Below are positions 1-64,000 of a stretch of DNA of 64,000 bases, in pieces. The translations under genes were made by a program, and so were the position numbers. Within the stretch, counting starts at the first letter, position 1; each line of letters starts with the position of its first letter. The notes beneath the pieces are model-generated. The model was not told the DNA's origin. It saw only the letters and a program-made list of their open reading frames with translations, and made no database searches. The DNA is from Pleomorphomonas diazotrophica (GTDB lineage: Bacteria; Pseudomonadota; Alphaproteobacteria; Rhizobiales; Pleomorphomonadaceae), in the NCBI RefSeq assembly GCF_002844595.1, contig NZ_PJNW01000013.1, positions 1 through 64,000 of the forward strand. The letters run 5' to 3'.

Positions 1-48
1 GTTACGACCGATACGACCAAAGCCGTTGATGGCGACCTTTACTGCCAT
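1..48 (-). CDS. gap: Glyceraldehyde-3-phosphate dehydrogenase, N-terminal fragment
   Basis: Only the first 16 codons are inside the window; the gene runs off the left edge. They read MAVKVAINGFGRIGRN, the start of the NAD-binding Rossmann domain of GAPDH with its GFGRIGR glycine loop. The ATG follows an AGGAGA ribosome-binding site. GAPDH oxidises glyceraldehyde 3-phosphate to 1,3-bisphosphoglycerate in the cytosol. It lies 144 nt downstream of tkt on the same strand, the usual order in Hyphomicrobiales. Confidence 0.9.
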   Translation of the reverse strand, partial: MAVKVAINGFGRIGRN

Positions 49-154
49 TGTCTGTCTCCTGATGCTGAGGCGGGCATCTTCCGGCCCGATCCTCGTTTGG
101 AATGAAGGATGACTCGGTGGGTTCCGGGCCATTCCCCAACTTTCCTCGCCTGAC

Positions 155-179
155 GGGGAGGGCGATGATCGCCATCCCC
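155..179. other. Hairpin between tkt and gap
   Basis: A compact inverted repeat has GGGG/CCCC outer and GGCGAT/ATCGCC inner arms around one base. No T-run follows on either strand, so it is not a convincing terminator. It could slow transcription or protect the mRNA end between tkt and gap. Confidence 0.3.
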
Positions 180-192
180 GCCGGGCAAACCG

Positions 193-2178
193 TCAACCCA
201 ACTTGACCGTGGCGAGCTCGGCGATGTGGCTCGCGGAAATGCCGAACTTCTCGTAGAGCAGCTCGATCGGCGCCGAGGCGCCGAAGCCGGTCATGCCGAC
301 GAAGATGCCGTCCGAGCCGATGATCTCGTCCCAGCCCATGCGCAGGGCGGCTTCGACGCCGACCTTCACCTTGGCGCCGCCGATGACTTCGGCGCGGTAG
401 GCGTCCGACTGGGCGCGGAAGTTCTCGAAGCTCGGCACCGAGACGACGCGCGTCGGGTGGCCGGCCGCGTCGAGCAGCTTCTTGGCGTCGAGGGCGATGG
501 CGACCTCGGAGCCGGTGGCGAAGATCGACACCTCGGCGCGGCCCTCGGCGGCAGCAACTTCATAGGCGCCCTTGGCGACCTTGTTGTCGGCACTGACCTC
601 GAAGCGGACCGCCGGCAGGTTCTGGCGCGACAGCGCCAGGGTCGTCGGACCCTTCTTGTGGGTGAGCGCGAACTCCCAGGCCTCGGCCGTCTCATAGGCG
701 TCGGCCGGGCGGATCACCGTCATGTTGGGGATGGCGCGCAGCGAGGCCAGATGCTCGATCGGCTGATGCGTCGGGCCGTCCTCGCCGAGACCGATGGAGT
801 CATGGGTCATGACGTAGACGACGCGCTGGTGCATCAGCGCCGACAGGCGCATGGCCGGACGGGCGTAGTCGGAGAACACCAGGAAGGTGCCACCGTAGGG
901 GATGAAGCCGCCATGCAGCGCGATGCCGTTCATGGCAGCGCCCATGCCGAACTCGCGGATGCCGTAGTGGATGTAGCTGCCCTTGTAGTCGGGCGCCTTC
1001 ACCGCTTCCTGGCCCTTGGTCTTGGTCAGGTTGGAGCCGGTGAGGTCGGCCGAGCCGCCGGCCATCTCGGGGATGGAGCCGTTGACGACTTCGAGGGCCA
1101 TTTCGGAGGCCTTGCGCGAGGCGACCTTCGGCAGTTCGGCGACCAGCTTGGCCTTGTAGGCGGCCATGGCGTCAAAGAAGGCGGCCGGCAGGTCGCCCTT
1201 GATGCGGCGGTCGAACTCGGCGCGCTTCTTGGCGTCGAGGGCGTTGTAGCGAGCGGTCCAGGCGTCGCGGTCCTTGGCGGCGCGCTTGCCGGCCGCACGC
1301 CAGTCGGCGAGGATGTCGGCCGGAATTTCGAAGGCCGGGTAGGGCCAGCCGAGCTTCTCGCGGGCGCCGGCGATTTCCTCGGCGCCGAGCGGAGCGCCGT
1401 GGACGGCATGGGTGCCGGCCTTCTTGGGCGCGCCGAAGCCGATGGTCGTCTTGGCGGCGATCAGCACCGGCTTGTCGGATTTCTTGGCGCGCTCGAGCGC
1501 GGCGAGGATGGCGACGGGGTCATGGCCGTCGACGGCGTCGGTGTTCCAGCCGGCGGCGCGGAAGCGGGCCGGGATGTCGCCGCTCTCGGACACCGAGATC
1601 GGGCCGTCGATGGAAATGCCGTTGTCGTCCCAGATCAGCACGAGCTTGTTGAGCTTGAGGTGACCGGCCAGCGAGATCGCCTCGTGGCTGATGCCTTCCA
1701 TCAGGCAGCCGTCGCCGGCCAGCACATAGGTGCGATGGTCGACGAGGTCGTCGCCGAACTCGGCGTTCAGCATGCGCTCGGCGAGCGCGAAGCCGACCGA
1801 CATGGCAAGGCCCTGGCCGAGCGGACCGGTGGTGGTCTCGATGCCCTGGGCATAGCCGTATTCCGGGTGGCCGGCGCACTTGGAGCCCCACTGGCGGAAG
1901 GTCTTGAGGTCGTCCATGCTGACGTCCTCGACACCGATCAGATGGAGAACGGAATAGAGCAGCATGGAGCCGTGGCCGGCCGACAGGATGAAGCGGTCGC
2001 GGTCGGGCCAGGCGGGGGCGGCGGCGTCGAACTTGATGACGTCACCGAAAAGAACAGTGGCGATGTCCGCGGTGCCCATGGGCATGCCGGGGTGGCCGGA
2101 CTTGGCCTTTTCGACAGCATCCATCGCGAGTGCGCGGATGGCGTTGGCCATATTCTTGTACCGGGCAGAGTCAGTCAT
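193..2178 (-). CDS. tkt: Transketolase
   Basis: 661 aa, normal family length. It moves two-carbon ketol units between sugar phosphates in the pentose phosphate pathway, using thiamine diphosphate. Visible signatures are SGHPGMPMG near residue 28, the central substrate-loop histidine in [10 protein letters not shown], and the pyrimidine-domain segment [14 protein letters not shown]. The start at 2178 (MTDSARYK) was chosen because the in-frame extension to 2259 adds an unconserved-looking arginine-rich leader. It precedes gap on the same strand, pairing two enzymes that share glyceraldehyde 3-phosphate. Identification is secure. Confidence 0.97.
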
Positions 2179-2500
2179 TGTTATTTCCTGACAGGATTTG
2201 GCCGGAAAACTCCTTGGGCAAGCCAAACGACGGACAAATACGTATCTTCCGGCAGACACGACGCGCCATTACGTCTTTCGGCTAAAGCGGCCGATCAATA
2301 GCAGGGCGGTATCATCTGTCAATGACAACAGGCCCCGGCCAAAGCGCTCGCAGGCCAAAAAAGGGGAAAGCTGGTATTTTCCCAGATCGCCCAACAAACG
2401 GACCGTTGTCAGGTCATTATCTTTATGGCAACCAAACCAGATAACAGATGAGTTCTCCGGCCGATTTTCTGTCGACCCGGTGGAGCATCCGGAGGCGGTC
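2179..2500. other. Divergent intergenic region tkt / DUF4164
   Basis: 322 bases without a credible gene separate the divergent tkt and DUF4164-zapA units. It is less GC-rich than its surroundings, with A/T patches around 2345-2450, and must hold promoters for both directions. A TTGTCA near 2404 followed by an A/T-rich stretch could be a plus-strand promoter, but the match is weak. No operator-like palindrome was found. Confidence 0.5.
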
Positions 2501-2782
2501 ATGGCCGGAGCGGCGTCTTTGGACGCGGCCTTTGAAAGGCTCGACCAGGCGCTCGGGCGCCTGGAACTTGCGGTGGAGCGGCGGCTAGCCGGCGAGCGCA
2601 CCATTTCCGGCCTCGAGGACGAGTTGTTCCGCCTCGGGGAGGATCGCTCGCGCCTCGCGGGCGACCTTGACGACGCCCTTGCCAAGGCCGGCCGGCTGGA
2701 AGACGCCAATCGCGAAGTCTCCCGTCGCCTCGTCGCCGCCATGGAGTCGATCCGCTCCGTTCTCGATACCCATGGAGGCTGA
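2501..2782 (+). CDS. DUF4164 family coiled-coil protein
   Basis: 93 aa, acidic and almost wholly heptad-like (AAFERLDQALGRLELAVERR, then ELFRLGEDRSRLAGDLDDA), so it should form a coiled coil. This matches the DUF4164 family found next to zapA in Rhizobiales. The ATG at 2501 has GGAGG seven bases upstream; a longer in-frame opening from 2198 lacks such a site. It overlaps the region holding the zapA start, so the two are probably co-translated. Function unknown; adjacency suggests a part in FtsZ-ring assembly, which is inference only. Confidence 0.8.
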   Translation: MAGAASLDAAFERLDQALGRLELAVERRLAGERTISGLEDELFRLGEDRSRLAGDLDDALAKAGRLEDANREVSRRLVAAMESIRSVLDTHGG

Positions 2783-2786
2783 CCCC

Positions 2787-3140
2787 TTGAGCCAGGTGAC
2801 GGTGACGATTGCCGGCAAGACCTACCGCATGGCCTGCGACGACGGCCAGGAGGAGCATCTCTACGGGCTCGCCAGCCGTCTCGACAGCATCATCAACGAG
2901 ATCCGCGGCGTGTTCGGCGAGATCGGCGACCAGCGGCTCACCGTGATGAGTGCCATCACCGTGCTCGACCAGCTGTCGGAGACCGAACGGCGCCTGAAGG
3001 GGCTCGAGGCCGAGGCGCGCTCGCTACGCGAGAGCCGCGACGCGCTGCTCGAGCGCCAGGGAGAGGTCGAGCGCCGCCTCGCCGAGAAGCTGATCGCCGC
3101 CGCCGCCCGCATCGAGGCCACCGCCGAAAAGATGGTTTGA
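2787..3140 (+). CDS. zapA: Cell division protein ZapA
   Basis: 117 aa. ZapA binds and bundles FtsZ at the division site. The N-terminal beta segment (VTVTIAGKTYRMACDDGQEE) and a C-terminal coiled coil rich in RLAEKLIAAAARIEA are typical. I chose TTG 2787 because GGAGG at 2774-2778 sits eight bases before it and the product then begins MSQVTVTI. An ATG at 2772 is in frame but has no ribosome-binding site. Translation starts four bases after the DUF4164 stop. The 6S RNA gene downstream is the common alphaproteobacterial neighbour. Confidence 0.9.
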   Translation: MSQVTVTIAGKTYRMACDDGQEEHLYGLASRLDSIINEIRGVFGEIGDQRLTVMSAITVLDQLSETERRLKGLEAEARSLRESRDALLERQGEVERRLAEKLIAAAARIEATAEKMV

Positions 3141-3295
3141 CCCAAAGCCGGCCTGGCCGGCCAGCAGCCCGACGGACATGGGCTTTCGTCTACTGGTGGC
3201 AACGATGAAATCGAGTCACCTTCTCCTTGGTATGGCTCGACATTTTCTCCGAAGGTCCATGCAGACGGCGCAGAGCTGATGCGGCGAAAGCACCG

Positions 3296-3324
3296 TTGCC
3301 TCGCTACGGATAATTCCATATATG
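3296..3324 (+). promoter_or_regulatory. Predicted sigma70-type promoter
   Basis: TTGCCT at 3296-3301 and TATATG at 3319-3324 are separated by 17 bases. Transcription would begin near 3331, which excludes the in-frame ATG at 3322 and supports ATG 3355 as the start of the next gene. Confidence 0.55.
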
Positions 3325-3354
3325 GGGCGCGACAGGATTTTTCGGGGAACTTTC

Positions 3355-3546
3355 ATGGCCAGTCACGAGCAGGCAACTGAAGAACGCGGAACCAGCCCCT
3401 GGTCGGTGCTCGCGGTCATGGTGGCCATCCTCGTGATCGGCATCGGAGCGGTGGCCCTGTTCGGCTATCCCGCCCTGATCGTTCTTGCCCTGGTCGGCAC
3501 GGCGGCGATGCTTGTCACGCTCGTCGTCATGACGGCCGGTCGGTAA
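3355..3546 (+). CDS. Small two-helix membrane protein
   Basis: 63 aa, family not recognised. A polar N-terminus of about 17 residues is followed by two hydrophobic stretches (about residues 18-38 and 40-60) separated by a short turn with FGYP, so it is likely a small inner-membrane hairpin. GGGGAA lies just before ATG 3355, and a promoter and a terminator flank it, making it a single-gene unit between zapA and 6S RNA. Base composition matches the surroundings. Function unknown. Confidence 0.7.
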   Translation: MASHEQATEERGTSPWSVLAVMVAILVIGIGAVALFGYPALIVLALVGTAAMLVTLVVMTAGR

Positions 3547-3572
3547 CGGCTACTGCGATCCGCGCAGCGACT

Positions 3573-3607
3573 GGGGCGGTGGGCTTACCTACCGCCCCTT
3601 CTTTTTG
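3573..3607 (+). terminator. Rho-independent terminator
   Basis: Eight-bp arms GGGGCGGT / ACCGCCCC around a ten-base loop are followed by TTCTTTTTG. It closes the small membrane protein gene and insulates the 6S RNA promoter. Confidence 0.85.
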
Positions 3608-3637
3608 TCCGGAGTTTTTTTGTCAGGGTTGGGCTCT

Positions 3638-3665
3638 TTGCCGGGCCGCCGGTCTCGCCTATATA
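3638..3665 (+). promoter_or_regulatory. 6S RNA promoter
   Basis: TTGCCG at 3638-3643 and TATATA at 3660-3665 are 16 bases apart. This puts the start of transcription close to 3672, exactly where the closing stem of 6S RNA begins. Confidence 0.7.
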
Positions 3666-3671
3666 GGTGAC

Positions 3672-3834
3672 GTGGCGTAGCTGCGCTTCTCGTTAGGAAT
3701 CAACATCCCCGGGGCCTTAATGATCCTGAAGGGAGCTGTCCCCGCCCGAACCCGTGGGTTTGGGCACACGGCGCCCACCTACGTTGTAGGTTTCCCGGGA
3801 TCACACTCCGACGGTCGTTCGTGGGCGCCACACC
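3672..3834 (+). ncRNA. ssrS: 6S RNA
   Basis: 6S RNA mimics an open promoter and sequesters sigma70 RNA polymerase in stationary phase. The location between zapA and the 5-formyl-THF cyclo-ligase gene is the classical one. Closing arms GTGGCG (3672-3677) and CGCCAC (3826-3831) are complementary, and inner arms pair around ATCCCC and GGGAT. The purine-rich GAAGGGAGCTGTCCCC segment and the CCGTGGGTTTGGGCACACGG-type hairpin resemble alphaproteobacterial 6S RNAs. Length is about 160 nt. Exact ends are estimated from the promoter and stem. Confidence 0.85.
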
Positions 3835-3880
3835 CTCCTTCCGCCGGCTAGCGGTCTTCCCTGACGTCAGGAGGCGTATC

Positions 3881-4480
3881 ATTTCCGTCAACGCCACCGA
3901 CCCCACCCACCCCTTGATTGCCGCCGAGAAGGCGCGCGTGCGCAAGCTGGCGCTCGGCCGCCGCGATGGGATCGACCCGGTGGCACGGGCCGAGGGATCG
4001 GCGGCCATTTCGGAGGCGGTGCTGGCGCTCGATCTTGCGCCTGGCGCGGCCATCTCCGCCTTCCTGCCGATCCTGAGCGAAGTCGACCTCACCGAGACCA
4101 TCGCCCGGCTCGACGAACGCGGCCATCCGGTCGGCCTGCCGGTGATGGTGAAGAGCGGCCTCGTCTTCCGCCGCGTCCGGCCGGGCGATGCACTGGTGCC
4201 GCTCGGCTTCGGCACGCGCGGTCCCGGCCCCGATGCGCCGGAAATCATCCCCGACGTGCTGCTGATGCCGCTCACTGCCTTCGACCGGCAGGGCGGCCGG
4301 GTCGGCTACGGGCGCGGCTTCTACGACCGCGCCGTCGCGGATTTGCGTGCGGCCGGCCGTTTTCCCCGCTTGATCGGCATCGCCTTCTCGGTGCAGGAAG
4401 TGGCAGCGGTGCCCATGGAACCCCATGACGCGCCACTGGACATGATCGTCACCGAGCGGAACGTCTTCCGCTTCGCCTGA
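3881..4480 (+). CDS. 5-formyltetrahydrofolate cyclo-ligase
   Basis: 199 aa from the chosen start. It converts 5-formyl-THF plus ATP to 5,10-methenyl-THF. The C-terminal signature GGRVGYGRGFYDR and the AFLPILSEVD segment identify the family. Start choice is unusual: no ATG or GTG follows the perfect AGGAGG at 3869-3874, but an ATT codon sits six bases after it at 3881, giving a start of M-S-V-N. The upstream GTG at 3821 lies inside the 3' end of 6S RNA without a ribosome-binding site, and TTG 3914 also lacks one. Coupling of 6S RNA and this gene is a known arrangement. Confidence 0.9.
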   Translation: MSVNATDPTHPLIAAEKARVRKLALGRRDGIDPVARAEGSAAISEAVLALDLAPGAAISAFLPILSEVDLTETIARLDERGHPVGLPVMVKSGLVFRRVRPGDALVPLGFGTRGPGPDAPEIIPDVLLMPLTAFDRQGGRVGYGRGFYDRAVADLRAAGRFPRLIGIAFSVQEVAAVPMEPHDAPLDMIVTERNVFRFA

Positions 4481-4513
4481 CGCCTTCGATTGGACGTGGG
4501 AGAAGGCCGGATA

Positions 4514-5332
4514 ATGCGCTTGCTGTTCGTGGGAGACGTGGTCGGCCGCTCCGGCCGCAATGCCATTTCCGACATCCTGCCGGGCCTCATTTCCGATTAT
4601 GCGCTCGACCTCGTGGTGGTCAACGGCGAGAACGCCGCCGGCGGCTTCGGCATCACCGAGGAGATCTGCCAGGATTTCCTCGACGCCGGCGCCGACGTGG
4701 TGACCACCGGCAACCATGCCTGGGACCAGCGCGAGGCCCTCGTCTTCATCGAGCGGCAGCCGCAGCTCTTGCGGCCGGCCAACTATCCGCCGGGCACGCC
4801 GGGGCGCGGCGCCACGGTGGCCATTGCCAGGAATGGCGCCCGCGTGCTGGTGGTCAACGTCATGGGCCGCGTCTACATGGACGCGCTCGACGATCCCTTC
4901 GCCGCCGCCGATCGCGAGCTTCAGGCCTGCCCGCTCGGCGATATGGCCGACGCCGTGGTGGTGGACATGCATGCCGAGGCGACGAGCGAGAAGCAGGCGA
5001 TGGGCCACTATCTCGACGGTCGGGCCTCCCTGGTCGTCGGCACCCATACCCATGTGCCGACCGCCGATCACCAGATCCTCGATGGCGGCACCGCCTATCT
5101 CTCCGACGCCGGCATGACCGGCGACTATGACAGCGTGCTCGGCATGGAAAAGGACGAGCCGGTCAACCGCTTCCTGCGCAAGATCCCGACCGCCCGCTTC
5201 CAGCCGGCGCTGGGCGAGCCGACGCTGTGCGGCGTCGCCGTCGAGGTGAGCGATTCCACCGGCCTTGCCGAGGCGATCGGCCCGGTCCGGATCGGCGGCC
5301 GTCTCTCGGAGGCACTACCGACGTTTTGGTAG
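4514..5332 (+). CDS. YmdB-family metallophosphoesterase
   Basis: 272 aa. Members are dinuclear-metal phosphodiesterases; in Bacillus YmdB cleaves 2',3'-cyclic nucleotides, and the substrate here is not known. Metal-binding motifs are visible in order: GDVVG (Asp8), NGEN (about 37-40), TTGNHAWD, and GTHTHVPTAD. The start at 4514 (MRLLFVGDVVG) places the first motif at the N-terminus as in the family; GGAGAAGG precedes it. It follows the cyclo-ligase gene by 33 nt and precedes yebC, a common Rhizobiales order. Confidence 0.9.
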   Translation: MRLLFVGDVVGRSGRNAISDILPGLISDYALDLVVVNGENAAGGFGITEEICQDFLDAGADVVTTGNHAWDQREALVFIERQPQLLRPANYPPGTPGRGATVAIARNGARVLVVNVMGRVYMDALDDPFAAADRELQACPLGDMADAVVVDMHAEATSEKQAMGHYLDGRASLVVGTHTHVPTADHQILDGGTAYLSDAGMTGDYDSVLGMEKDEPVNRFLRKIPTARFQPALGEPTLCGVAVEVSDSTGLAEAIGPVRIGGRLSEALPTFW

Positions 5333-5463
5333 GACCCCCGGCTGGATTTAGGGCCAACAAACGCCTATAAGGCGCCCCATTCGTGGATTTGTGCCGTGAT
5401 CGATGGTCGCGGGAGGCGTGTGCATGCGCCCCGCGCCCTTTCGCGGTTCCCTCAGGAGGCACT

Positions 5464-6210
5464 ATGGCCGGTCATTCACAGTTCAAGAACATCATGCACC
5501 GCAAGGGCGCGCAGGACGCCAAGCGGTCGAAGATCTTCGCCAAGCTCGCCCGCGAAGTCACGGTGGCGGCCAAGATCGGCGGCGCCGATCCGGCGATGAA
5601 TGCCCGCCTGCGTCTCGCCATTCTCAACGCGCGCGCCGAAAACATGCCCAAGGACAACATCGACCGGGCGATCAAGAAGGCGGCCGGCGCCGACACGGAG
5701 AATTTCGACGAGGTGCGCTACGAGGGTTACGGCCCGGGCGGCACCGCCGTCATCGTCGAGGCCCTGACCGACAATCGCAACCGCACCGCCTCGGTGGTCC
5801 GCTCGATCTTCACCAAGGCCGGCGGCGCGCTCGGCGAAACCGGCTCGGTCGGCTTCATGTTCGATCGCCTCGGCGAGATCAGCTATCCGCTTTCTGCCGG
5901 TTCCAACGACGCCGTTCTGGAAGCCGCCATCGAGGCCGGCGCCGATGACGTCGAATCCGACGAGGAAGGCCACTTCATCTACTGCGCCTTCGAATCGATG
6001 GGCGAAGTGACCAAGGCGCTGGAAGCCTCGCTGGGCGCCGCCGCGTCGATCAAGTCGGTCTGGAAGCCGAAGACCACGTCGAACCTCGATGAGGAAAAGG
6101 CCCAGAGCCTGATGAAGATGGTCGACCTTCTGGAAGACGACGACGACGTGCAGAACGTCTACACCAACATGGAAGTCTCCGACGAAGTGGCGGCCAAGCT
6201 CGCGAGCTGA
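5464..6210 (+). CDS. yebC: YebC/PmpR family protein
   Basis: 248 aa, full length. It starts with the family hallmark [19 protein letters not shown] and shows [16 protein letters not shown] and the [11 protein letters not shown]-like region. Older work calls the family transcriptional regulators; more recent work links YebC proteins to translation of proline-rich stretches, so the role is not settled. AGGAGG sits just before ATG 5464. In related genomes ruvC normally follows directly; here about 8 kb of unrelated genes intervene, and a terminator closes yebC. Confidence 0.95.
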
Positions 6211-6232
6211 GGCCGACCTTTATGCGGATCTG

Positions 6233-6272
6233 CGCCCGCCGCTGCCCATGGGGTGACGGCGGGCGTTTTGTT
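6233..6272 (+). terminator. Rho-independent terminator after yebC
   Basis: Nine-bp GC arms CGCCCGCCG / CGGCGGGCG are followed by TTTTGTTTG. It ends the yebC transcript 22 bases after the stop codon. Confidence 0.85.
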
Positions 6273-6323
6273 TGGAGACATGGGGTGGTTTTCTCGTGCT
6301 ATCGTCTTCGCCGGAGGTGAACG

Positions 6324-6782
6324 ATGAGCGAGAGCGGACATTCCGGCGGTTGCCAATGCGGGCGGGTGCGGTTCCGCGTCGATGGCGCCCTCGGGCGGGC
6401 GAGCATCTGCCATTGCCGCATGTGCCAGAAGGCCTTCGGCTCCTTCTTCGGGCCGCTGGTGTCGGCGCCCAACGAAGGCCTTACCTGGACGCGCGGCGAA
6501 CCCTCGTGGTTTCAGAGCTCCAACAAGGTGCGGCGTGGCTTCTGCAATCACTGCGGCACGCCGCTCGCCTATGACTGGGGCGGGCCGGCGCTGGAGCTGG
6601 CCATTGGCGCCTTCGACGACCCGGAAAGCGTGCCGCCGACCATCCAGGTTGGCCTCGGCCACCGGATGAGCTGGTTCTCCCGCCTCGCCGGCCTGCCGAC
6701 CCGAACGCCAGAGGAACAGGAGAAGGTCGATCGCTTCCAGGCCGACATCGTCTCCTTCCAGCATCCGGACCGGGACACCTGA
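6324..6782 (+). CDS. GFA-family (glutathione-dependent formaldehyde-activating type) protein
   Basis: 152 aa. The fold binds zinc through conserved cysteines, all visible: C-x-C in GGCQCGRVRF, C-x-C-x2-C in ICHCRMCQKAFG, and C-x2-C in GFCNHCGTPLAYDW. Most family members have no proven activity; the name comes from one Paracoccus enzyme, so a formaldehyde role should not be assumed. CGGAGGTG lies ahead of ATG 6324. It is the first gene of the block separating yebC from ruvC. Confidence 0.88.
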   Translation: MSESGHSGGCQCGRVRFRVDGALGRASICHCRMCQKAFGSFFGPLVSAPNEGLTWTRGEPSWFQSSNKVRRGFCNHCGTPLAYDWGGPALELAIGAFDDPESVPPTIQVGLGHRMSWFSRLAGLPTRTPEEQEKVDRFQADIVSFQHPDRDT

Positions 6783-6954
6783 CGCCGACGGCGTCCTGTT
6801 CCGGTTAAGTCTCTGTTTTCTCGCATCACCTCCGCTTCACGGAAATGTTCACGGGCGAGGGCTAGGCACAGGGCGTGGTGACTCCTAGAAATGCGTGCAT
6901 ATACCCCCATTTCTGGTCCCGTCCTTCCGCCAGCTTTCCATCAGGAGCCTTTCC

Positions 6955-8019
6955 ATGCCCACGCTTTTCGATCCCGTGCGCCTCGGCGCCCTCGAACTCA
7001 GCAATCGCATCATCATGGCGCCGCTGACGCGCGCCCGCGCCACCGACGACCGCATCCCCACCGACGTGATGCGCGAGTATTACGAGCAGCGCGCGACGGC
7101 CGGCCTCATCCTCACCGAGGCGACCATCGTCACGCCGAAGGGCGCCGGCTACGCCCGCACGCCCGGCATCTATTCCGACGCCCAGGTCGAGGCCTGGAAG
7201 CCGATCACCGAGGCGGTGCATCGCCGGGGCGGCAAGATCGTCATGCAGCTCTGGCACGTCGGCCGCATTTCCGATCCGTCGCTGCTCGACGGCGACCTGC
7301 CGGTGGCGCCGAGCGCCCTTCAGCCGGCCGGCCACGTCAGCCTGCTGCGGCCGATCCGCCCCTATCCGACGCCGCGCGCCCTCGACATCGAGGAGATCCC
7401 CGCGATCGTCGAGGCCTATCGTCAGGGCGCGGAAAACGCCCGCAAGGCCGGCTTCGACGGCGTGGAGCTCCATGGTGCCAACGGCTATCTGCTCGACCAG
7501 TTCCTGCAGGACCGGACGAACAAGCGCACCGACGCCTACGGCGGCCCGGTGGAGAATCGCGCCCGGCTGATGCTGGAGGCAGTGGACGCGGCGATCAGCG
7601 TCTGGGGCGCCAGCCGCGTCGGCCTGCATCTCGCCCCGCGCGGCGACAGCCACGACATGGGCGACAGCGACCCGAAGGCCACCTTCGGCTATGTCGCCCG
7701 CGAGGCGGGCAAGCGCGGCCTCGCCTTCATCTTCACTCGCGAGCATCTGGGCGATGATCGCCTGACGCCTTATCTCAAGGAGCAGTTCGGCGGCGCGTTC
7801 ATTGCCAACGAGGGCTTCACCTTCGATCAGGCGACGGCGGAAGTCGCCGCCGGGCGGGCCGACGCGGTCGCCTGGGGCAAGGAGTTCATCGCCAACCCCG
7901 ACCTCGTCGAGCGCTTCCGGGCCGGTTCGGCGCGCAACCCGCTGGTGCCCGAGACGATCTATGCCGAGGGCGCCCGTGGCTATACCGATTATCCGGCGCT
8001 GGAGTCGGTAACGGCCTGA
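6955..8019 (+). CDS. Alkene reductase (old yellow enzyme family)
   Basis: 354 aa FMN enzyme of the NemA/OYE type, reducing activated C=C bonds or nitro groups with NAD(P)H. Signatures: NRIIMAPLTRARA near residue 19, QLWHVGRIS (substrate-side residues), HGANGYLLDQFL containing the paired ligand-binding residues, and TNKRTDAYGG. ATG 6955 follows CAGGAG; the in-frame ATG 60 bases upstream adds an extension with no counterpart in the family. It stands alone with a terminator downstream. The physiological substrate cannot be told. Confidence 0.93.
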   Translation: MPTLFDPVRLGALELSNRIIMAPLTRARATDDRIPTDVMREYYEQRATAGLILTEATIVTPKGAGYARTPGIYSDAQVEAWKPITEAVHRRGGKIVMQLWHVGRISDPSLLDGDLPVAPSALQPAGHVSLLRPIRPYPTPRALDIEEIPAIVEAYRQGAENARKAGFDGVELHGANGYLLDQFLQDRTNKRTDAYGGPVENRARLMLEAVDAAISVWGASRVGLHLAPRGDSHDMGDSDPKATFGYVAREAGKRGLAFIFTREHLGDDRLTPYLKEQFGGAFIANEGFTFDQATAEVAAGRADAVAWGKEFIANPDLVERFRAGSARNPLVPETIYAEGARGYTDYPALESVTA

Positions 8020-8049
8020 CCGATCCGGCAAATCGCTTGCAGTGAAAGG

Positions 8050-8076
8050 CGCCCCGCGGCGAGAGCGGGGCGTTTC
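8050..8076 (+). terminator. Rho-independent terminator
   Basis: CGCCCCGC / GCGGGGCG arms with a seven-base loop are followed by TTTCG. It lies between convergent genes and best serves the alkene reductase. Confidence 0.7.
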
Positions 8077-8088
8077 GTCGTTCGATGA

Positions 8089-8307
8089 TCAGGTGTCGGC
8101 CGCGTCCGCGCGATATTCCAGGATGTCGCCGGGCTGGCAGTCCAGCACCTCGCAGATCTTGGCCAGCGTCTCAAAGCGGACGCCGCGCACCTTGCCGGAC
8201 TTCAACAGCGACAGGTTGGCCTCGGTGATGCCGATGGCGGCGGCGAGCTCCTTGGAGCGCATCTTGCGCCGTGCCAGGACGACGTCGAGGTTGACGATGA
8301 TGGCCAT
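8089..8307 (-). CDS. Small Cro/CI-type HTH regulator
   Basis: 72 aa consisting almost only of a helix-turn-helix (SKELAAAIGITEANLSLLKSGKVRGVRFETL), ending with a CQPGDILEY segment. This is the YozG-like type that pairs with DUF2975 membrane proteins in many bacteria. It starts three bases after the DUF2975 stop, so the two are one operon. It probably controls its own operon, which is inference. Confidence 0.88.
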   Translation of the reverse strand: MAIIVNLDVVLARRKMRSKELAAAIGITEANLSLLKSGKVRGVRFETLAKICEVLDCQPGDILEYRADAADT

Positions 8308-8310
8308 CGC

Positions 8311-8886
8311 TCAGATGAAGCTCCGGTTTTCCTCGGCAATGCCGAGCGCTTCCTGCATCACCAGCGAGAAGACGAGGAACAGGAAGCCGAGCATCAGGCC
8401 GGCCAGTGCCTGCGAGTCGATTCCGATCGTGAGCATGTGGTGCCCCGGCGGGTTGGCCGAGGTCATGAGAAGGGTCACCAAGGTCTTGCAGACGACGGTG
8501 GCGGCGCAGCTCGAAAATGCCAGCCAGCCGACGCGGCCGAGCCGGCGCGGAACCGCAGGATCGAACACCGAACCGTCGGCGAACAGACGGAAGAGCCGTC
8601 CGAGTTCGACGAGCATGACGACCAGCAATGCGATCGGGGCCATCGCAACGACACCCGCAGCGCCAATCATCAGCGGGGTGGGCGTCACCATGACCCCGTC
8701 GGCCGACTTGACGAGCCAGTCGGTGAGCGCGCCCTCGACCAGCCAGAGGTAGGAAGTGGCGAGCACGATGAGCGCCGCGGATGCAAAGCTGGTCCATGAG
8801 GCGAAGCCGGCAAGCCGCGTCAGTCGGCGATGGCGCGGCGTGCTGGTCGGAGCCTGCGCCATGTCTGTGAGTGTAAGTGAGTTCAT
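8311..8886 (-). CDS. DUF2975 family membrane protein
   Basis: 191 aa from ATG 8886; a GTG nine bases upstream is also possible. Four hydrophobic segments are visible, including FASAALIVLATSYLWLVEG, AAGVVAMAPIALLVVMLV and LMLGFLFLVFSLVMQEAL. The central LFADGSVFDPAVPRRLGRVG is the family's cytoplasmic motif. It is translated with the small HTH gene downstream, a recurrent two-gene module of unknown function. The upstream 60 bases are A/T-rich and probably hold the promoter. Confidence 0.85.
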   Translation of the reverse strand: MNSLTLTDMAQAPTSTPRHRRLTRLAGFASWTSFASAALIVLATSYLWLVEGALTDWLVKSADGVMVTPTPLMIGAAGVVAMAPIALLVVMLVELGRLFRLFADGSVFDPAVPRRLGRVGWLAFSSCAATVVCKTLVTLLMTSANPPGHHMLTIGIDSQALAGLMLGFLFLVFSLVMQEALGIAEENRSFI

Positions 8887-8954
8887 GGTGTCCACACCTT
8901 ACTTGCGTTGACATAATTATCGTAATTCAATAATTCAGCATCGTCAAACAGAAA

Positions 8955-9626
8955 TTACGGATCGTCGCTGGCGATCCGAGGCGTCGTATCCGCCGCGAGA
9001 TTCGCCGGTCGTCCGGCGGCGTCAATGATGGCGCGTCCGTCGCCGATGCCGTCGAGGTCGAGACGGGCGGTTTGGCCGTCGCGTGGTGGCCGTTTCAGCG
9101 CATTGCCACCGTCCCGAACAACCAGCCGACCGGCATCGGCCAGAGCGATGATCCGACTGCGGGCGAGGCCGAGTTCGACGGCTAGGAGGCGATCGAGGCG
9201 CAGGCCGACCGGGTAGGGTAGGGCGAGCATGATGTCGATGCCCACCGAGGCCGTGGTGCCGCCGATCACCGCCTTTTCGACGGTCACATCGTCGGACTGA
9301 ATGATCGTCGGCGTCTTGCGGCGCAGGGCGGCGAGGTCGAAGGCGAGACGGCGGATGAAGGCGGGATCGCCCGATCTCAGCGCGGCAAGCTCGACGGGCG
9401 GAATGTCGGCGGCGAGGCGCCGCTCGAAGATTGGCCGGTTCCAGGTGCGGTCGCAGTCGTCGCACTTGTAGATCAGCCAGGCGTCGAGCCGCTTGCCGTT
9501 GGCATTGACGCGGACCTTGCCGCTCTGGTGGAAGGGACGGTCGCCGCCGCAGGTCGGGCAGGCGAAGACGGGACGGGGGCAGTCGCGCGGAACGAGGGTC
9601 CAGCGGACGGAAAGGCGGTCGGACAT
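8955..9626 (-). CDS. DUF1062 family protein with zinc ribbon
   Basis: 223 aa. The N-terminal half has two CxxC knuckles (CPTCGGDRPF and YKCDDCDRTW) separated by about 25 residues, forming a likely zinc ribbon. The C-terminal half shows LRLDRLLAVELGLARSRI, which resembles an S4-type RNA-binding start. These features fit DUF1062. Biochemical function is unknown. It stands alone on the minus strand between two other accessory units. Confidence 0.82.
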   Translation of the reverse strand: MSDRLSVRWTLVPRDCPRPVFACPTCGGDRPFHQSGKVRVNANGKRLDAWLIYKCDDCDRTWNRPIFERRLAADIPPVELAALRSGDPAFIRRLAFDLAALRRKTPTIIQSDDVTVEKAVIGGTTASVGIDIMLALPYPVGLRLDRLLAVELGLARSRIIALADAGRLVVRDGGNALKRPPRDGQTARLDLDGIGDGRAIIDAAGRPANLAADTTPRIASDDP

Positions 9627-9936
9627 ACCAGGGTCTTCCTTGAAGGAAGTCCAGCGGCATGGCGGACGAGGCCCGGAAATGCGGGCACGGCTTGGCGGAT
9701 GCGCGAGTTGTCCAGAGTGGGGTACGGCGGTGTGCCGACGGCGGCAAAGCCAGGCCGGTCTCGATCCGCCACCCGATGGACGTCAAAAGCCGTTCGGAAA
9801 CTTACGTTTCCGATATGCGGGTGCTGCAGGATGAGACCGGCATTACAACGGCAAGGCGACGCCTCTTCAGTTCACTCGAACGGAGCGGCTCAATAGCACG
9901 ACGGGCATCAGGTGCAACCGGGAAAAGCGATGCCGG
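9627..9936. other. Gene-free stretch with one operator-like palindrome
   Basis: 310 bases between the DUF1062 start and the DMT exporter stop. Overlapping open frames here have arginine- and glycine-rich shadow composition and no ribosome-binding sites, so I do not call genes. The only structured element is the palindrome at 9794-9813. Confidence 0.5.
9794..9813. promoter_or_regulatory. Operator-like palindrome
   Basis: Arms TCGGAAAC and GTTTCCGA are perfectly complementary around TTAC. The size suits a TetR- or MarR-type dimer, and GATATG follows immediately. No regulator gene adjoins it, so the binder is unknown. Confidence 0.4.
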
Positions 9937-10920
9937 TCACCTTGGGTTGTCGTCTGTTGCGGCTCTGCAATGGCGATCAGCCGGCTCTGCCCGGCGGGTG
10001 GAGGCCCACATCAGGCCGAGGAGCCCGACGATGACGCCGGTGAGGGCCGTGAGCTGATAGGCTTCGGCCGTCGCTCCGAGAAAGGCGATGGACAGGAGCA
10101 GCGTCACGGCCGGCGCGGGGACCGTCACCGAGCTGGCGACGGATACGTCGATATGGCGCACCGCGTGGAACCAGAGGATCAGCTCGACATAATAGGCAAG
10201 CCCCATGGCGAGCGCGAAGACCTCGATCATCGGAGCACTCAGGGCGGCGGCGATCGCCGCAGGGCCGTCGACGGCGAGGGCCAGCGGCGTCAGCAGCAGG
10301 ACGACGATGACGAGGCGCGACGTCGTCACCTCGTTCGGCGTCGCGGCTGTTTTCACAAGCGTCTCCTTCAGGATCACATGCGCCACCGCCCACAGGACGG
10401 GCACGGCGAGCGCCACGGCGAACCAGGGCGAGAGGCCTGTCATCCGCCAGCGTCCCCCCGTCGCAAGGTGGAACAGAGCGCCAACGATCAGCAGCGTGAA
10501 CAGGAGTTCCGTCCGGCTCTTGCGGCGGCCGAACAGCGCCGCCTCCAGGCTGGCGGCCAGCAGCGGATAGATCTGCAGGGCGATGGCGGCGTTGACGGCG
10601 CCGACCTTCTCGAAGCCCAGCACATAGGCCCAGGCGGCCAGCGCGAACAGCACGCCGGTGAACAGGGCGGTGCCCAGAATCGCGCCTCGTTGGCCTTCCG
10701 GCAGGCCCGACCGGAAGAGGCCGCCCTTGCCAGCCCGCGCCTCGGCGAGGGTAAGCGGCAACGAGAAGACGAGCTGCCAGACCGAATAGAGCAGGGCGAA
10801 GGTGAGCGCGCTCGCCCCGGCCGGACGTCCACCGACGATCACCGGCATGGCGCCAAGCAGGATCAGGCAGCAAAGGGCGAGCGTCACGCCGACGCGCGGC
10901 GTGCCGGAGAAGGCGGTCAT
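9937..10920 (-). CDS. EamA/DMT-family transporter
   Basis: 327 aa with about ten hydrophobic segments and the two-repeat EamA layout (for example VTLALCCLILLGAMPVIVGG at the start and LTGVIVGLLGLMWAS at the end). Such proteins export amino acids, metabolites or drugs across the inner membrane. ATG 10920 was chosen; an upstream in-frame start would lie within the divergent promoter. It is transcribed away from a MocR-type regulator gene 78 bases distant, a classical regulator/target pair. Substrate unknown. Confidence 0.9.
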   Translation of the reverse strand: MTAFSGTPRVGVTLALCCLILLGAMPVIVGGRPAGASALTFALLYSVWQLVFSLPLTLAEARAGKGGLFRSGLPEGQRGAILGTALFTGVLFALAAWAYVLGFEKVGAVNAAIALQIYPLLAASLEAALFGRRKSRTELLFTLLIVGALFHLATGGRWRMTGLSPWFAVALAVPVLWAVAHVILKETLVKTAATPNEVTTSRLVIVVLLLTPLALAVDGPAAIAAALSAPMIEVFALAMGLAYYVELILWFHAVRHIDVSVASSVTVPAPAVTLLLSIAFLGATAEAYQLTALTGVIVGLLGLMWASTRRAEPADRHCRAATDDNPR

Positions 10921-10947
10921 GGCAACATCCGGGACAGAATTGCTATG

Positions 10948-10980
10948 AATGCATTGGTAGGATTGCCTTGGCATCGATGC
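10948..10980. promoter_or_regulatory. Paired palindromes in the divergent exporter/MocR promoter
   Basis: AATGCATT (10948-10955) and GCATCGATGC (10971-10980) are exact palindromes sharing a TGCAT/ATGCA core, with centres 24 bases apart. That spacing suits two dimers on one DNA face or a MocR-type regulator contacting two sites. Confidence 0.5.
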
Positions 10981-10998
10981 AATTTCTATATTGCCGCC

Positions 10999-12381
10999 AT
11001 GGCAATCTGGCGTCCCGCTCTCGATCCCGACAGTTCCAACCGCGCGACGGCGATCGCCGATGCCATTGCCGCCGATGTCGCCTCGGGACGATTGGCAGTT
11101 GGCGATCGGCTTCCGCCACAGCGGATTCTCGCCTGGGCGCTCGGGCTGTCGCCCAACACGGTGATGCGGGCCTATGACGAGGCGCGTCGCCGGGGGCTGG
11201 TGGCCGGCGAGGTGGGGCGCGGCACCTATGTTCGGGTCCCCGCGCCGGCCTTGCCGCGTGGTGGCCTGACGCCGCTCAGCCGGTCCGAGGACGGGCCGGT
11301 GGACTTCTCACGCAATCTGCCCTTCACCGGTGCGGCGGCGGAGGAGCTTGCCGCGACGCTGACCGAGCTTGGCAAGGAGCCGGGGCTTGCCGATTTCCTC
11401 GATCGCGGCGAGGAGAGGGTGCGGGCGCCGCAGCTTGCCGCCGCGGCTGCCTTTGTCGGCCGCATCGGTCTTGAGGTTCCGTCATCGAGCATCGCCCTTG
11501 CCAACGGCGGTCAGCAGGGCGTCTTCTCGGCGCTGATGGCGCTTTCGCGCCCCGGAGATGCGCTGGTGGTCGAAGCGCTCACCTACCAGCCGGTGATGGC
11601 CATGGCGCTCCATCTCGGGCTTCGTCTGGTGCCGGCTGCCATGGATGGCGAGGGCGTGCTGCCGGACGCTTTCGAGGCTGCGGTTCGGCGCAGCGGCGCC
11701 CGTCTCGCCTATCTCATGCCCACGCTGCACACGCCGACCACCGCGACGCTTGGATTGGACCGCCGGCGGGAGATCGCCGCCATCGCCGAACGGCGCGAGG
11801 TGACGATCATCGAGGACGACGTCTTCGGCTTCCTGCCGAGAGAGCGGCCCGTCCCGATCGCCGCGCTGGCGTCCTCCCGCACGGTCTTCGTGACGTCGGT
11901 CTCCAAATCGATGGCCCCCGGCCTTCGCGTCGGCTATGTCGCGGCGCCCGGCCCGCTCCTTTCCCCCATCGAGGCGGCCATCGCCGTCTCGTCCTGGATG
12001 CCGCCGCCGCTGATGGCGGAGATCGCCCGCCGCTGGATCGTCGATGGCACCGGTGCCCGGCTCAACGCGGCGCAGCAGGCGCATGCCGCTCGACGACAAG
12101 TCTTGGCGCGCCGGTCCCTCGGCAACCGGGCCTATGCGGCCGATCCCCAGGGACTGCATCTCTGGCTGCCGCTGCCGCCGGAGTGGCCAGTGAGCTCCTT
12201 CGTGGCTGCGGCGCACGAGGCCGGCGTGCGGGTCAATGCCGGCGATCTCTTCGCGGTCGGTGCCGACAAACCGTCGGCCGTTCGGCTCTGCCTCAGTCAT
12301 GAGATGGATGATCGCCGCGTCGAGGAGGGCCTTACCGTCATCGCCAGCCTTCTGGCCGGCGGTGGCCGCATCGTCCCTTGA
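10999..12381 (+). CDS. MocR-type GntR/aminotransferase fusion regulator
   Basis: 460 aa. Residues about 15-75 are a GntR winged helix (LPPQRILAWALGLSPNTVMRA, then GRGTYVRVP). The rest is a class I aminotransferase domain with FVTSVSKSMAPGLRVGY (PLP lysine) and IIEDDVFGFLP (cofactor aspartate). MocR proteins use PLP as an effector. ATG 10999 was chosen; a much longer open frame upstream is the antisense of the exporter gene and not real. It probably controls the divergent exporter and itself. PdxR or GabR identity cannot be assigned. Confidence 0.92.
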   Translation: MAIWRPALDPDSSNRATAIADAIAADVASGRLAVGDRLPPQRILAWALGLSPNTVMRAYDEARRRGLVAGEVGRGTYVRVPAPALPRGGLTPLSRSEDGPVDFSRNLPFTGAAAEELAATLTELGKEPGLADFLDRGEERVRAPQLAAAAAFVGRIGLEVPSSSIALANGGQQGVFSALMALSRPGDALVVEALTYQPVMAMALHLGLRLVPAAMDGEGVLPDAFEAAVRRSGARLAYLMPTLHTPTTATLGLDRRREIAAIAERREVTIIEDDVFGFLPRERPVPIAALASSRTVFVTSVSKSMAPGLRVGYVAAPGPLLSPIEAAIAVSSWMPPPLMAEIARRWIVDGTGARLNAAQQAHAARRQVLARRSLGNRAYAADPQGLHLWLPLPPEWPVSSFVAAAHEAGVRVNAGDLFAVGADKPSAVRLCLSHEMDDRRVEEGLTVIASLLAGGGRIVP

Positions 12382-12575
12382 TGGACGGAAAGCAGCGGGC
12401 GCATCAGCCGGACGAGGTGATCCTGCCCTCAACGGTTGGAATGTCAGGTACTTTTTTATGTCAACTATACAATCTTTAATAATCATTCCGGCGTAAGCTG
12501 AACTCTTCGGCTGATCATGCCACAGCCGAAAGCCTGAGTTGCTCCAGAGAATCACCCGATTTAGGGGAGCGCATC

Positions 12576-13946
12576 ATGGGATCCAGCCATATCACTCATC
12601 CGGACGTGCAGTCTGACGCCCAAGGAAAGCCTGCGCGAACCAGCCTCAAGGCCGAGGTGCGCGAGCTGGAGGCGGAAGTTCTTGCGCTAAAAGCGCAAAT
12701 TGCGAGCTATCGGGTCGCATTCGACAACATTTCGCAGGGCGTTTGCTTCTTCGACAAGTCCCACCGACTGGTCTTTTGCAACGATCGCTACGCCGAGCTC
12801 TACCGCCTGACACTCGATCAGGTGCGCCCGGGAACGCTCCTTGCAGAGATCATTGCAGCACGGTGCGCCGTCGGAACGTCACCGGTTTCGCCGGAGGAGT
12901 ATCTGCGCCTGGCCACGGAAATCAACGCCACGGAGGCGCCAACATCCAGGCTCACCGAGCTTCCCGACGGTCGCCTCATCTATATTGCGAACCGAAATCT
13001 GCCCGGCGGCGGTTGGGTTTCGACACATGAGGATGTGACGGAGGTCACGGCTGCCCGGGCCCTGGCGTCCGAGCGCATCTCGTTGCAGGTGTTGATCGAC
13101 CTGGTTCCCGACTACTTGTGGGTCAAGGATGCTGACAGCCGTTTCGTCGTTGTGAACCGGGCGCTTGCGACCGATACGCACTACGCGCGCACCAGCGACA
13201 TGATCGGCACCAGCGACGCGCAGCTTCACGCCCCGGAAATCGCTCAGGAGTTCCGAGCGATCGAAGTCGAGATCATGCGCAGCGGCATTCCCATGGTCGA
13301 TCGGGAAGAGCTCGTCACCGATGTGGCGGGCGCCAGGAAATGGATATCCTCAACCAAGGTTCCAATTCGCAATGATCGGAACGAGGTGATCGGCCTGGTC
13401 GGTATCGCGCGCGATATCACCGCCCGACGACTCGCCTCGGCCTTGCAGGCGGGACAGATCAAGATCCTGGAAGAGATCGTTGCGAATGCGCCATTGGAGG
13501 ACGTGCTGGATCAGGTGGTGCTCCTCGCGGAATCCCAGTGCCCCGGATTGTTCTGCTCGATACTCTTGCTCGACGCCGACGGCGTCACCTTGCGGCGCGG
13601 GGCGGCGCCCAGTGTTTCGGAGCCTTTCCTGGGGGCCTCGAAAGGCATATGCGTAGGGCCCTATAACGCATCCTGCGGGGCGGCCGCGCATCGGCGCGAG
13701 ATGGTCGTCGTGTCCGACATTCTGAGCGACCCGCTGTGGAACGACTACCGGCAGGTGGCGAGCGCCCACGGTTTCCGCTCCTGCTGGTCCACGCCGATAA
13801 TCTCGAAGAAGGGTGGGCTCCTTGGCACGTTCGCCATGTACTCGAGGTCGGTGCGCGAGCCGGTCAAGGCCGAATACCAGGTGATCGAGTTCGCCGCGCG
13901 CCTTGCCGAGATCGCGATCGAGAGATCCAAGGCCACGGGTGCCTGA
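12576..13946 (+). CDS. PAS-PAS-GAF sensor protein without output domain
   Basis: 456 aa. A short coiled coil (residues 24-45) leads into a PAS domain of the PAS-7 type (NISQGVCFFDKSHRLVFCN), a second PAS (LVDLVPDYLWVKDADSRFVVVN-like, with a PAC tail EVIGLVGIARDITARR), and a GAF domain (CPGLFCSILLLDADG to PIISKKGGLLGTFAMYS). The chain ends right after the GAF helix, where a GGDEF, EAL or kinase domain would normally follow. It may act by protein contact or be the remnant of a larger protein. AGGGGAG precedes the ATG. Ligand unknown. Confidence 0.85.
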   Translation: MGSSHITHPDVQSDAQGKPARTSLKAEVRELEAEVLALKAQIASYRVAFDNISQGVCFFDKSHRLVFCNDRYAELYRLTLDQVRPGTLLAEIIAARCAVGTSPVSPEEYLRLATEINATEAPTSRLTELPDGRLIYIANRNLPGGGWVSTHEDVTEVTAARALASERISLQVLIDLVPDYLWVKDADSRFVVVNRALATDTHYARTSDMIGTSDAQLHAPEIAQEFRAIEVEIMRSGIPMVDREELVTDVAGARKWISSTKVPIRNDRNEVIGLVGIARDITARRLASALQAGQIKILEEIVANAPLEDVLDQVVLLAESQCPGLFCSILLLDADGVTLRRGAAPSVSEPFLGASKGICVGPYNASCGAAAHRREMVVVSDILSDPLWNDYRQVASAHGFRSCWSTPIISKKGGLLGTFAMYSRSVREPVKAEYQVIEFAARLAEIAIERSKATGA

Positions 13947-14145
13947 CGAAGCGGCTGGCCAGGACGACGGAGTCTGGTCGGCCATCCGCGCGGGTGAAAT
14001 GGGAAATAGGTCGATGGAGCGGTGACGGACGGGCGCACAGGTCGTCACGCGACCGAGGTGCGCTCGATCCTTTGCCATCCGTCACAGGTGGACGTTTGCC
14101 GGTCGCCGTCTGTACAAACCATGAACGTATGGATAGCGTGCGGAC

Positions 14146-14661
14146 ATGACCACTGTCACGCGAATCATCGGCATCGATCCGGGCCTCCGGCGCACCGGCT
14201 GGGGCGTCATCGACAGCCTCGGCAACTCGGTGCGCTTCGTCGCCTCGGGTTCCGTCACCTCCGACGGCGACATGGACCTCGCCTCGCGGCTCGTCCAGAT
14301 CCACGACGGGCTCGACGCGGTGCTGCACCAGTACCAACCCGACGAGGCGGCCATCGAGCAGACCTTCGTCAACAAGGACGCCGGCGCAACGCTGAAACTT
14401 GGTCAGGCGCGCGGCGTGGCGCTCCTGGCGCCGGCCCGGCGCGGCTTGCCGGTGGCCGAATATGCGCCCAACGCGGTGAAGAAGGCGATCGTCGGCGCCG
14501 GGCACGCCGAGAAGGGGCAGATCCGTGTCATGGTCAAGGTGTTGATGCCGAAGGCGACCTTCGAGAGCGACGACGCCGCCGACGCGCTGGCAATCGCCTT
14601 GACGCATGCTCATCATCGCGGTTCGGTGGTGGGCCGGCTGGCGAAACTGGCGGCCGGTTGA
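14146..14661 (+). CDS. ruvC: Holliday junction endonuclease RuvC
   Basis: 171 aa. RuvC cuts four-way junctions in recombination together with RuvAB. Catalytic acids are visible: Asp11 in [12 protein letters not shown], Glu71 in [12 protein letters not shown], and the paired aspartates in [12 protein letters not shown]. Normally yebC lies immediately upstream; here the accessory block separates them. ruvA follows after 120 bases. Confidence 0.97.
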
Positions 14662-14781
14662 CGAAAGCATTCTCGAGCGAGGTGAATACCGGTGCGCGTG
14701 AAGAAAGTGCGTCAACTCAATAAGATAGAGCATATCCGTGTTTCATAGAATCGCGGAGTGCTCTTGGGGAGGACAGGGGGC

Positions 14782-15399
14782 ATGATCGGCAAGCTCAAGG
14801 GCGTGGTGGACAGCTTCGGCGACGACTGGATGATCCTCGACGTGCATGGCGTCGGCTATCAGGTCTATTGTTCGTCGCGCACCTTGCAGCGCCTGCCCAA
14901 GGCCGGCGAAGCGGCGACGCTTTCGATCGAGACCCTGGTCCGCGAGGACATGATCCGTCTCTACGGCTTCTCCAACGACATCGAGCGCGAGTGGTTTCGC
15001 CTGCTGATGACCGTGCAGGGCGTCGGCGCCAAGGTGGCGCTCGGCGTGCTCTCCGTGCTCGATCCGGGCCAGCTCGCCACCGCCATCGCCATGCGCGACC
15101 TCACCGCCATTTCGCGGGCACCGGGCGTCGGCAAGCGCGTCGCCGAGCGCATCGCCACCGAACTCAAGGACAAGGCCCCGGCCTTTGCCGACGCCGATCC
15201 CTCGGTGATCCGCGTCGCCGTCGACGTGGCCGAGGCGCGCGTCTCCGGCCCGGTGGCCGAGGCCGTATCCGCCCTGGTCAATCTTGGCTATGCACAGTTG
15301 CAGGCGGCGGCCGCCGTGCAGGCGGCGGCCAAGGCGGCCGGCAGCGAGGCGACCACCACCCAACTGATCCGTCAGGGCCTCAAGGAACTGGCGCGCTGA
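14782..15399 (+). CDS. ruvA: Holliday junction helicase subunit RuvA
   Basis: 205 aa. RuvA binds the junction and loads the RuvB motor. The OB-fold start [16 protein letters not shown], two helix-hairpin-helix units ([15 protein letters not shown] and [16 protein letters not shown]) and the small RuvB-binding C-terminal domain are present. ATG 14782 follows a purine-rich GGGGAGGACAGGGGG site. ruvB, normally the next gene, is absent here and must lie elsewhere. Confidence 0.96.
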
Positions 15400-15448
15400 C
15401 GGGGCGGCGATCACCGCTTCTCGATGGCACATCTTTCAGGAGGCCAGC

Positions 15449-16288
15449 ATGGCCGATGACATCATCACAACGGGCAAGGTCGCGGTGATCACCGGCGCGG
15501 CGCGCGGCATCGGCCGGGCGGCGGCGCTGCGGCTTGCCGAAAAGGGCATGAAGCTGGTGCTGGCCGATGTCGTCGGCGGCGAACTCGCCGCCACGGCCTC
15601 GGCGGCCAAGGCGGCCGGCAGTCCCGAGGCCATCGCCGTGCCCACCGATGTGGGCGATCGCGCGGCTGTCGAGGCGCTGGCGACGGCGGCCTTCGAGCGC
15701 TTCGGCGGCGTCGATCTCCTCATGAACAATGCCGCCATCGGCGAGGGTGGCGGCGTTCTCGAGAATCCCGACAACTGGCGCAAGCTGATGGACGTCAACC
15801 TCTGGGGCGTCGTCAACGGCGTGCAGGCCTTCGTGCCCAGGATGATCGAGGCCGGCCGGCCGGGCTATGTGATCAATACAGGCTCCAAGCAGGGCATCAC
15901 CACGCCGCCGGGCAACGCCGCCTACAATGCGTCGAAGGCGGCGGTGAAGGTGGTGACCGAACAGCTCGCCCACGAGCTCAGGACGCGCGGCAGCCGGCTC
16001 ACCGCCCACCTCTTGATCCCCGGCTGGACCTTTACCGGGATGACCGCCTCCGATCCTGCGGCCCAAAAGCCCGATGGCGCCTGGCATGCCGTGGAAGTGG
16101 TCGACTTCATGCTGGCGGGGCTCGCCAAGGGTGACTTCTACATTCTCTGCCCGGACAACGAGACGCCGCGCCGCCTCGACGAGAAGCGCATGGCCTGGGC
16201 GATCGGCGACGTCATCTACAATCGCCCGGCGCTGTCGCGCTGGCATCCGGACTACAACGACGCCTTCGCCCGCTACATCGAGGAGTGA
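15449..16288 (+). CDS. SDR-family oxidoreductase
   Basis: 279 aa classical short-chain dehydrogenase. TGAARGIGRA (cofactor loop, about residues 15-24), NNAAIG, INTGSKQG and YNASKAAVKV (catalytic Tyr-x3-Lys) are all intact. AGGAGG precedes ATG 15449. The substrate is unknown. It occupies the place where ruvB would be expected after ruvA and is followed by repeat hairpins, so it may be a local insertion. Confidence 0.9.
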   Translation: MADDIITTGKVAVITGAARGIGRAAALRLAEKGMKLVLADVVGGELAATASAAKAAGSPEAIAVPTDVGDRAAVEALATAAFERFGGVDLLMNNAAIGEGGGVLENPDNWRKLMDVNLWGVVNGVQAFVPRMIEAGRPGYVINTGSKQGITTPPGNAAYNASKAAVKVVTEQLAHELRTRGSRLTAHLLIPGWTFTGMTASDPAAQKPDGAWHAVEVVDFMLAGLAKGDFYILCPDNETPRRLDEKRMAWAIGDVIYNRPALSRWHPDYNDAFARYIEE

Positions 16289-16290
16289 TA

Positions 16291-16338
16291 CCGCTTCCGT
16301 CAGGTTTCGACCTTCCTGGCGGACCCTGACGGAAGCGG
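16291..16338. repeat. Long perfect inverted repeat
   Basis: Arms CCGCTTCCGTCAGG and CCTGACGGAAGCGG (14 bp, perfect) enclose 20 bases, starting two bases after the SDR stop codon. No T-run follows, so it is more like an intergenic palindromic repeat than a simple terminator, though it could act as one. Confidence 0.6.
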
Positions 16339-16375
16339 AAGCGCCCGACCGGGCGCCGGCCGGTCAGGCCGAAAC

Positions 16376-16407
16376 CCGCTTGAGCTGGATGAGTCCAGAT
16401 CAAGCGG
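16376..16407. repeat. Palindromic repeat hairpin
   Basis: Arms CCGCTTGA-CTGGA and TCCAG-TCAAGCGG pair with one bulged base on each side around TGAG. The pattern resembles short dispersed palindromes of Rhizobiales intergenic regions. With the repeat at 16291 it fills most of the 244 bases before the next gene. Confidence 0.5.
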
Positions 16408-16532
16408 AACGGGTATGAGCGCTGCCGGCATGCATGGCAGTCCATGAGCGCCGGTGGTCGCAGTGAGTCTCGTTGAGCCTCCATGGACTCTCATGAGTCC
16501 GGGCGACCAGCGGCATCACCCTTGTCGGATTG

Positions 16533-17597
16533 TCAGTTGGTGAGCTTCTGATCCGTCGTCGCCAGCACTTCCACGTCGGCATTCTCGCCCGAGACGACGC
16601 TGACGATGCGCTGGAACTGACCGTCTTCATGGTTGGCGATGACGGTATAGTCACCCTCGGCCAGGATGAAGGACGGGAAGGCGCCGACGCCGGTGGTGAC
16701 GAGGTCGCCAGCCTGGGTCAGGACCGACCAGCGGGTGTTGGCGATGGCCTCGCCGCCCTCGGTGCTCACCAGTTTCAAGGTGATCTTGGCGGCCTTCTCG
16801 GTCAGCGTAATGTCCGAGAGCTTGCCGGCCTTGACGTCGATATCCGCCGTCGTACGGGCATTGGCATCGCCATAGTTGGCGACGACATTGTAGGTCTGGG
16901 CCGGCAGACGGACGATCTCACCGGGGGCGATGTCCAAGGCCACTGCCTTTGGTTCGCCGTGCGAGTCCACTTCCTGGGCGAAGATGTCGAAGCTGAGGTC
17001 GTCGCCACCGAGCGGCGGCCGGTCCTTGCCGGTCACCGCGGCGAGGCGTACGCCACCGGCGTTGAGGACCACGGACTCGGCCTTTAGGCCGGTGCCCACC
17101 ACGACATGCTCGGTCGTGCCGGCATAGCCGAAGCCGCAATAGATGAAATACCCGCCAGGTTTCAGGACGAAGTCAGCCGAGCCGCCATGCCGCTCGGCCA
17201 CCAGCTCGCGGGTGCCGTCCGGGCCCTGCGCCTCGGCGAAGACGCGCCAGACGACGCCGGCGCCGAGCGGCGGGCCGTCGGGGGTGAGCCTTGCCACCAT
17301 CGACAAGGTTGCCGCCTCGCGCGGCGCCACGGTGGCGAGCGGCTTCTGCTCAACGGCCGGGCCGGTGCTGGGCGCGTAGGGCGTCGCCGCCTCGGGCAAC
17401 GGCGCCGCCGGGCCGGCTCCGGGCGGCAGGAGTTGCAGCGGACCCGATCCCGGCTGCATGAAGCCGGGCACAGCCTCCGCGCCGGGGGCACCGGCCACGC
17501 CGCCGCCAGGGGCGGTCTGCGCCAGCGCGGACGTGGCGGCCATGGCCGCCAAGACCACGACCGTGGAAATCCATCCGTTGCGCGTGCACCGCGTCAT
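16533..17597 (-). CDS. Secreted or periplasmic protein of unknown function
   Basis: 354 aa. The N-terminus is a signal peptide (VVVLAAMAATSALAQ, cleavage after ALAQ likely), followed by a proline- and glycine-rich linker to about residue 90. The rest has beta-rich repeats with similar phrasing, such as FVLKPGGYFIYCGFGYAG, VRLPAQTYNVVANYGDANA and FILAEGDYTVIANHEDGQF, suggesting three tandem beta-sandwich modules. An in-frame ATG 33 bases upstream is possible. It stands alone; I do not recognise the family. Confidence 0.75.
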   Translation of the reverse strand: MTRCTRNGWISTVVVLAAMAATSALAQTAPGGGVAGAPGAEAVPGFMQPGSGPLQLLPPGAGPAAPLPEAATPYAPSTGPAVEQKPLATVAPREAATLSMVARLTPDGPPLGAGVVWRVFAEAQGPDGTRELVAERHGGSADFVLKPGGYFIYCGFGYAGTTEHVVVGTGLKAESVVLNAGGVRLAAVTGKDRPPLGGDDLSFDIFAQEVDSHGEPKAVALDIAPGEIVRLPAQTYNVVANYGDANARTTADIDVKAGKLSDITLTEKAAKITLKLVSTEGGEAIANTRWSVLTQAGDLVTTGVGAFPSFILAEGDYTVIANHEDGQFQRIVSVVSGENADVEVLATTDQKLTN

Positions 17598-17730
17598 GCG
17601 TCGCCGTTTCGCTTCAGCCAAGATCGTCATGGGCGTCAGTCTTCACCGAACATCGTGTTGATTTCAAGTCCGGCGACCGGAGTATGAACCAGTCCGGCAG
17701 CAGACCTTCTGCCGGGGCGGCCGGAGCATT

Positions 17731-17805
17731 GCCAACATGCGCTAACTCTTTGTTTCCACCAACTTCGGCTTAAACCGGTTCCTCCTTATGCTCGAGCTGC
17801 TCTAG
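17731..17805. repeat. Degenerate copy of the CTCTAG intergenic repeat
   Basis: GCCAACATGC, a CTTTGTTTCC patch, AAACCGGTTCC and a terminal GCTCTAG appear in the same order as in the better copy at 20802-20906. It lies upstream of the nitroreductase gene. Confidence 0.45.
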
Positions 17806-17874
17806 GTATTTCCATGGAGTCGGAATGGCGATATGCCGGTTCGGCCAACGCGAATCCTTTCGGAGCTCGTCGCC

Positions 17875-18444
17875 ATGAACGCCACCCTCGATCTGCTGCT
17901 TACCCGCCGCTCCGTGCCGGCGCAGATGCTCGCCGCACCCGGCCCGAGCGCCGACGAGCTGCAGACGCTGCTCACCATCGCCTCGCGGGTGCCCGACCAC
18001 GGCAAGCTTGCGCCCTGGCGCTTCATCGTCTTCGAGGGCGAGGCGCGGGTTGAGGCCGGGCGGCGGTTGGCGGAGATCGTCGTGGAGCGACGGCCGGAGA
18101 TTTCCGAAGCGCGGCTCGACGAAGAGCGGCGGCGCTTCTCCATGGCGCCGCTGGTCATCGCGGTGGTGGGGCGGGCGGCCGAGCACGTCAAGATCCCGGT
18201 GGTCGAGCAGATCTACTCGGCCGGCGCCGTCTGTCTCAACCTGGAAATCGCCGCCCACGCCATGGGCTATGCCGCCTGCTGGCTGACCGACTGGCCGGCC
18301 TATGACGCCGAGGCGCGGGCCGCGCTCGGGCTCGCCGCAGGCGAAACCATCGTCGGCTTCATCCACATCGGCACGCCCACCATCACGCCGCTCGACCGGC
18401 CGCGCCCGGCGCTTGAAGATATCGTCAGCCGCTTCGGCGACTGA
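17875..18444 (+). CDS. Nitroreductase family protein (YdjA-like)
   Basis: 189 aa FMN oxidoreductase of the small YdjA type. LTRRSVPAQML and RVPDHGKLAPWRFIVFEG form the FMN phosphate-binding start; AGAVCLNLEIAAHAMGYAACWLTDW is the typical core helix region; VGFIHIGTP closes the fold. ATG 17875 was chosen over one 42 bases upstream because the product then starts MNATLDLLLTRRS as in the family. Substrate unknown. A multi-hairpin repeat begins at the last base of its stop codon. Confidence 0.9.
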   Translation: MNATLDLLLTRRSVPAQMLAAPGPSADELQTLLTIASRVPDHGKLAPWRFIVFEGEARVEAGRRLAEIVVERRPEISEARLDEERRRFSMAPLVIAVVGRAAEHVKIPVVEQIYSAGAVCLNLEIAAHAMGYAACWLTDWPAYDAEARAALGLAAGETIVGFIHIGTPTITPLDRPRPALEDIVSRFGD

Positions 18445-18568
18445 TACCAAGATGCATTGAAAATGCGTCTTGGTATTCCGCTTGCCGATTTCCCATGCCA
18501 CTGATGCAAATGAGAAATCGGCAATGGCTTCAATGAGCTGATGCGTCAGCATCTTCGCGAGTTGGTAT
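18444..18568 (+). repeat. 125-bp multi-hairpin intergenic repeat, copy A
   Basis: The element begins ATACCAA and ends TTGGTAT. Inside are three hairpins: ATACCAAGA/TCTTGGTAT (18444-18476), GCCGATTTC/GAAATCGGC, and GATGC/GCATC. Nearly the same sequence occurs inverted at 31162-31282. It fills the whole space between the convergent nitroreductase and propeller genes. Confidence 0.85.
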
Positions 18569-18570
18569 CC

Positions 18571-19203
18571 TTATTGGGGACGGCGGACGGCCCGCAGCTT
18601 GCCGCTGCGGCCGCCGCCGCAGAAAAAGCGGTCGCGACCATCGGACTCAAGGCCGGAAATGCCGGTCCCCTCGGGCATGTCCAGCCGCTCCAGCACGTCG
18701 CCCGTCTCGGCGTCGATGTGGCGGAGTTCGCTTCCATCGTCGTCCCAGATGCCGTGCCAGAGCTCGCCGTCCACCCAGGTGACGCCGGTGACGAAGCGGT
18801 CGGACTCGATGGTGCGCAACAGTTTCCCGGTTTCCGGGTCTACCTGATGGATCTTCCGGCTGCGATACTGGCCGACCCACAGCGAGCCCTCCGCCCAGGC
18901 AAGCCCCGACGCCTCGTTGCCGCCCGGCACAGGGATGGTGGCGATCACCTCGCCGTTGCCGGGGTCGATCTTCCGGATCGTGGCGTCGGTGATCTGGAAC
19001 AGATGCCGGCCGTCGTAGGCGGTTCCCGCCTGGGCCGCCACATCGAGCGTCCGCTGGATGTCGCCGCTCTCGGGGTCGAGAGCTTTCAGCGTCGCGCCCG
19101 TCGCGAACCAGACGCTGTTCCCGTCGAAGGTGACCCCGGCCACGTCCGTGACGTCGGGAAAGGGGCCATACTCGCGGATGATGTCGGCAGCGGCGCGTTT
19201 CAT
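18571..19203 (-). CDS. Beta-propeller protein (YncE/glutamine cyclotransferase-like)
   Basis: 210 aa made of about five propeller-blade repeats: VAGVTFDGNSVWFATGATL, GTAYDGRHLFQITDATI, SGLAWAEGSLWVGQYRSRK, VTGVTWVDGELWHGIWDDDG and a final blade. No signal peptide is seen from ATG 19203, so it is probably cytoplasmic. It may bind a small ligand or be a lactonase-like enzyme; no catalytic residues can be named. The regulator gene starts upstream and ends 10 bases before it, so they are probably co-transcribed. Confidence 0.78.
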   Translation of the reverse strand: MKRAAADIIREYGPFPDVTDVAGVTFDGNSVWFATGATLKALDPESGDIQRTLDVAAQAGTAYDGRHLFQITDATIRKIDPGNGEVIATIPVPGGNEASGLAWAEGSLWVGQYRSRKIHQVDPETGKLLRTIESDRFVTGVTWVDGELWHGIWDDDGSELRHIDAETGDVLERLDMPEGTGISGLESDGRDRFFCGGGRSGKLRAVRRPQ

Positions 19204-19213
19204 GGGTCTACTC

Positions 19214-20443
19214 CTACGGCGACAGGCTGGTGGCGGGGAGTAACAAACTTGTCGGGAAACCCGGCACGCTCGGCGCGATCCAGCGGCAGGCACGCCCCCG
19301 CCCGAAAGACTCGGCCTTGCCGGCAAGGGCCAGCTCCTCGAGGGATCGCTGTATGGTCCGGGTGCTGACGTTCAGCGCCAGCGCCAGGGCCGAACTCGAC
19401 CACGCCTGGCCGTCGGCGAGCAAGGCGAGCACTTGGGCATGCTCGTCCTCAGTGGGAGGCGCCAGCACGACAACCTCATGGCCATGCGGCTCCAGCACGA
19501 AGCCTTGCCGGGTCGCGCTCACCGCCGCCAAGGGCTCCAGAGCCTCGCGCAACCGGGCGATCTCGACCCGCAGTCTCGCCCGGTGCGACTCGTCGGCATC
19601 GCGGGCTCGGAAGGCCCGCTTGATGAGGGTCTCGCGCGGCGCGTCGGCCGGCCAGGCTTCGGCAAGCGCACGGACGAGGGCCAGCAGTACCGGCCGGGTG
19701 GTGAGCGGCACCATCGCCGCTCCGGCGCGCAGGACGTTCCGGCAGGCGTCGACGATCATCGCATCCGAGGCCAGCAGCCTCTCCACCTCGTCGAGCCCCA
19801 CCAGATGCTCGGTACCACCGGCGATGAGGCGCGCCGCCGGAGCCTCAAACGCCCGGATGGCCTCTTTCACCTCGACCATGAGAGCTCGGATGCCCGTCGC
19901 CACGGCGCGTTGTCTCGCCCGCTCCAGAGCGGCTCTCGCCGGACCGGTTTTGACGCGCCGGATCGACAGGCCCGCCACGACCAGGTCGCACCCCGCCGCG
20001 GACGGGCGCGACAGCGCGTCGGCGTCGATCTTTTCGAGCGCTGCCTCGGCCTCGTCGAGGCGACCGATCAGGAGAAGGCGGCGGGCTTCGAGATAGCCGG
20101 CATGGGCGGCGTTGGCCCGGTCTCCCGATGCCGCCAGTGTCGATTGCGCCGTCTTGAGCGTTTGCGAGGAATGGCTGAGGTCGCGCGAAACCAGGGCGAT
20201 CTCAGCTTCGGCGACGATGCAGCGCGCCCAGGCCACGGGGTCGCCCAAGGGGGCACCTTGACCGAAGGCACGTGCCGCGCCACGCAGCAGATCCCGGGCA
20301 CGGGGAAGGTCTCCGAGCTGCGCCATCGCGATGCCGCGCAGGGCGAGTGCCGGCGCGTCGTCACGCAGGGCGACCCTCTTCAGCGCCGCCAGCGGATCGC
20401 CGGTTGCCAATGCGCGTGCGGCCGCCGCGATCAACGCGTCCAT
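19214..20443 (-). CDS. HTH regulator with TPR-like sensor region
   Basis: 409 aa. The N-terminal 200 residues are alanine-rich helical repeats (LALRGIAMAQLGDLPRARDL, YLEARRLLLIGRLDEAEAAL) like tetratricopeptides. The middle (about 260-340) looks like an OmpR/BTAD-type segment (HRARLRVEIARLREALEPLA). The C-terminus has a winged HTH (SSALALALNVSTRTIQRSLEELA). ATG 20443 was chosen over one 48 bases upstream. It is divergent from a small membrane gene and co-oriented with the propeller gene, its likely targets. Confidence 0.72.
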   Translation of the reverse strand: MDALIAAAARALATGDPLAALKRVALRDDAPALALRGIAMAQLGDLPRARDLLRGAARAFGQGAPLGDPVAWARCIVAEAEIALVSRDLSHSSQTLKTAQSTLAASGDRANAAHAGYLEARRLLLIGRLDEAEAALEKIDADALSRPSAAGCDLVVAGLSIRRVKTGPARAALERARQRAVATGIRALMVEVKEAIRAFEAPAARLIAGGTEHLVGLDEVERLLASDAMIVDACRNVLRAGAAMVPLTTRPVLLALVRALAEAWPADAPRETLIKRAFRARDADESHRARLRVEIARLREALEPLAAVSATRQGFVLEPHGHEVVVLAPPTEDEHAQVLALLADGQAWSSSALALALNVSTRTIQRSLEELALAGKAESFGRGRACRWIAPSVPGFPTSLLLPATSLSP

Positions 20444-20544
20444 CGAAATCCCGTCACACTTGTAACTCCGACCCGGCTCTCCATCCGGCATAGCCTCTTT
20501 CTACCACGGCCGCCGGAGCGGCAGTGACAGGAGGATGGGACGTG

Positions 20545-20805
20545 ATGAGGCTCGCAGCAACCGTATCAGGCGAAGCGGCCGGCAAGGCGGCCAGCGACCG
20601 AGCCGGCTGGCTCGGCTTCGCGGCCGCGCCGACCTTCGTTGGCATGGCCTTCATATCGGCCCTCGGCGCGCCGGGGGTGTGCTCGGCCGCCTGGGCTCCC
20701 GTCAACGACATGGCCTTGATGTACCTGCTGATGGGCCTTTTCCACCTGCCGCCGTGGCTGAGGCTTTTCCCCGCCGGTTCGCGACGCCACGCCGGTCAAA
20801 CCTAG
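20545..20805 (+). CDS. Small membrane protein
   Basis: 86 aa from ATG 20545; AGGAGG lies ten bases upstream, and GTG 20542 is an alternative. Two hydrophobic segments are visible (GWLGFAAAPTFVGMAFISAL and MALMYLLMGLFHLPPWLRLF), so it is probably a two-helix inner-membrane protein. Family not named with confidence. It is divergent from the TPR-HTH regulator and upstream of DUF899, and its stop codon overlaps the start of an intergenic repeat. Confidence 0.65.
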   Translation: MRLAATVSGEAAGKAASDRAGWLGFAAAPTFVGMAFISALGAPGVCSAAWAPVNDMALMYLLMGLFHLPPWLRLFPAGSRRHAGQT

Positions 20806-20906
20806 TACATGTCCGGCGAACTCTGGTTCGCCAACATGCTCTAGTTCCTTGTTGTCGCTTTGTTTTTTCGGAAAACCGGTTTCCACTTTTCCGCACAATG
20901 CTCTAG
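20802..20906. repeat. CTCTAG-type palindromic intergenic repeat
   Basis: A hairpin 20802-20844 has arms CTAG, CATGT, GGCGAAC against GTTCGCC, ACATG, CTAG. A second part holds the core 20868-20894 (GGAAAACCGG then TTTCCACTTTTCC) and ends in CTCTAG. The same core occurs inverted at 61662-61688. This A/T-tract element is a familiar kind of Rhizobiales intergenic repeat. Confidence 0.7.
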
Positions 20907-20916
20907 GAGACTGACA

Positions 20917-21618
20917 ATGCAGAATGCCGTTGTTTCTCGCGAGGCCTGGCTGTCCGCCCGGCTGGACCTCCTCAAGGCCGAGAAGGAGCTGACCCGCCGT
21001 CGTGACGAGGTCGCCCGGCAGAGGCTCGCCCTGCCGTGGGTGCGGATCGACAAGGACTACACCTTCGACACGCCGGACGGCCCGCGCAAGCTCGCCGACC
21101 TCTTCGACGACCGATCCCAGCTTCTGGTGCAGCATTTCATGTTCGCGCCGGGCTGGAAGCAGGGCTGCCGGAGCTGCTCCTTCATGGCCGACCATACGGA
21201 CGGCATGAACCGGCATCTCGTCCATCACGACGTCACCATGATCGCCGTCTCGCGGGCGCCGCTCGAGGAAATCGAGCGCTTTCGCCGTCGCATGGGTTGG
21301 CAGTTCCCCTGGGTGTCCTCGAACGGCAGCTCGTTCAATTATGATTTCCGCGTCAGCTTCACGCCTGAGGAGATCGCCAGCGGCCGCGTCGACTACAACT
21401 TCGGTGAGTGGCAGATGACCGGAGAGGAGTGGCCGGGCGTCAGCGCCTTCTTCAAGGACGAGGCCGGCGACGTCTTTCACACCTATTCCACCTATGGCCG
21501 CGGGGTCGAAGTGATAATGGGCACCTATGCCATGCTCGACATTGCGCCGAAGGGCCGCAACGAGGCCGAGGGGATGGACTGGGTGCGCCACCACGACCGC
21601 TACGAGCCGGTCGCCTGA
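20917..21618 (+). CDS. DUF899 family thioredoxin-like protein
   Basis: 233 aa. Family hallmarks are present: SREAWLSARLDLLKAEKELTR at the start, LALPWVRIDKDYTFDTPDG, and the core QHFMFAPGWKQGCRSCSFMAD with a CRSC motif resembling a redox centre. The C-terminal YSTYGRGVEVIMGTY segment is also typical. Activity of the family is not established. TAGGAGACTGACA leads to ATG 20917; the upstream extension lies in a repeat and is not used. Confidence 0.88.
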   Translation: MQNAVVSREAWLSARLDLLKAEKELTRRRDEVARQRLALPWVRIDKDYTFDTPDGPRKLADLFDDRSQLLVQHFMFAPGWKQGCRSCSFMADHTDGMNRHLVHHDVTMIAVSRAPLEEIERFRRRMGWQFPWVSSNGSSFNYDFRVSFTPEEIASGRVDYNFGEWQMTGEEWPGVSAFFKDEAGDVFHTYSTYGRGVEVIMGTYAMLDIAPKGRNEAEGMDWVRHHDRYEPVA

Positions 21619-21643
21619 AGCGAAACCTGCTGGCGCTGAGGCA

Positions 21644-21675
21644 ACAAAAAACGCCACGGGGTGTGTCCCGCGGCG
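21644..21675 (-). terminator. Rho-independent terminator after cheR
   Basis: Read on the minus strand, CGCC-CGGG and CCCG-GGCG arms are followed by TTTTTTG. It lies 21 bases beyond the cheR stop and ends the chemotaxis operon. Confidence 0.8.
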
Positions 21676-21695
21676 TGTCCTGGGTTGTTCGGCAA

Positions 21696-22565
21696 TCAGA
21701 CCCGGGTGGCGGCACCCGCCAGGGCCGAGAAGCGCGGCGCTGCCTGCGGGATGGCGGCGGCCGGAACGTAGAGGCCGCGCCGGTCGGGGGCCGGCTTGAA
21801 GGCGTCGGTGAGGCCGACCACCGTCTCGGCGGCGCCCAGCACCAGATAGCCGTCCGGCGCCATGATCTTGGAGATGCGGCCGAGGATGTCCACCTTGGTC
21901 GCCTGATCGAAGTAGATCAGCACGTTGCGGCAGAAGACGATGTCGAACTGTCCGAAGCTTGCGAAGCTGTCGAGCAGGTTGAACTTCCGCCACTGCACCA
22001 TGGCCCGCAGTTCCGGCGCGATGGTCCAGCTTTCGCCCTGCTGGGTGAAATACTTGAGCAGCAACTGGATCGGCAGGCCGCGCTGCACCTCGAACTGGGT
22101 GTAGGTGCCGGCCTTGGCGCGGTCCAGCACCTCGTTGGAGATGTCGGTGCCCAGGATCTCGATCCGCCAGCCGACGAGCTGCCGCTCCATCTCCTTGAGG
22201 CACATGGCGAGCGTGTAGGGCTCCTGGCCGGTGGAGGCGGCGGCGCACCAGATGCGGATCTTCTTGCTGGAGGCGCGCGACTTCAGGAGCTCGGGCATCA
22301 TCATCTGGGTGAAGTGCTCGAAGGGCGTCTTGTCGCGGTAGAAGAAGCTCTCGTTGGTGGTCATCGCCTCGACGACGGACTCGGCGAGTGCGGTTTCGCG
22401 CGGCTCCTTGAGCTTGGCAACCAGGGCGGCGATCGACTGCAGGCCGGCCTTGCGGGCCACCGGCAGCAGACGGCTTTCGATGAGATACTGCTTTTCGTTC
22501 GACAGGACGAGGCCGGAGCGGCTCTTCAGGAACTGGCGCAGGTAGTCGTATTCCGCCGGATTCAT
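21696..22565 (-). CDS. cheR: Chemoreceptor methyltransferase CheR
   Basis: 289 aa. CheR transfers methyl groups from SAM to receptor glutamates for adaptation. The N-terminal helical domain (MNPAEYDYLRQFLKSRSGLV), TNESFFYRD, the SAM-binding IWCAAASTGQEPYTLAM, and FDIVFCRNVLIYFD are all visible. The start at 22565 overlaps the cheB stop by four bases (ATGA), indicating translational coupling. It is the last gene of the operon. Confidence 0.95.
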   Translation of the reverse strand: MNPAEYDYLRQFLKSRSGLVLSNEKQYLIESRLLPVARKAGLQSIAALVAKLKEPRETALAESVVEAMTTNESFFYRDKTPFEHFTQMMMPELLKSRASSKKIRIWCAAASTGQEPYTLAMCLKEMERQLVGWRIEILGTDISNEVLDRAKAGTYTQFEVQRGLPIQLLLKYFTQQGESWTIAPELRAMVQWRKFNLLDSFASFGQFDIVFCRNVLIYFDQATKVDILGRISKIMAPDGYLVLGAAETVVGLTDAFKPAPDRRGLYVPAAAIPQAAPRFSALAGAATRV

Positions 22566-23746
22566 GGACGGCCTCCGAGCAGGATCTTGGACACCTTCCG
22601 CCCGATTTCGGTGAGCGGAAGAACGTCGGAACACATTCCGGTGTGGGCGGCGGCGCCGGGCATGCCCCAGACCACCGACGTCTCCTCGTCCTGCGCGATG
22701 GCGCTGCCGCCGATCTCGCCGATCTTGCGCACGCCTTCGGCGCCGTCGGACCCCATGCCGGTCAGCACGACGGCCAGCGTCGCGGTGCCGTAGATTTCGG
22801 CCACCGACTTGAACAGCGGATCGACGGCCGGCTTGCAGAAGTTGACCGGCGGCGCGTCGGAGAGCTTGACCGTCACGTCATTGCCGTTCTTGAGAAGCAG
22901 CATGTGCTTGCCGCCGGGTGCCACGTAGATGTGGCCGGGCTGGATCACCTCGCCGTCACGGCCTTCGCTGGCCGGACGGCCGGCCGCCTTGGTGATGTGC
23001 TCGGCCAGGATGGCGGTAAAGGTCGGCGGCATGTGCTGGGTGATCACCACCGGCACCATGCCGATGGACGAGCCGATTTCGCCGAATAGCGTGTTGAGGG
23101 CCTGCGGGCCGCCGGTCGACGAACCGATGGCCAGGATGCGCGGCCGCACCGAGGAATAGGGACGAATGGTGAAGCTCGCGGGACGTGAGGCGCGCAGCGC
23201 ACTGGGGGCGGCGGGCGCGTTGGACTGCATCGCGCTGGTCAGCGACCGCGCCATCGGCCGGCTGCCGAGAGGGCTTCCCGACAGGCCGCGATTCTTGGCG
23301 CGCTGACCGAGATTGATGACCTTCTCGACGAGTTCGCGGCGGAAGTCGGCCGATGTGGTGACGCCGGAGTTGGATTCGGGCTTCGGCACGTAATCGGCGG
23401 CGCCGAGCGACAGGGCCTTCAGCGAGATCTCGGCATTGCGGCGGGTCAGCGTCGAGGCGACGATGACGACGAGGTTCTTCTTCTTCTCGACGAGCAGCGG
23501 CAGGGCGGTGAGCCCGTCCATGTCGGGCATTTCGATGTCGAGGATCACGACATCGGGGTTGGACCTCAGAACGTCGTCGACGGCGAGGCGGCCGTTGCGA
23601 TGGCTGGCCACCACGGCGACGCGGGGTTCCTCGTCGAGCCAGCGGCCGACCAGGCCGCGAATAACCACGGAATCATCGACGACCATGACGCGGATGGGGT
23701 CGGTGACGGCTCCGGAAGATGAAGGCGCGCGTACGATGGCCGACAT
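22562..23746 (-). CDS. cheB: Chemotaxis methylesterase CheB
   Basis: 394 aa. A receiver domain (phospho-acceptor Asp70 in VVILDIEMPDMDG) regulates a C-terminal methylesterase that removes methyl groups from receptors. The catalytic triad motifs are GSSTGGPQAL (Ser), ITQHMPPTFT (His) and GMGSDGAEG (Asp). An interdomain linker of about 60 residues is serine- and arginine-rich. It lies 37 bases after cheY and overlaps cheR. Confidence 0.96.
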   Translation of the reverse strand: MSAIVRAPSSSGAVTDPIRVMVVDDSVVIRGLVGRWLDEEPRVAVVASHRNGRLAVDDVLRSNPDVVILDIEMPDMDGLTALPLLVEKKKNLVVIVASTLTRRNAEISLKALSLGAADYVPKPESNSGVTTSADFRRELVEKVINLGQRAKNRGLSGSPLGSRPMARSLTSAMQSNAPAAPSALRASRPASFTIRPYSSVRPRILAIGSSTGGPQALNTLFGEIGSSIGMVPVVITQHMPPTFTAILAEHITKAAGRPASEGRDGEVIQPGHIYVAPGGKHMLLLKNGNDVTVKLSDAPPVNFCKPAVDPLFKSVAEIYGTATLAVVLTGMGSDGAEGVRKIGEIGGSAIAQDEETSVVWGMPGAAAHTGMCSDVLPLTEIGRKVSKILLGGRP

Positions 23747-23783
23747 TAAATCGGTCTCCAGTTTCGCATCGATCTATGAACCG

Positions 23784-24149
23784 TCAGAGAAGCCCAACTT
23801 CCTGGAACTTGGCCTCGACAATTTCCCGATCAAAGGGCTTCATGATGTATTCGTTGGCGCCGGCGCGGATGGCGCGGGCGATGTGCCCGACGTCGTTCTC
23901 CGTCGTGCAGAACACCACCTTGGGCGTGTCGCCGCCATCCAGCTTCCTGAGCTGGGCCAGGAACTCCAGGCCATCCATGACCGGCATGTTCCAGTCGAGC
24001 AGGATGGCGTCCGGCATGGTTTCCTGACACTTCTCGAGAGCCTGCTGGCCATCCTCGGCCTCGAGAATGGTGAAGGACAGGTCCTCGAGAATGCGCCGGG
24101 CCACCTTGCGGATGACGCTCGAGTCGTCGACCACGAGACAGGTCTTCAT
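23784..24149 (-). CDS. cheY: CheY-type single-domain response regulator
   Basis: 121 aa, a lone receiver domain. Asp8-Asp9 acid pocket, phospho-acceptor Asp52 in AILLDWNMPVMDG, and the lysine in YIMKPF are all present. AGGAGTG precedes ATG 24149. Placed between cheW and cheB, it is probably the CheA partner that reaches the flagellar motor or acts as a phosphate sink; sequence alone does not decide. Confidence 0.93.
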   Translation of the reverse strand: MKTCLVVDDSSVIRKVARRILEDLSFTILEAEDGQQALEKCQETMPDAILLDWNMPVMDGLEFLAQLRKLDGGDTPKVVFCTTENDVGHIARAIRAGANEYIMKPFDREIVEAKFQEVGLL

Positions 24150-24196
24150 TGTTTCACTCCTCACGGCGGTGACGCCGGCTTGCTAGGTTCGTCGCG

Positions 24197-24688
24197 TCAG
24201 GCGGCCATGTCGCCCTGCATGCGGCCGAGCACGCGCTCGACGTCGAGGATGACCATCAACTGTCCCGACAGGCGGTGGACACCGCCGGAGATCTCGGCCC
24301 AGCGGCCATCGAGGTTGGCCGGGTTGGCCTCGCGGCCGGCAGCGTCGAGGTTCAGCACTTCGCCGACCTCGTCGATGATGAGGCCGTAGGATTCGCCGCG
24401 ATACTCGATGCCGACGGCCATGATGCCGTGGTTGCCCTCGCGCTGCGGCAGGCCGAGGCGGCGGCGCATGTTGATCGCCGTCACGATGCGGCCGCGCAGG
24501 TTGAGCACGCCGGCCACTTCCGGCGCCGACAGCGGCACGCGCGTCATGCTCTCGGGCACGAAGACGTCATGCACCTTGTGGATGGGCAGGCCGAACAACT
24601 GGCCGCCGATGAACACGGTCACATACTGGATCTGGCCGGAGTGGCTGTCGTTGGCGGCAGCGCCCGGGGTATGGCTGGTGGCGGTCAT
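24197..24688 (-). CDS. cheW: Chemotaxis coupling protein CheW
   Basis: 163 aa SH3-like scaffold that links receptors to CheA. YVTVFIGGQLFGLPIHKVHDVF, GVLNLRGRIVTAINMRRRLG and SYGLIIDEVGEVLNL are the family core. About 20 polar residues precede the domain. Its ATG overlaps the cheA stop by four bases, so the two are coupled. Confidence 0.95.
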   Translation of the reverse strand: MTATSHTPGAAANDSHSGQIQYVTVFIGGQLFGLPIHKVHDVFVPESMTRVPLSAPEVAGVLNLRGRIVTAINMRRRLGLPQREGNHGIMAVGIEYRGESYGLIIDEVGEVLNLDAAGREANPANLDGRWAEISGGVHRLSGQLMVILDVERVLGRMQGDMAA

Positions 24689-27453
24689 GCTGCAATCCCA
24701 TAGTCAGCGCTGGTGATTTCCTTCAGGGCGGCGATCAGGCCCGGACGGTCGAACTTGGCGACATATTCGTCGAAGCCGGACTGGCGGCCGCGCTCGATCG
24801 AGGCCGGCGTGCAGAGCGCCGACAGGGCGATGATCGGCGTGCGGCGGAAGCGGGCGTCGCGACGCAGCATCTCGGCGAACTCGAAGCCGTTGACCACGGG
24901 CATCTCGATGTCGGAGACGATGACGTCGAAGGCGGCGCCTTCTCCGAGCAGGCGCATGGCCTCGGTGGCCGAAGCGCAAATCGTCACGTCGAAGCCGGCG
25001 GCCTTCATCACCGGGCCCAGCATGTTGCGGAAGAAGGCGCTGTCGTCGATGAACAGCAGCTTGCGCGTCAGGGCGGCCGACGAGATTTCCTTGCGCTTGA
25101 ACCAGTCCTCGAAGGCGAGCGGCAGGTAGTGGCCGATGTCGAGGATTTCGGTGGCCTTGCCCTTGATCACCGCCGAACCGAGCACGCCCGGCACGTCGGA
25201 GCCGACCTGGATGTTGAGCGACTCCTCGACGATGTCGACGATTTCGTCGACGACGAGACCCATCGAGCGGCCGGCATCGGAGAAGACCAGCATCGGCTGG
25301 GTGCCTTCCTCGCGGCGGCGCACGTCGTAGTTCGGATAGACCAGCGGCATCAGCGAGCCGCGGTACTGCACGAGGTCGCGGCCGTTGGAATGCTCGATCT
25401 TCTCGATCTCGAACTCCTCGAGGCGGGTGACCAGCGACAGCGGCACCGCCTTGGGCTCGGGAGAGCCGGCGCGGAACAGCAGCATGGAGATCTTGGCGTC
25501 GTTGTCGACACCGCGGGCGGCGTCGGCGTCGGTGTGGCTGTCGAGCGTGTCGGTGGCGACGGCCGTGCCGATGGCGCTGGCGACGCCATTGGGATCGACG
25601 ATCATGATCACTGAGCCGTCACCGAGGATGGTGTTGCCGGAGAACATGGTGATGTGGCGCAGCATCTTCGACATCGGCTTGACGACGATTTCCTCCGTAT
25701 GGAAGACGCCGTCGACCACCAGACCGAAGGTGACGTTGCCGACCTGCATGACGACGATGAAGCCTTCATCCTCGCTCTTCTCGGCCGAAACCTCGACCTT
25801 GAGGAGGCCGGCCAGCGGCACCAGCGGCAACAGCTTGTTGCGCAGGCGGAGGACCGGGGTGTCCTTGATGCGCTCGATGCGGTGCTCGGAGTTGTTCTGC
25901 ACCCGCACCAGTTCGACGACGCTGAGCTGCGGGATGGCGAAGCGGTCGCCGCAGCTCTCGACGATCAGCGTCGAGACGATGGCCAGAGTCAGCGGGATCT
26001 TGATGGTGAAGGTGGTGCCCTTGCCCTGCACCGACTTCAGATCGACGGTGCCGCCGATGGTCTCGATGTTGGTGCGGACGACGTCCATGCCGACGCCGCG
26101 GCCGGACACCGACGTCACCTTGGCGGCGGTCGAGAAGCCGGGGGCGAAGATATACTTGTAGATCTGGCCTTCGCTCATCTTCTCGAGCTCGGCCTCGCTG
26201 GCGAGACCGTTCTCGACGATCTTCTGCTTGATGCGGTCGAGGTTGAGGCCACGGCCGTCGTCGGCGATCTCGATGATGATGTGGCCGCCCTCGTGATAGG
26301 CGGCGAGGCGGATGGTGCCCTTCTCGGTCTTGCCGGACTTGCGGCGGTCCTCGGGACGCTCGAGGCCATGGTCGGCTGAGTTGCGGACCATGTGGGTGAG
26401 CGGGTCCTTGATCAGTTCCAGCACCTGGCGGTCGAGCTCGGTGTCGGCGCCGATCATCTCGAGTTCGATCTGCTTGCCGAGTTCCTGGGCGAGGTCGCGC
26501 ACGATGCGCGGCAGCTTCTGCCAGGCGTTGCCGATCGGCTGCATGCGCGTCTTCATGACGCCTTCCTGCAGTTCGGCGGTAACGTTGGAAAGGCGCTGCA
26601 GCGGCACCTTGAACTCGCTGTCCTCATGACGGCGGACGATTTCCAGAAGCTGGTTGCGGGTCAGCACCAGCTCGGAGACCATGGTCATCAGATGTTCGAG
26701 CGTCTCGACGTTGACGCGGATCGACTGGCTCGACACCGAACCCTTTTCGCTCTTGGCCTCGGCTTCGGCTTCGCCATCCTCGGCGGACGCCTTGCCCTTG
26801 CCCGGCTTCTCGTCCGGGGCGGCCTGCTTCATGCGCGCCTCGATCTCGGCGGCGACGCGGGCAAAGTCGATGCCGGCGGGGGCGGGGGCCGACGCTTCGT
26901 CGGCTGCGGCCGGCTCGTCGGCGATTTCCACCTCGACGGCGGTCTCGCGGAAGGCGCGTTCCAGCTCGTCGAGCGACACTTCGCCGGGGCGCAGCTCGCG
27001 CTCCAGCACCTGGGCGACCAGCGTGCCGGCGGTCTCCTTCTTTTCCTTCTTGGGCGGCTCCTTGCGGGGCGCCGCCTCGGCCATCGACATGGCCTCAAGC
27101 TGCGAGATCAGGTCGCGATCCTCGCCCTTGGGCTCTTCGCCTTCGGCGGCCTCGAGCTCGGCCAGGATGCCCTTGATGCGGTCGATCGTCTGCAGGACGA
27201 GGCTGACCGCCTCCTCGGTGACGGCGGTGCCCTCGCGGAACTTGCCCATCAGCGTCTCGGCGGCGTGGGCCAGCGCCTCGAGGCGCGGCAGGCCGAGGAA
27301 ACCGCAGGTTCCCTTGATCGTGTGAACGAGGCGGAAAATGTTGTCGAGAATGCGGGCGTTGTTCGGCTCCTGCTCGAACTTCACCAATTCCACGTCTACC
27401 GTATCGAGCGACTCGTTTGTCTCGGTGAGGAATTCACGCAAAAGGTCGTCCAT
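24685..27453 (-). CDS. cheA: Hybrid chemotaxis kinase CheA with second CheW domain and C-terminal receiver
   Basis: 922 aa, far longer than the usual 650-700. In order: Hpt domain with His44 in RLVHTIKGTCGF; an alanine/glutamate-rich linker (about 110-250); dimerisation helices; kinase domain with N-box HMVRNSADHGLE, DDGRGLN and GRGVGMDVV; a CheW-like domain; a second CheW-like domain (about 650-770); and a receiver domain with VIVSDIEMPVV near residue 845. It feeds phosphate to CheY and CheB, and the fused receiver may drain or tune the signal. No receptor gene lies nearby. Confidence 0.95.
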   Translation of the reverse strand: MDDLLREFLTETNESLDTVDVELVKFEQEPNNARILDNIFRLVHTIKGTCGFLGLPRLEALAHAAETLMGKFREGTAVTEEAVSLVLQTIDRIKGILAELEAAEGEEPKGEDRDLISQLEAMSMAEAAPRKEPPKKEKKETAGTLVAQVLERELRPGEVSLDELERAFRETAVEVEIADEPAAADEASAPAPAGIDFARVAAEIEARMKQAAPDEKPGKGKASAEDGEAEAEAKSEKGSVSSQSIRVNVETLEHLMTMVSELVLTRNQLLEIVRRHEDSEFKVPLQRLSNVTAELQEGVMKTRMQPIGNAWQKLPRIVRDLAQELGKQIELEMIGADTELDRQVLELIKDPLTHMVRNSADHGLERPEDRRKSGKTEKGTIRLAAYHEGGHIIIEIADDGRGLNLDRIKQKIVENGLASEAELEKMSEGQIYKYIFAPGFSTAAKVTSVSGRGVGMDVVRTNIETIGGTVDLKSVQGKGTTFTIKIPLTLAIVSTLIVESCGDRFAIPQLSVVELVRVQNNSEHRIERIKDTPVLRLRNKLLPLVPLAGLLKVEVSAEKSEDEGFIVVMQVGNVTFGLVVDGVFHTEEIVVKPMSKMLRHITMFSGNTILGDGSVIMIVDPNGVASAIGTAVATDTLDSHTDADAARGVDNDAKISMLLFRAGSPEPKAVPLSLVTRLEEFEIEKIEHSNGRDLVQYRGSLMPLVYPNYDVRRREEGTQPMLVFSDAGRSMGLVVDEIVDIVEESLNIQVGSDVPGVLGSAVIKGKATEILDIGHYLPLAFEDWFKRKEISSAALTRKLLFIDDSAFFRNMLGPVMKAAGFDVTICASATEAMRLLGEGAAFDVIVSDIEMPVVNGFEFAEMLRRDARFRRTPIIALSALCTPASIERGRQSGFDEYVAKFDRPGLIAALKEITSADYGIAA

Positions 27454-27548
27454 ACTTCACCCCCAGGGAAGGCCGAACCGGAGGCGCCGCATCCTTCTGG
27501 GGCGCTCGCTCTACCAGCCGCTTTGGGGTGAAGTGTCCCGTCAAACTG

Positions 27549-27563
27549 TTAATATTGATTGAA
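27549..27563 (-). promoter_or_regulatory. Possible CtrA box upstream of cheA
   Basis: On the minus strand this reads TTCA-N7-TTAAC, one mismatch from the CtrA consensus TTAA-N7-TTAA. It lies about 95 bases before the cheA start. Plausible given the genes around it, but weak on its own. Confidence 0.35.
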
Positions 27564-27680
27564 GTCTGGGCTTCAAACCTTTGTTTGCCGCGCACATGTC
27601 GAGACGCGTCGACAGTCGCCACATGGCATGATCGTCAAGGGTCGTCGCGGCTATCAGTAATTGTGGAGGCAGTTAACGCT

Positions 27681-28352
27681 TTATTCAGTTCGCTCGCCCT
27701 GAAGGTCTATGCTGGTTGCCTTCGCCTCGAAGATCACGGTGTCCCCGTCCTTGGAGATCTCGATGGCGAGACCGGCCTCGCGGGCGAGCGCCCCGGCGTA
27801 ATAGGGCTGGATGGCGTGGGCGTCGACATGGTCGCCGAGATCGCCGGCCAGAAGCTCGGCGACGCGCGGCGGAATGCGGGAGGCGGCGCCGGTGGCCTCA
27901 ATGCGCTGGGTGGGGAAGGGCAGGTCGCCCTCGACGCGCACCACGATCTTGCCGCCGCGGGGAACGGCCTGCAACGAGATGAGCAGCAGGTTCAGAAGCA
28001 GCTTCACCTGGTTCTTGGGCAGGAGGCGGCGCGTCGCCTGCCAGTCGATGTCGGCCTTCTCGCTCTCCATGTAGCGCTTGGCCACCGTCTCGGCGTCGCC
28101 GAGGTCGACCTCGGCGCCCACCGAACCGGCGGCGCCGAAGGCGAGGCGGGCGAACTGCAGCTTGGAGGAGGCGGTGCGGGCGCTCTTGCGGATGAGGTCG
28201 AAGGCGAAGGCCTTCATCTCCTCGTTGTTTTCCTCGTCCAGCACCTCGAGGCCGTTGGTGATGGCGCCGACCGGCGAGATGATGTCATGGCAGACGCGCG
28301 AGCAGAGCAGGGCGGCAAAATCCAGGGCTTCCAGCTTGGCCAGGTCGGACAT
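27681..28352 (-). CDS. chpT: Histidine phosphotransferase ChpT
   Basis: 223 aa from ATG 28352 (MSDLAKLEALDF); in-frame ATGs at 28364 and 28421 exist without better ribosome-binding sites. ChpT passes phosphate from the CckA kinase to CtrA and CpdR. The phospho-histidine is His22 in LCSRVCHDIISPVGAITNGLEVL; the C-terminal half is the degenerate ATPase-like fold of the family. It stands 228 bases upstream of cheA in the same direction, joining the cell-cycle relay to the chemotaxis operon. Confidence 0.93.
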   Translation of the reverse strand: MSDLAKLEALDFAALLCSRVCHDIISPVGAITNGLEVLDEENNEEMKAFAFDLIRKSARTASSKLQFARLAFGAAGSVGAEVDLGDAETVAKRYMESEKADIDWQATRRLLPKNQVKLLLNLLLISLQAVPRGGKIVVRVEGDLPFPTQRIEATGAASRIPPRVAELLAGDLGDHVDAHAIQPYYAGALAREAGLAIEISKDGDTVIFEAKATSIDLQGERTE

Positions 28353-28508
28353 GGGCGGTTCCATTGGGTTGGACGAACGACGGGCAGGGCCCACCGACGA
28401 ATCGTAGAACGTCTGGCCCATGGATAACGCCCGTCGGCGGCGCTCACAAGCGCGGGTGAGACGCAGTGAACGGCTTCTCGCCCCATCGCAACGGCTTTCG
28501 GCCTACTC

Positions 28509-29372
28509 TCAGGTCAGCCGATGACGCTTTGCCCAGGATGCAATGGCGGCGGCGATCGCCTGAGGCTGATCCTCAGGACAGATGTGTGCGGCCGGACCGC
28601 AGGCCTCGACGTCGAGAGCGGCGATACTCGACCTTGCCCAGTCAATCATCTTCGAACCGATCATCAGGGTATCCTCGGCGCCATCGAAGGTCAGCAGCAA
28701 CTTGGGTACCGATCGGGACGAGGCCAGCCAGGTGTCGTAGGCTTCGATCCGCGCAACGGTGTCGGCGGGTTCGCCCTCGATGGGCATTTCCCTTGGCCAT
28801 GCCAGCAGAGGGCGGCGGCTTTCGCGAGTCGGATAAGGGCGGCGATAGACGTCGTGGTCCTCCGGCGCCAGCCCGGACCAGACGGTCACCTTCAGCGCCT
28901 GCTCGATGAAGAAATTCTCGTCGAGCACCTTGGCCTCACCGCTACCCGGCGCACGCAGGGCCTCGTATCGCGGCCGATGCGGTCCGGGGAAGTCGTCCCA
29001 GGTCATCGGCCGCAGGATGGTTTCCATCAGCACAAGGCCCCGAACACGGTCCGGATGACGCGTCGCCCAGTCCATGGCCAGCGCCCCGCCCCAGTCGTGG
29101 CCGACCAGCACGACGCCGTCGAGGGCCAGCGCGTCGAACCAAGCATCGAGATAGCGCGCATGATCGGCGAACCGATAGGCGATGTCGGGCTTTCCGGACT
29201 CGCCCATGCCGATGAGGTCGGGGGCGAGGCTGCGGGCGGGCAAGCCGAGGTCGGCAATGACATTCCGCCAGAGATGGGAGGAGGTGGGGTTGCCATGAAG
29301 GAAGACGAACGGGGCGCCGGCGCCGCTCTCTCGATAAAACACGGTGGAGTCGAGAATGGGCAGTGAAGGCAT
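28509..29372 (-). CDS. Haloalkane dehalogenase
   Basis: 287 aa alpha/beta-hydrolase. Diagnostic residues for a dehalogenase rather than a general esterase are present: halide-binding Asn28 in HGNPTSSHLW, nucleophile Asp93 followed by Trp94 in GHDWGG, catalytic Glu117 in VLMETILRP, and the base His in CGPAAHICPED near residue 268. This is the HLD-II/DhaA pattern. It would hydrolyse carbon-halogen bonds of haloalkanes. A MarR gene is transcribed divergently, with repeated operator-like sequences between. Confidence 0.9.
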   Translation of the reverse strand: MPSLPILDSTVFYRESGAGAPFVFLHGNPTSSHLWRNVIADLGLPARSLAPDLIGMGESGKPDIAYRFADHARYLDAWFDALALDGVVLVGHDWGGALAMDWATRHPDRVRGLVLMETILRPMTWDDFPGPHRPRYEALRAPGSGEAKVLDENFFIEQALKVTVWSGLAPEDHDVYRRPYPTRESRRPLLAWPREMPIEGEPADTVARIEAYDTWLASSRSVPKLLLTFDGAEDTLMIGSKMIDWARSSIAALDVEACGPAAHICPEDQPQAIAAAIASWAKRHRLT

Positions 29373-29400
29373 AGCTTTTGTCCTCTCGCGTGAAACAGTA

Positions 29401-29475
29401 AGGTGCCTGTCAATGTGACCATTTTGTCAGGTGACTGACTATATCTGTCAAATCGTCAGGTGCCTGTCAATGTGA
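29401..29475. promoter_or_regulatory. Operator repeats between dehalogenase and MarR genes
   Basis: The 18-base sequence AGGTGCCTGTCAATGTGA occurs exactly at 29401-29418 and 29458-29475, and a partial copy, TGTCAGGTGACTGAC, lies between them near 29425. Spacing between exact copies is 57 bases. Likely binding sites for the adjacent MarR protein controlling both genes. Confidence 0.65.
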
Positions 29476-29486
29476 TGGAGGGCTGC

Positions 29487-29930
29487 ATGCCGTCTTGTCC
29501 GTCGTTGGGTGTTATGTTGCGGCTCGCCCATCAGCATTTTTCGAGCGCGGTCGTCGAGGCGCTCGACGAAGCCGGCTTTGGCGATATCCGCCCCCATCAC
29601 GCCAACGTCTTCACCTTCGTGCCGACGGAGGGAATTCAGATGTCCGAGCTGACGCTGAAGGCCGGCGTCCGCAAGCAGTCGATGGCACAGGCGCTGGAAG
29701 AGCTTGAAAAGCTTGGTTACATCGAGCGGCAGCCACACCCGAGCGACAAGCGTGCGCGCCTGATCTTCCTGACGCCGCGCGGAAAGAAGATCCGCCCGCT
29801 CGCCATGGCCGCTGGCCGGCAGGTCGAGGAGAAGTGGAGGCGCCTGTTGGGCGAGAGCCAGATCGAAGCCCTTCGCGAAGCGCTTCAGATACTGCTCGGT
29901 GTCTTGCAGGATGGCGCCGGCCGGACCTGA
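29487..29930 (+). CDS. MarR-family regulator
   Basis: 147 aa from ATG 29487, which GGAGGG precedes by four bases; ATG 29475 and GTG 29460 are in frame but overlap the operator repeat. The winged helix is clear: MSELTLKAGVRKQSMAQALEELEKLGYIERQPHPSDKRARLIFLTPRGK. It is divergent from the haloalkane dehalogenase gene and probably represses it until a ligand arrives; the ligand is unknown. Confidence 0.88.
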   Translation: MPSCPSLGVMLRLAHQHFSSAVVEALDEAGFGDIRPHHANVFTFVPTEGIQMSELTLKAGVRKQSMAQALEELEKLGYIERQPHPSDKRARLIFLTPRGKKIRPLAMAAGRQVEEKWRRLLGESQIEALREALQILLGVLQDGAGRT

Positions 29931-29952
29931 GGTTCCACGCCTGGAGCAGATT

Positions 29953-30459
29953 TCAGTAGGCCAGGAGCTTCAGCACTTCCGGCCAGTGGGCGGCGGCTTC
30001 GGCGATCATGGCGTCGGGGTTGGCGAGAAAGGCCTGCCGCTCGTCCTCGGAGGCGAAGAGATAGAGGCGGTTGCGGTGGATGGCGAACAGGGCGGGGTTG
30101 CCGGGCTGGGCGACGCCGCGCGCCACGGCCGACAGCGTATAGCCGCCGAAGCCGGGGATATAGGCGGCCGGCGCGGCGCGGAAGGCGGCGGCGTTGCCCT
30201 CGGTGGCGAAATGCCAGTAGGTGTCGCCGTAGACGACCTCATGTTCGGGAAGGCCCGGCACGGCGGCGCCGCTGACGAAATAGGCCACCGGGTCGTAGCC
30301 GCCGAGCGACAATCCGGTGTAGGGATCGAACACTATCCTTTCGTCTAGTGCGTTTACCGGCTGGCAAGGGATAAGGAAAAACAGCGACAAGACAATGGCG
30401 CGGGCGAGAAAACTCACCCAATCTTGCCGTCGTGATGTCTGATTCGTCTGTATGCTCAT
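29953..30459 (-). CDS. YHS-domain exported protein
   Basis: 168 aa. A signal peptide (SFLARAIVLSLFFLIPCQPVNA) follows a basic leader. The remainder is a YHS-type domain: FDPYTGLSLGGYDPVAYF, TYWHFATEGNAAAFRAAPAAYIPGF and LYLFASEDERQAFLANPD. YHS domains are thought to bind metals, but the specific role is unknown. It is divergent from the EipA gene. Confidence 0.82.
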   Translation of the reverse strand: MSIQTNQTSRRQDWVSFLARAIVLSLFFLIPCQPVNALDERIVFDPYTGLSLGGYDPVAYFVSGAAVPGLPEHEVVYGDTYWHFATEGNAAAFRAAPAAYIPGFGGYTLSAVARGVAQPGNPALFAIHRNRLYLFASEDERQAFLANPDAMIAEAAAHWPEVLKLLAY

Positions 30460-30583
30460 GATGTCACCGGCCGTCCCTGACGTTCATCTTGCATGGACCG
30501 GGGTGTCGGCGAGGTTAATGTTCGGATGGTCTCGCCAGCCTGCCGTTTCGAAACGGACGCCGGCGGACATGGAGGGATTGCCG

Positions 30584-31159
30584 ATGTCGTTGCGTCTGTC
30601 GGTGCTGAAAGCGCTGCCGTTCCTGCTGCTGGCCCTGGTTGCCGCGGCGATGCCCGCTGCCGCCCAGCAGGCACAGCAGACCTATTCGTCGTCGGAACTG
30701 GTGGATACCGGCCACAAGTTCTTCGGCGAGATGTCGGGCGGCCTCGCCTCGGCGATCGAACGGGCGGCGGCCAGTTACGGCCAGCCCAACGGCTACATCC
30801 TCGGCCAGGAAGGCTCCGGCGCGGTGTTCGGCGGCCTGCGCTACGGCGAGGGTATGCTTTACACCCGCAACGCCGGCAACTCGCGCGTCTACTGGCAGGG
30901 GCCGAGTTTCGGTCTCGATTTCGGCGGCGACGGCGCCCGCACCATGATCCTTGTCTACAATTTGCCCTCGGTGCCGGCGCTCTACCAGCGCTTCGGCGGC
31001 GTCGCCGGCTCGGCTTATCTGGTCGGCGGCTTCGGCATCACCGCCCTGCGCCAGGGCAACATCACCCTGGTGCCGGTCCGCACTGGCGTGGGCGCCCGTC
31101 TCGGCGTCAATGTCGGCTATCTCAAGTTCACGCCCCAGGCCACCTGGAACCCCTTCTGA
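30584..31159 (+). CDS. EipA-family envelope protein (DUF1134)
   Basis: 191 aa. Signal peptide LPFLLLALVAAAMPAAAQ, then the DUF1134 domain with SSELVDTGHKFFGEMSGGLASAIE, GYILGQEGSGAVFGGLRYGEG, GPSFGLDFGGDGARTMILVYN and GGFGITAL. EipA in Brucella is a periplasmic protein needed for envelope integrity. ATG 30584 has GGAGGG seven bases upstream. A copy of the 125-bp repeat begins three bases after the stop. Confidence 0.9.
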   Translation: MSLRLSVLKALPFLLLALVAAAMPAAAQQAQQTYSSSELVDTGHKFFGEMSGGLASAIERAAASYGQPNGYILGQEGSGAVFGGLRYGEGMLYTRNAGNSRVYWQGPSFGLDFGGDGARTMILVYNLPSVPALYQRFGGVAGSAYLVGGFGITALRQGNITLVPVRTGVGARLGVNVGYLKFTPQATWNPF

Positions 31160-31161
31160 GT

Positions 31162-31282
31162 CCAACTCGCGAAGATGCTGACGCATCCGCTCGTTGAGCC
31201 CATTGCCGATTTCTCGCTTGCATCGGGGCACGAGAAATCGGCAAGCGGAATACCAAGCCGTATTTTCAATGCATCTTGGTAT
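31162..31282 (-). repeat. 125-bp multi-hairpin intergenic repeat, copy B
   Basis: Read on the minus strand this copy begins ATACCAAGATGCATTGAAAA like copy A at 18444 and ends CATCTTCGCGAGTTGG. The three hairpins are kept, with changes in loops and compensating changes in stems such as TTTCTCG against CGAGAAA. The outermost TTGGTAT end is lost. Confidence 0.85.
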
Positions 31283-31428
31283 GATAGCTTCACGACCATA
31301 AAGCCTGTTCCCGCCACTTTTTTCACCATCGACGCGGCGGGAACGTTGCTGTGCCCTTGACCGTTTCCTTAGCAATGCGCGACAAATAAGGGATCGGGCG
31401 GAATGGGACGGCCGCGGGATGGCATGAC

Positions 31429-32256
31429 GTGATCGAGACGGTGCTGATCTTTCTGGCGGGTATGCTGACGGCGGGACTCGGCGCGCTGCTGCTGATGCCG
31501 GCGATCAACTCGCGCGCCGTTCGCCTCTATCGGCGCCGGCTGGACCAGCAGCTTCCGCGTTCGGTCGCCGAAATGGCGGCTGCCAAGGACGCGATCAGGG
31601 CGGAGATGGCCGCCCGGATGGCGCGGATCGAGATCGAACTCGACACGGCTCGGCAGGCGGTGGCCACGGCCGAGCTTCAGAGCTCGGAAGACCGCCGGCT
31701 CGCCAGGGCGCTCGAGGCGGAAAAGGCTGCCTTCGAGGCGGCGATCGCCGATTACGAAAAACGCCTCGAAGAGGCTCGGTCGATCGCCCGCTACGCCCAC
31801 GAGGCGGTGGCGCGGGTCGATGCGGAGCGGCGCGACTTGCAGCGCCAGATCAGCGTCAGAGCCATGGAGGCCGAGACCAGCCGCGACGAGGCGGAATCGC
31901 TTGCCGCCGACATGAAGATGGCGCTGGTCGAGGCCGAAGCGCGCATCGCCGTCCTCTCGGAGACCATCGCCGATCTCACCCACACGCCGCCGCTGATCCA
32001 TCCGTCCGGTCCGGTCGTGGCGCCCCCCAGCGCCCCGCCGGCGCCGGTCATCCACGTGGATTTCGGGGCCAAGGCCGAGCGGCAGCCGGCCAAGGTCGAA
32101 GTCGATGAACCTGACGACGAGGCCCGCATCGACGACCTCGCCAACAGGCTGAAGCTGTTGCGCGCCCGCAATGCCGTCGCTCGCCAGCGCATCGAATCGG
32201 CGCTGGCCAAGGGAACGGAGCCGCCGGAGGATGCTCCGAAGTCGGGCTCCTCCTGA
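31429..32256 (+). CDS. Membrane-anchored coiled-coil protein
   Basis: 275 aa from GTG 31429. One N-terminal transmembrane helix (VLIFLAGMLTAGLGALLLMP) is followed by a coiled coil from about residue 45 to 185, rich in Ala, Glu and Arg. Next comes a proline-rich linker (HPSGPVVAPPSAPPAPVI) and a second short helical region to the end. Architecture suggests a scaffold at the inner membrane. No family could be named; similar proteins occur in Rhizobiales from general memory. Confidence 0.72.
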   Translation: MIETVLIFLAGMLTAGLGALLLMPAINSRAVRLYRRRLDQQLPRSVAEMAAAKDAIRAEMAARMARIEIELDTARQAVATAELQSSEDRRLARALEAEKAAFEAAIADYEKRLEEARSIARYAHEAVARVDAERRDLQRQISVRAMEAETSRDEAESLAADMKMALVEAEARIAVLSETIADLTHTPPLIHPSGPVVAPPSAPPAPVIHVDFGAKAERQPAKVEVDEPDDEARIDDLANRLKLLRARNAVARQRIESALAKGTEPPEDAPKSGSS

Positions 32257-32307
32257 GGCGCTTTCCGTCGGCAGATCCCGCGAAAATCGAAACGGCCTGA
32301 TGACGCG

Positions 32308-33173
32308 TCAGCCGGTGCGGTGGCGCGCCGGCCTCAGCCGGACGATCAGCCCGCCGGCCGGCCCGAGGGCGACGGACAGCGCGTAGAGCATGCCGGCGGC
32401 GACGATGATCGCCGGGCCCGACGGCAGGTTGCCGGCGAAGGAGGCGATGAGGCCGGCGACCGAGGACAGGGCCGCGAAGGCCATGGCCAGCGCCGTCATG
32501 GCGCCGAGCGAGCGCGTCCAGAACCGGGCGCTGGCGGCGGGCAGCATCATCAGGCCGACCGACAGGAGCGTGCCGAGCGCCTGGAAGCCGGCGATGAGGT
32601 TCAGCACCATCACCAGCATGAAGGTGACGTGGATGACCGCGCCGCGCCCGCCCACTGCCCTGAGGAACCCGGGGTCGACGCATTCCAGCACCAGCGGCCG
32701 CCACAGCACCGCGAAGGCAACGACGGTGATCGAGGCCACGAGGCCTATGAACAACAGCGCTGTGTCGTCGATGGCCAGCACCGAGCCGAACAGGAGGTGC
32801 ATGACGTCGACCGCCGAGCCGCGCGCCGAGATCAGGATGACGCCGAGCGCCAGCGACACGAGGTAGAGCGTGGCGAGCGAGGCGTCCTCGCGCAGCGGCG
32901 TCAGGCGGGTGACGGCGCTTGCCATCAGGGCGATGGCGAGGCCCGCGGCAAGGCCGCCCGCCGTCATGGCCCAGAGGTTGAGCCCGGCGAGGAGGTAGCC
33001 GGCCGCGACGCCGGGCAGGATGGCGTGGGCCATGGCATCGCCGGTCAGCGACAGGCGGCGCAGCATAAGGAACACGCCGATCGGCGCGGCAGCCACCGAC
33101 AGGACCAGACAGCCTATGAGCGCCCGGCGCATGAAGGCGAAGTCCGAGAAGGCGGAGAGAAGATCGGCGACGG

Positions 33174-33177
<4 letters not shown>
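32308..33177 (-). CDS. znuB: Zinc/manganese ABC transporter permease (ZnuB-like)
   Basis: 289 aa with about eight transmembrane helices. Family features: VFLMLRRLSLTGDAMAHAILPGVA near residue 35, and GTLLSVGLMMLPAASARFW toward the end. It forms the channel for metal import with the neighbouring ATPase, whose stop codon it overlaps by four bases. The Zur-like box upstream argues for zinc. The binding-protein gene znuA is not in this cluster. Confidence 0.88.
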
Positions 33178-33946
<769 letters not shown>

Positions 33947-33947
<1 letters not shown>

Positions 33948-34111
33948 CACCGCAGCACCCAGCCGATCAGTGCCCATATGCCGGCAACGAAGAGCCCGGC
34001 GCCGGCGAGACGGGCGACAACCCCGAGGCGGAGCACCGACGGGCGAATGGTGACGATGGCGGAGCGGCCGGCGTCCGAAGCGGAGGAGTGGCGAGGCGGG
34101 TGGTGCGGCAT
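33947..34111 (-). CDS. Small single-helix membrane protein at head of zinc operon
   Basis: 54 aa from ATG 34111; TTG 34138 is an alternative. A histidine- and proline-bearing N-terminus (MPHHPPRHSS) precedes one C-terminal transmembrane helix (GAGLFVAGIWALIGWVL). Its stop shares a base with the znuC start, implying coupled translation, and the Zur-like box lies 40 bases upstream. A role in zinc import or its control is inferred from position only. Confidence 0.6.
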
Positions 34112-34150
34112 TGCGACCCCAGGCTTGGCGGCGATCAAGGTGGAACGAAC

Positions 34151-34165
34151 CGTTATAGTATAACG
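34151..34165. promoter_or_regulatory. Zur-box-like operator
   Basis: CGTTATA and TATAACG form a perfect palindrome around one G, matching the known alphaproteobacterial Zur site type with a GTTATA-n-TATAAC core. It sits directly before the zinc-uptake operon and predicts repression when zinc is plentiful. Confidence 0.75.
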
Positions 34166-34515
34166 TTTTTCCGGTCAATCGCTACGCCGCCGGCGGCATC
34201 CGGCCTGGAAGTCGTCGAAACCGAAGCCGATCAAATCTTATTTACCAGCTAAGGTCGTCTGGATACATTCTTGTATGTAAATGTAATTATGTGAAAGGCG
34301 GAGAAATAATTTTCATTGACTCTCCAGTCAATGGAAACATTAGGGAAGTCTTGGGCAACGGACTTGCTATTCGCGTCATGTGCGTGGCGCATGCTTGAAA
34401 TCTCGCCCGTTGTTGTTTACTAGGTATAAAAGGCAACACGATTCTCCCAAGGTCGCAGCAAGTGGTTACCACCATCCTCCTTTCCTCCGTTCGGCAAAAT
34501 GCAGGGGAGGCAGCC
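34166..34515. other. A/T-rich intergenic region
   Basis: 350 bases between the zinc operon and a MarR gene, markedly richer in A/T than the window average, especially 34220-34330 and 34400-34440. TATAAA near 34425 could be a -10 box for the MarR gene. No open frame with a ribosome-binding site or RNA-like structure was recognised. Confidence 0.5.
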
Positions 34516-34953
34516 TTGGCAGCCGAACCCGACCTCATGAAAACCTTCCTGCTCGCCTATGAGTCGGTGATCGAAACGTTGCGGCCCAGCATGAAGGTGG
34601 CGGGCCTCACCGAGCCGCAATGGCGGGTGCTGCACGAGTTGAAAGCGCGGTCGCCGATGATCGCGTCGGAGCTCGCTGCCAACACCTTCGTCCGGGCGTC
34701 GAGCCTGTCGCGCATTCTGCGCGATCTCGAGGCGCGCGACCTGATCGCCCGGGCCCAGCAGTTCGAGGATCTCCGGAAGACGCTGGTGTCGCTGACCGAT
34801 TATGGCCGCAAGACCATCGCGCCGATCGAGATCGCCTATGCCGAACTCGGCCAGCGTCTTGCCGATGCCATCGGGCGCGAAGCGGTGAATGCCTGCGCCA
34901 CCGCCTGTTCCGGCATCGTCGAACAGATCGGTGTGCAACCCGGCGACGACTGA
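34516..34953 (+). CDS. MarR-family regulator (HpaR-like)
   Basis: 145 aa from TTG 34516, which has GGGGAGG five bases upstream; GTG 34462 is in frame with a poorer site. The domain matches the HpaR type: LTEPQWRVLHELKARSPMIASELAANTFVRASSLSRILRDLEARDLI, then a wing with DLRKTLVSLTDYGRK. HpaR controls homoprotocatechuate catabolism, but no such genes lie here, so the target is unknown. The region upstream is unusually A/T-rich. Confidence 0.85.
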   Translation: MAAEPDLMKTFLLAYESVIETLRPSMKVAGLTEPQWRVLHELKARSPMIASELAANTFVRASSLSRILRDLEARDLIARAQQFEDLRKTLVSLTDYGRKTIAPIEIAYAELGQRLADAIGREAVNACATACSGIVEQIGVQPGDD

Positions 34954-35026
34954 AACCAATTTCACTTGGTGAGATGATCCGGCCGGGACGGCCCGCTTCG
35001 GCGGGGCCATCCCGGCCGATCTTATG

Positions 35027-36331
35027 TCAGGGCTGGGGCTGGGCCGGCGCGGTGACCAGAACCTTGTCGATGCGTCGGCCATCCATGTCGACGATCTCGA
35101 ACCGCCAACCGCGCCAGTCGACGACGTCGCCGGTGGTCGGAATGGCCTTGGTCACCGACAGCACGAAGCCGGCCAGCGTCTCATAGTCGCGATCGGGGTC
35201 GTCGAGCCCCTTGCAGTCGATCTTCTCCGCCACGAGGTCGACACCGAGATCGGCGTCGATCAGCCAGCTTCCGTCGGCCCGCTGGACGATCTCGCTCAGC
35301 TCTTCGCTGGCTTCGCCGCCGAGGTTGCCGACGATGGCGGTGAGAATGTCGGCGGCGGTCACCATGCCTTCGACCGAGCCATACTCGTCGATCACCATCA
35401 CCATCTGCAGCGGCGAGCGCCTGAGCGTGTCGAGCACGTCGAGCGCGGAGGCGGTGTCGGGCACCATGTCGACCTGACGGATGCGGCTCCTGAGGTCGAG
35501 CGGCTCGCCCTTCAGGTGCTGGTCGAGCAGGTCCTTGGCCTGGATAACGCCCTGAACCATGTCGATCGAACCGGTGAACACCGGATAGCGCGAATGGGAT
35601 GAGGTGGCGATCGCCTCGATGATGCGCTGGTCGTCCCAGTCGAGGTCGATGCCGGTGATGTCGGGGCGGGGGATCATCACGGCGCGGATCGACCGGTCGC
35701 TGAAGCGCATGACGCCGGCCATCAGCTCCTTTTCCTCGGGCTCCAGGATGCCCGAGTTGGTGCCTTCTGCGATCACCGCCTTGATTTCCTCCTCGGTGAC
35801 CGTGCTCTCGCCGGTTGTCTTGAGGCCAAGGGCGCCGATGATGAGGCGGCTCGACATCTCTAGAACGATGGCGACCGGCGAGGCGACGAAGGCGACGCCC
35901 AGCATCGGCCGGGCCATCAGCGAAGCGACCGCCTCGGGGTTGGAGAGCGCGATCTGCTTGGGCACCAGCTCGCCGATCACCAGCGAGAAATAAGTGATGA
36001 GGCCGACCACCACGGCAATGGACAGCGCCGAGGCGAAGGAGGCGGGAACGCCCTGAGCGACCAGAAACTCGGCGAAGGGCTCCGACAGCGTGGCGCCCGA
36101 ATAGGCGCCGGCCAGGATGCCGACCAGCGTGATGCCGATCTGTACCGAGGACAGGAAGCGGCCGGGATTGGCGGCGAGCTTCAGCACCGTCGCTGCGCCC
36201 TTCGAGCCCTTGGCGGCCATGGCTTCGAGACGCGGGCGGCGCGAGGAGACCACCGCCAGCTCGGACATGGCGAAAAGACCGTTCAGGACCAAGAGGATGA
36301 AGATGACGCCGATTTCAAAGAGGTAGCCCAT
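35027..36331 (-). CDS. Hemolysin-like CNNM/CBS transporter-associated protein
   Basis: 434 aa. An N-terminal DUF21 membrane domain with about four helices (IFILLVLNGLFAMSELAVVSS, IGITLVGILAGAYSG) is followed by two CBS domains (MIPRPDITGIDLDWDDQ and VIDEYGSVEGMVTAADIL) and a C-terminal CorC/HlyC domain ending in WRGWRFEIVDMDGRRIDKV. Such proteins are linked to magnesium or cobalt efflux; the hemolysin name is historical. It stands alone. Confidence 0.9.
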   Translation of the reverse strand: MGYLFEIGVIFILLVLNGLFAMSELAVVSSRRPRLEAMAAKGSKGAATVLKLAANPGRFLSSVQIGITLVGILAGAYSGATLSEPFAEFLVAQGVPASFASALSIAVVVGLITYFSLVIGELVPKQIALSNPEAVASLMARPMLGVAFVASPVAIVLEMSSRLIIGALGLKTTGESTVTEEEIKAVIAEGTNSGILEPEEKELMAGVMRFSDRSIRAVMIPRPDITGIDLDWDDQRIIEAIATSSHSRYPVFTGSIDMVQGVIQAKDLLDQHLKGEPLDLRSRIRQVDMVPDTASALDVLDTLRRSPLQMVMVIDEYGSVEGMVTAADILTAIVGNLGGEASEELSEIVQRADGSWLIDADLGVDLVAEKIDCKGLDDPDRDYETLAGFVLSVTKAIPTTGDVVDWRGWRFEIVDMDGRRIDKVLVTAPAQPQP

Positions 36332-36421
36332 GGGGTGCGGGGGTGACCCGGCTGCTCCGTCGCAAATTGCTCGTCGGGGGAAAATACAGGCTGATCGGTC
36401 TGTTCGCTAGTGCTTCGGCTT

Positions 36422-37003
36422 TCAGAAAGACCTCGCGGCGGAGCGCGGCCGTCCCTCGGCATCGGCCAGGAGATGGGTGAAGCCGGCGATGGCCGGCACG
36501 CCGGTAGGTAACAGGCTGCCGGCGCCTGTTAGATAGACGGGCAGGCCGAGCGCCGCGCCGGCGAGCGCCACAAGGCCGGCGGCGACGAGGCGCGGTGCGT
36601 CGGCGGCGCCCGCCGCGCCGTGCCCGAAGCCGTCCAGGTCGATGCCGATGGCGGCGAGCCGCCGCGAGGCCGGCAGGCCGCGCCCGAGCCGGAGGGCGGC
36701 GGCGGGGCCGGCGATTTCCAGGATGAGCGACAGGGCGCCATTGGCAAGGCCGAGTTCGGCCTCGGCGACGGAGAGCGCCACCGCCATGCGGTCGGCGGGG
36801 TCGAAGTCGTCCGTGACGGCGACCAGCACGCCCCGGGCGCCGGCGGCAATGGCAGCGCGGGCGCTGTCGGGGTCGGCGGTGGCGACGGTGAAAGCGCCGC
36901 CGGGCGGCGTTTCTCCCGCCGAGACCAGTGGCCATTGCAGGGCCGGCCGGCTTTCCAAGCCGGCGCCAGTATTTCCGCCAAGTAACCGGAAGACGAACGA
37001 CAT
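36422..37003 (-). CDS. Degenerate HpcH/CitE aldolase-like protein
   Basis: 193 aa, low-complexity and alanine-rich. The order VATADPDSARAAIAAGARGVLV, AEAELGLANGALSLILEIAGPAA and RLAAIGIDLDGFGHG follows the spacing of HpcH/HpaI-CitE lyases (metal-binding Glu then Asp), but the chain is about 100 residues short and lacks the N-terminal arginine region. It may be a shortened paralogue or chance likeness. The CtrA-like box of the divergent gene begins inside its start codon. Confidence 0.55.
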   Translation of the reverse strand: MSFVFRLLGGNTGAGLESRPALQWPLVSAGETPPGGAFTVATADPDSARAAIAAGARGVLVAVTDDFDPADRMAVALSVAEAELGLANGALSLILEIAGPAAALRLGRGLPASRRLAAIGIDLDGFGHGAAGAADAPRLVAAGLVALAGAALGLPVYLTGAGSLLPTGVPAIAGFTHLLADAEGRPRSAARSF

Positions 37004-37018
37004 TTACCAATCCTTAAC
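37003..37018 (+). promoter_or_regulatory. CtrA-like box before the transglycosylase gene
   Basis: TTTA-CCAATCC-TTAAC differs by one base from TTAA-N7-TTAAC. A partial TTAA-N7-TAAT follows at about 37037. The distance to the ATG at 37116 is about 100 bases. Confidence 0.45.
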
Positions 37019-37115
37019 CAAAGCGGAGGAAAATGCTTAACAAAGAGTAATCGAGGCTGGGACGCCTCGCCCCGGACCCGCGGACCAACCGGCGGGCCTT
37101 GCTGGTGGAACGCCC

Positions 37116-38249
37116 ATGAATCCGGTTTTCCAATGGGTCTACGGGTCGCCGGCGCAGAAGACGACAGCGCCGCCGGCTGCGTCAACAGGCATTTCGGGCC
37201 GCATCGAGCAGGCCTTCGACGCGGCAAGCGACACCACCGGCACGTCCTTTCAGTATCTCCTCGACACCGCTCAGCGGGAGTCCTCGCTGCAGCCCGACGC
37301 CAAGGCGGCAAGCTCGTCGGCAACCGGCCTGTTTCAGTTCGTGGAAGGCACCTGGCTGCAGACCCTCAAGGAAGAGGGACCGTCGCTGGGCCTCGGGCAG
37401 TATAGCGCCGAGATCACCAAGACGGCCGGTGGCCGCTACAAGGTGGCGGACCCGGCCACGCGCGAACAGATCCTGGCGCTGCGCGAGGACCCGGACGTGT
37501 CGGCGCTGGTGGCCGGCGCCTTCACCCGCCGCAACGCCCAGTCGCTGCGCGACGACATCGGCCGCGATGCCACGGCCGGCGAACTCTATATCGCCCATTT
37601 CCTCGGGGCCAAGGGCGCATCGGCGCTGATCGGCGCCGCCGGCAGCGACCCGACATCGAGCGCCGCCGACCTGTTCCCCCAGGCGGCGCGCGCCAATCCC
37701 ACCATCTTCTACGAAGGCGGACGCGAGCGCACGGTCGGCGAGGTCTACGCCAACCTGACCAGCAAGCATGGCGAGACCGCGCCGGTCGCCGTCAATGCCG
37801 GCCATGTGGTTGCCCGGCTGGACAGGCCGGACGAGCCGGTCGCCACCCGTTGGGATCCGGCGCTCGGCTATTCCGATGCCGAGACCGGCGGCGGCGCGTC
37901 GCGGCGCATCGCCGAGGCGGAGTCGGCGCTGACCGCGCTGACCTCGACGGACGGTACCTCCGGCTCCGGCTGGACGGCCGCCGAGCCTACCGACGCTTTC
38001 TCGGCCATCTATCGCACCGACGGCCCCACTGCCGCCAATGGCTCCGCCGCCTTCTGGCAGGGCTTCAGCCTGTCGCCGAACCTGTTCCACACGGCAGTTG
38101 CCGACGACAGCGCCGGTCTCAACAAGGCCGCGGCCGAGGCCGCCGACACCAGCGCGGCGCTGAGGGCCAGCCGGCCGGGCCAGATCCTCGACCGTGGCTT
38201 CAAGCCCAGCGGCCCCCTCGATCTCGCCAGCTTCCTGAGCGATGGCTGA
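37116..38249 (+). CDS. Lytic transglycosylase (SLT domain)
   Basis: 377 aa. The SLT fold lies near residues 40-150: QYLLDTAQRESSLQPDAKA holds the catalytic Glu, SSATGLFQFVEGTWLQTL the substrate-binding segment, and AGELYIAHFLGAKGASALI the later motif. It would cleave peptidoglycan glycan strands. No signal peptide is evident, as in some flagellar or type III-associated transglycosylases exported by the apparatus. The C-terminal 150 residues look disordered. CtrA-like sites upstream suggest cell-cycle or flagellar timing. Confidence 0.85.
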   Translation: MNPVFQWVYGSPAQKTTAPPAASTGISGRIEQAFDAASDTTGTSFQYLLDTAQRESSLQPDAKAASSSATGLFQFVEGTWLQTLKEEGPSLGLGQYSAEITKTAGGRYKVADPATREQILALREDPDVSALVAGAFTRRNAQSLRDDIGRDATAGELYIAHFLGAKGASALIGAAGSDPTSSAADLFPQAARANPTIFYEGGRERTVGEVYANLTSKHGETAPVAVNAGHVVARLDRPDEPVATRWDPALGYSDAETGGGASRRIAEAESALTALTSTDGTSGSGWTAAEPTDAFSAIYRTDGPTAANGSAAFWQGFSLSPNLFHTAVADDSAGLNKAAAEAADTSAALRASRPGQILDRGFKPSGPLDLASFLSDG

Positions 38250-38306
38250 GACGCCGGCTGTTGGCCGCTTGCCCGGAAGACGCTTTTCCCCCGCCCGGAT
38301 GTCGGC

Positions 38307-38744
38307 ATGATCGACCTTGCGGCCCTCGCCGGCCTGTTCCTGTCGGCCCTCGCGGCGGCCACCATCCTGCCGATGCAGTCGGAAGCGGCGCTGGTGGCGC
38401 TTCTCGTTGCCGGCGTGCATCCGGCCTGGCTCCTGGTGGCGATCGCCGGCCTCGGCAACGTGCTTGGGTCGGTCATCAACTGGCTGATCGGCCGGGGTGT
38501 CGAACGGTTTCGCGATCGGCCCTGGTTCCCGGTGAAGCCGGCCGCGCTCGATCGGGCGCAGGGCTGGTACCGACGCTATGGCAAATGGTCGTTGCTCCTG
38601 AGCTGGGCGCCGGTCGTCGGTGATCCCCTCACCGTCGTCGCCGGGCTGGCCCGCGAACCCTTGCCGATTTTTCTCGCCCTGGTGACCGTCGCCAAGGTCG
38701 GCCGTTATGCCGTGCTGGCGGCAGTCACCTTGAGCGTGATCTGA
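38307..38744 (+). CDS. YqaA-family (DedA-like) membrane protein
   Basis: 145 aa with about four hydrophobic segments (ALAGLFLSALAAATILPMQSEA, WLLVAIAGLGNVLGSVINWLIG, LLLSWAPVVGDPLTVVAG, VAKVGRYAVLAAVTLSVI). GNVLGSVINWLIGR and WAPVVGDPLTVVAG are typical of the YqaA/SNARE-associated group related to DedA lipid transporters. It follows the transglycosylase gene by 57 bases in the same direction. Confidence 0.85.
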   Translation: MIDLAALAGLFLSALAAATILPMQSEAALVALLVAGVHPAWLLVAIAGLGNVLGSVINWLIGRGVERFRDRPWFPVKPAALDRAQGWYRRYGKWSLLLSWAPVVGDPLTVVAGLAREPLPIFLALVTVAKVGRYAVLAAVTLSVI

Positions 38745-38839
38745 GCGGACCGGTCTTAGCCCGTCGCTATCATGGTGAACCAATCCTTAAGGGTCGGCAT
38801 GGGAACATCCCATTGATGCTGCTGGCCGACGCGCCGGCG

Positions 38840-38957
38840 CTAGAGCACCCGCCGATCAGGTTGAATCAACCTGATCGAAAAGCGGCTGCTCCAGCAAATG
38901 AATCCGGAGCATTCGCTCGGCGACCAAATGTTTCAACTTGGTCGGCGAATGCTCTAG
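38840..38957. repeat. CTAGAG/CTCTAG-bounded two-hairpin repeat
   Basis: The element opens CTAGAGCA and closes TGCTCTAG. Inside are a perfect hairpin at 38854-38876 (11-bp arms GATCAGGTTGA / TCAACCTGATC, one-base loop) and a long hairpin at 38907-38954 with arms GAGCATTCGC and CGACCAA against TTGGTCG and GCGAATGCTC. It occupies the space before the DUF2336 gene. Confidence 0.7.
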
Positions 38958-38977
38958 CGTGAAACGGGGCGTGGGGC

Positions 38978-40129
38978 ATGGGGCGGTTTCGGCTCATCGA
39001 CTGGATGGACAATGCACCGGCTCAGGCCCGGGCGTCGGCCGTGCCGGCGCTGGTCAGGAGCTATGTCCACGGCGAGCTCACGCCTGAGGCGCGCGAGGTG
39101 ATGGAGGCGGCGCTGATGCTCTTGGCCGACGATCCGTCGGTCGATGTCCGCCGCGCGCTTGCCGAGGCACTGTCCATCCATGAAACGGTGCCGCGTCACC
39201 TTATCGTGGCGCTGTCGCAGGACCTGCCGGCCGTCGCCGAGCCGATCTTCCGCCGCTCACCCTGCCTGATCGACAGCGAACTGGTGATGGCGGTGTCGCT
39301 CGGCACGCCGTCCGTCGTCAGGGCGATCGCCGGCCGACCCTGGATTTCCTTCGAGGTGGCCGACGCCATCGCCGCCGAGGGCGACCGCGACGCGGTGCTC
39401 GCCATGCTCGCCAACTCCGGCGCCGATCTCGACGGCGAGGCCTTCGCGACGATCGCCGCCCGCCTCGGCGCCGACGGCGACGTCCGCGAGGCGCTGTTTG
39501 CCCGTCCCGATCTGCCGCTTGCCGTGCGGCAGTCGCTGATTTCGGCGCTGGGCGAAAAGCTCGGCCGTTTCCTGGTCGACCGTGCCTGGATAGCCCCCAA
39601 ACGGGCCGGCGTGGTGCTGCGCGAGGCCTGCGACAAGGCGACGGTGTTTCTCGCCGGGTCGGCCGACGAGGCCGAGCTCGCCGCGCTGGTCGAGCATCTC
39701 CGATCCTCGGGGCAACTGACGACGGCACTGCTGATCCGATCGATGTGCGAGGGGCACATCCGCTTCCTCGAAGCGGCGCTCGCCCGCCTGTCGGGCTTGC
39801 CGGCAACCCGGGTCTATGCGTTGCTGATGGATGGCCGCCCGGGCGCGCTCAGGGCGCTGTTTGCGCGTGCCGGCCTGCCGGAGCGCAGCCACGCCGCCTT
39901 CCTCGCCGCGCTCGACGTTTGGCGGGAGCTCGACTACGACGGCCGCGAGGGTGACAGGCCGCGCTACGGCCGCCGCATGGTTGAGCGCATCCTCACCCGT
40001 TACCAGGAGTTCGCGCCGGGCGAGGTGGACGATCTCCTCGCTATGCTCCGACGGCTCGCTGCCGAGAGCGCCCGCACGGCGGCGCGCGACATGATGGCGG
40101 CGCGGCGCGAAGGGCGAAGGGCCGCCTGA
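38978..40129 (+). CDS. DUF2336 family HEAT-like repeat protein
   Basis: 383 aa, nearly all short helical repeats (DDPSVDVRRALAEALSIHETVP, EPIFRRSPCLIDSELVMAVS, GDVREALFARPDLPLAVRQSL), as in DUF2336. The family is typical of alphaproteobacteria and of unknown function. It lies just after a two-hairpin repeat, and an ACCAATCCTTAA motif shared with the transglycosylase promoter lies at 38779, about 190 bases before the start. Confidence 0.82.
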   Translation: MGRFRLIDWMDNAPAQARASAVPALVRSYVHGELTPEAREVMEAALMLLADDPSVDVRRALAEALSIHETVPRHLIVALSQDLPAVAEPIFRRSPCLIDSELVMAVSLGTPSVVRAIAGRPWISFEVADAIAAEGDRDAVLAMLANSGADLDGEAFATIAARLGADGDVREALFARPDLPLAVRQSLISALGEKLGRFLVDRAWIAPKRAGVVLREACDKATVFLAGSADEAELAALVEHLRSSGQLTTALLIRSMCEGHIRFLEAALARLSGLPATRVYALLMDGRPGALRALFARAGLPERSHAAFLAALDVWRELDYDGREGDRPRYGRRMVERILTRYQEFAPGEVDDLLAMLRRLAAESARTAARDMMAARREGRRAA

Positions 40130-40153
40130 GGTCATCCGAGCATTCGGTTCCAG

Positions 40154-40183
40154 AACAAAAAAACCCTCCGCGGTGGCGGAGGG
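40154..40183 (-). terminator. Rho-independent terminator after the Hpt gene
   Basis: On the minus strand CCCTCCGC / GCGGAGGG arms around four bases are followed by TTTTTTTG. It lies 34 bases past the Hpt-protein stop. Confidence 0.85.
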
Positions 40184-40216
40184 TGGCGATGGGGCACTAT
40201 CCGGTCTGGCCGGCTC

Positions 40217-40759
40217 TCAGAGATCGCGAATGATGACGCCGTCGTCTTCCTCGTCGATGTGCCCATGCTTGGCGATATAGGCCTCGGTCACGTCGAGCAG
40301 CGTCTGGGTCAGGGCCGAGCCGACGCGGTTCTGTTCGTCCTTGGCACGCTCGCGAACGATGGCGCGGATGGCGTCCACATGCTGGTTGACGAGGTCGACC
40401 GGCGTCAGTGCGCGGTCGGTGATGCGTTCGAGCAGGGAGCAGAGGCTGCCGGCGACGCGGGTGGCCAGCGGAAAGCCCAGCGTGGTCGACTGGCCTTTGA
40501 TGTCGTGGACGGCGCGGTGAAAGGCGCGCTTCTCCTCGCCCTCGCGATAGTCGACGGCGGCCCAGGCGTCGCGCGTCGAGAACATCGTCTTGACCTCGTC
40601 GAGCATCCAGTCGTCGAAATGCGTGGAGAGGATCTGCAAGGCCGCCTCGGCGCGCTTCACCGGATCGTCGGCGGGCGAACGACGGCGGATTTCCCGCACC
40701 TTCTTTCGGAGGTCGTTCTTGGCCTCGATGTACTCGGGCGCGTCGGAAGGTTTGGACAT
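40217..40759 (-). CDS. Hpt-domain protein
   Basis: 180 aa. The likely phospho-accepting His85 is in FHRAVHDIKGQSTTLGFPLATRVAGSL, the hallmark of histidine phosphotransfer domains. The flanking chain is helical and charged. It should relay phosphate between a kinase and a response regulator, but the partners cannot be told; ctrA, chpT and cheA are within 20 kb. It ends at its own terminator. Confidence 0.83.
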   Translation of the reverse strand: MSKPSDAPEYIEAKNDLRKKVREIRRRSPADDPVKRAEAALQILSTHFDDWMLDEVKTMFSTRDAWAAVDYREGEEKRAFHRAVHDIKGQSTTLGFPLATRVAGSLCSLLERITDRALTPVDLVNQHVDAIRAIVRERAKDEQNRVGSALTQTLLDVTEAYIAKHGHIDEEDDGVIIRDL

Positions 40760-40883
40760 CGGCGTTGGTTCCGTCGATTGCGCGGACAGGGGACCGCAAG
40801 GGCCGATTGTCGCCGCCGCCGCTTAAGGAAACGTTGATCCTGCCCGTTCGGCTGGAAGGACCGTCGACGATCCGCCGGGCGGC

Positions 40884-41663
40884 TCAGGTCCGGAACTGCT
40901 CGGTGAGGACGCGCTCTTCCCAGCCGTGGTTGCGGTCGAACAGGATGAGGCTGCGCTGGCGCACGTCGGCCTTGATGGCGACGCGCAGCACGTCGCGCAC
41001 CTCCTGGTGGTCGGCGGCGACCGACACCGGCCGCTTCTCGTGCTCCAGCACGTCGATGACGATGGAGCAGCGATCGGGGATGACGGCGCCGCGCCAGCCG
41101 CGCGGCCGGAAGGCGCTGATCGGCGTCACGGCCAGAAGCGGCACGTGGATCGGCAGGATGGGACCATGGGCGGAGAGGTTGTAGGCGGTCGATCCGGCCG
41201 GCGTCGCCACCAGCACGCCGTCGCAGCTCATCTCGTCGAGGCGCACCTTGTCGTCGATGGAAATCCGGAGCTTGGCCGCCTGATAGGTCTGCCGCATCAT
41301 CGACACTTCGTTGAAGGCATGGGCGAGGTGGGTGTCGCCCAGCACCGTCCGCGCCTCCATGGCCAGCGGGTGCAGGGCGGTGACCACGGTATCGGCCAGC
41401 CGCTCCCTCAGGCCCTCGACCCGGAACTCGTTCATCAGGAAGCCGACCGAGCCGCAGTTGAGACCGTAGATCGGCTTGTCGGTGTTGATGAAGCGGTGAA
41501 GCGTCTGCAGCATCAGCCCGTCGCCACCCAGCGCCACGATGGTGTCGGCGTCCTCGGCCTCCACGTGGCCATACTCGGCGACAAGGCGCGCCTTGGCGTC
41601 CTGGGCCTCGGGCGTGTCGCTGGAAACGAAGCAAAGGTGCTCGAAGGAAGGGCTGTGCGGCAT
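40884..41663 (-). CDS. nadK: NAD kinase
   Basis: 259 aa. It phosphorylates NAD to NADP. The GGDG motif is at residues 46-49 (ALGGDGLMLQTLHRF), followed by the NE/D region in AHAFNEVSMMR and the glycine-rich CDGVLVATPAGSTAYNLSAHGPILP. The length is normal. It lies 124 bases upstream of the Hpt gene on the same strand and is divergent from cutA. Confidence 0.95.
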   Translation of the reverse strand: MPHSPSFEHLCFVSSDTPEAQDAKARLVAEYGHVEAEDADTIVALGGDGLMLQTLHRFINTDKPIYGLNCGSVGFLMNEFRVEGLRERLADTVVTALHPLAMEARTVLGDTHLAHAFNEVSMMRQTYQAAKLRISIDDKVRLDEMSCDGVLVATPAGSTAYNLSAHGPILPIHVPLLAVTPISAFRPRGWRGAVIPDRCSIVIDVLEHEKRPVSVAADHQEVRDVLRVAIKADVRQRSLILFDRNHGWEERVLTEQFRT

Positions 41664-41863
41664 CAGGTCCGTCGCGTCAGTCGTTCAGTGGTCCGCTCGC
41701 TCCGGCCGTCGCCGCCTCGACGGGCCGGCGTCCGAACGCCCGCCGCAAATGGGGGTCCACTTTCGTCGGATATGATCTAGCATGGCACCGTGGAAAAGCA
41801 AACGCACCGCGCTGGCGGCGATTCTCGCCGGCCCGGCAGCGTCGGCAAGTTGCGGGAGAAGCC

Positions 41864-42238
41864 ATGTCCAAATCCGTCGACGACCTGCGCATCGTCAGCG
41901 TCACCTGTCCGGACGAGGCGACGGCGCTCGCCATCGCCCGCCTCGTCGTGGACCGTCGCCTCGCCGCCTGCGCCAACATCGTGCCGGGCGTGCGCAGCGT
42001 CTATCGCTGGATGGGCGAGATCAACGAGGACAGCGAAGTGCTCGTCACCATGAAGACGCGCGAGGACTTCGTCGAATCGCTGTTCACGGCCATCGTCGCC
42101 AACCATCCCTATCAGCAGCCGGCCATCGAGGTGGTGGCGCTCAGCGGCGCCGGGCGCGGCGTTGCCGCCTGGATCCGGGCCGAAACCGGCGGCGAGGACA
42201 GCACGGCGCTTCCGAAGAGCTTCAAGTCGGTGGAGTAG
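41864..42238 (+). CDS. cutA: Divalent cation tolerance protein CutA
   Basis: 124 aa PII-like trimeric fold. VSVTCPDEATALAIARLVVDRRLAACANIVPGVRSVYRWMGEI and VLVTMKTREDFVESL are the classical motifs. The Escherichia name comes from copper tolerance; the true role is uncertain. GGGAGAAG precedes the ATG. Confidence 0.95.
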   Translation: MSKSVDDLRIVSVTCPDEATALAIARLVVDRRLAACANIVPGVRSVYRWMGEINEDSEVLVTMKTREDFVESLFTAIVANHPYQQPAIEVVALSGAGRGVAAWIRAETGGEDSTALPKSFKSVE

Positions 42239-42395
42239 GGTAGAGCGATCTCCAGAGATCCTGCTCAGGCAAGGGTTGGGGTCGACAGCCCGATGCGCGG
42301 CCGACCGGCTTGGAGAGTGAGCGCTTCTGGGCCGGACGGTGTTCCGGGGGCGGGCTTCGGTCGGTTGCCTTGACCTCAGCCTCGCCGTGTTGCGT

Positions 42396-43193
42396 CTACT
42401 CCGGGATCATGCCCGCCGTCAGGTTCACATAGGCGGCCGTCATCGAGCGCGCCTTGTCGGATACCAGGAATGCCGCGGTCTCCGCGACATCATCAAGGGT
42501 CGGCAACCGCCCCAGCATCGTCGTCTGTGCGCCGCCGGCCAGCCACTGGTCGACCGACAGGCCCATGGCCTTCGCCTTCGGTGCAAAGAGCTCCCGCGTG
42601 TAGGAGCCCGCTTCGGGCGCATCCGAAATGGCGTGCGGGCCGAGGCAGACGACCCGGATGTTGCGCGGGCCGAGCTCGGCGGCCAGCACGCGCGAGAAGG
42701 CCTCGACGCCGGCACAAGTCACGCTGTAGCCGAGGTGACCGGGAGGCGCCGTCCGGCCCGCCGGTGTGGAAAGGGTAAGGATCACGCCCTGTCGCGACCT
42801 GCCCATGTGCGGCACGACAGCCTTGGCACTGTTGAAGAGCGACCGCAGGAAGCTGTCGACCGGGCTCATGAAGGCGTCGAGATCGAGATCGTCGATCAGG
42901 CTGCCTTGGTCGTGCATGAAGCTGGTCGCGTTGACGGCGACATCGATCTCGCCGATGCGTTCGGCCAGCGCATCCACGGCGCGTCGGGTGTTCTCCTCAT
43001 CAAGGCAGTCGACCGTGAATACCTCGGCGGCGCCCTCTGAGGACCGCACGGCCTCGGCAGCCGCGGCAAGCCTTTCGACACCGCGCGCCCCGAGATAGAC
43101 CTTGGCCCCCTCCGCCACGAAGGCCTTGGCCATGGCCGTTCCAATGGCTCCGCTTCCACCCATGATCACGATGCGTTTGCCGTTCAGTATCAT
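42396..43193 (-). CDS. SDR-family oxidoreductase
   Basis: 265 aa. GGSGAIGTAMAKAF (cofactor loop, about residues 12-25) is intact, and NATSFM takes the place of NNAG. A tyrosine lies in GHLGYSVTCAG where YxxxK is expected, but the lysine is replaced (Y-S-V-T-C), so catalysis is doubtful or altered. ATG 43193 follows AGGAAC; a longer opening to 43328 covers operator DNA. Two strong palindromic operators lie 80 and 130 bases upstream. Confidence 0.85.
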   Translation of the reverse strand: MILNGKRIVIMGGSGAIGTAMAKAFVAEGAKVYLGARGVERLAAAAEAVRSSEGAAEVFTVDCLDEENTRRAVDALAERIGEIDVAVNATSFMHDQGSLIDDLDLDAFMSPVDSFLRSLFNSAKAVVPHMGRSRQGVILTLSTPAGRTAPPGHLGYSVTCAGVEAFSRVLAAELGPRNIRVVCLGPHAISDAPEAGSYTRELFAPKAKAMGLSVDQWLAGGAQTTMLGRLPTLDDVAETAAFLVSDKARSMTAAYVNLTAGMIPE

Positions 43194-43272
43194 GTCGGTT
43201 CCTTTCCTGAAGAACGGCGGGCGCTGCCTGCATCCACCGCCTTGGCCGTCCTCACCGTCGATAGAGATCAGT

Positions 43273-43294
43273 CCGTCAACCGATTGGTTGACGG
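43273..43294. promoter_or_regulatory. Operator 1 upstream of the SDR gene
   Basis: Arms CCGTCAACC and GGTTGACGG are perfectly complementary around GATT. The same half-sites recur at 43323, 44430 and, weaker, 44473. Confidence 0.7.
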
Positions 43295-43322
43295 GCTGAT
43301 CTGTAATCTGCCTTCGGATGAA

Positions 43323-43342
43323 CGTCAACCATTTGGTTGACG
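43323..43342. promoter_or_regulatory. Operator 2 upstream of the SDR gene
   Basis: CGTCAACC and GGTTGACG are perfectly complementary around ATTT. Its centre is 49 bases from that of operator 1. Confidence 0.7.
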
Positions 43343-43456
43343 GATTGCCGCTAGGAGGTCGTTGGACCCGGTTTGCCCGACCAACCCATTGCCGCCCAGA
43401 CGGCGCGCGGCGCCGGCGGAGTGGACACGCCCCCCCGGAAAATGAGGCAAGCAGCT

Positions 43457-44317
43457 TCAGCGAAACGGGAACTGGTCTTGCGTCCGGCGCCAGTCATCCA
43501 CCAGACCGGCGACATCGCGCTCGATCATGACGAGCCGCTCGATTGCGCCGGCATGGTCGCGCTCCGCGAACCGGTCCCAGAGCGCATCGATGCGGGCGCC
43601 GAGGTTCGGCGGCGCCAGCGGCAGACCGCCGGCCAGCGCCAGCGCGCCCTTCTCGTTCATCACGTAACGGCCGTTGATGGCGCAGATGACCTGGGCGGCG
43701 CAGGCCAGACCCCTGAAGATCGATCCGGCGATATAGCTGCGGTCGTCGCGGGCGATGGCCTTGGCGGCGCCGGTGGCGGCAAAGCCGATTTCCCATTGGA
43801 AACGGTCCACCAGGGCGAGCGCAAGCCGGCGCGGATAGGGCTGGAGCCGGCATTTCAGACCGGCGACCGCCCCGGCAGGATCGTGGAGCGGTTGGCAATG
43901 ATGCACTTCCGCAAGCCAGATCGTGGAAATGAACCCATGCGGATGGCCCGGCTGGTAGTCGACCGTGATCGTCCCCGCGACCGCGCGATCGATCGTGGCG
44001 CTCACCGCGTCGACGTTGCGGTAAAGGAGGTCGACGGCCTGTCCGCCGATGGTGAGCCAGCCGCCGCCGACGATCCACGGCCCCCATTCACCTATGGCGG
44101 TGATGATCGCCTCGGACCCGGGATCGATCAGCGGTTCCATCGCCCGCCTCAACCCGCCGACATCGATCGGCCGCTGGTCGCGGAAGTAAAGACCGAGATC
44201 GTAATCTGACGACGGCAGCGCGTCGCCCCGGCTCCGCGAGCCACCGAGCACCACGGTCTCGATGCCGCCGACGCCGGAGAGCACGGCCACCAGATGCTCG
44301 AGCAGGGGATCGGTCAT
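43457..44317 (-). CDS. Nucleotidyltransferase-domain protein
   Basis: 286 aa. VVLGGSRSRGDALPSSDYDLGLYF near residue 23 carries the polymerase-beta GS motif and DxD metal ligands; a further acidic residue is in GGQAVDLLYRN. The C-terminal part (GAKAIARDDRSYIAGSIFRGL-like) resembles the substrate-binding half of aminoglycoside or tRNA-type nucleotidyltransferases. The target is unknown. It lies between two units sharing operators; its own start is about 113 bases from operator 3. Confidence 0.82.
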   Translation of the reverse strand: MTDPLLEHLVAVLSGVGGIETVVLGGSRSRGDALPSSDYDLGLYFRDQRPIDVGGLRRAMEPLIDPGSEAIITAIGEWGPWIVGGGWLTIGGQAVDLLYRNVDAVSATIDRAVAGTITVDYQPGHPHGFISTIWLAEVHHCQPLHDPAGAVAGLKCRLQPYPRRLALALVDRFQWEIGFAATGAAKAIARDDRSYIAGSIFRGLACAAQVICAINGRYVMNEKGALALAGGLPLAPPNLGARIDALWDRFAERDHAGAIERLVMIERDVAGLVDDWRRTQDQFPFR

Positions 44318-44429
44318 GCGGCGCGCTCCGAGATGACAGGTCCGGGTCCCGATGTCCGAGCCCCAGAAGGCGGCGGTTCTTCCCTGGACCGGGTCGCTCC
44401 GGTTGATCCTGAAGGCGACAGGTGCTAAC

Positions 44430-44449
44430 CGTCAACCAGGCGGTTGATG
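44430..44449. promoter_or_regulatory. Operator 3 upstream of arsR and the nucleotidyltransferase gene
   Basis: CGTCAACC and GGTTGATG around AGGC, one mismatch from the operators at 43273 and 43323. It lies between two divergent genes. Confidence 0.6.
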
Positions 44450-44472
44450 TCTGTAACCCGCTGCAAAAGGAG

Positions 44473-44493
44473 CGTCAACTTATCGGGTTGGCG
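44473..44493. promoter_or_regulatory. Operator 4 (degenerate) before arsR
   Basis: CGTCAACT and GGTTGGCG around five bases, two mismatches and one extra spacer base compared with the better operators. It sits just before the ArsR gene start. Confidence 0.45.
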
Positions 44494-44501
44494 GGCTTGC
44501 C

Positions 44502-44837
44502 ATGATGTCTGCGGAAGAGCGTCTCGACGCGGTGTTTCACGCCTTGTCCAACCGGACCCGGCGGCAGCTCATTGCCGACCTCGCCAAGCGTCCGGCTCGC
44601 GTCAACGAACTGGCCCGGCCCTATGACATGTCGGTCAACGCCATTTCCAAGCATCTCTTCGTCCTGGAGAGGGCAGGGTTGCTGGAGCGGCGCCAGGAGG
44701 GAAGCACGCAGAGCTGCGCGCTGACGCCGCTCGCGCTGTCCAGCGCCAGCGAATGGATCGAGCGCTATCGGCAGTATTGGACCGACCAGTTGGATGGGCT
44801 GGCCAACTTCGTCGAAGAACAGGCTCGCGAGACATGA
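44502..44837 (+). CDS. ArsR/SmtB-family regulator
   Basis: 111 aa winged helix: FHALSNRTRRQLIADLAKRPARVNELARPYDMSVNAISKHLFVLERAGLL. No metal-binding cysteine pair is visible; the type partnered with SRPBCC proteins often senses other signals. Its stop overlaps the SRPBCC start by four bases. Operators 3 and 4 lie just upstream, and identical half-sites precede the SDR gene, so it is the best candidate regulator for both. Confidence 0.88.
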   Translation: MMSAEERLDAVFHALSNRTRRQLIADLAKRPARVNELARPYDMSVNAISKHLFVLERAGLLERRQEGSTQSCALTPLALSSASEWIERYRQYWTDQLDGLANFVEEQARET

Positions 44838-45271
44838 AGGCAACCGAACTCTTCACCTCCCGCATCGTCAGGGCCGGGCGGGATCGCGTGTTCGCCGCCT
44901 GGACCCAGCCCGAGTTGGTGAAGCAATGGTGGGGGCCGCCGCCCTATGTCTGCCCCCATGCCGAGATCGATTTGAGGGTCGGTGGCGCCTATCGGTTGGC
45001 CAACCTCGGGCCCGATGGCGAGACCATCTGGATCAGCGGCGTCTTCACCCGCGTCGAGGTGCCCGACGCGCTCAGCTACACCTGGAAGCTCAGCACGCAC
45101 AGCACAGAGCCGTCGCTCGTTCACGTCTCCTTCGCCGACCATCCCGAGGGAACCGAGGTGAGCATTCACCACGAGCGCTTCGCCGATGCCGCCGTCCGCG
45201 ACGAGCATGCGCTGGGCTGGCAGGGCTGCCTGGGCCGGCTATCCGACCTGATGCCCGGCCGGGCTTCGTGA
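44834..45271 (+). CDS. SRPBCC/AHSA1-domain protein
   Basis: 145 aa. RIVRAGRDRVFAAWTQPELVKQWWGP and DLRVGGAYRLANLGPDGETIWISGVFTRVEVPDALSYTW are typical of the AHSA1-type START-like fold, which encloses a hydrophobic cavity. It is coupled to the arsR gene, a widespread pair of unclear function. Confidence 0.9.
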   Translation: MKATELFTSRIVRAGRDRVFAAWTQPELVKQWWGPPPYVCPHAEIDLRVGGAYRLANLGPDGETIWISGVFTRVEVPDALSYTWKLSTHSTEPSLVHVSFADHPEGTEVSIHHERFADAAVRDEHALGWQGCLGRLSDLMPGRAS

Positions 45272-45308
45272 GCTGGGCGCGAGGCCTGGCCGATCGGGCC
45301 TTCGGGCA

Positions 45309-45336
45309 ACAAAAAACCCCGGCGGAAGGCCGGGGC
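45309..45336 (-). terminator. Rho-independent terminator after ctrA
   Basis: On the minus strand GC-rich arms CCCCGGC / GCCGGGG are followed by TTTTTTGTTG. It lies about 60 bases beyond the ctrA stop. Confidence 0.85.
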
Positions 45337-45394
45337 GAAAACAAGGGCGGCGCGAAAGGGGAAAACGCGCCGCCGCTCTTCGAGGTCGATCCTG

Positions 45395-46090
45395 TCAGAC
45401 CGCTTCCTGGATCTCGTCGGGCTCGCGCAGCACATAGCCGCGGCCCCAGACGGTCTCGATGTAGTTGCGGCCATCGGTGGCATTCGCCAGCTTCTTGCGC
45501 AGCTTGCAGATGAACACGTCGATGATCTTGAGTTCCGGCTCGTCCATGCCGCCATAGAGATGGTTGAGGAACATCTCCTTGGTGAGCGTCGTTCCCTTGC
45601 GGAGGGAAAGCAGCTCAAGCATCTGGTATTCCTTGCCGGTCAGATGCACGCGGTTGCCATTGACCTCGACGGTCTTGGTGTCGAGGTTGACCACCAGGTC
45701 GCCGGTGACGATGACCGACTGGGCATGGCCCTTGGACCGGCGGACGATGGCATGGATGCGGGCGATCAGCTCGTCCTTATGGAACGGCTTGGTCATGTAG
45801 TCGTCGGCGCCGAAGCCGAGACCGCGCACCTTGTCCTCGATATTGCCCAGGCCGGACAGGATGAGGATGGGCGTCTTGACCTTGGACACGCGCAGCGTCC
45901 GGAGCACTTCATAACCCGACATATCCGGCAGATTGAGATCGAGCAGGATGATATCGTAGTCATAGAGCTTGCCGAGGTCGATGCCTTCCTCGCCAAGGTC
46001 CGTCGTGTAGACGTTGAAGCTCTCGGACTTCAGCATCAGCTCGATGCTTTGTGCGGTCGCGCTGTCGTCCTCGATCAGCAAAACTCGCAT
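45395..46090 (-). CDS. ctrA: Cell-cycle response regulator CtrA
   Basis: 231 aa OmpR-type regulator. The receiver has Asp51 in [17 protein letters not shown] and lysine in [11 protein letters not shown]. The winged helix holds [50 protein letters not shown]. CtrA gates replication initiation and drives flagellar and division genes; it receives phosphate through ChpT, encoded at 28 kb. The upstream region is dense in GANTC methylation sites, as expected for CcrM-controlled ctrA. Confidence 0.98.
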
Positions 46091-46486
46091 TCGTTATCCC
46101 CTTTTTCTAGGGCCTTGGGCCCGACCTTCTGTCGGAAGCGTGTCCGGTCTTCCGCCGAACATGGGTTATCGGAGCCAAGGCTAGTACCGAATGGTTAACA
46201 AACAATGATTCTCGGCCGCAAGCGTTTTGACGCCATTTCGCCAAAAGTTCGGGCAGGCCCTTAGGAATCAACAATAAATTGGCTTCGGTTGTCCTCATCC
46301 GACAAATTAAGAAATTTGCCTAAGCGATTCTGCCGACTCCACGAAGATTCCTTGTCCACACCCCGGTCGCCGCAAGCCGGTCCCCATCGCACTCATAAGC
46401 AAAGTATTAACGCCGGACGTTAACGAAGCGTTACACTCGGGCTCGAACCCGAATCAATCCGGAAACCATTTGCCCGGAATCCACCA
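46091..46486. promoter_or_regulatory. Divergent ctrA / fliI regulatory region
   Basis: 396 bases without a gene, richer in A/T than the surroundings. It holds seven GANTC motifs (46207, 46265, 46326, 46335, 46346, 46451, 46477) and TTAAC half-sites at 46195 and 46407. About one or two GANTC would be expected by chance. Confidence 0.7.
46420..46434 (+). promoter_or_regulatory. CtrA box before fliI
   Basis: TTAA-CGAAGCG-TTAC differs by one base from the CtrA consensus TTAA-N7-TTAA, with another TTAAC half-site 13 bases upstream. It lies 53 bases ahead of the fliI start. Confidence 0.6.
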
Positions 46487-47839
46487 ATGACCATCGACCG
46501 GCTCGCCGCGGAAATTGCCGCCCTTCGCCCGCTGGAGATCTACGGGCGCGTCGCCAGCGTGCAGGGCATGCTGGTGGAGGTGGCCGGTCCGGTGCAGGAG
46601 ATGAGCGTCGGCGCCCGCCTCTCGGTCTCGGGTTTCGGCGGCGTCAAGGTGCCGGTCGAGGTGGTCGGCTTCAATGACGGCAAGGCGCTCTGCCTGCCCT
46701 TTGCCTCCATGGAAGGGGTGCGCCTCGGCGCCAAGGCGACCATCGTCACCTCCTCGGCATCGGTGCGCCCGTCGGAGGGCTGGCTCGGCCGGGTGGTCAA
46801 TGCCTTCGGCGAGCCGATCGACGGCAAGGGCCCGCTGCCGCTCGGGCCGAACGAGATGCCGCTTCGCGCCTCGCCGCCTCAGGCGGCCGAGCGTGCGCGG
46901 GTGGGCGAGCCGATCGACCTCGGCGTGCGCGTCCTCAACACCTTCGCCACCTGTTGCCGCGGCCAGCGCATGGGCATCTTCGCCGGCTCGGGCGTCGGCA
47001 AATCGGTGCTGCTGTCCATGCTGGCCCGCTACACCGCCTGCGACGTGTCGGTGATCGGTCTCGTCGGCGAACGCGGCCGCGAGGTGCAGGAGTTCATCGA
47101 GGACGACCTCGGCGAGGAGGGCCTCGCCCGCTCGGTGGTGGTGGTCGCCACTTCCGACGAGACGGCGCTGATGCGGCGGCAGGCCGCCTACATGACGTTG
47201 ACCATCGCCGAATATTTCCGCGACGAAGGGCAGGACGTGCTGTGCCTCATGGATTCGGTGACGCGCTTTGCCATGGCCCAGCGCGAGATCGGCCTGTCGG
47301 CTGGAGAACCACCTACGTCGAAAGGATATACGCCGACGGTGTTCGCCGAGCTGCCGCGTCTTCTTGAACGCGCCGGCCCCGGCCCGGTGGGCGGTGGCAC
47401 CATCACCGGTCTGTTCACGGTGCTGGTCGACGGCGACAACCACAACGAACCGGTGGCCGACGCCGTGCGCGGCATCCTCGACGGCCATATCGTCATGGAG
47501 CGCGCCATTGCCGAACGCGGCCGCTATCCGGCCGTCAACGTGTTGAAAACAGTGTCGCGCACCATGCCCGGCTGCGTCGAGCCGGAGATCCGGCCGATGA
47601 TCCGCGACGCCAAAAGGCTGATGGCCACCTTTGCCGACATGGAGGAACTGATCCGCCTCGGCGCCTACCGACGCGGCAGCAACCCCGAGGTCGACCAGTC
47701 GATCGACGTTTCAGGCCCGCTCGAAGCCTTCCTGACGCAAGGAAAGGACGAATGTACCCGCCGTTATGACGGCTATCGTGATCTTGCTCACCTTTTGGAA
47801 AGCACTGTCGGTTTACGTTACCCGCATTCCGGGGAGTAA
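46487..47839 (+). CDS. fliI: Flagellar export ATPase FliI
   Basis: 450 aa. FliI energises export of flagellar axial proteins with FliH and FliJ. Walker [11 protein letters not shown] lies near residue 168, the catalytic glutamate region is [16 protein letters not shown], Walker B is [19 protein letters not shown], and the type III/FliI hallmark [11 protein letters not shown] follows. A strong CtrA box lies upstream and fliJ follows in six bases. Confidence 0.96.
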
Positions 47840-47845
47840 TTTGAA

Positions 47846-48262
47846 ATGAAATCTCGCAACAGTCTCATCCGACTCAAGCGGTTTCAGGTCGACGAGAAGC
47901 GTCGGCAGGTGATGCAGATCGAAATGATGATCGCCGAGTTCGAGCGCATGGCGTCCGAGCTCGACGAGCAGATTCTGGCTGAGCAGAAGCGCAGCGGCAT
48001 CACCGACATCACGCACTTCGCCTATCCCACCTTCGCCAAGGCGGCGATGACTCGCCGCGACAACCTCATGGGATCGGCCAACGATCTCAGGGGGCAGCTC
48101 GATGCCGCGCAGGCGGCGCTCAGCGAGGCGGTGGAAGAGATGAAGAAGATCGAGCTTCTGGAGGAGCGCGATCAGCTGCGCGAGAAGACGGCCCAGGAAG
48201 CGGCCGAGCAGGACGCGCTCGACGAAGTGGCGGGTCGCCGCTCCTATCATCACGCCGGCTGA
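47846..48262 (+). CDS. fliJ: Flagellar export chaperone FliJ
   Basis: 138 aa, almost entirely coiled coil (RLKRFQVDEKRRQVMQIEMMIAEFERMASELDEQI). FliJ couples the export ATPase to the gate. Identity rests on length, coiled-coil nature and position directly after fliI, since the family has little sequence conservation. Confidence 0.85.
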   Translation: MKSRNSLIRLKRFQVDEKRRQVMQIEMMIAEFERMASELDEQILAEQKRSGITDITHFAYPTFAKAAMTRRDNLMGSANDLRGQLDAAQAALSEAVEEMKKIELLEERDQLREKTAQEAAEQDALDEVAGRRSYHHAG

Positions 48263-48353
48263 GCCGAACGGCCGGCCCTGTTTTCAAACCTCATCGCTCC
48301 GGAAGCATTTCGGGCGGGCATGCCGGGCATGTCCGCCGCTTTTGCATGTGGGC

Positions 48354-48527
48354 TCAGGGTGCCTGCCAGCTCGTGGCGACGCCGGCGCCGGCCGTGCCGG
48401 AGATTTCCACCGTGACGGTCAGGTCGCCCGGCCACATCCTGTCGGGCAGGGCACGGGCGGCAACCACGGTGGTCAGCGCCACCAGCGCGGCGGCGATCCA
48501 GCTCAGGAGTTTGGTCTTGCGGGCCAT
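48354..48527 (-). CDS. Small single-helix exported or membrane protein
   Basis: 57 aa. It reads MARKTKLLSWIAAALVALTT and ends VEISGTAGAGVATSWQAP: a basic start, one hydrophobic helix, and a short polar tail, so a signal anchor or secretion signal. No strong ribosome-binding site is visible. It lies alone, in reverse, downstream of fliJ. The composed pattern argues for a real gene, but no family is recognised. Confidence 0.5.
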   Translation of the reverse strand: MARKTKLLSWIAAALVALTTVVAARALPDRMWPGDLTVTVEISGTAGAGVATSWQAP

Positions 48528-48702
48528 GGCGTGCTGCCGTTCTCATGCGGCGCGGCCCCTTCCGCGCCATGATGTCACCTTATTGCCGCCGGCTTGAACG
48601 AGCCCCGAACCCGCCGTTCATCTCGCGTTCATCGCGGTAAACGGTTGGTAAACACGGTGTTCCCGCCGGAAGCGCAGAAGGGAAACTTGGACGGAAACGC
48701 CA

Positions 48703-48731
48703 ACGCCGCCGCGGAGGTTCCACGGCGGCGT
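48703..48731 (-). terminator. Possible terminator after ychF
   Basis: Nine-bp arms ACGCCGCCG / CGGCGGCGT pair around 11 bases, 23 bases past the ychF stop. The T-run on the minus side is poor, so termination may be weak. Confidence 0.5.
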
Positions 48732-48753
48732 CAAAAATGTGGCAAAAAACGGA

Positions 48754-49848
48754 TCAGGTGTTGAACTTGAACAGCATGACGTCGCCGTCGGCGACGACAT
48801 ATTCCTTGCCTTCGTCGCGAGCCTTGCCAAGTTCCTTGGCCTTCACCTCGCCATAGGCGATGTAGTCCTCGTAGGCGATGGTCTGGGCGCGGATGAAGCC
48901 GCGCTCGAAGTCGGTGTGAATGACGCCGGCCGCCTGCGGCGCCTTGGTGCCCTTGACGATCGTCCAGGCGCGCGTCTCCTTGGGGCCGACGGTGAAATAG
49001 GTGATGAGGCCGAGGAGGTCGTAACCGGCGCGGATCAGCCGGTCGAGGCCGGGTTCCGTGAGGCCGAGCGTCTCCAGGAACTCCTTCTGCTCGGCGTCGT
49101 CGAGCTGGGCGACCTCCGCCTCGATGGCGGCCGAGATGACCACCGCCTTGGCGCCGAGCTTTTCGGCCATCTCGAAGACGCGGGCCGACTGGCTGTTGCC
49201 GGTGGCTGCTGCCGATTCCTCGACGTTGCAGACGTAGAGCACCGGCTTGGAGGTCAGAAGGTTGAGCGCCGCGAAGGCAGCCTCGGATCCCTTGGGGATG
49301 CTGGCGGTGCGGGCCGGACGGCCGTTGCGCAGCTCTTCGAGGGCAAGGTCCATCAGCTCGACCTGCTCCTTGATCTCCTTGTCGCCACTCTGGGCGCGCT
49401 TGCGGAGCGGCACGACGCGCCGTTCCAGGCTGTCGAGATCGGAGAGCATCAGCTCGGTCTCCACCGTCTCGGCGTCGCTCACCGGATCGATGCGACCCTC
49501 GACGTGGGTGATGTCGTTGTCCTCGAAGCAGCGGAGCACGTGGACGATGGCGTCGACCTCGCGGATGTTGCCTAGGAACTGGTTGCCGAGGCCCTCGCCC
49601 TTGGAGGCGCCGCGCACCAGGCCGGCGATGTCGACGAAAGTGATGCGGGTTGGCACGATCTGCGCCGACTTGCCCTTCTCGGCCAGCACCGTGAGGCGCG
49701 GGTCGGGCACCGCCACCTCGCCGGTGTTCGGCTCGATGGTGCAGAAGGGATAGTTGGCCGCCTGGGCGGCCGCGGTCTTGGTGAGCGCGTTGAAGAGCGT
49801 GGACTTGCCGACGTTGGGCAGGCCGACGATGCCGCACTTGAAACCCAT
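48754..49848 (-). CDS. ychF: Redox-regulated ATPase YchF (Obg-family)
   Basis: 364 aa. G1 motif GLPNVGKSTLFNAL, switch PFCTIEPNTGEV, DIAGLVRGAS (G3), the altered G4 that favours ATP, and the C-terminal TGS domain ending FVVADGDVMLFKFNT-like are all present. YchF binds ribosomes and is involved in stress responses. It follows pth in the same direction, a conserved pairing. Confidence 0.96.
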   Translation of the reverse strand: MGFKCGIVGLPNVGKSTLFNALTKTAAAQAANYPFCTIEPNTGEVAVPDPRLTVLAEKGKSAQIVPTRITFVDIAGLVRGASKGEGLGNQFLGNIREVDAIVHVLRCFEDNDITHVEGRIDPVSDAETVETELMLSDLDSLERRVVPLRKRAQSGDKEIKEQVELMDLALEELRNGRPARTASIPKGSEAAFAALNLLTSKPVLYVCNVEESAAATGNSQSARVFEMAEKLGAKAVVISAAIEAEVAQLDDAEQKEFLETLGLTEPGLDRLIRAGYDLLGLITYFTVGPKETRAWTIVKGTKAPQAAGVIHTDFERGFIRAQTIAYEDYIAYGEVKAKELGKARDEGKEYVVADGDVMLFKFNT

Positions 49849-49940
49849 GGTGATCAGGCTTTCGTAAAAGGCGTGAATTCTGGCGTGGTGTTAGGGAAGC
49901 GCCCCGCCGGCCGTCAAGAGATTTATCGGGCGGCGGTTGG

Positions 49941-50651
49941 CTACCGCCGGGTCTTCTGGGCGAGCAGGCCCTTCAGGATGGCGGCCATGGCATTCTTTGG
50001 CGGCGGTTCGGCTGGAGCTGCGGCGGCCGGCGCGGCCGGTTCGTTGTCCGTCTTCGCTTCCGTCTTCGGCTTGCGCTCGGGCTTGGGCTCGGTGATGGCG
50101 TGGACGCGGTTGGCGAAGGTGGCGTCGGCGCCCTTCACCAGCTCGCCGGCATTGTCGGCGATGGCGTCGAGCAGCTTCACCAGCCAGTCGCGGTCGGCCT
50201 TGGCGAAGTCGGAGAGCACGTGGGCGTGGACCAGCGCCTTGTCGCCGGGGTGGCCGATGCCGAGCCGCATGCGGCGGTAGCCGTCGGTGATCTGCGAGGT
50301 GATGGATCTCAGGCCATTATGGCCGCCATGGCCGCCGCCGACCTTCATCCGGAGCTTGCCGGGCGGCAGGTCGAGCTCGTCGTGGATGACGACCACGTCG
50401 GACGGGGCGAGCTTCAGAAAGCGCACGGCGTCGCCCACCGAGCGGCCGCTCTCGTTCATGTAGGTCTGCGGCTTCATGAGCAGCACGCGCTCGCCGTCGA
50501 TGGTGCCTTCCGACACCTCGGCCTGGAAGTTCTTCCGCCAGGCGGGGAAGCGGTGACGCGTGTGGATGACGTCGGCCGCCATGAAGCCGATGTTATGGCG
50601 GTTCGACGCATATTTGGCGCCGGGATTGCCGAGACCGACCAGAATGAGCAC
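49941..50651 (-). CDS. pth: Peptidyl-tRNA hydrolase
   Basis: 236 aa, about 40 longer than the usual 190-200. It recycles peptidyl-tRNAs. [19 protein letters not shown] (with catalytic His), [14 protein letters not shown] and [25 protein letters not shown] are complete. The extra C-terminus is a lysine/alanine/proline tail ([28 protein letters not shown]), commonly seen in Rhizobiales. Confidence 0.96.
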
Positions 50652-50664
50652 GCGCCTCTCCCGA

Positions 50665-50700
50665 AAAGATCAGGGGTTCCGACCTTGCGACCGGAACCCC
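50665..50700 (-). terminator. Possible terminator after rplY
   Basis: Eight-bp arms GGGGTTCC / GGAACCCC pair around 12 bases, 24 bases past the rplY stop, with TGATCTTTTC on the minus side. It may be a partial attenuator, since pth follows in the same direction. Confidence 0.5.
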
Positions 50701-50724
50701 GCGCATCGATCATAAGGCCGATGA

Positions 50725-51336
50725 TCAGGCCTTGGGCGCCTCGGCGGCAGCGGCAGCCTCTTCCGAGGTGGCAGCAGCCGAACCGACGACGGTGGCGACG
50801 GCGAAGTCGTCATGGTCGACCAGCGTGGCACCAGCCGGCAGCGTCACGGCGGAGATATGCAGGGCGTCGCCGATGTTGAGCGCGCTGACGTCGACCGTCA
50901 GGTGCTCGGGGATGGCATTGGCCGAGACCAGCATCGCCACTTCGTGGGCGGCAATGTTCAGGACGCCGCCGCGCTTGAGGCCGGCCGACTTGTCCTGGCC
51001 GACGAAATGCACCGGGACGTTGACCGTCACCTTGGTGTTTTCGGACACGCGGATGAAGTCGACGTGGACCAGCGCGTCGCTCACCGGGTCGAGCTGGTAG
51101 TCGCGCGGCAGGGCCTTGATCTCCTTGCCATCGACCTTGAGGGTGACGACATGGGTCAGGAAGCCACCGGCGTGCAGCTTCAGGAAGGTTTCCTTGGTGT
51201 CGACCGCGATCGACAGCGGCGGCTGCTTGTCGCCATAAACGACGGCGGGCGTCTTGCCTTCACGGCGCAGGGCGCGGGCGGACCCCTTTCCCACCCGGTC
51301 ACGCGGCGAGGCGACGAGCTCGTAGGTCTGAGCCAT
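50725..51336 (-). CDS. rplY: Ribosomal protein bL25 (Ctc form)
   Basis: 203 aa with the bL25 N-domain ([26 protein letters not shown]) that binds 5S rRNA, and the C-terminal TL5 domain ([32 protein letters not shown]). The tail is alanine/glutamate-rich. It heads the rplY-pth-ychF cluster of translation genes. Confidence 0.95.
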
Positions 51337-51570
51337 TTTCTCGTGCTTTCATCTTCGGATTACTGGCGGCGGCGGCCACGCGGCCGATGCCGATCCGGCG
51401 CTCCCTCCAGGGGGGTCGGCGCGGATGCGGGCGCTATAGCGGAAACGGCCGGGGAAGGCAAGGGAAGGCGGGATTTTACGCGGTCTTCGGCCTCGACGAA
51501 GGGCGAGGATGGATTCTGATCTCTACTTCCGGTTACAAGCATCCCATTGCAGTTGTTTCGATGGTGCCTT

Positions 51571-52125
51571 ATGAAAATTCACGCCGCGGCTGCCGCGCTT
51601 CTCTGTCTTTCCGCCAGTGTTTTTCCGGCCTCGGCCGACGCACCGCCCGCCCCTTCGGACAAGTTTCCGGGCTGGGTGACGACGACGCGGGACACGGGCA
51701 CGGTGTTCTTCTATTGCGCGGCGCCCAAGATCTGCGGCGAAGGCTCGATCGTCAGCTTTCACTTCCATGACCTGCCGGCGCCGAGCAAAGCCGAGATCCG
51801 AGCGAAGTACAAGGAGCCGCGCCTGCCGATCACCTGCCGGAATGCCGGCAGCTACGACACCTGCGAGTATCCGAACGCGATCGACAAGAAGGGCCGGCCG
51901 ACGCATTGGAGGCCGATGCCGGAAGAAGGCTTCGAGGCCGACTTCTTCCATAGCGGCTTTCTGTCCGCCCATATGCCGGCCGGCTCCAAAACGCACTTTC
52001 TCATCACGCTCAGCAGCTCGGCCGCCAGCTACAAGCTCTCCAAGAAGAACTACGCCTTGTTCCGAACCGATTTGGGCAAGGCGCTCGGCCACTCCGTCGC
52101 GTCCTTGCCGCGCGCTTCCAAATGA
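51571..52125 (+). CDS. Secreted protein of unknown function
   Basis: 184 aa. Signal peptide AAAAALLCLSASVFPASA, cleavage likely before DAPPAPS. The mature part holds four cysteines in two close pairs (FYCAAPKICGEG; ITCRNAGSYDTCEYP), which may form disulfides, and WRPMPEEGFEADFFHSGFLSAHM. The chosen ATG follows an A/T-rich stretch; a TTG eight codons upstream is possible. No family recognised. Confidence 0.72.
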   Translation: MKIHAAAAALLCLSASVFPASADAPPAPSDKFPGWVTTTRDTGTVFFYCAAPKICGEGSIVSFHFHDLPAPSKAEIRAKYKEPRLPITCRNAGSYDTCEYPNAIDKKGRPTHWRPMPEEGFEADFFHSGFLSAHMPAGSKTHFLITLSSSAASYKLSKKNYALFRTDLGKALGHSVASLPRASK

Positions 52126-52250
52126 CCCGTTTGCTGTGATGCCCGCCTTCGACGCGCTTCGGGTCTCTCCTGTCTGGAATTCTCGATGAAAACGTTTAGG
52201 AAGGCCGGGCCGGACCTTTCGCGGGTCTGGAAGGACAGGAGCGGACGGCG

Positions 52251-53453
52251 ATGGCGGCGGACGATAGGGGCATGCGCGAGGAGATCCTGCGCGAGCTCAC
52301 GGAGAATATCCTTCCCTTCTGGCAGGGCCGCATGCGTGATCCGCAAGGCGGCTTCTTCGGCGCCGCCGACTGCGACGGTATCGTCGACAAGGCGGCACCG
52401 CGCGCCGCGGTGGTCAACGCTCGCATCCTCTGGACCTTCGCCACCGCGACGCGGGTGCTCGGCGCCAGTTATCGCGCCACCGCCGACTGGGCCTTCGACG
52501 AGCTCAGGACACGCTTCATCGACGGCGAGCACGGCGGCCTCTACTGGATGCTCGATGCCGCTGGGCGGCCGCTCTCCGATCGCAAGCAGATCTATGCCCA
52601 GGCCTTCGCCATCTACGCCTTTTCCGAGTATGCCCGCGCCACCGGCAATCGCGACGCCCTCGGGCTGGCAATCGGCCTGTTCCGGCTGATCGAGAAGCAC
52701 GCCGCCGACCGCGAGCGCGGCGGCTATATCGAAGCGCTCGACCGTGCCTGGGGCCCGCTCGACGACATGCGGCTGTCGGACAAGGATCTCAACAGCCCGA
52801 AGTCGATGAACACCCATCTCCACATCATGGAGGCCTACACCAATCTCCTCAGGATCTGGCGCGATCCGGCGCTGGTGGCGCGGCAGGGCGATCTGATCGC
52901 CGTCACGCTCGACCGTATCGTCGACAATGGCCACTTCAAGCTGTTCTTCGACATGGACTGGCGCTCGCTCAACGATCACGTGTCCTACGGCCACGACATC
53001 GAGGGCAGCTGGCTGCTGGTGGAAGCCGCCGAGGTGCTGGGCAACGAGGCGCTGCTGGCGAGGGCGAGGGACGCCGCCGTCCTGATGGCCGAGCGCACGC
53101 TTGCCGAGGGGCGCGACGCCGACGGCAGCCTCCACTACGAGGCGCATGGCGACGGCCGGCTGATCGACGCCGACAAGCACTGGTGGCCGCAGGCAGAGGC
53201 GCTGGTCGGCTTCCAGAACGCCTGGGAGATGACCGGCAATCCCAACTTCCGCGACGCGGTGCGCGATGTCTGGACCTTCATCCGCGATAAGGTGGCCGAT
53301 CGCGCCCATGGCGAATGGCACGCCAAGCTGACACCCGACGGCCGGCCCTATGCGGCGGCCGAGGATGCCGACGCCTGCCTCGCCGGCCCCTGGAAATGCC
53401 CCTACCACAACGGCCGCGCCTGCTTCGAGATGCTGGAGCGCCTCAAGGCCTGA
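52251..53453 (+). CDS. AGE-family epimerase, probably cellobiose 2-epimerase
   Basis: 400 aa alpha/alpha-barrel enzyme. The segments GGLYWMLDAAGRPLSDRKQIYAQAFAIYAFSEY, GGYIEALDRAWGPLDDMRLS and KSMNTHLHIMEAYTNLLRIW match the cellobiose 2-epimerase type rather than N-acylglucosamine epimerases; catalytic histidines lie in SYGHDIEG and DKHWWPQAE. It would interconvert glucose and mannose ends of beta-1,4 disaccharides. ATG 52251 has AGGAGCGG nearby. It sits between rplY and prs, where no such gene is typical. Confidence 0.85.
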   Translation: MAADDRGMREEILRELTENILPFWQGRMRDPQGGFFGAADCDGIVDKAAPRAAVVNARILWTFATATRVLGASYRATADWAFDELRTRFIDGEHGGLYWMLDAAGRPLSDRKQIYAQAFAIYAFSEYARATGNRDALGLAIGLFRLIEKHAADRERGGYIEALDRAWGPLDDMRLSDKDLNSPKSMNTHLHIMEAYTNLLRIWRDPALVARQGDLIAVTLDRIVDNGHFKLFFDMDWRSLNDHVSYGHDIEGSWLLVEAAEVLGNEALLARARDAAVLMAERTLAEGRDADGSLHYEAHGDGRLIDADKHWWPQAEALVGFQNAWEMTGNPNFRDAVRDVWTFIRDKVADRAHGEWHAKLTPDGRPYAAAEDADACLAGPWKCPYHNGRACFEMLERLKA

Positions 53454-53473
53454 TGCGCCGGACGGCATTTGAA

Positions 53474-53521
53474 AGTAAAAGCGCCGTGGTTCGCCTCGCG
53501 AGCCACGGCGCCGGTTTGTCA
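53474..53521 (-). terminator. Rho-independent terminator after prs
   Basis: Nine-bp arms GCGCCGTGG / CCACGGCGC, with an inner TCGCGA, are followed on the minus strand by TTTTACTTTC. It separates the convergent epimerase and prs genes. Confidence 0.75.
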
Positions 53522-53535
53522 GGGCGTTTTGCCGA

Positions 53536-54468
<933 letters not shown>

Positions 54469-54654
54469 GAACGTCGACCTCGCGAAAAGACCAAGCCGCC
54501 CCACGGGGGCGGCGACCGGCTGGCTGGTGGAGCGAATTTGCGCGCCTTTTAGCAGCGCGGCGGGGACGCGTAAACACGCGATCGCGCGAATGCAGCCATG
54601 CCCGGAACGTTTTGCGCCGTCTTATTAACGAGTCGGAACGTGCCGGTTATCCTG

Positions 54655-55290
54655 TCAGAGTGTTCCGGCCAGCGGGTTGGCCTTGGCGGCACCGGCCTGC
54701 GCCGTCGGGGCGCCGGTCACCGAGGGGCGCGGCAGGCGGTTGATCCAGGCGTAGACGTCCTCGACGGTGCGGGCAGCGACGGTGTCGAGCGCCGAGGCGT
54801 CAACGCTCTCCCACGGGTCGTCCTTGGCGGCGCCGGTGATCTCGATGCCGGAAAAGCGCAGTACGCGGTTGCCGCTCTGGTCCAGGACGTCCCAGACGTA
54901 GGTGACGTTGGTGCCGACGTCGCCGCCGACGGCCGACAGATATCCCCAGACGTGATAGCTGGCCGTGGGCTCGGTGCGGCGGACGAGGCGCAGGTTGCGC
55001 GCCTGGGCATGACGGGCGATCGCCCGGGCCAGCTCGTCCTGCTTGTTGGTCGGCACGCCCTTGATCTGGTCGAAGGAGAAGGTGGCGATGGTCGCCGGCA
55101 CGGCGGGCACTGCCGGCTGCGTCGCCTCGGGCGGCGCCGGCACCGTCGGCCCAGCAAGGGCGGCGGCGGCCTTCGGCCGGGCAGGCGCGGTCGACTGGCA
55201 GGCGGCGAGCACGGAGGCGAGGGCGATTGCCAGGACGGCGCCCGACAGCCGGAGCGATCCGGTACGCTTCGTTCCGCTCAGAAAACCCAT
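54655..55290 (-). CDS. Lipoprotein of unknown function
   Basis: 211 aa. The lipobox is ASVLAACQS (Cys about 31), preceded by a hydrophobic helix, so it should be lipidated after export. A proline/alanine linker follows to about residue 65; the folded part includes ARAIARHAQARNLRLVRR and YHVWGYLSAVGGDVGTNVTYVWDVLDQSG, similar to lipoproteins of Rhizobiales found near pgeF. It lies in the lgt-midA-pgeF-prs cluster. Confidence 0.8.
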   Translation of the reverse strand: MGFLSGTKRTGSLRLSGAVLAIALASVLAACQSTAPARPKAAAALAGPTVPAPPEATQPAVPAVPATIATFSFDQIKGVPTNKQDELARAIARHAQARNLRLVRRTEPTASYHVWGYLSAVGGDVGTNVTYVWDVLDQSGNRVLRFSGIEITGAAKDDPWESVDASALDTVAARTVEDVYAWINRLPRPSVTGAPTAQAGAAKANPLAGTL

Positions 55291-55395
55291 CCATCGCCTC
55301 CCGGCAAATCACAGCCGTGTGCCGTTAGAGCATTTTTCGGCTCGTCTGGAAACCGTTTTTGCGTTGCCTATCCCTTGGTTGAGGCGAGGGCAGCC

Positions 55396-56166
55396 TCAAG
55401 GTCCCTCAAGGGCAATGGCCGCCAGATGCCGCCCGTAGTCGGCCTCGCCGTTCAGCGTCATCCGGCGGTAGGAGAAGAAGCGCGCCGCGTCGCTGCAGGT
55501 GCAAAGGCCGAGGTTGTTGGCGCGAACGCCCGCCCTCTCCAGGCGGAAGATGATGTAGCCGGGCAGGTCGAACATGGCGTGTCCCGCCCGCTTCGACGGC
55601 GCGAACCAGCGATCGATCGCCTCGCCGGCCTCGCGGAAGCGGGCGACGAACTCAGGGCCGACCTCGTAGGCGGCGGCGGAAATCGTCGGGCCCAGGCTGG
55701 CCATGATGTCGCCGCGCCGGCTGCCGAGCCGAACCATGGCGTCGATGGTCGCTTCGAGGACGCCGGTGAAAGCACCCTTCCAGCCGGCGTGGGCGGCGCC
55801 GATGACGCGCGCCTCGGCATCGGCGAACAGCACCGGGCCGCAGTCGGCGTGGCTGGTGCCGAGGGCGATGCCGGGAAGGCGGGTGACGAGGGCGTCGGCC
55901 TCCGGGTTGTCTTTCACGGCCCAGGGCTCGGTCACCTCGACCACGTCGGGCGAGTGCACCTGATAGAGCGTCACCAGCCGGTCGCGCTTGACGCCGAGGG
56001 CGTCGGCGATGCGGCCGCGATTTTCCGTCACGTTGGCGCGGTCGTCCTTGGAACCATAGCCGGTGTTGAGGCTGGCGTAGAGCCCGCCCGACACGCCACC
56101 CTCACGGGTGAACCAGCCGTGGCGAACGCCGGGGAGGGCCGAAAGGACGGGCGAGCGGACGATCAT
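55396..56166 (-). CDS. pgeF: Peptidoglycan editing factor PgeF (YfiH, purine nucleoside phosphorylase fold)
   Basis: 256 aa. Metal and catalytic residues are visible in TSHADCGPVLFAD, GAAHAGWKGAFTG and CTCSDAARFFSYRR. Older names include polyphenol oxidase and laccase; current work shows purine nucleoside phosphorylase activity and correction of misincorporated peptidoglycan serine. ATG 56166 gives MIVRSPVLSALPG, the usual beginning. It follows midA by about 130 bases. Confidence 0.93.
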   Translation of the reverse strand: MIVRSPVLSALPGVRHGWFTREGGVSGGLYASLNTGYGSKDDRANVTENRGRIADALGVKRDRLVTLYQVHSPDVVEVTEPWAVKDNPEADALVTRLPGIALGTSHADCGPVLFADAEARVIGAAHAGWKGAFTGVLEATIDAMVRLGSRRGDIMASLGPTISAAAYEVGPEFVARFREAGEAIDRWFAPSKRAGHAMFDLPGYIIFRLERAGVRANNLGLCTCSDAARFFSYRRMTLNGEADYGRHLAAIALEGP

Positions 56167-56295
56167 CGGTGTGTTCCGGGAGGTGTTGGGCGACTTATCT
56201 GCCTCAAATGACGATGCAATCGCGACGTTTTTCAGGCGGGCGTTGGGAAAGAGCATGACTTCCTCGGCTCGCGCGATCTTCGGGCGGAGGCCGGG

Positions 56296-57378
56296 CTATC
56301 CCACCGAGAATCCCGGCAGCGCCAGCGGCGGGTGGGTCACCGCCATCGCCTTGAACAGCGTGCCCATCTCCTCGGGACCGGCCAGCCGCTCGACGGCGGC
56401 GACGATGTTGCCCTGGTCTTCGGCGCTGCGGCCGGCGCCGAGGGCGCCCGCCCGTTCCACGAGACCCATGGCGATGAGGAAGTCGCCCTGGGTCACCGGT
56501 CCCAGCACCGTGGCGCCCTCGGCGGTGGCGGCTTGAGCGAGGCGGTCGAAATCGACGTGGGCGGTCAGGTCGCATTCGCCGGGGTCGCGCAGCGGATCGG
56601 CATAGTGATGGGAGCGCACCGCCTGCAAGGTCTCGCCGAAGCCGCTTGTCACGTGGCCGTAGTCGAAGATGAGAGCGGCGCCGCCATGTTTGACGAGGCG
56701 ATGGGCCAATGCGCCGACGATCGCCTCGGCCGGGCGGTTGATCTCGGCCACCGCGCCGAGCGGCGCCTCTGCGGCGCCGTGCGGCAAGAGGGTCGGATCG
56801 GGAGCGGCGGCGCCGATGCCGAAGGCGAGGTTGCCGTCGTCATCGAGGCCGACGACGCGTTCGCGCCAGCCACGCTCGCTGTTGACATACTGGCGGATCG
56901 GCAGGGCGTCGAAGAACTCGTTGGCGACGACGATCAGCGGGCCGTCCGGCAGGTCGTCGATGCGGTCGTGCCAGACGGGGCTGGCGAGACCGGTGAGACC
57001 GGCAGCCTGGCGGCGGCGCAGCTCCGGGCTGATCTCGACGAGATGCACCTCGGCGGCGCGGATGAAGCCGGGGTCGACGCGACCGGCCCTGAGGAGGTCG
57101 GCCATCAGCGTGCCGCGGCCGGGACCCAGCTCGACGAGCGTCACCCGCTGCGGCCGGCCGAGCGCCTCATAGGCGGCGACGCACCAGATGCCGATCAGCT
57201 CGCCGAACATCTGGCTGATCTCCGGAGCGGTGATGAAGTCGCCTTCGAGACCGATGGCGGTGCGGGTGGTGTAGTAGCCGTGGTCCGGGTCGGACAGCAC
57301 GAGGCTCATGTAGTCGGCGACCGAGATCGGGCCGACGGCGCCGATCAGCCTGATGATCTTGTCTTCGAGGCCGGTCAT
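56296..57378 (-). CDS. SAM-dependent methyltransferase of the MidA/NDUFAF7 family
   Basis: 360 aa. VTLVELGPGRGTLMADLLRAG is the SAM-binding loop; ISVADYMSLVLSDPDHGYY, GDFITAPEISQMFGELIG and VVANEFFDALPIRQY are family signatures. The mitochondrial homologue dimethylates an arginine of complex I. Its ATG overlaps the lgt stop by four bases, so translation is coupled, the usual arrangement in Rhizobiales. Confidence 0.92.
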   Translation of the reverse strand: MTGLEDKIIRLIGAVGPISVADYMSLVLSDPDHGYYTTRTAIGLEGDFITAPEISQMFGELIGIWCVAAYEALGRPQRVTLVELGPGRGTLMADLLRAGRVDPGFIRAAEVHLVEISPELRRRQAAGLTGLASPVWHDRIDDLPDGPLIVVANEFFDALPIRQYVNSERGWRERVVGLDDDGNLAFGIGAAAPDPTLLPHGAAEAPLGAVAEINRPAEAIVGALAHRLVKHGGAALIFDYGHVTSGFGETLQAVRSHHYADPLRDPGECDLTAHVDFDRLAQAATAEGATVLGPVTQGDFLIAMGLVERAGALGAGRSAEDQGNIVAAVERLAGPEEMGTLFKAMAVTHPPLALPGFSVG

Positions 57379-58211
57379 GACGAGGGCTCCGGCCGCCGCG
57401 TCCGTCCGCCGAGCGCCAGAACGATCAGCGTCGTGGCGGCGAGGGCTGTGACGGCCGACAAGAGCATGCCCATGGTGAGGAAGTCGCCGAAGAGGAAGCC
57501 GACCTGCGGGTCGGGCTCGCGCACCGTTTCGACCAGGATGCGGGCGGCGGCGTAGATCAGGCCGAAGATGCCGACGGCAAGGCCGGGCTTCCGGAGGATG
57601 CCGCCCTTCCAGATCAGCGGCGTCAGCACGGCGAAGATCAGGAGGCCTTCGAGGCCTGCCTCGTAGAGCTGGCTCGGATGGCGGGGCAGGCCGTCGGAGT
57701 TGGGGAAGATGAAGGCCCAGGGCACGTCGGTGACGCGGCCGTAGAGTTCGCCGTTGATGAAGTTGGCGAGGCGGCCGAGGAACAGGCCGACCGGCGCGGC
57801 GGCGGCCGTGAGGTCGAAGATGGAGAGCGTGTTGAGGCCGCGCCGGCGCGCGAAGAGATATTGGGCGATGGCGGTGCCGATGAAGCCGCCGTGCACCGAC
57901 ATGCCGCCGTGCCAGATCTGCAGGATCTCCCAGGGGTTCTGGCGGTAGGCCTCGAAGTTGTAGAACAGGATGTAGCCGACGCGGCCGCCCAGCACGACGC
58001 CGAGCGTCATCCAGACCAGGAGGTCGTCGATGTCGGTGGCCTTGGGGCGCTTGAGGCCGCCCCACAGTCGGTCCTTGTCGACCATGCGGATGATGTACCA
58101 CCAGCCGAAGATCAGCCCGATGACATAGGCGAGCCCGTACCAGCGGATGGAGATGGGGCCGAGTTCGAGGAGGACGGGACTGATCGGCGGGAAGGGCAGG
58201 GCAAAGAGCAT
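57375..58211 (-). CDS. lgt: Prolipoprotein diacylglyceryl transferase
   Basis: 278 aa inner-membrane enzyme with seven helices that lipidates the lipobox cysteine. The Lgt signature GRLANFINGELYGRVTD near residue 135, WHGGMSVHGGFIGT and HPSQLYEAGLEG are complete. ATG 58211 gives MLFALPFPPISPVLLELGPISIRWYG-type start; the long upstream opening is shadow sequence. Confidence 0.97.
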   Translation of the reverse strand: MLFALPFPPISPVLLELGPISIRWYGLAYVIGLIFGWWYIIRMVDKDRLWGGLKRPKATDIDDLLVWMTLGVVLGGRVGYILFYNFEAYRQNPWEILQIWHGGMSVHGGFIGTAIAQYLFARRRGLNTLSIFDLTAAAAPVGLFLGRLANFINGELYGRVTDVPWAFIFPNSDGLPRHPSQLYEAGLEGLLIFAVLTPLIWKGGILRKPGLAVGIFGLIYAAARILVETVREPDPQVGFLFGDFLTMGMLLSAVTALAATTLIVLALGGRTRRPEPSS

Positions 58212-58561
58212 CGTGGTCCTTCTGTCGGAATGGCGGCGCGGCCCCGTCTGGTGAAATCCCCGCCAGCGAGGATTGATGGGCCTATCCTGCCTCGTCAAGC
58301 ATATTCGCGTTGAGGCCGAACCCATGGCTGCAAGCGACTGCACGTCGGAGCTTGGGAGGGGCGCATCCGTCGACCGAGACATCCGTCGCCAAGCGGCCGT
58401 CCTGGATTTCGGACGATTGTGTTCTTGTTTGGGCTTCGACGGAGAGTTTATAACCGACGCAGTGGTTATCGACCACAGGGGGATGTCGTGCATTGCAAAG
58501 GGAGTCAGGCCCTATGCCGCGCAGTTGCCACCTTCAGCCGACGACATGATGGGACACGGGC
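58212..58561. other. Divergent intergenic region lgt / tetR
   Basis: 350 bases. It contains the operator at 58450-58469 and A/T-richer sequence around 58430-58470 where the tetR promoter probably lies. Open frames over it have no ribosome-binding sites and shadow composition, so no gene is called. Confidence 0.5.
58450..58469. promoter_or_regulatory. TetR operator upstream of tetR
   Basis: ATAACC-N8-GGTTAT palindrome, sharing the ATAACCGACGC half with the site at 59196-59221. It lies about 95 bases ahead of the TetR gene start. Confidence 0.7.
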
Positions 58562-59134
58562 ATGCCTCGACCTAAACTTCATTCGGACGCGGAGATCCTG
58601 CAAAAGGCAAAGGCCGTCCTGTTGCGCGAGGGGCCGGTCGACTTCACGCTTTCCGATGTCGCCGAGGCAGTCGGCATGTCGCGGGCCGCTCTGATCCAAA
58701 GGTTCCAGGACAAGGCGACCATCCATCGCCGGATCATGGAGGAGATGACCGAGGAGGTGAGGGCGTTCTTTGCCGCGTCGCATGCCGAAAGGGATCTCCA
58801 GTCGCTGTGGGTCTTCCTGAAGGACATGATCGACGGCATGGACGCGGAGGTGGGCAGCGAAGGCTACCTTCTGTTGTTCTGGGGCGACATCATCGATCCG
58901 CACCTCCGCGCGCTCGCCCTTGAGAGAAACGAACTCGTCCGGAAAGCCATCGAGCAGCGGCTGCCGCTTCGGCCGCATGATCCCGAGCGCATGTCCGGGT
59001 TGATCCAGTCCGCCCTGCAGGGCGCCTACATGCGCTGGATGGTGAGCCGGGAGGGAACTCTCTCGGCTTTCATGCGCGAAGAGGTGCGGGAGATCCTGAC
59101 GGTCCTCTATCCCGAAGAGCGCTTCCAGCCGTAG
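58562..59134 (+). CDS. TetR-family regulator
   Basis: 190 aa. The N-terminal HTH is DAEILQKAKAVLLREGPVDFTLSDVAEAVGMSRAALIQRFQDK; the rest is the helical ligand-binding domain with LFWGDIIDPHLRALALER and a hydrophobic helix YMRWMVSREG. Matching palindromes before this gene and before the next one (59317) point to repression of both. The ligand is unknown. Confidence 0.9.
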   Translation: MPRPKLHSDAEILQKAKAVLLREGPVDFTLSDVAEAVGMSRAALIQRFQDKATIHRRIMEEMTEEVRAFFAASHAERDLQSLWVFLKDMIDGMDAEVGSEGYLLLFWGDIIDPHLRALALERNELVRKAIEQRLPLRPHDPERMSGLIQSALQGAYMRWMVSREGTLSAFMREEVREILTVLYPEERFQP

Positions 59135-59195
59135 CGGCGTGCCCTGTTCGCAGCCGTCATCGGCCAGCGATCGCTGGTTCCAGGAATGCGTCTTG

Positions 59196-59221
59196 TATAT
59201 AACCGACGCGACGGTTATATA
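59196..59221. promoter_or_regulatory. TetR operator upstream of the RlmN/Cfr-like gene
   Basis: Ten-bp perfect arms TATATAACCG / CGGTTATATA around six bases. The core ATAACC-N8-GGTTAT is the same as at 58450. It is A/T-rich enough to overlap a promoter and lies about 95 bases ahead of ATG 59317. Confidence 0.75.
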
Positions 59222-59316
59222 CCCTTTCGCGCACGGACAGCCCATTGGCGTGCCCGTGAGTGCGCATGCCGGGCCATCGGCATCAAAACGCACCGATCGC
59301 CCGAAAGGAGGGTGGA

Positions 59317-60348
59317 ATGACCGAGGGGACACCGGCCTTGGGGCTCACCGCGAGCGAGTTTGCCGCGATTGCCGGGACCGAGCCATCGACCGTCGCGTAC
59401 CGGGATCTCTTCATCCGGCACGATGACATGCCGAGGGAGCTGCGGCGTTGGGCGGATGCGCGGAACGTCCAGCTTCGCACCCTGAGCAAGGTCAAATGTG
59501 AGCGAGGGAAGCGGTCGCAGAAGGTACTGTTCGGCCTTTCGGACGGTTACGCCGTCGAGAGCGTGATGATCCAGCGCCGCGATGGCTTCACCGCCTGCAT
59601 TTCCTCCCAGGTCGGCTGCGCCTTCTCCTGCCGGTTCTGTGCGTCAGGGCAGGCGGGGCTGAAGAGGAACCTCGGCAGACACGAGATCGTCGAGCAGGTC
59701 GTTCGACTTGGCCCGAAGGTCAATCGGATCGTGTTCATGGGCATCGGGGAGCCATTGAACAACTATGAAAGCGTCCTGGCCGCCATCCGCATCATGCGGG
59801 ATCGCGACGGAATGCGCTTTCCCACCACGGGCATCACGATTTCGACCATCGGCATACCGAAGGCACTCGCCCGGCTGCGCGAGGAGCACCTCGGGATCAA
59901 CCTGACCGTCTCGCTCCACGCGACCACGCAGGACGTGCGCGACAGGCTGATTCCCGGCAGCCGCAAGCACGACCTCCGCGAGGTCGTGGCGCGGGCGATC
60001 TCCTGGGCGGAGCGGCACAACCGCATCGTGACCTTCGTCTATCTCCTTCTGCCGGGGCTGAACGACGGCCGAGCGGATGCGGAGCGCCTCGCCCGAATGC
60101 TTGTCGGCAAACCCGCGCGAGTCAACCTGATGCGATGGAATCCGGTCGAGAGTGTCGACCTCGGCCGATCTGCGGATCACCAGCTTCATCACTTCCGGCA
60201 ACGGCTGGTTCGAGCCGGCGTGCCGGTCGTGGTGCGCGACACGCAAGGGGCGGACATCGATGCCGCCTGCGGCCAACTATGGCTTCGCGACCTTCACGGC
60301 CTGAAGGCGGCGCAGCGGATGAGAACGCAGTATGGGGCCGCGGCGTGA
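59317..60348 (+). CDS. RlmN/Cfr-family radical SAM 23S rRNA methyltransferase
   Basis: 343 aa. The radical SAM cluster is C-x3-C-x2-C (Cys101, 105, 108 in VGCAFSCRFCASG), with conserved Cys94 upstream in FTACISSQ, and the methyl-carrying Cys near 318 in DIDAACGQL. RIVFMGIGEPLNNYESV and ISTIGIPKALARL are family motifs. RlmN makes 2-methyladenosine at A2503; Cfr adds 8-methyl and gives multidrug resistance. Sequence alone does not tell which. A GGAGGG site precedes ATG 59317, and a TetR operator lies upstream, unusual for a housekeeping rlmN. Confidence 0.9.
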   Translation: MTEGTPALGLTASEFAAIAGTEPSTVAYRDLFIRHDDMPRELRRWADARNVQLRTLSKVKCERGKRSQKVLFGLSDGYAVESVMIQRRDGFTACISSQVGCAFSCRFCASGQAGLKRNLGRHEIVEQVVRLGPKVNRIVFMGIGEPLNNYESVLAAIRIMRDRDGMRFPTTGITISTIGIPKALARLREEHLGINLTVSLHATTQDVRDRLIPGSRKHDLREVVARAISWAERHNRIVTFVYLLLPGLNDGRADAERLARMLVGKPARVNLMRWNPVESVDLGRSADHQLHHFRQRLVRAGVPVVVRDTQGADIDAACGQLWLRDLHGLKAAQRMRTQYGAAA

Positions 60349-60467
60349 GACGACCGGGAAAGGCCTTTCCCGAATGGGCAGTCGCGAGCCCCCATCATCT
60401 TCTGCTTGAAGCGGAGCCGGCGAGGGGCCAAATAGAGGGTCTGGCCCGCCATTCGGAGACGACTGCC

Positions 60468-60770
60468 ATGACGACCGGCCCGCAGGGACGCATCTACGAC
60501 GAATTCGCCAAGCTGATGAACGACGCCGCCGGTCTCGCCCAGTCGGCGGGACGCGAGGTCTCCTCGGCCTTCCGCGCCCAGGGCGAGCGGCTTGCCTCCG
60601 AACTCGACCTCGTCCGCCGCGAGGATCTCGAAACGGTGCAGGACATCGCCACCCGCGCGCTCAGCGAAGTGGAGCGTCTCACCGCCCGCGTCGCCGAGCT
60701 GGAGGCGCGGCTTGCCGCCGACAATGTTACCCACAGCGAAGCCGGGCCGGGAACCGTCGACGGGCCATAA
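60468..60770 (+). CDS. ubiK: Ubiquinone biosynthesis accessory factor UbiK (BMFP domain)
   Basis: 100 aa. QGRIYDEFAKLMNDAAGLAQSAGREV and the coiled coil VRREDLETVQDIATRALSEVERLTARVAELEARL are the YqiC/BMFP pattern. UbiK assists the aerobic ubiquinone pathway and has membrane-fusogenic activity. The ATG lies after a 120-base gap from the radical SAM gene. Confidence 0.88.
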   Translation: MTTGPQGRIYDEFAKLMNDAAGLAQSAGREVSSAFRAQGERLASELDLVRREDLETVQDIATRALSEVERLTARVAELEARLAADNVTHSEAGPGTVDGP

Positions 60771-61020
60771 GGGTTTTCGTTTTAACGGTCTTCGGGCATA
60801 GTCGAGGACAACGTGAGATTCGTGCGCCTCTGTATCTCGGATCGGCGCATGTCGGGTTGCTGCATTCCGGGGTGGTTCCGGCCGCTTCGGTGTTGCCGAT
60901 AGGCGTTTCGCCGCCATCGGCTCAAAGGTGTCGGCGTCGGCGTTCCCGCCCTGGCGGAGCAACGAAGGTCGACATCGGTATCGGCACACGCTGTCCGCAG
61001 CGGCAACCCTGGAGGTCAAG

Positions 61021-61521
61021 ATGACCCTCATCGACGTGCATCCCGAGCGAACCGCCAATCCCGTGGACGAGATCGAACTGCTCGCCGCGCAAAACGACTG
61101 GACGTTCGAGCGCTCCGACGAGGACGAGATCGCCATCTCCATTGCCGGTGACGACACGGATTACAACGTGGCCGTCACGTGGCTCTCCGAGATCGAGGCG
61201 CTGCACGTCGCTTGCGCCTTCGACATCAAGGTGCCGGTTGCCCGCAAGGCGGAGGTGACGAAGCTGCTGGCGCTGGTCAACGAGCAGCTCTGGATCGGCC
61301 ATTTCGACATCTGGCAGGCGGAGGGCGTGGTCATGTACCGCAACACGCTGCTGCTGACCGGACAGGCCGAAGTGACAAACGAGCAGATGGAGGCGCTGAT
61401 CGAAACGGCGGTCGACACCTGCGAGCGGCATCGTCTCGCCTTCGATTTCGTGGTGCGCGGTGGGCGCAATGCCAAGGAAGCGCTCGACCACGCGCTTCTG
61501 GAGACGGTCGGCGAAGCCTGA
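61021..61521 (+). CDS. YbjN-domain protein
   Basis: 166 aa. NDWTFERSDEDEIAISIAGDDTDYNVAVTW and AFDIKVPVARKAEVTKLLALVNEQLWIGHFDI follow the YbjN type, a tandem SH3-like fold related to type III chaperones. GGAGG precedes ATG 61021. Role unknown. It ends with a terminator. Confidence 0.87.
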   Translation: MTLIDVHPERTANPVDEIELLAAQNDWTFERSDEDEIAISIAGDDTDYNVAVTWLSEIEALHVACAFDIKVPVARKAEVTKLLALVNEQLWIGHFDIWQAEGVVMYRNTLLLTGQAEVTNEQMEALIETAVDTCERHRLAFDFVVRGGRNAKEALDHALLETVGEA

Positions 61522-61545
61522 TCGACCACACGACGAGATGAATGG

Positions 61546-61579
61546 GGTCCCGGTCCTTGTGGTCGGGACCTTGCTTTTT
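61546..61579 (+). terminator. Rho-independent terminator after ybjN
   Basis: Seven-bp arms GGTCCCG / CGGGACC are followed by TTGCTTTTTG, 24 bases after the stop codon. Confidence 0.8.
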
Positions 61580-61649
61580 GATGAGGCTGCCGCCATCGGC
61601 TGACGCAGCCATCCTTGATATGCTAGACGAGCCGCCCTTCGCGAATCCT

Positions 61650-61751
61650 CCAGAGCATCGCGCGGAAAAGTGGGAACCGGTTTTCCGCATAAGCGATGCG
61701 ACACCAAGAAGAGAGAGCGGTGGGCGTTTCCTTGAACGCACATCGCTCTAG
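61650..61751 (-). repeat. CTCTAG-type palindromic intergenic repeat
   Basis: An inverted copy of the element at 20802-20906. The shared core at 61662-61688 differs at about two of 27 positions, and CTCTAGAGC lies at the uvrC-proximal end. It sits just before uvrC. Confidence 0.65.
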
Positions 61752-61756
61752 AGCCC

Positions 61757-63739
61757 ATGACCGACGATCCCGAACTCATTCCCGATATCGACGAAGACGA
61801 CGCGCTGCCGTCCGAGCTGCCCGAACTGGAGGCGGTGGAGGAGGAAGGCGGCGAGATCGACCTGTCGACAGCCGAAACGCGGCGGGGCGTCGAGGTGGTG
61901 CAGGCGATGGTGCGCCTGTTGCCCAACAGCCCCGGCGTCTATCGCATGCTGTCGCCGTCGGGCGACGTGCTCTATGTCGGCAAGGCGAAGAGCCTCAAGA
62001 AGCGGGTGACCAACTACACGCGACTCGGCCAGTTGCCGACCCGCATCATCCGCATGGTGCAGGCGACGGCGGCGATGGAGTTCGTCGTCACCAAGACCGA
62101 GACGGAAGCGCTGCTCCTTGAAGCCAACCTGATCAAGCAGCTCCGGCCGCGCTTCAACGTGCTGCTTCGTGACGACAAGAGCTTCCCCTATATCCTGATC
62201 ACCGGCGACCACGTGGCACCGCAGCTCGTCAAGCATCGCGGCGCCCGCTCGCGCAAGGGCAGCTTCTTCGGCCCCTTCGCCTCGGCGTCGGCGGTGACGG
62301 CCACCATCAACGCCATGCAGAAGGCCTTCCTGATCCGCACCTGTTCGGACGGTGAGTTCGAGACGCGGACGCGACCCTGCATGCTCTACCAGATCAAGCG
62401 CTGCTCGGCGCCCTGCACCGGCGAGATCGACGCCGCCGGCTATGCCGAACTGGTGCGCGAAGCCAAGGACTTCCTGTCGGGGAAGAGCCGGCAGATCAAG
62501 GAACAGCTGGCGATCGAGATGAACGCCGCCGCCGAGAACCTCGATTTCGAGCGGGCTGCCGTCTGCCGCGACCGTCTGGCCGCGCTCAGCCATGTGCAGA
62601 GCCGCCAGGGCATCAACCCGCAGGGCATCGAGGAAGCCGACGTGTTCGCCGTCCACCAGGAGGGCGGGCAGACCTGCGTCGAGGTATTCTTCTTCCGCAC
62701 CGGCCAGAACTGGGGCAACCACGCCTTCTTCCCGAAGGCGGGTGGTGCGGAGGCCGGCGAGGCGCTCTCCTCCTTTATTGCCCAGTTCTACGACGACAAG
62801 CCGTGCCCGTCGCTGATCCTGGTCAGCCATGCCTTCGAGGACATGGCGCTGATGACCGAGGCGCTGTCCGAAAAGGCCGGCCGGCGCGTCGAGGTTCTGA
62901 GGCCGCAGCGCGGCGAGAAGAAGGACGTGGTGGAGCAGGCGGTGCAGAACGCCCGTGAGGCGCTGGCCCGCCGCATGGCCGATACGTCGAGCCAGTTGAA
63001 GCTCATGGAGGGCGTCGGCCGGGTATTCGGCCTTGCCGAGACGCCGAAGCGCATCGAGGTCTATGACAACGCCCATATCATGGGCTCCAACCCGGTGGGC
63101 GGCATGATCGTCGCCGGTCCCGGCGGCTTCGTGAAGAACCAGTATCGCAAGTTCAACATCCGCTCGACCGACATCACCCCCGGCGACGACTTCGGCATGA
63201 TGCGCGAGGTGATGACCCGGCGTTTCTCCCGCCTCGTCAAGGAACATGGCAGCCGCGCCGAGGCGGCGCGCGACGAGGACGGCTTCGGGCCGTGGCCGGA
63301 CCTGGTGCTGATCGACGGCGGCGCCGGCCAGCTGTCGGCGGTGAAGTCGATCATCGACGAACTCGGCATCACCGACGTGCCGCTGGTGGGCGTCGCCAAG
63401 GGGCCGGATCGCGACGCCGGTCGCGAACGCTTCTTCGTGCCGGGCCGGCCGGACTTCATGCTGCCGACCCGCGACCCGGTGCTCTATTTCATCCAGCGGC
63501 TACGCGACGAGGCGCATCGCTTCGCCAACGGCAGCCACGCGGCGCGGCGCTCCAAGCAGATCTCCGAGGGCGGGTTGCAGGAGATCCCCGGCGTCGGGCC
63601 GACGCGCAAGCGGTCGCTGCTCAACCACTTCGGCACGCTGAAGGAAATCGAGCGGGCGGCCCTCATCGACCTCGAGAAGGTGCCCGGCATCTCCGCCGCC
63701 ACCGCCAAGGCCATCCACGACTATTTCCGGAAAGGGTGA
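61757..63739 (+). CDS. uvrC: Excinuclease ABC subunit C
   Basis: 660 aa. UvrC makes both cuts in nucleotide excision repair. Order: an acidic 50-residue N-terminal extension, GIY-YIG domain ([26 protein letters not shown]), cysteine-rich strip [19 protein letters not shown] domain ([16 protein letters not shown]), RNase H-like endonuclease core ([16 protein letters not shown] and [11 protein letters not shown]) and helix-hairpin-helix tail ([17 protein letters not shown]). The acidic extension is common in Rhizobiales. Confidence 0.97.
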
Positions 63740-63742
63740 GGA

Positions 63743-64000
63743 CTACAGCAAGCTTGCGCCCACGTTGATCGCCAGCGCGAGTATGGCGGTGTTGAAGACG
63801 AAGGCCAGGACCGAATGGGCGAGCGCCACCCGGCGGATGCGCGGCGAGGCGATGGCGACGTCGGCCGTCTGGGCGGCGACGCCGATGGTGAAGGCGAAAT
63901 AGGCGAAGTCCCAGTAGTCCGGCGCCTCGATGCGGTCGGGGAAGATCAGGCCCGGCCCCTCGCGCAGGTAATAGTCGTGGGCATAGTGCAGGGCCATGAT
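63743..64000 (-). CDS. DUF1345 family membrane protein, C-terminal fragment
   Basis: The gene runs off the right edge; about 85 residues are present. [50 protein letters not shown] and a final helix [17 protein letters not shown] match the DUF1345 C-terminus. It converges on uvrC, leaving only three bases between the stops. Confidence 0.82.

Follow-up and report, generated by a model that had tools for sequence, protein, structure and literature searches.

An MphR-like repressor gene followed by an MrmA-related radical-SAM methyltransferase gene in Pleomorphomonas diazotrophica: a probable macrolide-inducible resistance unit

The stretch of Pleomorphomonas diazotrophica DNA analyzed here (64,000 nucleotides, hereafter the window) holds a two-gene unit in which a gene for an MphR-like repressor is followed by a gene for an MrmA-related methylase, all parts facing the same direction (Table 1), and which probably represents a macrolide-derepressed ribosomal methyltransferase unit giving inducible macrolide resistance. 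The pair is an extra, non-housekeeping one of sporadic and mobile spread, and two separate lines, an MphR-like regulator with its operator and an enzyme of MrmA-sister placement, point to macrolides as the drugs concerned. In the scheme proposed, whose derepression, resistance and 23S rRNA target are what we infer, the MphR-type repressor would bind two MphR-type operators, silencing the methyltransferase gene and, in this locus, the repressor gene as well; on entering the cell, a macrolide (erythromycin, for instance) would bind the repressor, which would then leave the DNA; and the MrmA-type radical-SAM enzyme, now made, would methylate a ring carbon of a 23S rRNA adenine near the macrolide site, so that the drug would bind poorly.

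Table 1. Features of the repressor-methyltransferase locus (window positions).
Feature	Position	Strand	Details
Operator 1	58450..58469	+	ATAACCGACGCAGTGGTTAT; 92 bp upstream of tetR; exact ATAACC-N8-GGTTAT palindrome
TetR/MphR-type repressor gene, 190 aa	58562..59134	+	Pfam PF00440; MphR(A) matches; Foldseek
Operator 2	59199..59218	+	ATAACCGACGCGACGGTTAT; 98 bp upstream of enzyme ATG; exact palindrome
Radical-SAM methyltransferase gene (RlmN/Cfr superfamily, MrmA-related), 343 aa	59317..60348	+	Pfam PF04055, RlmN/Cfr models, trees
Stretch missing where genus genomes have lgt beside the BMFP gene	about 58301..60395		limits by eye

The initial annotation had described a TetR gene with a radical-SAM gene right behind it, the complete set of RlmN/Cfr cysteines in the latter and the same operator core before both genes, all of which was borne out, coordinates included, by Pfam, the RlmN/Cfr models, the alignment and the two exact palindromes. 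For the enzyme, the list of open reading frames uses an upstream GTG (59260), whereas the ATG at 59317 comes after AAAGGAGG. The pair is flanked by lgt (58211-57375, minus strand) on one side and by a BMFP-family (UbiK-type) gene (60468-60770) on the other, the latter followed by a YbjN gene (Pfam) and then by uvrC (by eye), and no resistance genes are seen among its neighbours in the window (lgt, BMFP and YbjN by Pfam, the others by eye).

The repressor matches MphR(A) over its full length, both alone (E 4.6e-36, 41% identity) and as part of a profile of 13 repressors (E 7.1e-53, and 2.6e-51 for the engineered form 6u18), the next family found by the profile being AcrR at an E of 2.1e-8. The helix-turn-helix is near-identical in the two proteins (G(L/M)SRAALIQRF, i.e., GLSRAALIQRF/GMSRAALIQRF), the AlphaFold model of the repressor (mean pLDDT 83.5) retrieves MphR chains at Foldseek ranks 1-6 (E 2e-10 to 7e-9, the next match being at 1e-4), and a search of the genome with MphR(A) at E 0.01 matches the window repressor alone. 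On these matches, the repressor descends from the family of MphR, which responds to erythromycin and other macrolides (PMC4551912, PMC9662819), and it would be expected to bind macrolides and to repress at its operators, which lends support by descent, through regulator and operator alike, to the earlier suggestion of a drug-controlled enzyme. A repressor gene is seen in 24 of the 26 loci compared (one of the other two, L011, is cut by a contig end, and L047 shows none in the stretch considered). Two repressor genes are visibly damaged: in Sphingomonas sp. LC-1 (L009, 1381-2847) an 843-bp insertion with DDE-transposase genes breaks the repressor gene and the enzyme gene is open, and in the Rhodobacter plasmid pEJ03 (L042, 5344-7100) IS1247 sits inside the repressor gene at its 5' end, leaving a shortened reading frame.

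The operator palindrome, ATAACC-N8-GGTTAT, is expected by chance 0.20 times per 64 kb at up to two mismatches, at least two matches turned up in 3 of 100 shuffles, and the only exact occurrences in the whole genome are the two sites of the window, with one further place at one mismatch. A larger regulon was considered and rejected, there being no third exact operator genome-wide and a single place at one mismatch, and a narrower pattern gave five places at two mismatches. Upstream of the enzyme gene, an operator-like site (up to two mismatches) is present in all 26 loci scanned, the window included and L043, the second copy of L042's module, left out; 12 of these sites are exact, 11 carry one mismatch and three carry two, many of the loci being near-copies, so that 18 sites are distinct, and only 0.14% of 20,000 simulated 150-base stretches contained such a site. 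Upstream of tetR, a site with up to one mismatch was found in just 8 of the 24 loci showing a tetR (the window; exact in L004, L005, L014, L023 and L024; one mismatch in L013 and L020) and no operator-like site in the other 16, so self-repression does not seem to be general. When a matrix of the 18 distinct sites was run on the sequence upstream of mph(A) from a Citrobacter plasmid, which we take to be the footprinted MphR(A) operator, it scored 31.3 bits, as compared with a maximum of 7.0 among 60 length-matched simulated sequences. The promoter region of mph(A) is known to overlap the MphR(A) binding site (PMC11215539); a sigma-70 promoter scan showed nothing at either operator of the window. 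A different arrangement is seen in L014 (1973-2883), where a class-I SAM methyltransferase gene stands between the repressor and enzyme genes and is directed away from the latter, with the operator-like site between them, so that one site may serve both divergent genes.

Counted from the ATG, the enzyme has cysteines C94, C101, C105, C108 and C318, corresponding to C118, C125, C129, C132 and C355 of E. coli RlmN and kept in all 20 aligned window-type proteins, and its AlphaFold model (mean pLDDT 83, below 50 at residues 317-326 and 328-343, with C318 in the low-confidence part) matches RlmN structures at ranks 1-10 and Cfr at rank 11. On TIGR00048, the RlmN equivalog model, it scores 274.3 bits, below the cut-off of 290, as against 385.8 for the genome's own RlmN. 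Two trees, of 97 and 60 rows, gather the window type (20 rows in the first, 17 in the second) into a single clade (100/99), which pairs as sister with the clostridial clade that holds mrmA (100/100 and 100/99) and lies outside both the RlmN clades and the Cfr clade (three Cfr proteins used). The sister relation stays when Cfr is omitted (SH-aLRT 100); with MrmA omitted, the window type shifts beside actinobacterial RlmN, long branches being flagged. The 97-row tree dropped L002, L003 (same gene as L099), L020 (split gene), L043 and L007-L011 (near-copies of L006), the 60-row and group-omission trees were built from some of the rows, without the P2 group, the cysteine table further dropped L105, and the shared-residue and rRNA-contact tables dropped L105, L108 and L111. 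Sixteen positions are common to the window and MrmA types only, as opposed to 1, 0, 4 and 1 for the other cross-pairings and eight for RlmN with Cfr, in a count over 20 window-type, six MrmA-type, 64 RlmN and only three Cfr rows. By trees and shared residues, then, the window enzyme descends from the MrmA family. The mrmA gene itself was recognized in L086 and L109, two members of the clostridial clade, where both published cloning primers match exactly and the protein starts with MKRLPKYT and ends with NKFKKK. MrmA, the macrolide resistance methyltransferase A of Clostridioides difficile (Tn6105/Tn6110/Tn7806), raised the erythromycin MIC 512-fold, and that of streptogramin B modestly, in E. 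coli lacking tolC, that report leaving its target adenine open (PMC11983580).

The superfamily is further represented by an MrmA-type gene directly behind hflX and followed by two small genes and tetB(P) on a Paraclostridium plasmid (L044, 1893-7891), an enzyme gene split across two reading frames in Brevundimonas bullata (L020, 2944-4007), and a further RlmN-like paralogue forming its own clade in six genomes from other families of the phylum (L093-L098; 214-226 bits on TIGR00048).

That the window gene would be a second enzyme, as the initial annotation had supposed, is upheld by the genome search, which found a separate housekeeping RlmN (contig C9; 386 bits on TIGR00048) that groups inside Rhizobiales RlmN, where the window enzyme, at 37% identity to it, does not fall; a housekeeping identity for the latter is thereby ruled out by the second copy, the tree and the model score. 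Among 20 genomes of the family, own included, the housekeeping type is present in all and the window type in four, each of which has the housekeeping copy too (in G016 as fragments from two contigs), one of the four having its enzyme elsewhere in the genome at 68% identity. Across the order, four of 297 genomes match the enzyme at E 1e-60, own included, and in a phylum sample six of 398 do so, namely the window's own genome and five that belong to a single family (38-43% identity, grouping apart). Two RlmN-type matches are found in all 14 sampled genomes of the family f81 (e.g., G343), both being over the RlmN cut-off in 13.

The kept RlmN active-site cysteines and a model score just under the cut-off (274 vs 290) could be taken to mean that the pair encodes a macrolide- or stress-induced second RlmN, placing m2A on A2503 or on tRNA A37 and tuning translation without resistance. 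This is, however, unlikely: with a normal RlmN present at 386 bits, m2A should already be there, eight positions that are invariant across RlmN and Cfr (R184 of Cfr, an rRNA contact, included) are altered in the window type and MrmA, and the distribution is scattered, with relatives standing beside resistance genes.

Quite unlikely, too, is a Cfr-like PhLOPSA enzyme methylating C8 of A2503 and protecting against phenicols, lincosamides, pleuromutilins, oxazolidinones and streptogramin A, with the TetR sensing one of these. In its favour speak the fold and cysteines common to the superfamily, the linkage of relatives to floR, a phenicol pump, the retention of the Cfr rRNA contact R249, and the fact that the MrmA-type group adjoins Cfr in both trees (94/87 and 93/89); the placement of that group with respect to Cfr and Gram-positive RlmN is not stable when groups are omitted and involves long branches. 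Against it, the Cfr models give the window enzyme 195.1, 194.6 and 191.7 bits, far below their cut-offs of 530, 550 and 468 (a cfr(A) protein scores 627-647) and no higher than the genome's own RlmN, only one residue is common to the window type and Cfr alone vs 16 with MrmA, the contacts S182, R184 and R185 are replaced, and the regulator is MphR-like. Furthermore, mrmA left the MICs of chloramphenicol, clindamycin, linezolid and tiamulin, as well as tylosin, unchanged (PMC11983580). The Cfr likeness put forward initially therefore stands at the level of the superfamily and fails at that of the family, Cfr membership being ruled out by models, trees and shared residues, and, as the enzyme groups with MrmA and not with Cfr, the predicted drugs are macrolides (plus streptogramin B) instead of the Cfr classes.

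In the Cfr-rRNA complex, a S182-x-R184-R185 stretch contacts the H90 strand, to which R249 makes another contact (PMC13001441). This stretch reads P-x-T-G in the window enzyme and P-x-D-G in MrmA. Taken one by one, its three contact positions carry P, T or S, and G in the window type and proline or serine, aspartate or serine, and glycine in the MrmA type, as against a serine in 46, an arginine in 60 and an arginine or lysine in 60 of the 64 RlmN rows. Both types retain R249, and K250 is retained in MrmA but lost from the window type; at K49 most window-type proteins have R, and MrmA shows a gap; R25 and Q28 are lost in both types and Q36 lies in a gap, the N-terminal alignment being unsure. 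With residues replaced that contact rRNA in Cfr and are mostly retained in RlmN, the enzyme probably grips RNA differently from either, and the replacement of S182, R184 and R185 in the window type and MrmA suggests a target other than A2503, against which the kept R249 counts. The one 23S rRNA gene of the genome that was looked at encodes adenines at what we take, through E. coli motifs, to be positions 2058, 2059 and 2503, all of these candidate targets thus being present. A bolder reading, to which we would give somewhat less than an even chance, is that the MrmA type corresponds, among radical-SAM enzymes, to Erm, its members methylating a macrolide-site adenine (A2058, A2059 or A2062, not A2503) at a ring carbon, and that in Alphaproteobacteria they are under an MphR-type macrolide switch and move between genera on floR/tet(G) elements; if so, their activity would have gone unseen because annotation calls the enzyme a housekeeping RlmN.

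Relatives of the pair are scattered, mostly over alphaproteobacterial hosts, one scan alone having returned 19 genome loci of many genera with the enzyme at 69-85% identity; a single Desulfovibrionaceae locus (L019), on a 6.3-kb contig, could be contamination. In seven of the 19 (L006-L012) lysR-floR lies downstream of the enzyme gene, and L016 has lysR only. Near-identical copies occur in Brevundimonas, Kaistia, Sphingomonas, Devosia, Pseudogemmobacter, Allorhizobium and Rhodobacter, with lysR-floR adjacent in eight of nine such loci, and the DNA of the pair in L008 is 99.38-100% identical, over the aligned parts, to that of the eight other loci compared. Two Rhodobacter xanthinilyticus plasmids (25 and 29 kb) carry lysR-floR-tetR(G)-tet(G) flanked on each side by IS1247; their records, the only two among the near-identical copies with annotation in the data used, name the enzyme gene rlmN and flag floR and tet(G) as resistance genes. 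That the mobile genes linked to the relatives are floR and tet(G) and none for macrolides counts against the macrolide reading. The idea that pieces of the enzyme gene might persist before floR in other places was set aside, since, of 2374 partly matching plasmid records, two (Rhodobacter) cover at least 80% of tetR-rlmN-lysR-floR, and, among the matches listed, the other 28 of 30 start inside lysR. A viral origin was likewise rejected, two viral-contig scans with the window proteins having found no relatives; the same kind of scan with a clostridial MrmA-type protein gave five loci, four of them MrmA-type (62-99%) and one RlmN-like. A literature search, most subscription journals lying outside it, returned nothing about the module for floR together with rlmN, and nothing for MphR together with RlmN.

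Closer to home, lgt adjoins the BMFP gene in 10 of 14 genus genomes (own included), the pair follows lgt in three, and one shows neither arrangement; the pair is open and conserved at the same place in two or three other genus genomes (enzyme 85-86%, TetR 91%), L004 and L024 possibly being one genome and the enzyme of L004 being identical to that of G016. That the pair is a mere passenger, i.e., acquired DNA of no present function in its host, might be read from its absence at this place in those 10 genomes and from neighbours that are not resistance genes, but is very unlikely given open and conserved genes with catalytic residues and operators kept.

Should the macrolide-inducible resistance reading be true, Gram-negative Alphaproteobacteria would hold an unrecognized, drug-inducible macrolide-resistance gene, and the pair, in which a sensor of macrolides is joined to an enzyme type with a target left open in the MrmA report, would give independent support for the macrolide role of that family. 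It would also supply a simple search recipe for more members, namely an RlmN-like gene preceded by an MphR-type operator.

Among known systems, MrmA is like the window enzyme in forming its sister clade, in being an extra copy beside a housekeeping RlmN, in having all the catalytic cysteines, the 16 shared derived residues and mobility, and in scoring below 290 bits on the RlmN model (278 for MrmA, 274 for the window enzyme). It differs in that identity is only 43%, so that the substrate may have shifted, in that about ten residues in the N-terminal part of the window enzyme lack a counterpart in MrmA, and in that the window type has an operator and, in most loci, an adjacent MphR-type repressor, occurs mostly in alphaproteobacterial hosts and has lysR-floR adjacent in 8 of 26 loci. 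MphR(A) resembles the window repressor in its full-length identity (41%), near-identical helix-turn-helix and matching operator, but it is encoded last in the operon mph(A)-mrx-mphR(A), behind a phosphotransferase gene, whereas the window repressor gene lies upstream of the methyltransferase gene that it is predicted to control. Cfr (cfr(A), cfr(C) and cfr(D)) and the housekeeping RlmN both share superfamily, cysteines and fold with the window enzyme, which, however, is only 33-36% identical to Cfr, far under the Cfr cut-offs and altered at S182, R184 and R185, and which, as compared with RlmN (37% identity to the own copy), falls under the RlmN cut-off and outside the RlmN clades, and is extra, sporadic and adjacent to a repressor gene. 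Erm methyltransferases belong to an unrelated class of enzymes and modify A2058 at its N6 amino group instead of at a ring carbon; what the window enzyme would share with them is the outcome, i.e., macrolide/streptogramin B resistance via 23S rRNA methylation.
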